NCBI GenBank assembly: GCA_027065815.1
Contig: JAMONL010000116.1
Span: forward strand, 1-40,162
Origin: Sulfurovum sp.
GTDB lineage: Bacteria > Campylobacterota > Campylobacteria > Campylobacterales > Sulfurovaceae
Direction: 5' to 3'
DNA: 40,162 nucleotides
Positions 1-40,162 of the stretch are shown here, piece after piece (position 1 is the stretch's first letter; each line of letters begins with the position of its first letter). Both the position numbers and the translations under genes were made by a program. The notes beneath the pieces are model-generated. The model saw nothing but the letters and a program-made list of their open reading frames with translations, searched no databases and was not told the DNA's origin.

Positions 1-636
1 AATATCTTTGATATATCCGTCTTCAAAGAAACTCTGTTTTATCTTTTTGGCACCGTTGAGGAGCGCCTGTATATCTACACCACACAAGAGTAGAGGTACA
101 AGACCTACATTGGAGAGTACAGAAAATCTGCCTCCGACATTATCTGCCAGGTGGAGTACTGTTGTATTGAGTTCCTGGGCATATTTCTCTAAAGGAGATC
201 CGGGATCAGTGATAAAGGTATAGGCTGAGGCATCACTTTGAATAGAATAAATATATTTGTACAGTGCAAAAGTCTCTACGGTTGTTCCCGATTTTGAAAT
301 AATGAGAAAGTGGGTCTTTTTCATGTTGAGATGAGAAAGAAGATCACTGATCTCAATGGGGTCGGTACTTTCAAAGAAATAAAGTTTTCGTTGAAGTTCT
401 TTGACCGGTTTGAGGAAATTGTAAACAGCTTTGGCTCCCAAAGAACTTCCTCCTATCCCTATGACTGCAATTGTATCGATTTCATCTGGTATTGAGTCGC
501 AATACTTCAGTATCTCTGTGATGTCCTGATCGGGAAGAGCATAATAGCCAATATTGTCCTGCTCCTTTTGAATGGCATCAAAAGCTTTTTTCTGGACAGT
601 TTTGTTGCTTGAGTTAAAATAGAGTTTGTTTATCAT
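1..636 (-). CDS. pgi: Glucose-6-phosphate isomerase (C-terminal end beyond window, partial)
   Basis: Own translation of the minus strand from ATG at 636: MINKLYFNSSNKTVQKKAFDAIQKEQ...VIGIGGSSLGAKAVYNFLKP...SKSGTTVETF...GGRFSVLSNVGLVPLL, all typical Pgi motifs. Open to window edge. Not in the supplied ORF track. Confidence 0.9.
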   Translation of the reverse strand, partial: MINKLYFNSSNKTVQKKAFDAIQKEQDNIGYYALPDQDITEILKYCDSIPDEIDTIAVIGIGGSSLGAKAVYNFLKPVKELQRKLYFFESTDPIEISDLLSHLNMKKTHFLIISKSGTTVETFALYKYIYSIQSDASAYTFITDPGSPLEKYAQELNTTVLHLADNVGGRFSVLSNVGLVPLLLCGVDIQALLNGAKKIKQSFFEDGYIKDI

Positions 637-2018
637 ACTAATCCTTTTGCAGTTTTAATTAAAGCATTGACTTTTTCTTCATACTCTTTTGCCAGGGCTT
701 CATCTGTTGATTCGAATCGTGTCACAAGTACCGGTGTGGTGTTACTGGCTCTCACCAGTCCCCAGCCTTTTTCAAAGTTGATACGTACACCATCCACATC
801 GATGATATTGATGATCTTTGGAAAATCACTTGGAGGATCTTTCAGAAGTTTTTTGACTTTGTCAATAATGGCAAATTTTTCCTCTTCCGTGGTCTCCACT
901 TTTAGCTCTTCTGTGGAAAAGACTTGTGGAAGCGCATCGATCTCTGCATCCAGGTCAATGCCGTCTGCAATGAGTTCCAGCATTCTCAGCGTGGCATAAA
1001 TAGCATCATCATAACCGAAATAACGGTTCTTGAAGAAGATATGGCCGGAGACTTCACAGGCAAGATCTGCATTTGTCTCTTTCATTTTGACCTTCAGGTT
1101 GGAGTGCCCGGTCTTGTACATAATGGCTTTGGCGCCACGGCGTTCCAATTCATCATACATCACTTGTGAACACTTGACCTCTCCGATGACCGTAGGGTTT
1201 TCCATCTTCATGGCATAAAGCAGCGCCATTTGGTCACCTTTAATGTTATGCTTGTGTGTCAGTACAGCAATACGGTCTGCATCTCCGTCATAGGCAAAAG
1301 CAATATCTCCCTCTTTCTCCAAAGCCACTTTAACATCGGCAAGGTTTTTTTCTACGGAAGGGTCTGGATGGTGGTTGGGAAAGGTACCATCCGGTTCACA
1401 GTAAAGTCCGATATAGTTAAATTCCAAAGCATCAAAGATATCGGTGATCACCGTATCGGCCACACCGTTTCCACAGTCTATGACGATCTTTTTATCGAGA
1501 CCCTTTAATGGAGCAAACTGTTTGGTCATGTAGTCAATATAGGGTGTTTTCACATCAATGTCAGTTTTTTCTGTATTGTCAGGGATGACTCTGTTCTGAT
1601 TGGTAATGATCTCGTCACCGAGAGCATAGATGTCGTCTCCGAAAAATGGACTTTGACCCACTGTGATCTTGAAGCCATTATACTCTGAGGGATTGTGTGA
1701 GCCTGTGATCATAATAGAAGCGTCAGTGGTTAAGCCGTTAAAATCAATATAATTGCTGTAGTAGTTGACCGGTGTTGCGACCATACCCATATCCAGGACT
1801 TTGCAGCCTGCTGCATTCAGTCCGGATGTAAGATAATCTCTTAAAACAGGAGAGTGGGATCTTGCATCATAACCGATGGAGACGACATTGCCTTCACCTA
1901 TTTGTTGACCAAGATAATAGCCTATGAGTTTAACTGACTGTTCATTGAGCTCTTTTTCATAAATGCCCCGGATATCGTATTCTCTGAAAATGGAAGATGG
2001 TATTGCCATTAATTTCAC
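633..2018 (-). CDS. Phosphomannomutase/phosphoglucomutase
   Basis: 461 aa; FREYDIRGIYEKEL, GSHNPSEYNGFK, DGDADR and RASNTTPVLVTRFE motifs of the alpha-D-phosphohexomutase family. 4-bp ATGA overlap with pgi. Confidence 0.92.
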   Translation of the reverse strand: MKLMAIPSSIFREYDIRGIYEKELNEQSVKLIGYYLGQQIGEGNVVSIGYDARSHSPVLRDYLTSGLNAAGCKVLDMGMVATPVNYYSNYIDFNGLTTDASIMITGSHNPSEYNGFKITVGQSPFFGDDIYALGDEIITNQNRVIPDNTEKTDIDVKTPYIDYMTKQFAPLKGLDKKIVIDCGNGVADTVITDIFDALEFNYIGLYCEPDGTFPNHHPDPSVEKNLADVKVALEKEGDIAFAYDGDADRIAVLTHKHNIKGDQMALLYAMKMENPTVIGEVKCSQVMYDELERRGAKAIMYKTGHSNLKVKMKETNADLACEVSGHIFFKNRYFGYDDAIYATLRMLELIADGIDLDAEIDALPQVFSTEELKVETTEEEKFAIIDKVKKLLKDPPSDFPKIINIIDVDGVRINFEKGWGLVRASNTTPVLVTRFESTDEALAKEYEEKVNALIKTAKGLV

Positions 2019-2040
2019 CCCTTTATATTGTATATAATAT

Positions 2041-2070
2041 ATTATAACATAAGAGGTGCAGGTGTAACAA
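2041..2070 (-). promoter_or_regulatory. Putative sigma70-type promoter for the phosphohexomutase-pgi operon
   Basis: Minus strand TTGTTA - 18 bp - TATAAT upstream of start at 2018. Confidence 0.45.
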
Positions 2071-2125
2071 ATGAGTTTGATATTTGTTTAATAAACTTTG
2101 ATACCTATATCAAATCATCCCACTA

Positions 2126-3142
2126 TTAACTGTGCTTATATCCGTTTGGATTGTTACTTTGCCATCTCCAGGTGTCTTCACACATCTCTTTGATACTTCT
2201 TTGTGCTTTCCAGCCAAGGATCGTTTTGGCATAAGAGGGGTCGGCATAACAGGTGGCAATGTCCCCGGGACGTCTGGGTGCAATGCAGTAGGGTACTTCC
2301 TGACCTGATGCTTTTTCAAAGGCTTTGACCATATCAAGCACAGAGTATCCGGTACCGGTACCGAGATTGATGGTCATGACTTCGGTAAAATCCTTTATTC
2401 TATCTAAAGCTTTAACATGGCCGTCTGCCAGATCCATCACATGGATGTAGTCTCGTACGCCGGTACCATCATGGGTATCATAATCATCACCGAATACAGA
2501 AAGACAGGCACGTTTTCCCACGGCAGTCTGTGCAATGAAGGGCATGAGATTGTTGGGGATCCCGTTGGGGTCTTCCCCTATCGTTCCTGAGGCATGTGCG
2601 CCTACAGGATTGAAATAGCGAAGCAGGACGATCTTCCAGTCATGGTCTGAAACATACAGATCCCTGAGTATCTCTTCCACAAAAAGTTTGGATCTTCCGT
2701 AAGGATTGGTTGCTGAAAGAGGGAAGTTTTCCAGGATTGGTGTGGTATGCGGATCTCCATAGACCGTTGCGGAAGAGGAAAAAACAATGGATTTGCATTC
2801 GTGTGCTGCCATGACTTCACACAGAACGACAGTACCATTGACATTGTTGTCATAATATCTTAAAGGTTGTTCTACGGATTCTCCAACTGCTTTCAATCCT
2901 GCAAAGTGGATGACTGCATCGATCTTATGGGTGTTGAATACGGCATGAAGGTCATCTCTGTTACGGACATCCCCTTCAACAGCTACAAGTGTCTGACCTA
3001 CGATCTTTTCGACACGTTTAATGGCTTCTTTGGAACTGTTACAGAAGTTGTCAAAAATAACCACTTCATATCCTGATTTGATCAACAGTACGATCGTATG
3101 GGAACCAATATAGCCGGCACCGCCAGTGACTAGAATTTTCAT
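2126..3142 (-). CDS. galE: UDP-glucose 4-epimerase
   Basis: MKILVTGGAGYIGSHT...YGRSK...RYFNPVGA. The ORF is open to 3187 but MKILVTGG at 3142 is the likely start. Confidence 0.95.
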   Translation of the reverse strand: MKILVTGGAGYIGSHTIVLLIKSGYEVVIFDNFCNSSKEAIKRVEKIVGQTLVAVEGDVRNRDDLHAVFNTHKIDAVIHFAGLKAVGESVEQPLRYYDNNVNGTVVLCEVMAAHECKSIVFSSSATVYGDPHTTPILENFPLSATNPYGRSKLFVEEILRDLYVSDHDWKIVLLRYFNPVGAHASGTIGEDPNGIPNNLMPFIAQTAVGKRACLSVFGDDYDTHDGTGVRDYIHVMDLADGHVKALDRIKDFTEVMTINLGTGTGYSVLDMVKAFEKASGQEVPYCIAPRRPGDIATCYADPSYAKTILGWKAQRSIKEMCEDTWRWQSNNPNGYKHS

Positions 3143-3156
3143 AAGGGATCCTTTAT

Positions 3157-3717
3157 TTAGAAACTGAGTTTCAATCCGCCATACCAACTGTCATTAAGTG
3201 TATAGTCATAGGTATCATAGTTGGTTTCAATATTTCGATATCCGCCAAAAACATGGATATTTGAGATCACTTCCATGTCGGCTTCAGCCCTAAATTCAGA
3301 ATAGGTGTCTCCGTCGGAGAATGTGAGTACAGAAGGTGCATAGGCAAAACTTGCAAAGAGTGAAGTGGTCGGAATGTCAGAGTCAAAAGGCAGAATATAT
3401 CTGACCTTTCCAAGAAGTGGAAAGGCTATAAAGTTTTCTGCGAATGCTGATTTAAGACCAAAACCGAAAATAAGCCCGGGTGCAGCCTCTAAAGCGTTCT
3501 CTCCGCTTAAGCCCAGGGTAAAGAGGTCGTCAGTGTCATTATGGAGATAGCTTGCATCAACCAGATAGGTTGTTCCTCCGGTGTAGCCAATGGTTTCGTT
3601 AAGATTGTATGCCCCTAGTAGTTCCACATCGTCACTGTTGATGTCTAAGCCTATGCTGCTTTGCGCAGTTGCGATACCTGTACACAGCAGTGTACCCAAT
3701 AATAGTTTTTTGATCAT
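3157..3717 (-). CDS. YfaZ-like outer membrane beta-barrel protein
   Basis: Signal peptide MIKKLLLGTLLCTGIATAQS, beta-strand-rich sequence ending in aromatic F (GGLKLSF). The ORF extends to 3756 but the signal peptide starts at 3717. Confidence 0.65.
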   Translation of the reverse strand: MIKKLLLGTLLCTGIATAQSSIGLDINSDDVELLGAYNLNETIGYTGGTTYLVDASYLHNDTDDLFTLGLSGENALEAAPGLIFGFGLKSAFAENFIAFPLLGKVRYILPFDSDIPTTSLFASFAYAPSVLTFSDGDTYSEFRAEADMEVISNIHVFGGYRNIETNYDTYDYTLNDSWYGGLKLSF

Positions 3718-3774
3718 GATGGAGATTCCTTGTTGTGTTCCTTGATATTTATTCATATAATAGCATAGGAATGA

Positions 3775-4050
3775 TTAATCTGCGGGCATATAGTTCTTTT
3801 TCTTTTTTTCTTCTTCCTCTTTCTTTTTCTGTGCTTTCTTCTTTTGCATTTTTTTGTTTTGCATTTCTTGTTTCTTCTGCATCATCACTGCATCTCTGAG
3901 TTCTTCTTCTCCATCATATCTGGCAGCATCAATGAATTTTGACTGATCATCAAATTGTCCTGTCTTGACACCCCATAGTAAAGCAATAAGCCCTAAAGCT
4001 CCAAGAAAGGTGGAGACACCGATCATTAAGATAACAATATTTTCACTCAT
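3775..4050 (-). CDS. ccoS: Cytochrome oxidase maturation protein CcoS, cbb3-type
   Basis: Single N-terminal TM plus WGVKTGQFDD; overlaps the stop of the ccoI-type ATPase. Unusually Lys/Glu-rich C-terminal tail. Confidence 0.85.
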   Translation of the reverse strand: MSENIVILMIGVSTFLGALGLIALLWGVKTGQFDDQSKFIDAARYDGEEELRDAVMMQKKQEMQNKKMQKKKAQKKKEEEEKKKKNYMPAD

Positions 4051-6469
4051 GTGATAGATCCTTGAATTTTAAAAGTTTGATTCGCATGGAGTTGCCTACC
4101 ACGATCAATGAACTCAAAGACATGGAGAGTGCAGCAATAAGTGGATTGACAAAGCCTGCAACAGCAAGCGGAACAGCAATGACATTATACAACAATGAAA
4201 AACCAAGGTTCTCTTTGACCGCGCTGAAGGTTCTTCGGGAGAGAGTGTAAGCATCTAAAATACTTTGAGGTCTTTCATCTAAGAGAACAACATCACTCAC
4301 TGAAATGGCAACATCCGCTCCCTGACCCATGGCAATGGCAATGTTGGACTGGGCAAGGGCAATGGCATCGTTGATCCCGTCTCCAACCATCACGACCACT
4401 TCACCTTTCTTTTGAAAGTCTTGGATCAGGGCTGATTTTTCCTGTGGAAGCAGTTTTGCATGGATGGTTTGAATGCCAACGGCATTGGCGACCTTCAGTG
4501 CACTCTGCTCATGGTCTCCCGTAAGCATGACAATCTTTATACCCATCTTCTGTATGGCTGAAATGGCTTCTTTTGCCCCTTCACGAATGGTATCGGTAAG
4601 TTCGAAACGGGCTGCCACTGTACCGTCAACAGCAAAAAGAAAAAGTGTATTTTCCGATACGGTGTCTACTTTAATACCTCTTTCCTGAAGTAGACTTGCA
4701 TTTCCACCAAGCAGTTTTTTGCTATCGACTTCTGCTTCTATTCCTTTGGCTTCAATGCTTTTGATCGCCGTGATGTGTACAGGCTCCAGGGTATCATTTT
4801 CCTGTATCAGGTAACGTGCGATCCCTTTTGAGACAGGGTGGTTTGAAGTGTTGACCAGTGCAAGAAGCAGTGCCGGGTCAAAATCCCCGTAAAACTCTGC
4901 TTTGATCACAGAAGGTTTTCCCTCAGTGATCGTACCGGTCTTGTCGAGTGCCAGGAGTCTGCTTTTTGCCATGGTTTCCAAAAAGGTAGCTTCTTTAAAG
5001 AGGATGCCCCGTTTGGCAGCGATGGAAATACCTACCAGAGTTGCCATAGGCGTCGCAAGTCCGAGGGCGCAGGGACAGGCGATGACGATCACTGAAATAC
5101 CTATGATCAGTGCGGTTTCAAAATTCCCGCTCCAGTAATACCATCCGGCAAAGGAGAGGAGAGCAATAAGCAGGATGATATTTGAAAAATAGCCTGAAAT
5201 CGTGTTTGCAAGCTGCTCGATATGGGGTTTTTTGGTAATGGATTCTTCGAGTAGGCTCACGATGGAGGTCAGGAGAGAACCGGAGACATCCTTACTGGCT
5301 TCATAATGTATAACGGAGTCCAGACAGATGGATCCGCTGAGAACCGTATCACCGTTTTGTTTGAAAACGGGTTCATTTTCTCCAGTGAGTGACGACTCGT
5401 CAAAAGAGCCTTGACCTGAGGTGACTTGACCGTCAATGACCACTTTTTCCCCGGGTTTCAACTCGATGAGATCCCCCACCTGGATATTCTCAACGCTGAC
5501 GAGGGATTTGATACTGTTCTTGACTGTGGTCACTTCCGTCGGAGTAGACCCCATAATACTGTCAAGGGTGTCAACCGCATGTTTCTTGCTGAGTACTTCA
5601 AGGTATTTACCGACCAGAACAAAGGTGATGATCATCACGACCGAATCGAAATAGACCTCTCCGTGTTGTGTGGTCATGGCGTAAATAGAGTAGATGTATG
5701 CAGAGAGGGCACCGGAGGCAACCAGGGTATCCATATTGACGATGTGGTTCTTAAACCCGTAATAGGCGCCTCTAAAAAAGATCCAGCCGGAGTAGAAGAG
5801 TACCGGGGTTGCCAGTATGAATTCTGCCACATTCAGAATGTCTTTAAAGTTCTGCTGCATTCCCGTAAAGTAACCGGCATAGTGTGCAATCGCGATCCAC
5901 ATGATATTCATGCTCCCGAATACGGCTACAAGAATACGTGAATAGTACTCTTTTTTGGTTTTGTTCGCACGTTCTTCCTGTAAAGAAGGATCATAAGGGT
6001 AGGCATTGTAGCCGATGGAACGGATGGTTTCTATGATCTGTGAAAGTTTTACCTCTTCAGGATCCCAGACTACTTTGGCTTTGTTGTTGGTGTAGTTGAT
6101 GCTGGCTTCTATAATACCATTTGTTTTGTGCAGGACTTTTTCATTGAGCCAGACACAGGCGGAACAGTGTATCCCCTCAATGATGAGGTGGATTTCAGAA
6201 AGACCGTCTTCGGTACTTTTAATATATTTGTTCTTAAAGCCTTCAAGATCAAACTTTTCAAGATCTGCAGAGATCTGTGTACTGGCAGGCTGAAGGGTGG
6301 TATTGCCAAGTTTGTCGTAAAAGGTATCTAGCCCTTCGCTCTCAAGCAGATGGTAGACACCCTGGCATCCTTTACAGCAGAAGTTGAGCTCTTTGTCATT
6401 TTGCTTCTCTGTGATCATGACAGATTCATCAAACGTAAGATTACAATGGGTACATGCTATTTCTGCCAA
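4043..6469 (-). CDS. ccoI: CcoI/FixI-type heavy-metal (copper) translocating P-type ATPase
   Basis: N-terminal CxxC cluster (CTHCNLTF, CCKGCQG), GIHCSACVW, CPCALGLATP, DKTGTITEG, GDGINDAIAL; paired with ccoS. Confidence 0.92.
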   Translation of the reverse strand: MAEIACTHCNLTFDESVMITEKQNDKELNFCCKGCQGVYHLLESEGLDTFYDKLGNTTLQPASTQISADLEKFDLEGFKNKYIKSTEDGLSEIHLIIEGIHCSACVWLNEKVLHKTNGIIEASINYTNNKAKVVWDPEEVKLSQIIETIRSIGYNAYPYDPSLQEERANKTKKEYYSRILVAVFGSMNIMWIAIAHYAGYFTGMQQNFKDILNVAEFILATPVLFYSGWIFFRGAYYGFKNHIVNMDTLVASGALSAYIYSIYAMTTQHGEVYFDSVVMIITFVLVGKYLEVLSKKHAVDTLDSIMGSTPTEVTTVKNSIKSLVSVENIQVGDLIELKPGEKVVIDGQVTSGQGSFDESSLTGENEPVFKQNGDTVLSGSICLDSVIHYEASKDVSGSLLTSIVSLLEESITKKPHIEQLANTISGYFSNIILLIALLSFAGWYYWSGNFETALIIGISVIVIACPCALGLATPMATLVGISIAAKRGILFKEATFLETMAKSRLLALDKTGTITEGKPSVIKAEFYGDFDPALLLALVNTSNHPVSKGIARYLIQENDTLEPVHITAIKSIEAKGIEAEVDSKKLLGGNASLLQERGIKVDTVSENTLFLFAVDGTVAARFELTDTIREGAKEAISAIQKMGIKIVMLTGDHEQSALKVANAVGIQTIHAKLLPQEKSALIQDFQKKGEVVVMVGDGINDAIALAQSNIAIAMGQGADVAISVSDVVLLDERPQSILDAYTLSRRTFSAVKENLGFSLLYNVIAVPLAVAGFVNPLIAALSMSLSSLIVVGNSMRIKLLKFKDLSHE

Positions 6470-6482
6470 AAGATCCCTCTTC

Positions 6483-6508
6483 CGTAGGGTCGGTTCACCG
6501 ACCCTACG
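6483..6508. repeat. Perfect 12-bp-stem palindrome, GTAG-headed REP-like hairpin
   Basis: CGTAGGGTCGGT-TC-ACCGACCCTACG, arms 6483-6494 / 6497-6508. Confidence 0.75.
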
Positions 6509-6552
6509 TGTATTGAATGATGGATTTTACCTAAATATGGGTAAAATCCTGC

Positions 6553-6942
6553 ATGGAAAATATTCTCACTTTTGTAGCTATTTTAGTTGTTCTGGAACTT
6601 TTTGAAGCTTATATGCAGAAAGCAGATACACTCTACGGTGTGGTGGAAAGGCTCTATGTCTGGTACAGGAAGAGTATCTTTGCTTTCTTCCTGATGCACC
6701 CCTCTTTTTATTTTGTACTGTTTGTGGTAGTGGTCACGGATATGTTGAATCTCTATATGATACTCATACTGACATTTAAGGTCTTTGATCTTTTTTACAA
6801 GATCGAATTGATCAAAAGTATTTTCATTAGACAAAACGTACCTGCAGACCTTTCTGCAATGCTTGAGTGGAAGATCCCTTCATGGTTTTTTCTGATGGGT
6901 GTGGGGCTCTACCCGCCATTACTTTTTTATGCTTTGCTGTAA
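6553..6942 (+). CDS. Hypothetical membrane protein
   Basis: 129-aa ORF with hydrophobic segments; intergenic position divergent to ccoI. Confidence 0.6.
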   Translation: MENILTFVAILVVLELFEAYMQKADTLYGVVERLYVWYRKSIFAFFLMHPSFYFVLFVVVVTDMLNLYMILILTFKVFDLFYKIELIKSIFIRQNVPADLSAMLEWKIPSWFFLMGVGLYPPLLFYALL

Positions 6943-6957
6943 GCAGAGCACTTCTGG

Positions 6958-6986
6958 TTGACTTTTCAGTTTAAAAGGAATATAAT
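6958..6986 (+). promoter_or_regulatory. Sigma70-type promoter for rho
   Basis: TTGACT (6958-6963) - 17 bp - TATAAT (6981-6986), 86 bp upstream of the rho ATG. Confidence 0.7.
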
Positions 6987-7072
6987 AGCACCACTACACG
7001 GTAGAACGTTATCGTATATCTACAATTCAATACCTGATTAGGTTTAAATTCAACCCCAAAATAAGAGGACTT

Positions 7073-8395
7073 ATGAGCGACACAAAAAAATCTTCTAATG
7101 GCAACGGTGCCAACAGAAAAAACAGAACCCACGTACCTGTACAAGGCTACAAGATCGAAGATCTCCAGCAAAAACCACTTGATGACCTTGTGACCATAGC
7201 CAAAGAGGTTAAAGTTGAAAATCCTAATGAATTTCAGCGTAAAGACCTTATTTTTGAAATTTTAAAATCACAGGTCAGCCAGGGTGGGTTCATCCTTTAT
7301 ACCGGGATCCTTGAAGTAATGAATGACGGGTATGGATTCCTTCGTTCGATAGACGGGAACTTCGCGAACTCAAGTAACGATACCTACGTAAGTTCTACTC
7401 AGATCAAACGTTTTGCATTGAGAAACGGAGATATCGTCACAGGACAGGTTCGTCCTCCGAAAGATCAGGAGAAGTATTATGCCTTGCTCAAGATCGAAGC
7501 GATCAACTATCTGGCTCCTGAAAAATCTAAACAGAGACCGCTTTTTGACAACTTAACACCTCTATATGCCTCTGAACAACTTAAAATGGAATACAACCCA
7601 ATGAAAATGACAGGACGTGTTCTTGATCTTTTCTCTCCTATTGGTAAAGGGCAGAGAGCACTTATTGTTGCACCGCCAAGAACAGGTAAAACAGAATTGC
7701 TTAAAGAGTTGGCACATGGTGTAACGTACAACAACCCGGATGCTTCTTTAATGGTATTGCTGGTTGATGAAAGACCTGAAGAGGTGACAGATATGCAGCG
7801 TTCGGTCAAAGGTGAAGTGTATGCTTCAACATTCGATCTTCCTGCACAGAACCATGTACGAACTGCCGAAATGGTCATAGAAAAAGCAAAAAGACGTGTG
7901 GAGATGGGAAAAGATGTGGTCATTTTGCTTGACTCCATCACCAGACTGGCACGTGCCTACAACACCGTGACACCAAGTTCAGGTAAAGTACTTTCGGGTG
8001 GTGTGGATGCTAATGCTCTGCATAAACCAAAACGTTTCTTTGGTGCGGCAAGAAATATAGAAGAGGGTGGTTCTCTGACCATCATTGCCACTGCGCTGAT
8101 AGACACGGGATCACGTATGGATGAAGTGATCTTTGAAGAATTCAAAGGGACAGGTAACTCTGAAGTCGTTCTCAGCCGTCATGTTTCTGAAAGACGTATC
8201 TACCCTGCGATCGATGTGACGAAATCCGGTACAAGAAAAGAGGAGTTGATGGTAGATCCTGAAACCCTTCAGAAAGTCTGGGCACTTAGAAATGCGATGC
8301 AGAATATGGAAGAGGTGGAAGGTCTTAAGTTCCTCTTCTCTAAAATGATGAAAACAAAATCAAACGAAGAGTTTTTGTCAATGATGAACGAGTAG
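7073..8395 (+). CDS. rho: Transcription termination factor Rho
   Basis: GYGFLRS...[12 protein letters not shown]...[16 protein letters not shown]...[20 protein letters not shown]. Confidence 0.97.
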
Positions 8396-8417
8396 CGAAA
8401 AGCCGTTTGACTTTTCG
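8396..8417 (+). other. Short hairpin directly after the rho stop codon
   Basis: CGAAAAG-CCGTTTGA-CTTTTCG, 7-bp stem; no T-tract, so not a clear intrinsic terminator. Confidence 0.4.
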
Positions 8418-8421
8418 GATG

Positions 8422-8449
8422 GAAGATTGAAGATGGAGGATTGATGATG
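8422..8449 (+). repeat. Degenerate 7-bp tandem array (left array of four-helix-bundle cassette)
   Basis: GAAGATT GAAGATG GAGGATT GATGATG; a possible fifth unit TCGGATG precedes at 8415-8421. Confidence 0.7.
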
Positions 8450-8815
8450 AAAGAGCGGGAAAATGAGATTCTTGAGCTTTCTTTTCAATTTGCTGTTCGC
8501 ATTGTCAATCTTTATAAATATTTAAGTAATGAAAAGAAAGAATTTGTTTTATCTAAACAGCTTTTGCGTTCAGGTACTTCTATTGGTGCAAATGTAACTG
8601 AATCACAAGATGCACAAAGTAAAAAAGATTTCATCTCTAAATTATCAATTTCACTTAAAGAAGCAAAAGAGACAAGATACTGGATTCTGTTGTTGATTGA
8701 AACGGATTATTTAGATAAAACCAGTATACATGTACAATCATTGCAACATGAATTAACCTCCATTATCAAACTTTTAACTGCTATTCTGATTTCTACCAAA
8801 AGTATGACACAATGA
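8444..8815 (+). CDS. Four-helix bundle protein (S23 ribosomal / 23S rRNA intervening-sequence protein family)
   Basis: FQFAVRIVNLYKYL...LSKQLLRSGTSIGANVTESQDAQSKKDFISKLSISLKEAKETRYWILLL is characteristic of the family. Start ambiguous among TTG 8441, ATG 8444, ATG 8447. Confidence 0.88.
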   Translation: MMKERENEILELSFQFAVRIVNLYKYLSNEKKEFVLSKQLLRSGTSIGANVTESQDAQSKKDFISKLSISLKEAKETRYWILLLIETDYLDKTSIHVQSLQHELTSIIKLLTAILISTKSMTQ

Positions 8816-8821
8816 AAAAAA

Positions 8822-8856
8822 AATCATCAATTATCAATCATCAATTATCAATCCGT
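8822..8856 (-). repeat. 7-bp tandem array (right array of four-helix-bundle cassette)
   Basis: Plus strand AATCATC AATTATC AATCATC AATTATC AATCCGT; reverse complement units GATGATT/GATAATT match the left array consensus GANNATT. Confidence 0.8.
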
Positions 8857-9642
8857 ATGCTCCGAGTAGGAGTATTCGACTCTGGTTTGGGTGGTTTGAC
8901 GATTGTCAAGGCACTGACCGAAGTGATCAAAGGGGCAGAGATCTTTTATGTTGCTGACACTAAAAATGCACCTTACGGTGAAAAAACCCCCGAACAAATC
9001 CTCCAATACAGCCTTGATGTTACCCGATACCTTGTAGAACAACACCAAATAGACGGACTTATTATTGCCTGTAATACAGCGACATCTGCTGCCGTCAAGC
9101 AGATACGCGAAGCTTACTCCTCCTTGGTGGTCATAGGAACAGAGCCGGGGATAAAGCCGGCATTTGAACAGACGCAAACAGGAAAAGTAGGCGTGTTGGC
9201 AACACCGGCTACGTTAAAGGGTGAGAAATACCAGAAGCTTGCAAGTGATCTGTCTAAAAAGCAAGAAGTGACACTTTTTGAACAGGCTTGTCCCGGTTTG
9301 GTAGAGCAGATAGAAAAGGGTGAGATAGATACAGAAGAAACCAGAACAATGCTTGAAAACTGGCTGCGTCCTATGAGGGAATCTGATGTAGATACTATTG
9401 TACTTGGCTGTACGCATTACCCTCTTGTATCAGAGGTCATAGAACATGTGATGCAAAGAAGGTTAAATTTGATTCATACCGGAGATGCCATTGCACAGTA
9501 TTCTTTGGCCTTGAGTCAGGAATATGGACATTTAAATGAGGGAGATCTTGATCTGAAGCTTTATGCAACGGGTGAGATCTCCAAAGAGAGTGTAAAACAT
9601 ATCTTTGGAAAAGTATTGAAGGTGGAGACTATAGTCCTATAG
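8857..9642 (+). CDS. murI: Glutamate racemase
   Basis: MLRVGVFDSGLGGLTIV...YVADTKNAPYGEK...IACNTATSAA...LGCTHYPL. The ORF is open to 8812, but the 15 extra residues are encoded by the heptamer array. Confidence 0.94.
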   Translation: MLRVGVFDSGLGGLTIVKALTEVIKGAEIFYVADTKNAPYGEKTPEQILQYSLDVTRYLVEQHQIDGLIIACNTATSAAVKQIREAYSSLVVIGTEPGIKPAFEQTQTGKVGVLATPATLKGEKYQKLASDLSKKQEVTLFEQACPGLVEQIEKGEIDTEETRTMLENWLRPMRESDVDTIVLGCTHYPLVSEVIEHVMQRRLNLIHTGDAIAQYSLALSQEYGHLNEGDLDLKLYATGEISKESVKHIFGKVLKVETIVL

Positions 9643-10588
9643 CCGCTCTTACCTTTTCCATTTTCGCATCTGCAATGCTTTTGGCTTTTTTCGCACCAAA
9701 AGCCAAAATATCATTGACTTCATCCAAATGGCTGAGGTAGTATTCTCTTTTTTCACGTGCTTCAGCCAGCTCTTCCCAGATGAGCTCTTTGAGGTACTTT
9801 TTAAAGTGCCCATATCCTTCTTTACCGCTCTTATACCGTTCCTGCAGTTCCAGTTTTTCTTCGTCATTCAGGAACAGTGCAGCAATATCATAAATATTAC
9901 ACCCCTCCCAATCTAACGGTTCCCCAAGTGGTGTTGAGGAGGAGAGGATCTTGTTACATCTTTTCTGAAGGGGTTTCTCAGGCATAAAAAGGTCAATGGC
10001 ATTGTCATAAGACTTGGACATTTTTTGTCCGTCGATCCCCGGAATGGTTGCCACTTCTTCCTGGACCACATGCTCCGGCAGAACAAAGATCTCACCATAT
10101 TCGTTATTGAATTTTATGGCGATGTCACGAGTCATCTCTACGTGCTGGATCTGATCTTTTCCTACTGGTACTTTCTGCGTGTCGTAAAGCAGAATATCGG
10201 CTGCCATCAGTACAGGATAGGAGAAAAGTGCATGGTTCGCCGAGATCCCTTTGGCAACCTTGTCTTTGTAGGAGTGGGCTCGTTCAAGCAGTCCCATAGG
10301 GGTAAATTTGGAGAGTATCCAGTAGAGTTCAAGGACTTCTGGTACATGACTCTGTACCCAGAAAGTTGTTTTTTTCGGATCAAGACCGACAGAGAGGTAG
10401 TCTACCGCTGCATCTATTGTATATTGTCTCAGTGTTTCTGCATCTTTGGAAGTGGTAAGAGAGTGGTAGTTGGCTATAAAAGTAAAGAGTTCATTCTCTT
10501 CCTGAAGCTCGATCATCGGCTTCATGGCACCAAAATAGTTTCCTATATGGAGTTTTCCCGAAGCCTGAATTCCTGTGAGTACGCGCAT
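9629..10588 (-). CDS. trpS: Tryptophan--tRNA ligase
   Basis: MRVLTGIQASGKLHIGNYFGAM...PVGKDQIQHVEMTRD...KMSKS. Convergent 14-bp overlap with murI. Confidence 0.96.
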   Translation of the reverse strand: MRVLTGIQASGKLHIGNYFGAMKPMIELQEENELFTFIANYHSLTTSKDAETLRQYTIDAAVDYLSVGLDPKKTTFWVQSHVPEVLELYWILSKFTPMGLLERAHSYKDKVAKGISANHALFSYPVLMAADILLYDTQKVPVGKDQIQHVEMTRDIAIKFNNEYGEIFVLPEHVVQEEVATIPGIDGQKMSKSYDNAIDLFMPEKPLQKRCNKILSSSTPLGEPLDWEGCNIYDIAALFLNDEEKLELQERYKSGKEGYGHFKKYLKELIWEELAEAREKREYYLSHLDEVNDILAFGAKKAKSIADAKMEKVRAAIGL

Positions 10589-10630
10589 TTTTAATTCCTA
10601 ACTATGAAGTTTTTCAAAATTATAGCAGGA

Positions 10631-10661
10631 AAGCGTTAAGCGTTAAGCGTTAAGCGTTAAG
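10631..10661. repeat. 7-bp tandem repeat array
   Basis: AAGCGTT x4 (10631-10658) plus partial AAG, between the der stop codon and trpS. Confidence 0.9.
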
Positions 10662-10671
10662 AAAAGAAAAA

Positions 10672-12093
10672 TTAATACAATAGATCCTCATCGTCATCCA
10701 CACGCTGACCACGTTTACGCGCGACAATGTCCAAAGGTACACCTTCAAAGTCAAATTTTGACCTGAAGAAGTTTGAGAGGTAACGTTTGTATGAGAAATG
10801 TATGAACTCCGGTCTGTTGGAGATGAGTGCGATCTTCGGTGGTTTTGTTTCGTATTGCGTGGCAAATTTAATATTGACAACAGCACCGTTATGTGCAGGT
10901 ACATGGTGTCTTCTGATGGCTTGACGCAGAGTCTCATTGAGTTCAGAAGTTGGGATACGCTGTTGGTAACGTTTGTAAATATCTGTGATCTGGTCGAGTA
11001 TTTTGTGCACACGCAGACCCGTTTTTGCGGAGATCGTAATAAAAGGTGCGTAGTGCAGGAATTTGAGCTCATCACGGAAGTCATCAACGACCTCTTCATA
11101 GCTGCGGTCTTCATTGATGTCCCATTTGTTCAGGACAATAAGACAGGCAAGACGGTACTCTTCAATAAGACCTGCGACTCTTTCATCCAACTCAGAGATC
11201 TGTGTGGTGGAATCCAGCATGAGAAGAACAAGATCCGCTTTTTTAAGCATTTCAGTCGTTCGTGCGAGTGCATATTTTTCTATGCCTACGATCTTGCTCC
11301 TTTTTCGTATACCCGCAGTGTCTATAAAAGTGATCTCATGATCATTATGTTCGATCATTTCATCAATAGGGTCAATGGTAGTTCCGGCAACATCAGAGAC
11401 CACAGAGCGTTCTTCTCCCAGGAGTGCATTGAGCAATGAAGATTTACCGGTATTGACACGTCCGATGATGGCAACACGGATCTTATTGTCAACTTCTTCA
11501 GGTTCTGCATTGATATCACGTACGATCTCATCAAAAGGGTCGATTTCTGTATCTTCTTCAAGTACAAGATCCGCTTCCGCTTCTTCTAGAGCAGGAATAT
11601 GCTCTTCCATCCAGACATAAAAGTCATTGAAATAACGGTTGTGGCTGACAGACATAGGAAAAGTGGCATCTGCACCGAATTCCAAAAATTCCCAGTAACG
11701 TTCTTCTTCTTTGTCGTTGTCTATTTTGTTGACCACAAGTGCCAGTGGTTTGTTTTGTGCCTGCAACTTATAGAAGAGTTCTCTATCCTCATCTGAAGGC
11801 AGAGTTTTCCCGTCTACCATGTAGATGATAATGTCGGCCTGCTCTGCAGCACGCAGTGAAAACTCGGCTACCTTGGAAAAAAGCTCAGAGGAATAATCGA
11901 TACCGCCGGTATCAATGACTTCAAAATCACGGTTTCCCGAAATAGTCACCACACGTTTTTTAATGTCCCTGGTCGTTCCGGACATATCTGAAGTAATGGC
12001 ATCTCTTTGTCGTGCCAGACGGTTGAAAAGGGAAGATTTCCCGACATTTGGACGACCGACGATGGCTACTTTCTTGAGTGTTTGTTCTTGCAT
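10672..12093 (-). CDS. der: Ribosome biogenesis GTPase Der (EngA)
   Basis: Two G domains: GRPNVGKSSLFNRL and GRVNTGKSSLLNAL; C-terminal KH-like region. Confidence 0.95.
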   Translation of the reverse strand: MQEQTLKKVAIVGRPNVGKSSLFNRLARQRDAITSDMSGTTRDIKKRVVTISGNRDFEVIDTGGIDYSSELFSKVAEFSLRAAEQADIIIYMVDGKTLPSDEDRELFYKLQAQNKPLALVVNKIDNDKEEERYWEFLEFGADATFPMSVSHNRYFNDFYVWMEEHIPALEEAEADLVLEEDTEIDPFDEIVRDINAEPEEVDNKIRVAIIGRVNTGKSSLLNALLGEERSVVSDVAGTTIDPIDEMIEHNDHEITFIDTAGIRKRSKIVGIEKYALARTTEMLKKADLVLLMLDSTTQISELDERVAGLIEEYRLACLIVLNKWDINEDRSYEEVVDDFRDELKFLHYAPFITISAKTGLRVHKILDQITDIYKRYQQRIPTSELNETLRQAIRRHHVPAHNGAVVNIKFATQYETKPPKIALISNRPEFIHFSYKRYLSNFFRSKFDFEGVPLDIVARKRGQRVDDDEDLLY

Positions 12094-12137
12094 AATAATA
12101 TTCTTTCTATGATAATTAATGGAATTATAGCGAAATT

Positions 12138-13316
12138 TTATTTTTCCATTTTGTCTGGCATCTGCTCCACATAAATACTTTGCGAAGGAAAGGCAAAACC
12201 TGATCCGTTCTTTTCAACGATCCCCATGATCTTGAAATGAATATCTTCCCGAATTCCTAAGTACTTTGCCCAGTTGGCCGTTTTGGTAAAGGTATAGATG
12301 AAAATATTCAGTGATGAGTCTCCAAAGGTGTCAAAATTAACCATTAAAGAGTCCCCTTGTGAAATACCTTCATGTTCCTGCAACATGGTTTTAATATCTT
12401 TAATGATCTGCATGATCTGTTCAGAGTTCGTTGCATAGGTCAGACCAATATGCATTTTGATACGTCTAATACCCCTACGTGAAAAATTTTCTATGGGATG
12501 GTTTGCAACAATAGAGTTTGGTACCGTGATGAGAGATTTTTGAAATGAACGTATCTTTGTTGTTCGCATACCTACATCTTCAACCACACCTTCTACACCG
12601 TCTACTTTGATCCACTCCCCAATACGGATGGATTTGTCAGCCAGCAGTGCAAAAGAACCAAAAAGATTGGATGCCGTATCTTTGGCTGCGAGTGCGAATG
12701 CCAATCCTCCAAGTCCCAAAGAAGCGACTACAGCAGTGACATTAATACCCCAGACCATAAGCATTCCTGCCAGACCTGCACCTCCGACAAGAATTTTGAT
12801 CATTGTAATAATAAAATTCCCCATTTCTTTGGAGAGGTCTTTGTTGAATTTTGCTGTGGCTTCATAAACAAGACCGCGAAGTGCTTCAATGACAGCCAAA
12901 ATTGCCCAGAAAAGCGCATAGACCAACAGTGTATCCAAAATATTTTTAATGATTTTGGGTTCCGAAAATGTTAATAAAAAGAAAAGATGTATAGCAACGA
13001 TGACAAAAACAAAACGTATAGGCCCTTTTAGTGCAGAAATAATACGGTCATCATAGTATGTTTTGGTATTTTTTGCCAAATTTTGTAAAAAGACTAAAAT
13101 GATCTTTGTAAAGATTTTTCTTAGCCCCAGCATAATGAAAAAGATCAACGTAGCAGCAAGAATATTGGCAAGAGGTACACCAAAATAATCGGTTGCAAGA
13201 AGAGGAAATCTGTCATACAGTGGTGCAAGCTGTGTTTGTACGGTGGTAATGATATCGGTATCCAAGGTATCGATGACTTTTAGGGATTGTGTGGCATTTT
13301 GTTCGGCTATCGGCAT
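12138..13316 (-). CDS. Mechanosensitive ion channel family protein (MscS-like)
   Basis: GLGGLAFALAAKDTASNLFGSFALLADKSIRIGEWIKVDGVEGVVEDVGMRTTKIRSF is the MscS pore/beta-domain signature. ORF open to 13334; MPIAEQ start at 13316 preferred. Confidence 0.9.
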   Translation of the reverse strand: MPIAEQNATQSLKVIDTLDTDIITTVQTQLAPLYDRFPLLATDYFGVPLANILAATLIFFIMLGLRKIFTKIILVFLQNLAKNTKTYYDDRIISALKGPIRFVFVIVAIHLFFLLTFSEPKIIKNILDTLLVYALFWAILAVIEALRGLVYEATAKFNKDLSKEMGNFIITMIKILVGGAGLAGMLMVWGINVTAVVASLGLGGLAFALAAKDTASNLFGSFALLADKSIRIGEWIKVDGVEGVVEDVGMRTTKIRSFQKSLITVPNSIVANHPIENFSRRGIRRIKMHIGLTYATNSEQIMQIIKDIKTMLQEHEGISQGDSLMVNFDTFGDSSLNIFIYTFTKTANWAKYLGIREDIHFKIMGIVEKNGSGFAFPSQSIYVEQMPDKMEK

Positions 13317-13385
13317 ATTTCTTTCCTTACACATTTATACACGATATTATAGTAGAATTACTTTCAATTATACAGGAGAAACGGA

Positions 13386-14126
13386 ATGAAAAAAACAATA
13401 CTGTTTGTCATCATGCTGCTGAGCTGTACAAGCTATGCAGCAGTAAAGAATCTTGACGCGACCTACAGTGTCAGTTACGGGATATTCGGTAAACTGGGTG
13501 TGAGTAAGGCGCATCTTGAAACAAACGGCAATACATATACTATTAAAGTAAGTGCCAAAACAACTGGTATCGTGAAACGTTTAAGTCAAAATCGGCAGGA
13601 GTACTATATCAGTAAGGGGCATGTGGTGGATGGGATACTTGTATCCGACAGTCTGGAAGTGCGTAGGAGTCATGGCAGCAAAGCAGATGTCAAACGCTAT
13701 GTCATTGATCATAAAAACAAAAAGGTGACAAAATTCTACATCAAAAAAAGAGCGGGAAAAGTCTACCAGAATGATAGCAAAGTACTTGACTTTTACAGCA
13801 AGGATGATCTGCTTACACTCTATTTCAATCTTTCAAAGATCATAGATTTCAATAAGGCAGGAAGCTATGAACTCAGTGCTGTAGGTGCGGAAAAACAGAA
13901 TGGGAAAGTCAGCATCGTAGTTCCCGATGCCAAACAGCATGCTGCCTATGAAAAAGCACTTGGCAAAGGAGAGTTTGATTATTTGACCGCGATCGTCTAT
14001 CAAAAGCTTTTTCAGAGTAACAGAGGTGAATTGATGATTGCGATAGGCAAAGACGGTATTGCAGAGAAAGCTGTACTGAAAGATCTAATACTGTATGGAG
14101 ACTTGACGGCAAAAAGAATTAGATGA
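13386..14126 (+). CDS. DUF3108-like periplasmic protein
   Basis: Signal peptide MKKTILFVIMLLSCTSYAA, then YSVSYGIFGKLGVSKAHLETNG consistent with DUF3108. Confidence 0.7.
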   Translation: MKKTILFVIMLLSCTSYAAVKNLDATYSVSYGIFGKLGVSKAHLETNGNTYTIKVSAKTTGIVKRLSQNRQEYYISKGHVVDGILVSDSLEVRRSHGSKADVKRYVIDHKNKKVTKFYIKKRAGKVYQNDSKVLDFYSKDDLLTLYFNLSKIIDFNKAGSYELSAVGAEKQNGKVSIVVPDAKQHAAYEKALGKGEFDYLTAIVYQKLFQSNRGELMIAIGKDGIAEKAVLKDLILYGDLTAKRIR

Positions 14127-14379
14127 CCTGTGCATGTAAGACGAAATCGATCACTTTTTCATCGCTCATCTCACAGGGTTTCAACATGCCGTTTTTCATC
14201 GTAGGGTAGTAATTGCCACTGACAATATCTTTAGACGAAAGATCTTCTGCGTAGATCTTGATGAGTTTTCCGTCAAGCAATGCCTCTTTTCTCAAAAGAT
14301 AACGTTTCCCCTGATACAAAACATCATTGGCACCGTTTGGAAAAGTAAGCAGTTTCCTATAAAATTCGCTTTTATCCAT
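14119..14379 (-). CDS. Hypothetical protein
   Basis: 86-aa ORF, convergent 8-bp overlap with the DUF3108-like gene. Confidence 0.6.
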   Translation of the reverse strand: MDKSEFYRKLLTFPNGANDVLYQGKRYLLRKEALLDGKLIKIYAEDLSSKDIVSGNYYPTMKNGMLKPCEMSDEKVIDFVLHAQVI

Positions 14380-14531
14380 AAAGAAATTGTAGCCAAAGAC
14401 CTCTTAACATGCCTGACCGAAGGGACAAATACCCTTGGGTGCTGAATGCTTAGCATTGCAGAGTGATTTTATGCTACACTTCCGAAAAAATTAGCAAAAA
14501 AAGGGTTGTTTTGAAACACTATATTAAAAAC

Positions 14532-15413
14532 ATGGACAGAGGTATTCTGTTTATGCTGCTTGCTTCACTCTCTTTTGCTGCGATGGGTGGTTTTGCAAAA
14601 GTCGTTTCGCAGGTATTGCCTCCTGTGGAAGTAACCTTTTTCAGAAATATCTTTGGTGTGATTCTGGTAGGTCTGGCTATCTATAAAGTACCGTTAAAAC
14701 AAAAAGGGGGAAAACCTTTTTTACTTCTTTTTCGCGGTTCTATAGGCTTTGCGGCACTCTTGGCCTATTTTTACATCATGGCGCATATACCTCTGGGAAC
14801 AGCAGTCACCTACAATAAAACCTCACCGATCTTTGTGGCGATCTTTGCCTATCTATTTCTCAATGAAAAGTTGCCCAGGAGTGCACTCCTTGCCATTGTC
14901 ATTGGTTTTGTCGGTATTCTTCTGGTTGCACAGCCAGAAGGCGGTACTTTTACCAAGTATGATATTCTGGGTATCTTCTCAGGTATCGGTGCAGCTTTGG
15001 CCTACACTTCCATCAGAGAACTCAGAACCTATTATGATACGCGTGCCATCGTGATGTCTTTTATGGGTGTCGGTACCATTGCGCCGCTTTTTTTGATGCT
15101 TGCCACTCCTTATGTGACGGTGTCGGAAGAATTTGACTGGATGTTTGCTGAGTTTGTGATGCCTCAGGGGATCGAATGGATGTATGTAACGGCGGTAGGA
15201 GTTTTTGCAACTGCTTCACAGCTGCTGATGACCAAGGCGTATGAGTTGACAAAAGCGGGTATTGTCGGGACGATCTCATACAGTAATATTGTCTTTGCCG
15301 TTATAATTGGTGTAATGCTTGGTGATCCTATACCTGATTTTTGGACAGTTTTGGGTATAATCCTGGTTATATTGTCAGGGCTGCTTGTAGCCCTTCCTAA
15401 AGGATCAAAATGA
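14532..15413 (+). CDS. DMT-superfamily (EamA) transporter
   Basis: Multiple TM helices; [35 protein letters not shown]...[29 protein letters not shown] open to 14463. Confidence 0.9.
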
Positions 15414-16210
15414 TACTTATCGCGGGCCCTTGTGTTTTGGAGAGTAGAGACAACGTAATGCGCATTGCCGAATCTCTGAATAAATATCATGAAGACTGTA
15501 CCAAGGATTTTTATTTCAAAGCCAGTTTTGACAAAGCCAACCGTACGAGCCTTGACTCCTTTAGGGGGCCGGGTTTGGATGAAGGTCTCAAGATGCTTCA
15601 GGAAGTCAAAAATATATTCGGATACAAGATCCTGACCGATGTACATGACTATACACAGCCGGCTGCTGTTTCTGAAGTCGCGGATGTATTGCAGATCCCG
15701 GCATTTCTTTCACGTCAGACAGACCTGCTTGTTGCCGCGGCACAAACGCCGGCAGTGGTGAATATTAAAAAAGGCCAGTTTCTGGCACCTGCTGCGATGG
15801 AGCACTCCGTAGCTAAAGTACTGAAGACCAGAGGCTTTGATGGTGATGTAACGTATGAGAATGCAGAGAAGTACAAGGTATGGCTGACTGAACGAGGTTC
15901 CAGTTTTGGTTACGGAAATCTAGTCGTTGATATGCGTGGTCTGAAGACCATGAGAGAGTTTGCACCGGTTATTTTTGATGCTACACATTCTGTACAGATG
16001 CCGGCTTCCGGGGGAGCAAGCTCAGGCGGAGATGCATCATTTGTACCATATCTGTCCCGTGCAGCCGCAGCGGTCGGTGTAGATGGTTTCTTTTTTGAAA
16101 CACATTTTGACCCAAGCATCGCTTTGAGTGACGGGCCAAATATGATAGAATTGACAAAACTGGATGCGCTGATCAAAGAGATCGATGCGATTCGTACCAT
16201 CGTGGAATAA
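15410..16210 (+). CDS. kdsA: 3-deoxy-8-phosphooctulonate synthase
   Basis: [10 protein letters not shown]...[12 protein letters not shown]...GPGLDEGL...[14 protein letters not shown] overlap with the transporter. Confidence 0.95.
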
Positions 16211-16266
16211 AACAAAAAATCGGTTTACCGACCCATGATATACTATAAAAATATAAAGGATAATGA

Positions 16267-16734
16267 ATGAAAATAATAGAAGGAAATCTTCAAGTAGACA
16301 AAAGTAAGAAAGTAGCGATCATCAATGCAAGATTCAACCACTTTATCACAGACAGACTGGTAGAAGGCGCACAAGATGCCTATGCAAGACATGGCGGAAA
16401 TGCTGACGATCTTGATCTTATTTTGGTACCGGGCGCATTTGAAGTACCGTTTGCACTGGATAAAGCACTGGCTTCAGGAAAATATGATGCTGTCTGTTGT
16501 CTGGGTGCTGTGATCAGAGGTGCTACACCGCATTTTGACTATGTATCGGCAGAAGCGACCAAAGGAGTGGCCTCTGTGACTCTTAAATACGGGAAACCGG
16601 CGACTTTCGGTGTATTGACCGTTGACAGCATTGAACAGGCGATCGAAAGAGCAGGAACCAAAGCAGGAAACAAAGGTGCGGAAGCCATGGTAGGTTTGAT
16701 CGAGCTTATAAATTTATATGGGGAATTAGATTAA
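16267..16734 (+). CDS. ribH: 6,7-dimethyl-8-ribityllumazine synthase
   Basis: [17 protein letters not shown]...[11 protein letters not shown]...[16 protein letters not shown]. Confidence 0.95.
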
Positions 16735-16735
16735 T

Positions 16736-17197
16736 ATGGCAACAAGACACCAAGCTAGAACAGCAGTTGTAGGACTCTTATATGCCTATGATCTCGGAAA
16801 TGAAAACATTGCAAATTTTTCAGATGAGATCTTGGAAGAAGACAAGATCCGTAATAAGCAAAGAGAGTTCTCGCATACTCTTTTTGACGGTACCATTGAA
16901 AACCTCATTATGCTTGATGCAGAGATCGATAAACATTTGACAGACTGGGATTATGATGGCATTGGTAAAGTAGAAAAAGCAATTTTGAGACTGGGTGCCT
17001 ATGAAATATTGGTAGCCAAGACAGATAAAGCCATCATCATTAATGAAGCAGTTGAATTGGCAAAAAAATTGGCAGATGAAAAGTCTCCGCAGTTCATTAA
17101 CGGGGTATTGGATGCTTTGGGTAAACCGGTAGCAAAAGTTGAAGCTGAAGTTGAACCGGAAGCAGGAGAAACACCTGTAACAGAAGAGAAAGAATAG
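16736..17197 (+). CDS. nusB: Transcription antitermination factor NusB
   Basis: ATRHQARTAVVGLLYAYDLGN...AILRLGAYEIL...IINEAVELAKKLADEKSPQFINGVLDAL. Confidence 0.94.
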   Translation: MATRHQARTAVVGLLYAYDLGNENIANFSDEILEEDKIRNKQREFSHTLFDGTIENLIMLDAEIDKHLTDWDYDGIGKVEKAILRLGAYEILVAKTDKAIIINEAVELAKKLADEKSPQFINGVLDALGKPVAKVEAEVEPEAGETPVTEEKE

Positions 17198-17199
17198 TT

Positions 17200-18261
17200 T
17201 TGACTACCACGATGCAGAAACGTATGACCATCGACGAAGCTGTTGAACTCATTGAAAAAGCAGATCTGAAAACTTTGGGAAAAATGGCACTGGCACGTAA
17301 ACAAGAGATGCATCCCAAGGGTGTCACTACTTTTGTGGTCGACAGAAACATTAATTACACGAATATCTGCTGGGTTGACTGTAAATTTTGTGCTTTTTAT
17401 ACACATGAGAAAAAAGAAGATGCGTATATTCTGAGTTTTGATGAGATCGACCAGAAGATCGATGAATTGATTGCTATCGGAGGCACACAGATCCTGTTTC
17501 AGGGCGGTGTACATCCAAAGCTTGAGATCGACTGGTATGAAGATCTTGTAGAGCATATCTCAAATAAATATCCGCAAGTGACGATCCACGGTTTCTCTTC
17601 GATCGAGATCGATTACATTGCCAACCGTTCAAAGATCAGTATTGCAGAAGTGCTGCGTCGGCTAAAAGCCAAAGGGCTCTCTTCTATCCCGGGTGCAGGT
17701 GCAGAGATCTTAAGTGACAGGGTGAGAGATATCATTGCGCCTAAAAAGCATGACAAGGATCAGTGGCTTGAAGTACACCGTCAGGCGCATAAACAAGGTA
17801 TTAAATCTACAGCCACGATGATGTACGGTACAGTTGAGACCACACGTGAGATCGTAGAGCACTGGGATTATGTACGACAGTTGCAGGATGAAACAGGCGG
17901 ATTCAGGGCTTTCATCATGTGGTCGTATCAGAGTGATCATACACAGTTGAAACGTGAACTCCCGACGATCACCAAGACGACTTCAAACCAGTATTTACGT
18001 TATTTGGCAGTGGCAAGACTGTTTCTGGACAATGTACCGAATATCCAGAGTTCCTGGGTAACGCAAGGATCGTACATTGGTCAAATGGCACTTCTTTTTG
18101 GTGCGAACGACCTGGGCTCGACCATGATGGAAGAGAATGTTGTCTCTGCCGCAGGTGCGGCAAACTCTATGAATCAGGAAGAAATGATAGCGCTTATACG
18201 TGATGTCGGTGAGAATCCTGCGAAGCGTAATACTGCTTATGAAATTTTAGAGAGATTTTAA
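17200..18261 (+). CDS. mqnC: Cyclic dehypoxanthine futalosine synthase (radical SAM, menaquinone futalosine pathway)
   Basis: NINYTNICWVDCKFCAFYT (CxxxCxxC), ILFQGGVHP, MMYGTVET; length and motif order fit MqnC. Start may be an internal Met (TTG or ATG). Confidence 0.88.
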   Translation: MTTTMQKRMTIDEAVELIEKADLKTLGKMALARKQEMHPKGVTTFVVDRNINYTNICWVDCKFCAFYTHEKKEDAYILSFDEIDQKIDELIAIGGTQILFQGGVHPKLEIDWYEDLVEHISNKYPQVTIHGFSSIEIDYIANRSKISIAEVLRRLKAKGLSSIPGAGAEILSDRVRDIIAPKKHDKDQWLEVHRQAHKQGIKSTATMMYGTVETTREIVEHWDYVRQLQDETGGFRAFIMWSYQSDHTQLKRELPTITKTTSNQYLRYLAVARLFLDNVPNIQSSWVTQGSYIGQMALLFGANDLGSTMMEENVVSAAGAANSMNQEEMIALIRDVGENPAKRNTAYEILERF

Positions 18262-18424
18262 TAATTTTATTGAATTTCCTCTTATTTGGCTTGTAGTATT
18301 GTGTCTCTCTTCATTTTTTTAAAAAAAACGAAGCAAAAAAACGTTGTGACTCTCGAATCGCATTGCTTACAAGGGCGTTCGTCACGACAAAGCACACTTT
18401 CGTGTGATTAATTAGGAAGAGCAA

Positions 18425-19714
18425 ATGAAAAAGATAATAATAATTTTAATTATGCTACAAGGAGTGTTAATGGCCGAAATGGTAAAAGAGATCAAAATAA
18501 AAGATGTGTCCGTTCCTGTTGTATTTGAAGAGGGAAAATACATTCCTATCGTGACAATACAGCTGGTATTTGAAAATGCAGGACATTTGAGTAATCCTCA
18601 AGGCAAAGATGGTTTGGCAGATATGGCATCCAAACTCTTGAATGAAGGCACAGAAAAAGACGGATCTGTCGGTTTCGCTACGAAACTGGATGACCATGCC
18701 GTGACCATTGGTTCCCATGTAGGACGAGAAAGTTTTGTCATTGAAGTCTCTTCTTTGAAAAGCGAATTCCCTTATGCGGTAGAGAGACTTAAAGAGTTGC
18801 TGAAAGACCCGAACTATACAGAAGAGGCTACGGAACATATAAAACGTCAGAAGATCGGCTGGTTGACACAGAAGCAGAGTGATTTTGACTACATTGCCGG
18901 ATCCAAACTGAGAGAAACACTTTTTAAAGGTTCTGCTTTGGCAAGACCCTACAACGGTACACTTGCATCAGTAAAAGATATGTCTTTGGAAGATCTTAAA
19001 ACTTTTATCCGTTCACATCTTGGATATAACAATGCCATTGCTGTCGTGGGTGGCGATCTTTCGTTGAATGAAGCAGAATATTATACAAAAGAGATCCTGG
19101 ATCTTTTACCTAAAGTAGAAAAAGGCTCCATTGAAAAAGTCAAGGCTTCAGACAAAAATGAGACGGTACTCATCCCGGAAGATACACAGCAGGCTTATAT
19201 CTATTTTGGCGCACCGTTTGACTATTCTTACAAAGAAAAAGACCAGTATAAAGCCAAGATCGCAGAATACCTGCTTGGCGGAGCAGGATTCGGTTCCCGC
19301 CTGATGGAAGAGATCAGAGTCAAAAGAGGTTTGACCTACGGTGCCTATGCAGCACTCAGACGTACCAAATCAGCTTCTTATTTGAGCGGATATCTGCAAA
19401 CCAAACTCTCTACGCAGAATGAAGCCAAAGCACTGGTACAAAAAGTGGTAGATGACTTTGTGACCAAAGGTATTACTGCCGAGGAACTCAAAGCGGCAAA
19501 AGAGTTCCTGGTCGGGTCTGAACCTTTGCGTACAGAAACACTTTCCCAGAGACTTGGCAGAGCCTACGATGAATACTATTATGGCAGACCGCTTGGTTTT
19601 TCAAAAGAACAGTTAAAAAAGATAGAAACCGTGACATTGGATGAAATGAATGCATTTATTACTTCTCATAAAGAGCTATCAGATCTGACTTTCTCGATCG
19701 TGACTAAAAAGTAG
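18425..19714 (+). CDS. M16 family (pitrilysin-like) peptidase, secreted
   Basis: Signal peptide, then QLVFENAGHLSNPQGKDGLADMASKLLNEGT...RVKRGLTYGAYA. The canonical HxxEH site is not apparent. Confidence 0.82.
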   Translation: MKKIIIILIMLQGVLMAEMVKEIKIKDVSVPVVFEEGKYIPIVTIQLVFENAGHLSNPQGKDGLADMASKLLNEGTEKDGSVGFATKLDDHAVTIGSHVGRESFVIEVSSLKSEFPYAVERLKELLKDPNYTEEATEHIKRQKIGWLTQKQSDFDYIAGSKLRETLFKGSALARPYNGTLASVKDMSLEDLKTFIRSHLGYNNAIAVVGGDLSLNEAEYYTKEILDLLPKVEKGSIEKVKASDKNETVLIPEDTQQAYIYFGAPFDYSYKEKDQYKAKIAEYLLGGAGFGSRLMEEIRVKRGLTYGAYAALRRTKSASYLSGYLQTKLSTQNEAKALVQKVVDDFVTKGITAEELKAAKEFLVGSEPLRTETLSQRLGRAYDEYYYGRPLGFSKEQLKKIETVTLDEMNAFITSHKELSDLTFSIVTKK

Positions 19715-19738
19715 GGAGCGTTAGGAAACGTACCCTAC
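19711..19738. repeat. GTAG-headed REP-like hairpin at the 3' end of the M16 peptidase gene
   Basis: GTAGGG-ag-CGTT-agga-AACG-ta-CCCTAC. Confidence 0.65.
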
Positions 19739-19838
19739 AAAATATGACAATTTGACATGTTTTTTATTCTTTCCTCCAAAGCTTCGTTATAATCTACTAC
19801 ATGAAATGACAGAATATGAATTCTGAACGGAGTAAAGT

Positions 19839-21650
19839 GTGGAAGAAGCAAAGCAGCTATTTAAAAAACTCAAGATCTATTCTCTGCTTGATCTTGCACT
19901 CATCATCCCCAGTGCCTACAATGATACAACCCTTTCAACAACATTGGAACTCGGTAAAGTACATACCCTCGAAGCCAAAGTCATTGAAAGCTCTGTTTAT
20001 TCCGGAAAACTGCGTGTCACTTTTCTCTTAACCCAGTCAGGCAGACGTCTCTCCTCTACTTTTTTTCGAGTCACACCTTATCACCATAAGCTTTTTGAAG
20101 TCGGCTCTTCGCATGTGATACAGGGAAAATTGGAAGAGTACAAAGGGTACCTGCAAATGTCTCAGCCCAAGTCCATCAAGCAGATAGGCAGGATCACACC
20201 CAAATATAAAACCGTACTCAAAGAGAGTGAGATCACTTCGCTTATGGAAGTCTATATGACGGAACAAAACCTTTATAATGAAGGTCTTGACTCTAAAGAA
20301 GTAGCCACACTGATGCATATACATTTTCCAAAAAGTATGGAAGAGGTTTATGAGAACGGAAATTTCAAAGCTGAATTTGTGGAAGTGCTTAAATTTGTGG
20401 AAGCATTCAATCATTTAAAAAAACTGCGTGGGAAAAGAGCAGACTTTCCTGCATTAAGGGCATTGAATGGAAGCATAGAAGCTTTCATATCTGCTTTACC
20501 GTTCACATTGACAGCAGAACAGCAAAGCGTCATTGGGCATATACAGCTTGATCTGGCAAGAGAAGACAAAGCAGCCAAGCGTATGGTCGTGGGAGATGTC
20601 GGTTCAGGAAAGACCATGGTCATACTGGCTTCGGTTATGATGGCACTGCCGCATAAAAGCATTTTGATGGCACCGACATCCCTGTTGGCGTTACAGCTGT
20701 ATGAAGAGGCGTGTAAACATTTACCAAAGTCTGTCAAGATAGCTTTGGTGATGCAGGGGAAAGATGAGGGAGACTATCCTCAAGCGGATTTCATTATCGG
20801 CACACATGCTTTGCTTTACAAAGAAGATCTTCCAGAAGCTTCATTGGTGATGGTAGATGAACAGCACCGTTTTGGAACCAAACAGCGGGCAAGTTTAGAG
20901 GCTTTGGTTTCAAAAGGAGAGAAAAAACCCCATTTCATTCAATTCTCTGCCACACCGATCCCCCGAACACAGGCAATGATGGAGTCCGAACTTCTGGATG
21001 TTTCACTCATCACCACTACGCCTTTTGAAAGAGAAGTGCTGACCCAGACTATTTCAAAACCGGATTTTCCGGATCTCCTGGGACATATCAAAGAAGAGAT
21101 TTCCCAAAAGCATCAAGTATTGATCATTTATCCTCTGGTAGAGGAGAGTACTGAAATTCCTTACCAGTCACTGGAAGAGAGTAGAGGATTTTGGGAAAAC
21201 AAATTTGACAATGTTTATGTGACCCATGGCAAAGACAAGCAGAAGGAAGAGGTCTTGCTGGAATTCAGAGAAAAAGGCAACATTTTACTGGCTACCACAG
21301 TGGTGGAAGTGGGTATCTCTCTGCCAAAACTCACACTCATTGTCATCGTAGGTGCAGAACGGCTTGGACTGGCGACGTTACATCAACTCAGGGGAAGAGT
21401 AGGGCGTAACGGTTTGAAGAGCTGGTGCTACCTTTACAGCAACCATACGGACAATTTCAGGCTTGAACAGTTCACCCAAACGACCAACGGCTTTGATATC
21501 GCAAAACTTGATCTGAAATTCAGGGACAGCGGTGATATTTTGGACGGTACCATTCAAAGTGGGCAGCGATTCAAATGGCTGGATATGGCAGAAGATGAAG
21601 AGATCGTTGCGTATGCCAAGATCAGAGTGAAAAATATTTCTCTTATTTAA
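19839..21650 (+). CDS. recG: ATP-dependent DNA helicase RecG
   Basis: GTG start; VVGDVGSGKTMV...VMVDEQHRFGTKQR...FSATPIPRT...LRGRVGRNG. Confidence 0.94.
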   Translation: MEEAKQLFKKLKIYSLLDLALIIPSAYNDTTLSTTLELGKVHTLEAKVIESSVYSGKLRVTFLLTQSGRRLSSTFFRVTPYHHKLFEVGSSHVIQGKLEEYKGYLQMSQPKSIKQIGRITPKYKTVLKESEITSLMEVYMTEQNLYNEGLDSKEVATLMHIHFPKSMEEVYENGNFKAEFVEVLKFVEAFNHLKKLRGKRADFPALRALNGSIEAFISALPFTLTAEQQSVIGHIQLDLAREDKAAKRMVVGDVGSGKTMVILASVMMALPHKSILMAPTSLLALQLYEEACKHLPKSVKIALVMQGKDEGDYPQADFIIGTHALLYKEDLPEASLVMVDEQHRFGTKQRASLEALVSKGEKKPHFIQFSATPIPRTQAMMESELLDVSLITTTPFEREVLTQTISKPDFPDLLGHIKEEISQKHQVLIIYPLVEESTEIPYQSLEESRGFWENKFDNVYVTHGKDKQKEEVLLEFREKGNILLATTVVEVGISLPKLTLIVIVGAERLGLATLHQLRGRVGRNGLKSWCYLYSNHTDNFRLEQFTQTTNGFDIAKLDLKFRDSGDILDGTIQSGQRFKWLDMAEDEEIVAYAKIRVKNISLI

Positions 21651-22398
21651 ATTTGTATTTTAAAGAGATAGTCGATCTGATATCGGTCTTTTCTACTGCA
21701 TGGTAGGGTGTGGCATTGAATTTATGCATGATGTCAAATGAAAGTGCTGTATGGTCAGTAATGGTCGTCGTTAACTGCAATGTCTGGAAAATTCTATAAT
21801 CTGAGAAATCCTCTACGTTAGGCTGGTAATAGCCAAGATAGGTGACAGAAAAATGCTCATTGACTTTTTTGAGAAGTGAAATATAAGTGTTCATTTTGAC
21901 ACGTTCATAAACAGGGTCTATCTCTGAAACAGTGTCTGGTTCCATATAAGAATAAAAGAGACCAATACCAATGTAGAGTTTGTCAAAGAAGTCATTGCTG
22001 AAGTCTCTACGGATGTTCGCTCCGGCAAGATCTCTTGATTTGATAGCCTGAAATTCATTAAACTCTGTCTGCATAAAGAGTTCATAATCGTAGGGGGTAT
22101 CGGCTATCTCATGTACATAACGCAAGTGAAGCAAGCCATCATTGTTGTCTCTGATCTCATTTGACTCCCCATAGGCATAGGTCGCAATGAGGTAGGTGAG
22201 CCATGTTTTTTCATTATATTGCCCTTTTGCCGAAAAGTTCGCAGCGATGGAGTCAGTGTTTCCAGAATTATAAATAGCCCCCAATGCCACTTCTGTTTCG
22301 AGTCCCTCTTTTTCACCAATAACCGGTGGCTCGAGATTGATATAGGCTTGAGAGAATGTATTGAATAGTAGTATAATGAAGAGAAGTTTTTTAAACAT
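21643..22398 (-). CDS. DUF481-family outer membrane protein
   Basis: Signal peptide plus ALGAIYNSGNTDSIAANFSAKGQYNEKTWLTYLIATYAYGESN; beta-barrel with terminal LKYKFK. Convergent 8-bp overlap with recG. Confidence 0.75.
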   Translation of the reverse strand: MFKKLLFIILLFNTFSQAYINLEPPVIGEKEGLETEVALGAIYNSGNTDSIAANFSAKGQYNEKTWLTYLIATYAYGESNEIRDNNDGLLHLRYVHEIADTPYDYELFMQTEFNEFQAIKSRDLAGANIRRDFSNDFFDKLYIGIGLFYSYMEPDTVSEIDPVYERVKMNTYISLLKKVNEHFSVTYLGYYQPNVEDFSDYRIFQTLQLTTTITDHTALSFDIMHKFNATPYHAVEKTDIRSTISLKYKFK

Positions 22399-22489
22399 TG
22401 GGATGACCTTGTGAAAATATAGTGTAATCTTACAGAAAGAATAGTAAGTAATGGATAAAAAATTATGTGGGAAGGAAAGTTCTTGCTGG

Positions 22490-22517
22490 ACGCTCAGCGC
22501 TGAACGCTGAACGCTTA
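22490..22517. repeat. Degenerate 7-bp tandem repeat array
   Basis: ACGCTCA GCGCTGA ACGCTGA ACGCTTA; reverse complement AGCGTTC units related to AAGCGTT at 10631. Directly after the hpf stop codon. Confidence 0.8.
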
Positions 22518-22520
22518 ATT

Positions 22521-23045
22521 TTAATAGAGTCCGAAGTTCCCGTCTGCTCTTTTGTACATGACTCTCATGAGCCCTTCTGCGTCATTAAAGACAATGAATT
22601 GTCTTTTTTTCTCAGCACGGAGTGCTTCTATTGCTTCATCAAAATCCATCGGCTTATGAAGTTCAAGATCCATAGGGATGATCTCCGGTTCATTTGCATC
22701 AAAATCGGTCACCGCTTCCGCTTCTGCACCCAGATCTTTAAATGAGGTGATCCTGTGACCTTTGATCTTGTCAGAATGACGTCTTAATGATTTTTTAACT
22801 CTTTCGATCGCAAGGTCGATGGCCGCATAGACATCTTTATCATTTTGTGTAATAACAATAGTATTTTTGTCTTTCAGGTTAACAATGAATTCTACAGTAA
22901 ACCCTTTCTTCTCAGAGGATGAAATAACTGTGTTCGCTGTGGTAATGTCAAGGTTATATTTGTCCAATACATCCACGGCTGCATCCGCATAATTTTTGAT
23001 AGCTTCAGTCAGTTCAAAATGTCTTCCTGTAATACTTCGTTTCAT
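22521..23045 (-). CDS. hpf: Ribosome hibernation-promoting factor, long form (HPF/YfiA family)
   Basis: MKRSITGRHFELTEAIKNYADAAVDVLDKYN...; C-terminal DEAIEALRAEKKRQFIVFNDAEGLMRVMYKRADGNFGLY. Confidence 0.93.
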   Translation of the reverse strand: MKRSITGRHFELTEAIKNYADAAVDVLDKYNLDITTANTVISSSEKKGFTVEFIVNLKDKNTIVITQNDKDVYAAIDLAIERVKKSLRRHSDKIKGHRITSFKDLGAEAEAVTDFDANEPEIIPMDLELHKPMDFDEAIEALRAEKKRQFIVFNDAEGLMRVMYKRADGNFGLY

Positions 23046-23136
23046 GATAAATCCTTTAGTTATAAGATATGAGTAGTTCAATACTCATACTTAATTGTAA
23101 CTTAATAGCCTTAATGATGGGTAAATGATATCGGGA

Positions 23137-23799
23137 TCAGGATTCATCATTCCCTACTATACTGGCATAGCCTGTCTCTTTCTTGATATTAATGACAATA
23201 TCGTTGATGGAAGTATTTATAAATTTAAAACGGATCGAACAATCATTGGTCATGATGGTCCGATAGTCATTTGTAGCAGTGTTATAAACCCCTTTGTGCG
23301 GTCTGCCTTTGTAATCAAATGCGATATGATTAGAAGTGTTCGGACCATATTTCGTACTGGTACATGCAGTAAAATCAACCGTATCTATCCCATATTTCTT
23401 CAGTAAAAAAATATTTGGACTTTCGTTACTGTCTATAACAGCATCATTGGAATACATAAGCTTCCCGTTGGCCGGATCTATCGTAGATTCATTCTGGTCG
23501 ACATTGGTATCATAATCTATATTTGATGAAACCGTATAAAATGAGCCATCTACCTGAAAACGTATGGTCCAAAAGCTTTTTTGCCATACTGCGCTGTTAA
23601 ATGTATGTCGGTTGTCCAGTAGAGCCAGGTGCTGCGTATAGCGTATGGCAGAGAGGATGTTGTCTGCTGCTTCCTGTCTTGTATCTCTGTCAAGTCTGGG
23701 TATGGCAAGTGCGGCCAGTATACCAAGTACAACAATGACAAAGACCAGTTCCAGCATGGTAAAAGCAGAATGGTGTGTAAATATATTTTTTCTCTTCAT
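23137..23799 (-). CDS. Prepilin-type N-terminal cleavage/methylation domain protein
   Basis: HHSA^FTMLELVFVIVVLGILAALAIPRL, class III prepilin signal with Glu+5. Confidence 0.88.
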   Translation of the reverse strand: MKRKNIFTHHSAFTMLELVFVIVVLGILAALAIPRLDRDTRQEAADNILSAIRYTQHLALLDNRHTFNSAVWQKSFWTIRFQVDGSFYTVSSNIDYDTNVDQNESTIDPANGKLMYSNDAVIDSNESPNIFLLKKYGIDTVDFTACTSTKYGPNTSNHIAFDYKGRPHKGVYNTATNDYRTIMTNDCSIRFKFINTSINDIVINIKKETGYASIVGNDES

Positions 23800-23800
23800 T

Positions 23801-24268
23801 TTATATCTTTTGTAGGGTTCGTTTGTGGTATGTCAACCATGCAGCAGTTGCATTGTCAATGTCTTTATAGTCGATATAGGTATCAACAATGATAGAAAGT
23901 GGTGACTTGGCATTAATGACACTGTTGCTCAAGGTTCTGCCTCCGCAATTACCCACTTCCTGGGCATTTCCAATGTAATTTATCTGAACCGTTGCACGAT
24001 AGCCATTTCCTGACTTAGGATCATCACCGATGGTTCCATGAATGGTATACAGACAGGTTCCTGTACCGTTACGGTCATTTGACATGACAGCCAAAACAGC
24101 ATATTCGGTATAACTTTTTGCCAGAAGCATGGCTTGTTCTCTTTGGTACTGTGCTGTAGTTGATTTAATTATTTTCCCGGACAGACTGAGGACGAATGCT
24201 GCGACCGTAGCCATCATAATGACCATAAAGATCGCGGTGATCATTGAAAAACCTGAACGTAGTTTCAT
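23801..24268 (-). CDS. Prepilin-like minor pilin lacking Glu+5
   Basis: KLRSG^FSMITAIFMVIMMATVAAFVLSLSGK; position +5 is Thr. Confidence 0.75.
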   Translation of the reverse strand: MKLRSGFSMITAIFMVIMMATVAAFVLSLSGKIIKSTTAQYQREQAMLLAKSYTEYAVLAVMSNDRNGTGTCLYTIHGTIGDDPKSGNGYRATVQINYIGNAQEVGNCGGRTLSNSVINAKSPLSIIVDTYIDYKDIDNATAAWLTYHKRTLQKI

Positions 24269-25149
24269 TAGAATACCGCCTTTTCTTTACATGCTGTGAT
24301 GCTCACATCAGAACTTATATTTTCATCTCTGCATATTTTAAATCGAATGGTATTTTCCGTACCTGTAAATTTGAAAGTGGAGATATTTTTTAACAGCAGA
24401 CTTCTACTTGCTCCGGCCAGTGAAGCTGCATGTGTAGGAGAAAAATTATAAAACAGGTACAGGTCGCACAGTTTATCGGTGGCAGGACAGATAGTACCAC
24501 TTCCGTCATTTTTTAAGGCAACCAATGCATAAGAGGTCCATGCAAGTTTATAGTGTTCAGAAAGTCTTCGGGGGACACTGCTGTGCGATAGCGTTATTGT
24601 ATTTCCAGAAACGCCAGAAATGTTATTGTCTATAGAAGTATTAGTTTCATTTGCAAAGATAATGGAACTACCAATGATGTTTCCTCCCAGGTTTGAAATG
24701 ATTGTTTGTGCCATTGCAAGATTTGATCCTGGGGTTACGATGGAATCTCTGCTTGAAGCATTGAGGTCGCAAAAACCGCTCCATCCCGGTTTTCTAGGCG
24801 TAGTTGAAGCTGAAGCAGTCGCATTGAAGCCTTCTCCGTCATAGGCGATCCATTGCAAACCTCTGTAAATATCTCCAGAGGTAGTAAGTGCTGAGGCAAA
24901 GGGTTCTGTGCTTCCATCGTCTTTGATCCTGTAAACTGTACCGGGAATGGCATACCGCAAGCGATTGGCTATTTCCAATGCTGAGAGTTCCGTTTTAAAA
25001 GAAGCTTTGTACTGCGCACGTTGTACGATATACTGTTCATATACTTTTACAATGATCTCGGAGCCGATGGAAGCGACTATTCCCAAAATAGCAATGGCAA
25101 AGGTCAACTCCAAAAGCGTATAGGCAGCCCGCATTTTTCTTTTCATCAA
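24268..25149 (-). CDS. Prepilin-type N-terminal cleavage/methylation domain protein
   Basis: RAA^YTLLELTFAIAILGIVASIGSEIIV. Confidence 0.87.
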   Translation of the reverse strand: MMKRKMRAAYTLLELTFAIAILGIVASIGSEIIVKVYEQYIVQRAQYKASFKTELSALEIANRLRYAIPGTVYRIKDDGSTEPFASALTTSGDIYRGLQWIAYDGEGFNATASASTTPRKPGWSGFCDLNASSRDSIVTPGSNLAMAQTIISNLGGNIIGSSIIFANETNTSIDNNISGVSGNTITLSHSSVPRRLSEHYKLAWTSYALVALKNDGSGTICPATDKLCDLYLFYNFSPTHAASLAGASRSLLLKNISTFKFTGTENTIRFKICRDENISSDVSITACKEKAVF

Positions 25150-25877
25150 TAGACCCTCTCTTCAAGTTCATATCCACCTATGTTGGCAGAAAAAGCATTA
25201 AAAGTAATGTTTTTGTCCAATTCACTCAAAGAAGATGAACTGGTCAGGCTGACAGTAATAAATTTTATATTGGTTGTAGGTGTCGCTGCCGAGTCAAAAT
25301 CAGGAGAATATGAAATTTGTGTATCTCCGCCCAAGTTACTGTAAGGACCGGTTGACCCGGCAGGTGCATCTGAACCATAGCGGACAGTGGTTGTAATATT
25401 TGTAGTGTTGGTTTCAATATAGTCGGAACCGGAGCTTTCTACAAGTACAAGAGTTCTAGGTATGGGATTATTAAAATCATCCATATCATCATTAAAAGTA
25501 TCTCCTGTATCGGTACCGATTGCAGTGGCATTAAAATCTGCACCGTCTGCTCTGTAAAAGCTTCTGTAACTTTGTGCAGGAGTACCGGCACGCCTTCCGC
25601 TTGTCCCTATTTCTTTTAAGCCAGCATCGCCATTTGTTACTCTTAAAACAGAAGGTAGATAGATCTCGTTGGTATTTTCCTCATCCCAACTGTATCCCAA
25701 GATCATATTGACCTGTGATGCAGCTTCGTTGATGGCTTCCTGCTGTACCGCAACATAACCACTTTCTGTAGAAGTGCTTATGAGTTGTGGTGCCGAGAGC
25801 AGAACGATTGCCATAATGACAATGGCAAAAATGAGTTCTATCATCGCAATGGCAGGACGTAAAATTTGTCTATGCAT
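25146..25877 (-). CDS. Prepilin-like (pseudopilin) protein
   Basis: RPA^IAMIELIFAIVIMAIVLLSAPQLIS; Glu+5 retained. Confidence 0.85.
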   Translation of the reverse strand: MHRQILRPAIAMIELIFAIVIMAIVLLSAPQLISTSTESGYVAVQQEAINEAASQVNMILGYSWDEENTNEIYLPSVLRVTNGDAGLKEIGTSGRRAGTPAQSYRSFYRADGADFNATAIGTDTGDTFNDDMDDFNNPIPRTLVLVESSGSDYIETNTTNITTTVRYGSDAPAGSTGPYSNLGGDTQISYSPDFDSAATPTTNIKFITVSLTSSSSLSELDKNITFNAFSANIGGYELEERVY

Positions 25878-28800
25878 TTACCATCCTAAACGCTGATTTT
25901 TCTTTTTGTTGACGGTACCGCCGACAACATGCCCTGTATCACCATGACCGGCCCAGTTACCTATTCCTATGAATCTGACGCGATAGAATGGTAATGGCAG
26001 TGTGCTTGATGCATTTAAAGGATCGTAAATAAGCCATTTGTTGGTACCTGTATCTAAATCTATGACTGTTGTCATTGGTACGGCAGCACCACTATTTTTT
26101 GTGACTGTCACGGCATTGTTGATCCCACTTCCTGTAATGCCTACATTGGCAGGAGACACTGTGGCGGCACCGGAACCTATTTTGATAGAGATATTACCAT
26201 CATTGTCTGCTGTGCGGTGGTCTGTTACGAGCCACCAGTTGGCTTCACTGGTCTGTGCATTCAAGAGAGGGAAACCTCTGTTCTGACAGTTTGTACGGCC
26301 AAGGCTACAATGAGCAACAACCGAAATAGGGGTTTGAACTAAATTTGCAGTCACATTGTCATACAATGTTTTTGAAGGCTTGGCTCTTCCGTAGAGGAAA
26401 GTAACATTTTTGTTTAAAGGTTTATTCCCTCGTACAATATAGTTACTTGTCCCTTCCGCATAAAGGTTTGATGGATTGGTTACATATGTCACATTAAAGT
26501 CATGGAATGTAATATATCTTGGTTCAAGCGGCAGGTTATTCTGACGATTAAAGTTGTACCCAAGATCCATGGTTATGGCACCGGCCATTTCTGTTTTGTA
26601 GAATGGTTTTTCCTGGTTAATACTGAAAGCTGTACTAATGCTGTTATGACTACCGGTTACCAGACCAAAACCTGAACTAGGTTTGTAAACAGTGGCAGTG
26701 TTGGAGGTGTTGACATCCTGCAGACTGTAACTCAGATATGGTGTATTGGTATTGGCAGGTTGGGCATGGTTGTACGTAAAGGAGAGTTTCATTTCAGTGT
26801 TATCTGCCCAGCAGCCTTCTGTAAAGTTTGACAATTGTCCACCTGCATAGTCAGCGGCAAAATAGGTTCCGTTCATATTGTAACTCATATTCGTATTTTC
26901 ACTTTGCAGTATGGACGGCGAGTCAATGTAAACGAATGCCTTGTTTGTTGGTCCGGAAGTTGCATTCAAACCTGTCAAATTGAATGTATACGGATAAAGA
27001 TGTGCTGTGAGATCAGTATAGGTACCGTCTGATGTCAGGTCAGATGCAATTTCACAACCGTTCACACTGCTAAGGTCAGGAGAGGAAATACCCGTTGCAG
27101 TACCTTCAGGCAATGAGACTGAACTATTGTTTGTACAGTCAATACCTTGGAGGAAATGGGCTTTAAGCTGGTGTTTCATATAGTCCGGATTCCAGTCTAC
27201 CTGTGTATACATTTTGTCCATGATGGCAAATTTGTAAATACCTATCTGGTTATGGGCAATATCAAGACCTGCGGTACCGTTAAAGAAGTGTGTGGTACTG
27301 TTTTCATCTGAAGTGTCAAGACAGTTGGTGGTGTGTGCGTCATTACTTGGTTTATCCCAAGTATACCCGATGCTTCTGTTTCCATCTTCTCCACTTGCAT
27401 CAAAATACCCAAAATAGCCGGGTACTGATGCATCAGAGGTGAAGCTGGTGGCATTAATATCCATATGGTAAGTATATCCGGCTGCAAGATTCCAGGGGTT
27501 GGTGTTATCATTATTGGTGACAAAACTTCTTTGCGAACTTAGGTCTGTCTGATTTTGGTCAGAAAGAGCGATCCTGAATGATTTTGGACGTATGGCAAAG
27601 TTGTCACGGGAACAAACAAGACGGGTATTTAAACCATATAAGCATTCCAAGCATTGAGCAACTTCTGTAAGTGTACCACTTGTTTTACATGCGCTACTAC
27701 ATTGTGGATATTTGGCTTTTGTTTCAGATAAAGTATCGATTTCCCAGCCACCACCATTTTGTTTAATTTGCATAAGGCTATTATTTGCATCATCCAAAAT
27801 GGGATAGGAGATCCTAAAGGCAACATTTTTTCTTGCTTTGTTATATATCTCTTCAGGGAGGAAAGAGGATCCCCCGGCAATCATACTTTGTGTTCTTCCA
27901 TTCGTGATAGCATTTTCAATAGCCTTGCGGTCAAACAGCGTTTTGGAATGATTAATAATAGGTATCCATATTCTTTCAGAGAGGGTATTGTCAGGTTCAA
28001 AACATGATGCATTGATATCATGGTATTTACCTGCATCAATAAGCTCTACAGCAACCATAGTTGTTACATCTTTACGTGCATCCAAGTTAGGTTCATTATT
28101 GTATGAAATAATGGCATAATCTCCAACACGTCTGACTATTTGTGTAGGTAGATCATAGATACTTTGATCAGATAGTGCTTTATCTTCAATATTAAAGATA
28201 TCATACTGTGGGAAGTAGGCATAACGGTCATTACCACATACTGTCATACTTTCCAAATAGATAGAAAGGTCATAACTGATTCCTCCAAGAAGATCCAGTG
28301 TAAAGTTCACTCTCCCATCCAATGGTATGTCAATGTTATTATTTTTCGGATCAATATCATAATCAATATAGAGTGCATCCTTGGAACCGATCTCTCCCAA
28401 TGGAATATCTTTAACAAAAGAAGGAGAAGTGGTCATAGCACTGTCATCAATATGTGTTCTCACATATTTTTTGGCATATGTTACATACGTACTTTCTGAA
28501 ATGTAAGTGGCCTGTGTCGTATTAATATCGTAAATATCAAATTTCACATCCTGCAGTGTTGCATCAGAGGCTTCTTCATTTCTTAAATAGAGCTCGACAG
28601 TGATAGGCTTACCTATTTGCAGCCTTTCTCCTCTAATATATGGCTTTTCAGTACCGTTATTGTCTTCCGAGAAGGTGATGCCGTTTTGTTTGTAAGAGTA
28701 GTCATAACAGAGTTTTGGTACATACAATTCTGCTGCAAATACCATCATGGATGGGTTCACTGTATCCAGGTTTGTTTCCCACTTGATGTTGACTGAACTG

Positions 28801-31781
28801 ATATTGGCATCATCATTTCTATAGTCTGTCATAAGACTTGAAATATTGAAGAGATCCACATCCAGACCGGCATTGTTATTGATAAGCTTATTGTTCCCTA
28901 TATCCGCACGTTTGATATTGGTTAGTTTTGCATCAAAACTGTTATCAAGAGGGTCAAGGTAGTTTGCATTGTTCGGTATGCGTCCATCAGTATATTTATA
29001 GTTGGATCCATCATCACTGAGTAACACTCTGTCGAAACGGTCAGCTTGTTGTCCCAGCGGATACTCACCTTCCCCGGAAAAGAGTGCCAAAGTTGAGTTA
29101 ATGTTCCCTGCTGCAGGTAATTTAAAGCCACTGATCGTTAGTTCGGTATCATCAACATTGGAATTTGCATAATCTCCCTCAATTTGGTCATACCCGCTAT
29201 AGACAGAAACATTACGCACTTTCCCTTTAAAGTCTTCAGCATAGATGACTACAAGAGACCAGCCACCATAAAGACCCGGATCCCGTTCCCAGCCTTCTGC
29301 AGTCGGAAGGTTGGCAACCGTAAAGGTATGGCGACCCTCTGCAGTAATATTATTTTTTACAAAATCTGTGATATCGGCATAGGCTGCATAACTGACTCCT
29401 CCATAATTTCGATTACTGTAGAGTGTCAGTGCTGTCACATCATTATAGGAGCCTGTGTCAATTTTAAGTTTGATCTTATTGGCATTAAAAGCAGCAATAT
29501 CTTGTGTATTGATATTTGGTTCAAGCGTATAGCTATTGCCATTAGTTTTACCATAACGTATGAGGCGTTCTGTCCCGGCTTCATTAAATTGGGCATCGGT
29601 AGTGTATCTACCCTGCCAGAAGAGTCCAGCCCACAATATACCTTTGTCTGCCTTGTCAAAACTATTTGGCAATGTAATGTAGGATGAGCTTGAATTCCAT
29701 GTAGAATCATCTCCGTCAATGTCAATATATTTTGTGACCCTGTCATTGGAAATAAGATTGGCATTGTCTTCACAGACACCATCAAAGTTGAGGTCTGTAC
29801 TGCTAATGCATTCAATGGTATTACCGGCGATCACGTAATTTCCTAAAACGTTTCTGGTATTTTCAGGATTGATCAGTTCAAATGGCTGGAAACCGTCTTC
29901 GAAATCCGTACTGACCGAGATCGTAATTGTACCGGTATCCTTTACACCACGGCTGTCTTCTATGGTATAGTCAAACTGAGTCTGTCCAAGGAATGTTCTG
30001 TCCGGTGTAAACGTAAAGGCACCTGTTGTGTTATTTATGGTCAAAGTTCCTCCCGGAACATTGACCGGATTTACATTTACTACCTTTATTTTATATCCTC
30101 TGTCTCTTCCGTTACCGGTATTGTCTGTCATTACATTTCCGGACAGAGAAGAATTGGTTTCTATCTGGTAACTGTTGTTCGTGGCTCTTACCGGTGGGTA
30201 TTCTACCTTCAGGTTAAATGTTTGAGATGCTGATGCCGGAGGGTAGCCATTCGCAGGATGGTCTGTGACGGTTACTGTGACAGGATACGTCTGGTTTGCA
30301 CCATCTTCGGTAGGTCGTTTTTTAATAATACCGTTTACGATCTCAATTCCCGGTGGTAAAGGTGCAGCGGCATAGGTCAGAGGATCACCGTCTTGATCAT
30401 GCCCATAACGTGTGAGGTTGTACCAGAAATATTCACCGATGTAGGCCGTTTTATCTGGGATAGGATCAAGGGTCGGAGGGTAGCTTCCGTATACATCCAT
30501 GCAAACAGTATCGGCATCTTTCCAATGCCAATAGTATTGATATCCATGTGCAGTATTACAAATATGGTTGTTTCGGATTACTTTTGCCCGAATACGAACA
30601 GTTAAGGATTGATCATTGCCATATTTCTTATGGGTATCACAGTAAACATAGGGATTGTTGTTACTTGTACGCATTTCACAGGTAGCGGAACTTTTGGGGT
30701 CATTGATGATCGTGTAGGAAATATCGGTGAATGCATTTCCTGTTGTACTCCAATCATCAGCATTGGAAATGGGGAATTTATCTCTGAGCTCCAAACGCCT
30801 GTTGAATCCACGATTGGTTACTGTAACTGTAAAGTTCACATAATCAAATAAGTCAGGTGTATTGTTGTCGACTGTTTTAGTTATAAAAACACCATTAACC
30901 CCGCCTTGTACTACAGTTACCCATCGTCTGGCTGTGTTGTTACCTGTATTGATTGTGTCAGCATGACCATTTTTATCTGTAATGACAGCAACATTTTTAT
31001 AGCTTCCCTGTTTGCTGGCTTTTGCAGTAACGGTGATCCATACTTTTTGATTTTTTTTAAAAATATGACTTCCTTTACAACTTTTTGTTGCAGTTGAGCA
31101 CGAAAAGTTATTTGTTACATCAGCTGTAATATTTACAAGTGTTAGACCCGCAGGTAAAGTATCGACAACTTTTATGGTGGAATCAGCAGGACCTTTATTT
31201 TTCGCTCTTATTCTAAAGGTGATGACTTCTCCTAGATCATATACATAATCTCCATCACCACTTTTATTTAAATATTTTCTTACTTCAAGATCAGCCCCTT
31301 GGTTTTGATCATCATTTTTAATGGTAATTTTTGTTTCAAGATCGTTATTTTTCCATATAAAATCCTGATTTGGGTTGGTGCCATTGTTGGTAAAGTCTAA
31401 ATAAAATTTTTCATTTCCTTCAACTTTTGTATCACCGTTGATCTTTACCGTGATGCTTTTAGATTTGGAACATGAACCTTTTGTAAAGGTGATATTGCCG
31501 CTTTTGGCAATGTAGTCTTTGCTTGTTCCTGCTTTGGCACTACTATTTCTGGTAGCATAGTGAATTTTGATATCAGCATTGATGGGACATTTGTCAATTT
31601 TAACAGTCAGTGTGACATTTTTTGTTCCGGAATTACCTTCCGTGACTGTTTTATCTGCTGGAACAGTGATCGTTACAATCTGCTCATCTACTTCTCCTGC
31701 CTGGAGATAAGAGATAGAGATAAACGTTAAAAAAAGTACGGGAATGAGCAATGAATTCAAAACAACTTTTAAATGTTTCAT
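25878..31781 (-). CDS. Large multidomain secreted protein (Calx-beta-like, DUF11-like, putative Ig and cadherin-like domains); candidate pilus-associated adhesin
   Basis: Start MKHLKVVLNSLLIPVLFLTFISISYLQAGEV (31781, SD AAGGTG; ORF open to 31826). VTITVPADKTVTEGNSGT (Calx-beta-like), LNKSGDGDYVYDLGEVITFRIRAKNKGPADSTIKVVDTLPAGLTLV (DUF11-like), LPPGIEIVNGIIKKRPTEDG (putative Ig), GTLTINNTTGAFTFTPDRTFLGQTQFDYTIEDSRG (cadherin-like). Confidence 0.85.
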   Translation of the reverse strand: MKHLKVVLNSLLIPVLFLTFISISYLQAGEVDEQIVTITVPADKTVTEGNSGTKNVTLTVKIDKCPINADIKIHYATRNSSAKAGTSKDYIAKSGNITFTKGSCSKSKSITVKINGDTKVEGNEKFYLDFTNNGTNPNQDFIWKNNDLETKITIKNDDQNQGADLEVRKYLNKSGDGDYVYDLGEVITFRIRAKNKGPADSTIKVVDTLPAGLTLVNITADVTNNFSCSTATKSCKGSHIFKKNQKVWITVTAKASKQGSYKNVAVITDKNGHADTINTGNNTARRWVTVVQGGVNGVFITKTVDNNTPDLFDYVNFTVTVTNRGFNRRLELRDKFPISNADDWSTTGNAFTDISYTIINDPKSSATCEMRTSNNNPYVYCDTHKKYGNDQSLTVRIRAKVIRNNHICNTAHGYQYYWHWKDADTVCMDVYGSYPPTLDPIPDKTAYIGEYFWYNLTRYGHDQDGDPLTYAAAPLPPGIEIVNGIIKKRPTEDGANQTYPVTVTVTDHPANGYPPASASQTFNLKVEYPPVRATNNSYQIETNSSLSGNVMTDNTGNGRDRGYKIKVVNVNPVNVPGGTLTINNTTGAFTFTPDRTFLGQTQFDYTIEDSRGVKDTGTITISVSTDFEDGFQPFELINPENTRNVLGNYVIAGNTIECISSTDLNFDGVCEDNANLISNDRVTKYIDIDGDDSTWNSSSSYITLPNSFDKADKGILWAGLFWQGRYTTDAQFNEAGTERLIRYGKTNGNSYTLEPNINTQDIAAFNANKIKLKIDTGSYNDVTALTLYSNRNYGGVSYAAYADITDFVKNNITAEGRHTFTVANLPTAEGWERDPGLYGGWSLVVIYAEDFKGKVRNVSVYSGYDQIEGDYANSNVDDTELTISGFKLPAAGNINSTLALFSGEGEYPLGQQADRFDRVLLSDDGSNYKYTDGRIPNNANYLDPLDNSFDAKLTNIKRADIGNNKLINNNAGLDVDLFNISSLMTDYRNDDANISSVNIKWETNLDTVNPSMMVFAAELYVPKLCYDYSYKQNGITFSEDNNGTEKPYIRGERLQIGKPITVELYLRNEEASDATLQDVKFDIYDINTTQATYISESTYVTYAKKYVRTHIDDSAMTTSPSFVKDIPLGEIGSKDALYIDYDIDPKNNNIDIPLDGRVNFTLDLLGGISYDLSIYLESMTVCGNDRYAYFPQYDIFNIEDKALSDQSIYDLPTQIVRRVGDYAIISYNNEPNLDARKDVTTMVAVELIDAGKYHDINASCFEPDNTLSERIWIPIINHSKTLFDRKAIENAITNGRTQSMIAGGSSFLPEEIYNKARKNVAFRISYPILDDANNSLMQIKQNGGGWEIDTLSETKAKYPQCSSACKTSGTLTEVAQCLECLYGLNTRLVCSRDNFAIRPKSFRIALSDQNQTDLSSQRSFVTNNDNTNPWNLAAGYTYHMDINATSFTSDASVPGYFGYFDASGEDGNRSIGYTWDKPSNDAHTTNCLDTSDENSTTHFFNGTAGLDIAHNQIGIYKFAIMDKMYTQVDWNPDYMKHQLKAHFLQGIDCTNNSSVSLPEGTATGISSPDLSSVNGCEIASDLTSDGTYTDLTAHLYPYTFNLTGLNATSGPTNKAFVYIDSPSILQSENTNMSYNMNGTYFAADYAGGQLSNFTEGCWADNTEMKLSFTYNHAQPANTNTPYLSYSLQDVNTSNTATVYKPSSGFGLVTGSHNSISTAFSINQEKPFYKTEMAGAITMDLGYNFNRQNNLPLEPRYITFHDFNVTYVTNPSNLYAEGTSNYIVRGNKPLNKNVTFLYGRAKPSKTLYDNVTANLVQTPISVVAHCSLGRTNCQNRGFPLLNAQTSEANWWLVTDHRTADNDGNISIKIGSGAATVSPANVGITGSGINNAVTVTKNSGAAVPMTTVIDLDTGTNKWLIYDPLNASSTLPLPFYRVRFIGIGNWAGHGDTGHVVGGTVNKKKNQRLGW

Positions 31782-31839
31782 AATAACACCTTTTATGCGT
31801 AAGCGGCAAAATTTTAGTAAGTACATTTAAAGAAGATGA

Positions 31840-31860
31840 CATAAGCGATCAAGGCTTATG
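31840..31860 (-). promoter_or_regulatory. Hairpin downstream of riboswitch aptamer (candidate expression platform)
   Basis: Minus strand CATAAGC-CTTGATC-GCTTATG, perfect 7-bp stem; its 5' arm overlaps the P1 3' strand CCATA. Confidence 0.6.
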
Positions 31861-31937
31861 GTTAGGCAGCTCGACTGTCTGATTCAGATTCGTTGCTTTC
31901 CGTCCCTGCTTCGCAACAGGTTTGGCTTTTCTCCATA
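31857..31937 (-). promoter_or_regulatory. Class-I c-di-GMP (GEMM) riboswitch aptamer
   Basis: Minus strand TATGGAGAAAAGCCAAACCTGTTGCGAAGCAGGGACGGAAAGCAACGAATCTGAATCAGACAGTCGAGCTGCCTAACCATA. Contains GCCAAACC, 6-bp stem with GCGA (GNRA) tetraloop, GGGACGGAAAGC, AGACAG..GAGCTGCC, and closing P1 TATGG/CCATA. Confidence 0.85.
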
Positions 31938-32102
31938 CACTATACACTACTTTACTAAATATAGCATATCTAAGATAAAATTGATATGAAATAATTATTT
32001 TTTATATCTATATGATAAAAAAATTGATAAATAGGCTTAAATGAGAACGATTTTTATCGTGAGAACTATAATTTGGCACTATTAATAGAGTTTTTACATA
32101 CT

Positions 32103-32133
32103 TTGAGATATCATAAAGCTAATTATATATAAT
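32103..32133 (+). promoter_or_regulatory. Putative promoter for bamD
   Basis: TTGAGA - 19 bp - TATAAT. Confidence 0.4.
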
Positions 32134-32148
32134 AGTATGAGGATAAGT

Positions 32149-32799
32149 ATGAATTTTACGAAGAGTATTTTACTAAGTGTTGTAGTGGCTTTTTTATTTG
32201 TTGGTTGTTTGGGAAGCAAAGATGAAGTAACGGAGTTCAACAAGCCGGCACTTTACTGGTATAAAAAAATTGCACACAGCATCAGCAAGAACAACATGGA
32301 TAAAGCAGATGAGTATTATATTTCACTGAAAAGTGAACACATGCGTTCTCCGCTTATGCCTACTGCGATGATGATGCTGGCACATGCGCATATGAATCAA
32401 GAAGAATACCTGTTGGCAAATTACTATCTTGATGAATATAACAAACGTTATGGTGCAGAACATACAAGAGAATATACAGACTTCATGAAACTCGAAGCAT
32501 CTTTCCTTGGCGTGAAAGATGTCAATAAAGACCAGAAATTGATCATGGACAGTATTAATGATGCAAATACATATTTGGCACGTTATCCTGGTTCCGAGTA
32601 TACACCGCTTGTCAATACCATACTGATAAGACTGCATATGAGCCAGTATCTTCTGAACGAAAATATTGCAGCACTGTATGATCGTACAGGAAAAGAAGAA
32701 GCTGCCAAGATATACAGAGCGAAGAATAAAGGTTCTCTTGTGGATCTCGCAGACATCACTCCGCCTGAAAAAGGCATTATCGGGATGGTATTTGATTAA
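32149..32799 (+). CDS. bamD: Outer membrane protein assembly factor BamD
   Basis: Lipobox LFVGC; TPR-like ALYWYKKIAHSISKNNMDKADEYYISLKSEHMRSPLMPTAMMMLAHAHMNQEEYLLANYYLDEYNKRYG. Start at 32149 has SD GAGGA; ORF open to 32137. Confidence 0.85.
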   Translation: MNFTKSILLSVVVAFLFVGCLGSKDEVTEFNKPALYWYKKIAHSISKNNMDKADEYYISLKSEHMRSPLMPTAMMMLAHAHMNQEEYLLANYYLDEYNKRYGAEHTREYTDFMKLEASFLGVKDVNKDQKLIMDSINDANTYLARYPGSEYTPLVNTILIRLHMSQYLLNENIAALYDRTGKEEAAKIYRAKNKGSLVDLADITPPEKGIIGMVFD

Positions 32800-32837
32800 A
32801 AGCACCTGTTTTTAATCTCTAAACTATGAATCTATGC

Positions 32838-32936
32838 AGGGTTGGTTTACCGACCGTTAAAAGAGATAGACTATAGTATATATTTCCAATTGGTCGGTAT
32901 ACCCCAAGGGCATTTCCGTTGGGAGACCGATCCTAC
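32838..32936. repeat. Pair of REP-like hairpins in the bamD-lon intergenic region
   Basis: CAGGGTTGGT-TT-ACCGACC (32838-32855, one G.U wobble) and, minus strand, GTAGGATCGGTCTCCCAACGGAAATGCCCTTGGGGTATACCGACC (32936-32892) with nested CCCAA/TTGGG stem. Confidence 0.55.
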
Positions 32937-32976
32937 GAGTATAAAATCAAATAATGTATTAAATGAAGGATTTACC

Positions 32977-35397
32977 ATGCAACTCAGTGATTATGATGCA
33001 TTTCCCACCACTTTGCCTATTGTCGTAGAAGATGAACTTTTTCTTTACCCTTTTATGATCAGCCCGATCTTTTTGACCAATCAGAAAGATATTGATGCGG
33101 CCACAGATGCCATGGAGAATAATTCGCTACTTTTCGTGACCTCTTCCATACCGGGTAAAGAAGGAAGTCGGGATTTTGACGCCATGTATAAAGTAGGGGT
33201 TGTTGGATCCATTATGCGTAAGGTACACATACCTGATGGACGAGTGAAGATACTTTTTCAAGGATTGGCGCGTGGTGAGATCATTGATCCGGTGCAGGGT
33301 GAATTCAATCGTGCACTGATCGATATTGTAGAGCTGCAGAGCTACGATACCCTCAAAGTAGACGCCTTAATGGGTATACTGCGCGACAAAGTAAAATTAC
33401 TCTCTTCTTTGAACACCCATTTCCCTGCGGATCTCGTCCGGACCATAGAAGAGAATGATGAGCCCAGCCGTATCTCAGATCTGGTCTCTTCCATGTTAAA
33501 GCTTGACAAAGAGATTGCCTATGCACTTTATATTGAATCGGACATTGAAAAGCGTCTTTTGGGACTTATTGATGTTGTGACTTCTGAAATGGAGGCAGCT
33601 AAAGTACAAAGAGAGATCCGTACCAAAGTACACTCCAAGATCGAACAGACCAATAAAGAGTATTTTCTCAAAGAACAAATGAAAGAGATCCAGCAGGAGT
33701 TAGGTATGGATACGCAGCGGGAAGAAGAGATCGCTGCCTTTAGAGAAAAAATAGAAGCACTTAAGCCGCATATGAATGAAGATGCTTTTAAAGAGATAAG
33801 CAAACAACTGGATCGTTTTGCCCGTATGCATCCTGAAAGTGCGGAAGCCCAGACGGTACAGAGTTACCTTGAATGGGTGCTTGAACTTCCTTTTGGGAAA
33901 GTAAGTAAAAAAAGTCTCTCGGTACACGATGTTTCTTCCGAACTTGACAAAGATCACTACTCTCTGGATAAACCCAAAGAGCGTATTGTAGAATTTTTCT
34001 CTGTCAGGGAACTGGCAATGCTCAGAGGTATCAAAGCCAAAGAAACAGGCGGAGTCATTCTCTGTTTTGCGGGACCTCCGGGTGTAGGGAAAACTTCACT
34101 GGCAAACTCTATTGCGACTGCTCTGGGAAGACCGCTTGTGCGTATGGCCTTGGGTGGACTGGAAGATGTCAATGAACTGAGAGGACACAGAAGAACCTAT
34201 GTCGGCGCTATGCCCGGCAGAGTGGTTCAGGGACTGATAGAAGCCAAGAGTATGGATCCTGTCATTGTACTAGATGAGATCGACAAAGTAGGGCGAAGCA
34301 TGCGTGGGGACCCTACAGCAGCACTGCTTGAGATCCTTGACCCGGAACAGAACAGCAGATACCGTGACTATTATCTGAATTTCAATATAGATCTGAGTAA
34401 AGCGATCTTCATCGCCACTGCCAATGATGTGGGACGCATACCTGCACCCTTGCGGGACAGAATGGAATTCATAGGCTTAAACTCTTATACGCCCAAAGAG
34501 AAATTTGAAATAGCCAAACGTTACCTTATTCCTCAGGAGCTCAAAAAACATGCTTTGAAAAGACGGGAATTTTCCATTTCTGACAAAGCCCTGAAAATTC
34601 TGATAGATGAGTATACCAGAGAAGCGGGGGTACGTAATTTGCGTAGAAGAATTGCACAGCTTATGCGTAAAAGTGCAAGAAAACTTTTGGAAGACAGTTC
34701 AAGAGATACGATCCGCATCAGCAGAAAGAATCTGAATAAATTCGTAGATAAAAAAGTTTTTGAAATTTCCAGAGTGGATGCCAAACCACAAATCGGTGTG
34801 GTTTCGGGGCTTGCCTGGACCGCAGTAGGTGGGGATGTTTTGACCATTGAAGCCATCAAGATAAAAGGTAAAGGAACCTTGCAGCTTACAGGAAGTCTGG
34901 GTGAGGTGATGAAAGAATCTGTACGTATTGCCCACTCGGTGGTCAAGATACTGATTGACCAGAAGAAACTGCATATTGATGCTTCGGTTATTCCTAAAAC
35001 CCTTAAAGAGAGAGAAGAGAAGATCAATGTAGATCCTTCTGAGGTTTATAAGCGTTATGACCTGCATATTCACGTTCCTGAAGGTGCTACCCCCAAAGAC
35101 GGACCAAGTGCAGGGATCACAATGGTCTCAGCCATAGCATCGATTCTGAGCAATAAGAAAGTAGACAATAAGGTAGCTATGACCGGAGAAGTGACATTGA
35201 CCGGAAAGGTACTGCCTATTGGCGGGTTGAAAGAGAAATTAATCGCAGCATATAAAGCTGGTGTCAGTAAAGCATTGATTCCGGTAAAGAATTATGAACG
35301 TGACCTGGATGATATACCAGATGAAGTAAAAGACAATATTAAGATTATTGGGGTTTCAAATGTGGATGAGGTTTTAAGCGAGGTCTTTATAAAATAA
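32977..35397 (+). CDS. lon: Endopeptidase La (Lon protease)
   Basis: LPIVVEDELFLYPFMISPIFL...GPPGVGKTSLANSIATALGRP...PKDGPSAGITM...GGLKEKLIAAYKAG. SD AAGGA 6 nt before ATG 32977; ORF open to 32842. Confidence 0.95.
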   Translation: MQLSDYDAFPTTLPIVVEDELFLYPFMISPIFLTNQKDIDAATDAMENNSLLFVTSSIPGKEGSRDFDAMYKVGVVGSIMRKVHIPDGRVKILFQGLARGEIIDPVQGEFNRALIDIVELQSYDTLKVDALMGILRDKVKLLSSLNTHFPADLVRTIEENDEPSRISDLVSSMLKLDKEIAYALYIESDIEKRLLGLIDVVTSEMEAAKVQREIRTKVHSKIEQTNKEYFLKEQMKEIQQELGMDTQREEEIAAFREKIEALKPHMNEDAFKEISKQLDRFARMHPESAEAQTVQSYLEWVLELPFGKVSKKSLSVHDVSSELDKDHYSLDKPKERIVEFFSVRELAMLRGIKAKETGGVILCFAGPPGVGKTSLANSIATALGRPLVRMALGGLEDVNELRGHRRTYVGAMPGRVVQGLIEAKSMDPVIVLDEIDKVGRSMRGDPTAALLEILDPEQNSRYRDYYLNFNIDLSKAIFIATANDVGRIPAPLRDRMEFIGLNSYTPKEKFEIAKRYLIPQELKKHALKRREFSISDKALKILIDEYTREAGVRNLRRRIAQLMRKSARKLLEDSSRDTIRISRKNLNKFVDKKVFEISRVDAKPQIGVVSGLAWTAVGGDVLTIEAIKIKGKGTLQLTGSLGEVMKESVRIAHSVVKILIDQKKLHIDASVIPKTLKEREEKINVDPSEVYKRYDLHIHVPEGATPKDGPSAGITMVSAIASILSNKKVDNKVAMTGEVTLTGKVLPIGGLKEKLIAAYKAGVSKALIPVKNYERDLDDIPDEVKDNIKIIGVSNVDEVLSEVFIK

Positions 35398-35406
35398 GAC
35401 AGTTAA

Positions 35407-35432
35407 TTGACAAAGTTTAAAAACTTTGTCAA
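35407..35432. terminator. Bidirectional intrinsic terminator between lon and response regulator
   Basis: TTGACAAAGTTT-AA-AAACTTTGTCAA, perfect 12-bp stem, followed by AATTTTT; lies between convergent genes. Confidence 0.8.
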
Positions 35433-35437
35433 AATTT

Positions 35438-35803
35438 TTAAGACCACTGCGCCATTTTGGCAAAAAGATCACCTTCTTTAATAGGCTTTCTCATAAAGTC
35501 ATTTGCTCCGTTGTCAAACACTTCCGTTTTTCTTGAGTCATCTGTAGAAAGTACGATAACAGGTATATGTGCGGTTGACATATCGGAACGGAATATTTTC
35601 AAAAACTCAATACCATCAACAATAGGCATCATGATATCCAGGAGAATAAGATTGATATCGGCATCTTTTTTGAGTTTATCCAAAGCATCAGAGCCATTTT
35701 CGGCTTCAAGGATCTCTGAAACTTCCGGATTTTTTTTCAGGAGGGTCTGCAATAATTTTCTGTTGATGAAATCATCATCTACGATGAGTACTTTAAGTGC
35801 CAT
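35438..35803 (-). CDS. Single-domain response regulator (CheY-like)
   Basis: KVLIVDDDFINRKLLQTLLK...LILLDIMMPIVDGIEFL...PVIVLSTDDSRK. Confidence 0.93.
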   Translation of the reverse strand: MALKVLIVDDDFINRKLLQTLLKKNPEVSEILEAENGSDALDKLKKDADINLILLDIMMPIVDGIEFLKIFRSDMSTAHIPVIVLSTDDSRKTEVFDNGANDFMRKPIKEGDLFAKMAQWS

Positions 35804-35808
35804 TTAGA

Positions 35809-38800
35809 TTATCCTCTATATTTTTTTATGAGAGTGTTGATCTCATCTTTAGAATTTGATGCAGTGATTATAGCTAGATTACTATAAGATTGACTGATAT
35901 CATCGGAAATTAGATCCTCATCAGCAAATAGAATGTCATATTTTCCTGTGTCGAGTTCTTCTCTAAGTTGTTCAGTATTATCCATAGTCGTATAGTTATA
36001 ATGAAGATTCTCAAGTACTTTCTCAAGTACTCTTTTCTCTATCAGAAATTTTTTAGCGATGAGTATGTGCTTTTCTGTTGGAATATTCATATCTATCGAT
36101 ATCGTATTCTCCTCCTGAATATCTATAGAATCAGGAGCTGTTTCGACAGCTATTTCTTTCTCTTCAATGATAACTTCCTGTTTCTGATCAGCTTGCTTTG
36201 GCTCTGGTTTCTCTTGATCAATATCCACAGCTTTGTTGGCAAGGAATTTGTTGAGGATATAGAGAAGCTCAGAAGTTTCGATCGGTTTAGTGATATACTC
36301 ATCCATACCTTCACCCATAAATCTTTCTCTATCGCCTTTGAGAGCATTGGCTGTCAAGGCAACGATCGGTACATGAGGGACATCTTCATCCTCTTCGTAG
36401 TCGAGAATTTCATGTGTTGCTTCAATACCATCCATGACCGGCATTTGAATATCCATAAAAAGCAGATCATAATCATTGTGTCTTCTCTTCTCAAATGACT
36501 CAAGACCGTTATTTGCAAGATCGACGGTAATACCGTGTTCCTCAAGGATACGCATGATCAGTTTCTGGTTGATGATATTGTCTTCTGTGACAAGGACCTT
36601 CGCATCAAACCTTGTTGCTTTTTTGACCTCTGCCTCTTCAATGATCTGAGGTGTTGTATCGGCTGTTTTTGTAAGGATACTCTTTAATTTAGTGAGTGTG
36701 ATCGGTTTGTAGATCACATTTTCCTGATCAATAGCGAGTTCTTCGATCTTATTACGGCTTGTTACATTTGCAATAACCACAAGTTTGTATTTTTCAATAT
36801 TACTGATCGCATCCAGAATATTCTGTTTTGCTTTATCAATATCGATCCAGTAATTCTTACAGACATCATTGTCATTCAACTCTTTGAGATCACCGACAGA
36901 TTCAAAATGTTTCACTGCAGGGCCAAAGTATTCAATGTATTTTTCAAGATAGCTGTCTAGCTTGGTTGGGATATCCTGCTCATATTTACCAATGGTAATG
37001 TCCGTAAATGCATGGGTATAGTTCGCTTCCGTTGACGTTACTGCTTCAAGTGGAAGAGTAAAGTAGAAGGTTGTTCCATGGTCTTTTGCAGATTCAAGTT
37101 CAAGTTCTCCACCCATGAGTTCAACGAATTGGCTCGAGATCGTAAGACCAAGACCGGTACCACCGTACTTTCTGGTTACAGAGGCATCGGCCTGGGAGAA
37201 GGCATCAAAGATACGTGATTGCTGATCTTTTGACATACCGATACCGTTATCCTGGACAGAAAAATAAATCAGGTTCTCATCACTCTCATCACTCTTGTCT
37301 ACAGACTGGATCTCAAGATTGATCTCTCCCCCGTAAGAGGTGAATTTGATGGCATTGGAAAGAAGGTTAATAAGGATCTCTTTAAGCTTTGTTGGATCAC
37401 CTTTCAGTTTATTGCTGATCGTAGGATCCATATAGTAGTTAAGGTCAATATTCTTTTCTGCAGCTGCAACAGCATAGGTCTCAATGGCACTTTCAAATTC
37501 TTCAGCAGCATCAAATACGATATTTTCAATCTCGATCTTATTACTTTCAATTTTGGAAAGGTCAAGAATGTTGTTGATAATGCTCAGAAGGTTTTCCGAA
37601 CTTTTGTCAATAATAGAAAGGAATTCGTCCTGCTCATCTGTAAGATCTGTACTTCTAAGGATCTCGGTAAACCCGACAATACCATTAAGGGGTGTACGTA
37701 TTTCATGAGACATGTTCGCAAGGAACAGTGATTTTGCTTCATTGGCCTGGAGTGCTGTAAGCTTATCTTCTTTTGCAGTTTCAACCAGTGTTTCCAGAAA
37801 CTTATAGGCTTCTTTGGTACCTTCATGGGTATCCAGCTCAATATTCTCAATATTGGCAGTATCCGATGCCAGATACTGCTCAGAACTCTTCATGTCTTCA
37901 ACTGCTTTGTTCAGCACATCTTCAAGTTCTTTAATATTTCTTGAAATATCTCTGGTCGTATGGTACCCGAGGACAGCAAGAATAAGTGATAGAAGCAGAA
38001 TAACGGATGCAATAGAAAGTAAAATGATCTGATCTTTAAGATAGGAATCACTTTTTTCCCATAGTGTATTGGATGTGACCAATTCAGCTTTTGAAAGCAG
38101 GGCGATCTTTTTTGTCTGCAACGTGAACCAGTCTATAGGATTTTCAGCATAATCACCGTTATCGACGTCAGTTTGGATTGCTGAAGATGTTTCTCCCAGC
38201 TCTGTGAATACTTCTTTTGCCTTAGGGTTGTTTAAAATCTGCTCCAGTTTTGCATGAAGTACAGGATCTTCCACCTGATTGATGTCAAACCCGTTCGCTT
38301 TTGTTTTGAAATGATCCCATAGTGCGATCTCTTCAAATGACATGGAAGATTTTTTGCTCATGTAGTAAGAGATGAAACCTCTTTCCAAACCGGCATTTTC
38401 TTTGGCAGTCGAGAGCTGCAGAAGAGACGAGATGAGAGATGAGATCTCCGTATTGAGGGCAAAGTTCTTGATCTCTGATATCGTATCAAGTGTTGGGGTA
38501 GCAAGTTTTTTAGTGTATCCGTCAAAAAAGATCTTTTTAAATGGTTCACTTCGAGTATCTACACTTTTTCTGATTGATGAAATTTCTTTCAGATTGTTCA
38601 GCAGGGTACTGTATTTTGCATCATCAACATAATCCTCTTCTCCAAGCAGTTTAAGTAATGGCGGGATGAAACTTGTATTTTTATAGACAAGCTTCTCTTT
38701 AAGTGTTGCAAATGACTTGTCTGTATTTACTCTTTGTTTTTTGAGTGTTTCATTGAATTCTTTCCCGTCGCTACCCAGATAAAGAGAGGTTAGACCACGT

Positions 38801-38976
38801 TCTTTACCGATGTTGACGAGCGCTTTACTTAAACTTGCATTGTTGTTAAGAATGATTTTTAGTGCATTCGCTTTTTCATAGTTCAAATATGAAGTTACAA
38901 AGAAATAACCTGATAGAAGAATAAGAAACATAATTGGCACAACACCAACCATTTTAAGTCTAGTTCGAATAGTCAT
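35809..38976 (-). CDS. Hybrid sensor histidine kinase with N-terminal NIT (nitrate/nitrite-sensing-like) domain and C-terminal receiver domains
   Basis: N-terminal [45 protein letters not shown] (HisKA); [40 protein letters not shown] (HATPase); [23 protein letters not shown] (REC). Confidence 0.9.
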
Positions 38977-38990
38977 ACTTTATTTCCTTT

Positions 38991-40151
38991 TTATTTTGAG
39001 ATGATATTGATCTGATGTTCAAAAGAGAGGAAATGTGCCCAATACTCTTTGATGAGATCTTCTAATTGACTGCTGTCTTCACAGAACTGTATTTTGTAAA
39101 GTGTATCTGCAAGCGGGTTGATACGGAGATTACTGGCTGTCCCTTTTAAGAGATGTCCTATTTTTTGGATCGCATCGAGATCAGCATTTTCATAAGCGCT
39201 TAACATATTTTCAGTTTCCACATGGGCCTGATCAATGAAATCGATAACAAATTCTTCGATCAATTCCTTAGGAAGACTGAGATCGTTGGCTGCTTCTTCA
39301 AGCTGGAAATCAAAATGGATCGGTTGGACATGACTGAGGTCAATGGTACCAAAGCTTTCGCTAGGTGTTTCCTTTTCCGGCTTTTCCTTAATTTGGTCTG
39401 GCGTTTCCTCTGTATCATTGCTATTCTGGTCATTTGTAGTCAATCTGGCCAAAGTATCGTAGAAAGAGCGAATCAATGTATCTTGCTCATTTTCATTGGA
39501 GTTTTCAATATCTGAGATGATCTGCTTGATGAGTGGAAGATGTAGGACATTTGAAAGGTGTGACAAAGTAGTGATGGCATGAGATCTTTTTTTAGACTGT
39601 GTACTTCTTAGATCTTCTTCAAGTGTCAATGCCGTATCGATATATTCATTGAGGAAAGCATTATAGTCTTCTTCCGAGATCCCGATCTTTTGGCTTATTT
39701 CCGAAACATTGATGACGATAGGTGAACTGTCTTCAGTTTCTGTCTTTTTCTCTACTACAGATTCGGTTATTTCGTCTATAAAGAATGGTTCGTCATCCAT
39801 GATGATAGGTGAACTGTCTTCAGTTTCTGTATCCATACTACTTTCGGTTTCAGCTTCTTCTGGATGTTTTTCTTTGTCAGGTTTTGTCTCTTTCTCTACT
39901 ACAGATTCATCTATTTCATCTATAAGGAATGGTTCGTCATCCATGATGAGATCAAAGGGTTTATCCTCTTCTAAAATAGAGATCGTCTCTTCTTTCTCTT
40001 TTTCAGTTTCGGGAGGAAGAGTAACAGGACTGTCATTGAAGGTAATAGGTTCATCATCTAGCAGGGAAAAATCATTCTTCTCTGTGGTGAATGTTTCCAA
40101 CTCACTTTCATCACTTTCTGCTTTGGATTCATTGATCACGATGAGGGTCAT
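38991..40151 (-). CDS. Hpt-domain phosphotransfer protein with acidic repeat-containing N-terminus (possibly incomplete at 5' end)
   Basis: DAIQKIGHLLKGTASNLRINPLADTLYKIQF is an Hpt HxxKG motif. The frame stays open upstream of 40151 to the window edge (..LGD-MTLIV), so the true start may lie outside. Confidence 0.75.
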   Translation of the reverse strand: MTLIVINESKAESDESELETFTTEKNDFSLLDDEPITFNDSPVTLPPETEKEKEETISILEEDKPFDLIMDDEPFLIDEIDESVVEKETKPDKEKHPEEAETESSMDTETEDSSPIIMDDEPFFIDEITESVVEKKTETEDSSPIVINVSEISQKIGISEEDYNAFLNEYIDTALTLEEDLRSTQSKKRSHAITTLSHLSNVLHLPLIKQIISDIENSNENEQDTLIRSFYDTLARLTTNDQNSNDTEETPDQIKEKPEKETPSESFGTIDLSHVQPIHFDFQLEEAANDLSLPKELIEEFVIDFIDQAHVETENMLSAYENADLDAIQKIGHLLKGTASNLRINPLADTLYKIQFCEDSSQLEDLIKEYWAHFLSFEHQINIISK

Positions 40152-40162
40152 GTCCCCGAGTA

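Follow-up and report, generated by a model that had tools for sequence, protein, structure and literature searches.

Two GEMM-I riboswitches are close known counterparts of the RNA reported here. Vc2 of Vibrio cholerae, the type example of the Rfam family RF01051 (c-di-GMP-I), is described as turning translation OFF (PMC9262584). The pilM riboswitch of Geobacter metallireducens is located before pilus genes, responds to cGAMP and switches transcription ON by means of a terminator (PMC9262584). Tandem c-di-GMP-I riboswitches are already known (PMC9481103). In Campylobacter jejuni, a 2013 transcriptome study found TPP to be the one metabolite riboswitch and cites the predicted absence of metabolite riboswitches in related bacteria (PMC3847290). 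A limited search of the open-access literature retrieved no publication that treats c-di-GMP riboswitches of Sulfurovum or the Epsilonproteobacteria.

The contig of Sulfurovum sp. analysed here (40,162 nt, hereafter the window) probably encodes a c-di-GMP-I riboswitch in the 5' leader of a putative adhesin gene and four minor-pilin-like genes, which would most likely act on translation, as an ON or an OFF switch. Judged by its sequence, the RNA is a genuine and ordinary c-di-GMP-I (GEMM-I) aptamer; it adds one more member to a class already known, joined to an uncharacterised leader. An earlier note, made from the DNA letters without database searches, had read the GEMM-I layout on the minus strand, and all the motifs that it named are found there, among them GCCAAACC, a GCGA-capped CCTGTT/AGCAGG stem, GGGACGGAAAGC and AGACAG..GAGCTGCC. 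The RF01051 search that it proposed as a check gave a significant match with cmscan against Rfam at 31936-31862 (minus strand, E 1.2e-8), with a score of 56.7 bits against a gathering score of 35 bits. This was the sole Rfam match across the window at gathering thresholds. The aptamer and its stems are as follows.

31862..31936, minus strand: c-di-GMP-I aptamer
31926 (G20), 31925 (C21), 31900 (G46), 31899 (A47) and 31866 (C92), minus strand: pocket positions
31905..31920, minus strand: P2 stem with GCGA tetraloop (motif reading and cmscan; covarying pairs by RNAalifold)
31931..31937, minus strand: P1 5' strand, UAUGGAG (folding; family-wide P1 test)
31857..31865, minus strand: P1 3' strand, CU-AA-CCAUA, overlapping the 5' arm of hairpin H1 (alignment and folding)

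The numbering of positions 20, 21, 46, 47 and 92 is taken to follow Vc2. The window aptamer resembles Vc2 in its architecture, its GNRA-capped P2 and its contact bases G20, A47 and C92, which are the same as in ordinary c-di-GMP sensors; it differs in having C21-G46 for G-C, an apparently bulged P1 and another downstream leader. The G at the ligand-contacting position 20 had been read by the earlier note. Among 128 distinct aptamers of the family, G20 is present in 127 and A47 in all. The exchange of G-C for C-G at the top of the ligand helix, previously regarded as a compensatory change, is real and fits a true fold, but it is not peculiar to the window copy: C21-G46 occurs in 126 of the 128 aptamers and G-C in two, in a sample composed mostly of the family's best-scoring sites rather than drawn at random. 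A pattern scan also detected C21-G46 in at least 114 stretches of named genomes, the matches listed including Vibrio, Photobacterium, Methylomonas, Marinobacter, many Desulfobacterota and Sulfurovum.

It is very unlikely that the ligand is cGAMP or some unknown other compound, with the RNA being a c-di-GMP-I-GGC variant or of the cGAMP type. The window aptamer has a short P1 layout similar to that of RF03167 (c-di-GMP-I-GGC), this model outscores RF01051 on it (58.6 bits) and several relatives exceed the RF03167 cut-off. However, the score obtained in a relaxed-threshold scan of the window lies under the RF03167 gathering cut-off of 59 bits, and position 47, a G in the RF03167 consensus, is A in the window as in its relatives. 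The GGC-variant reading was dropped because the window carries A47 and the G47 signature is absent. G20 likewise speaks against cGAMP, whose aptamers commonly alter the ligand-contact base (PMC9481103), although base 20 is a selectivity factor and not a hard filter (PMC9262584). Also counted in favour of a c-di-GMP riboswitch were 22 GGDEF matches in the genome of the window and the first genes by other aptamer sites, which include those for PilJ, LysM/NlpC, PAS and Ig-like proteins.

The core strands of P1 are TATGG (31937-31933) and CCATA (31861-31857) on the minus strand, and folding suggests that the stem extends inward as AG/CU past a 2-nt bulge. Family-wide, P1 is supported against partner swapping (z -5.3, 128 aptamers). 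The same test is marginal in the 18 adhesin leaders alone (p 0.06), and the window sequence by itself gives no significance against shuffles (z 0.09). The replacement of UAUGG/CCAUA by UACGG/CCGUA in two orthologues also supports P1; the orthologue G103 has P1 with a mismatch. Pairing of the P1 5' strand with the downstream GATGTACATAC motif was above shuffles, yet was discarded at p 0.17 under partner swapping. Upstream of P1, an extended -10 promoter-like sequence, TGCTATATT (31958..31966, minus strand), belongs to a TATGnTATATT-like block conserved in 13 leaders; it is missing from the output of a sigma-70 consensus scan. Transcription would be expected to start at about 31951-31949, just upstream of P1. 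A tandem repeat of TAGTGTA lies at 31949-31936 directly upstream of P1, and its second copy is absent in 12 aligned orthologues.

The remainder of the leader holds four further elements.

31840..31860, minus strand: hairpin H1, CATAAGC-CTTGATC-GCTTATG, rival of P1 (RNAalifold, shuffles, covariation)
31833..31838, minus strand: CATCTT, a possible pairing partner of the Shine-Dalgarno sequence (segment pairing -4.8 kcal/mol in the window)
31817..31826, minus strand: ATGTACTTAC, the form that the conserved GATGTACATAC motif takes in the window (in orthologues it supplies the 3' strand of H2)
31787..31792, minus strand: Shine-Dalgarno sequence AAGGTG (motif reading and alignment)

As the earlier note had observed, CATA is common to the P1 3' strand and the H1 5' arm, and P1 and H1 are therefore mutually exclusive. 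In this the locus resembles pilM, where a GEMM-I aptamer before pilus genes likewise excludes a downstream fold. RNAalifold on a first alignment of 13 leaders gave H1 along with the stems of the aptamer. With a model built on the leader's 3' part, matches were obtained in 29 of 175 family genomes, and 26 leaders including the window were aligned. In 12 other genomes the aptamer is 68-94 nt upstream of the adhesin start. H1 is more stable in the window than in its own shuffles (z -2.8). Across the 26 leaders, 91.4% of cells are paired with 13 double changes, and the covariation score was reached by none of 500 shuffles, a comparison that leaves in the shared ancestry of leaders that are not independent. 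By this comparison H1 is strongly conserved in related species.

A second pairing, H2, joins the H1 3' arm and the following CATC to GATGTACATA. Nine segment pairs were tried by partner swapping (which also leaves shared ancestry in) and shuffles, with segment borders chosen after the alignment was viewed and p values uncorrected for the number of pairs. H1 and H2 alone were conspicuous by both measures; for H2 the partner-swap p is 0.0025. Its pair counts are modest, with 30 and 68 of 500 shuffles scoring as high (344 and 170 of 500 when 13 sequences were used), and the pairing is weak in the window copy.

On the basis of these elements, c-di-GMP would stabilise P1, and P1, once formed, would prevent H1. 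The H1 3' arm and the following CATCTT would then be free to pair elsewhere, and the output step would be ribosome access to the Shine-Dalgarno site. The earlier note had instead proposed that H1 attenuates transcription and that c-di-GMP, by forming P1 and preventing H1, lets polymerase pass, probably giving an ON switch. Such transcriptional control is rather improbable. A permissive terminator pattern is matched by the window H1 (one site where 0.1 would be expected), and the Geobacter pilM riboswitch operates in this way; however, H1 is weak (-6.0 kcal/mol), only 3 T are present among the first 6 bases 3' of it, a stricter scan detected no terminator in the window leader, and leaders such as those of G112 and G087 are without a usable U-run. 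The window RNA differs from pilM in having no clear terminator, as well as in having G20. In the window, CATC separates H1 from the U-run; among the 21 of 26 leaders compared, many orthologues have a poor U-run or none. Terminator-like hairpins lie within 150 nt of the aptamer at 28 of 128 sites (22%), against 16% in mononucleotide-shuffled sequence, and 8 of the 28 overlap the fitted P1.

Because the U-run is displaced or poor in many orthologues, terminators are hardly enriched and the segment after H1 can pair with the Shine-Dalgarno sequence, the proposed ON attenuator is not supported and translational control is favoured: expression would most probably be set by how accessible the Shine-Dalgarno sequence is to ribosomes and not by intrinsic termination. 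Taken by itself, the window copy shows no significant pairing of this segment against shuffles (z -0.33). Over the family, the mean for the H1 3' arm plus CATCTT against the Shine-Dalgarno sequence is below that of shuffles, meaning more complementary. For this segment the Shine-Dalgarno sequence of the same leader is no better a partner than one from another species (p 0.21, partner swapping), so coordinated change of the two is not supported. When the bound state was modelled by adding a P1 bonus chosen by the analyst, the probability of H1 in the window fell from 0.99 to 0.01, and Shine-Dalgarno accessibility was unchanged (0.50 against 0.47). With binding so modelled, accessibility drops sharply in G116 and G087 and barely moves or rises in the others.

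Because c-di-GMP commonly increases adhesins and pili, an ON response is given slightly better than even chances. An OFF response is weighted at a little under even, since several orthologue models hide the Shine-Dalgarno site more when bound. More tentatively, a conserved terminator-free platform of the Sulfurovaceae, in which one segment moves among H1, H2 and the Shine-Dalgarno sequence, could place adhesin/minor-pilin operons under translational control by c-di-GMP.

The earlier note had placed the aptamer in front of a giant-adhesin/prepilin operon, and the genes downstream agree with this.

25878..31781, minus strand: putative giant adhesin, 1967 aa
25146..25877, minus strand: prepilin-like protein, 243 aa (N-terminus PA-IAMIELIF by eye; no Pfam/NCBIfam match)
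24268..25149, minus strand: prepilin-like protein (N_methyl)
23801..24268, minus strand: GspK-like minor pseudopilin, 155 aa (weak NF037980 match, far under cut-off)
23137..23799, minus strand: prepilin-like protein, 220 aa

The adhesin start is placed at 31781, backed by the Shine-Dalgarno sequence AAAAGGTG and a signal-like N-terminus, and not at the ATG at 31826 given in the open reading frame list. The protein matches Calx-beta, DUF11, Big_9 and cadherin-like domains, from which its putative role as an adhesin is read. The four prepilin-like genes are closely spaced behind it, two of them identified by weak matches or by eye.

Most orthologous leaders retain the aptamer, and that of the window is complete at 56.7 bits; it is thus highly improbable that the switch is decaying or that the 3' part of the leader works without an aptamer. 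What favours such a reading is that some other leaders have aptamers reaching just 39-41 bits, and that two leaders, in G136 (L321) and G030 (L331), keep the 3' part with no c-di-GMP-I family aptamer at E up to 0.1. Given these two leaders without a reported aptamer, the 3' part may serve a separate function. The adhesin-type gene is also kept in both. Elsewhere, the adhesin aptamers at L080:3640-3885 (G070) and in the G128 leader (L316) carry an insertion of about 190 nt in the P3 loop. In G070 the insertion is flanked by the inverted repeat GATCTGAGTGGTGG / CTACCACTCAGATC, its 3' part is nearly identical in G128, and a group II intron match is located about 0.8 kb upstream.

If the proposed riboswitch is correct, a marine chemosynthetic group has its surface-adhesion and pilus genes under direct c-di-GMP control through an RNA. 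The genome of the window contains 7 c-di-GMP-I aptamers. At least one is present in 106 of 175 genomes of the family, and in 43 of 397 genomes (13 of 68 genera) of a phylum sample. The maximum of 21 per family genome contrasts with the TPP-only record of C. jejuni. Within the genome of the window, an aptamer on contig C39 (L041:7123-7201) has C at position 20 (ATACCCCAAACC), unique among the 128 aptamers, and sits 27 nt upstream of a gene beginning MSSSLDKLRALTSRLEEKL. On contig C164, a 1.7-kb stretch holds three aptamers (L038:7275-7352, 8668-8747 and 8884-8964), of which two form a tandem; the three precede paralogous lipoprotein-like genes and adjoin exopolysaccharide-type genes.
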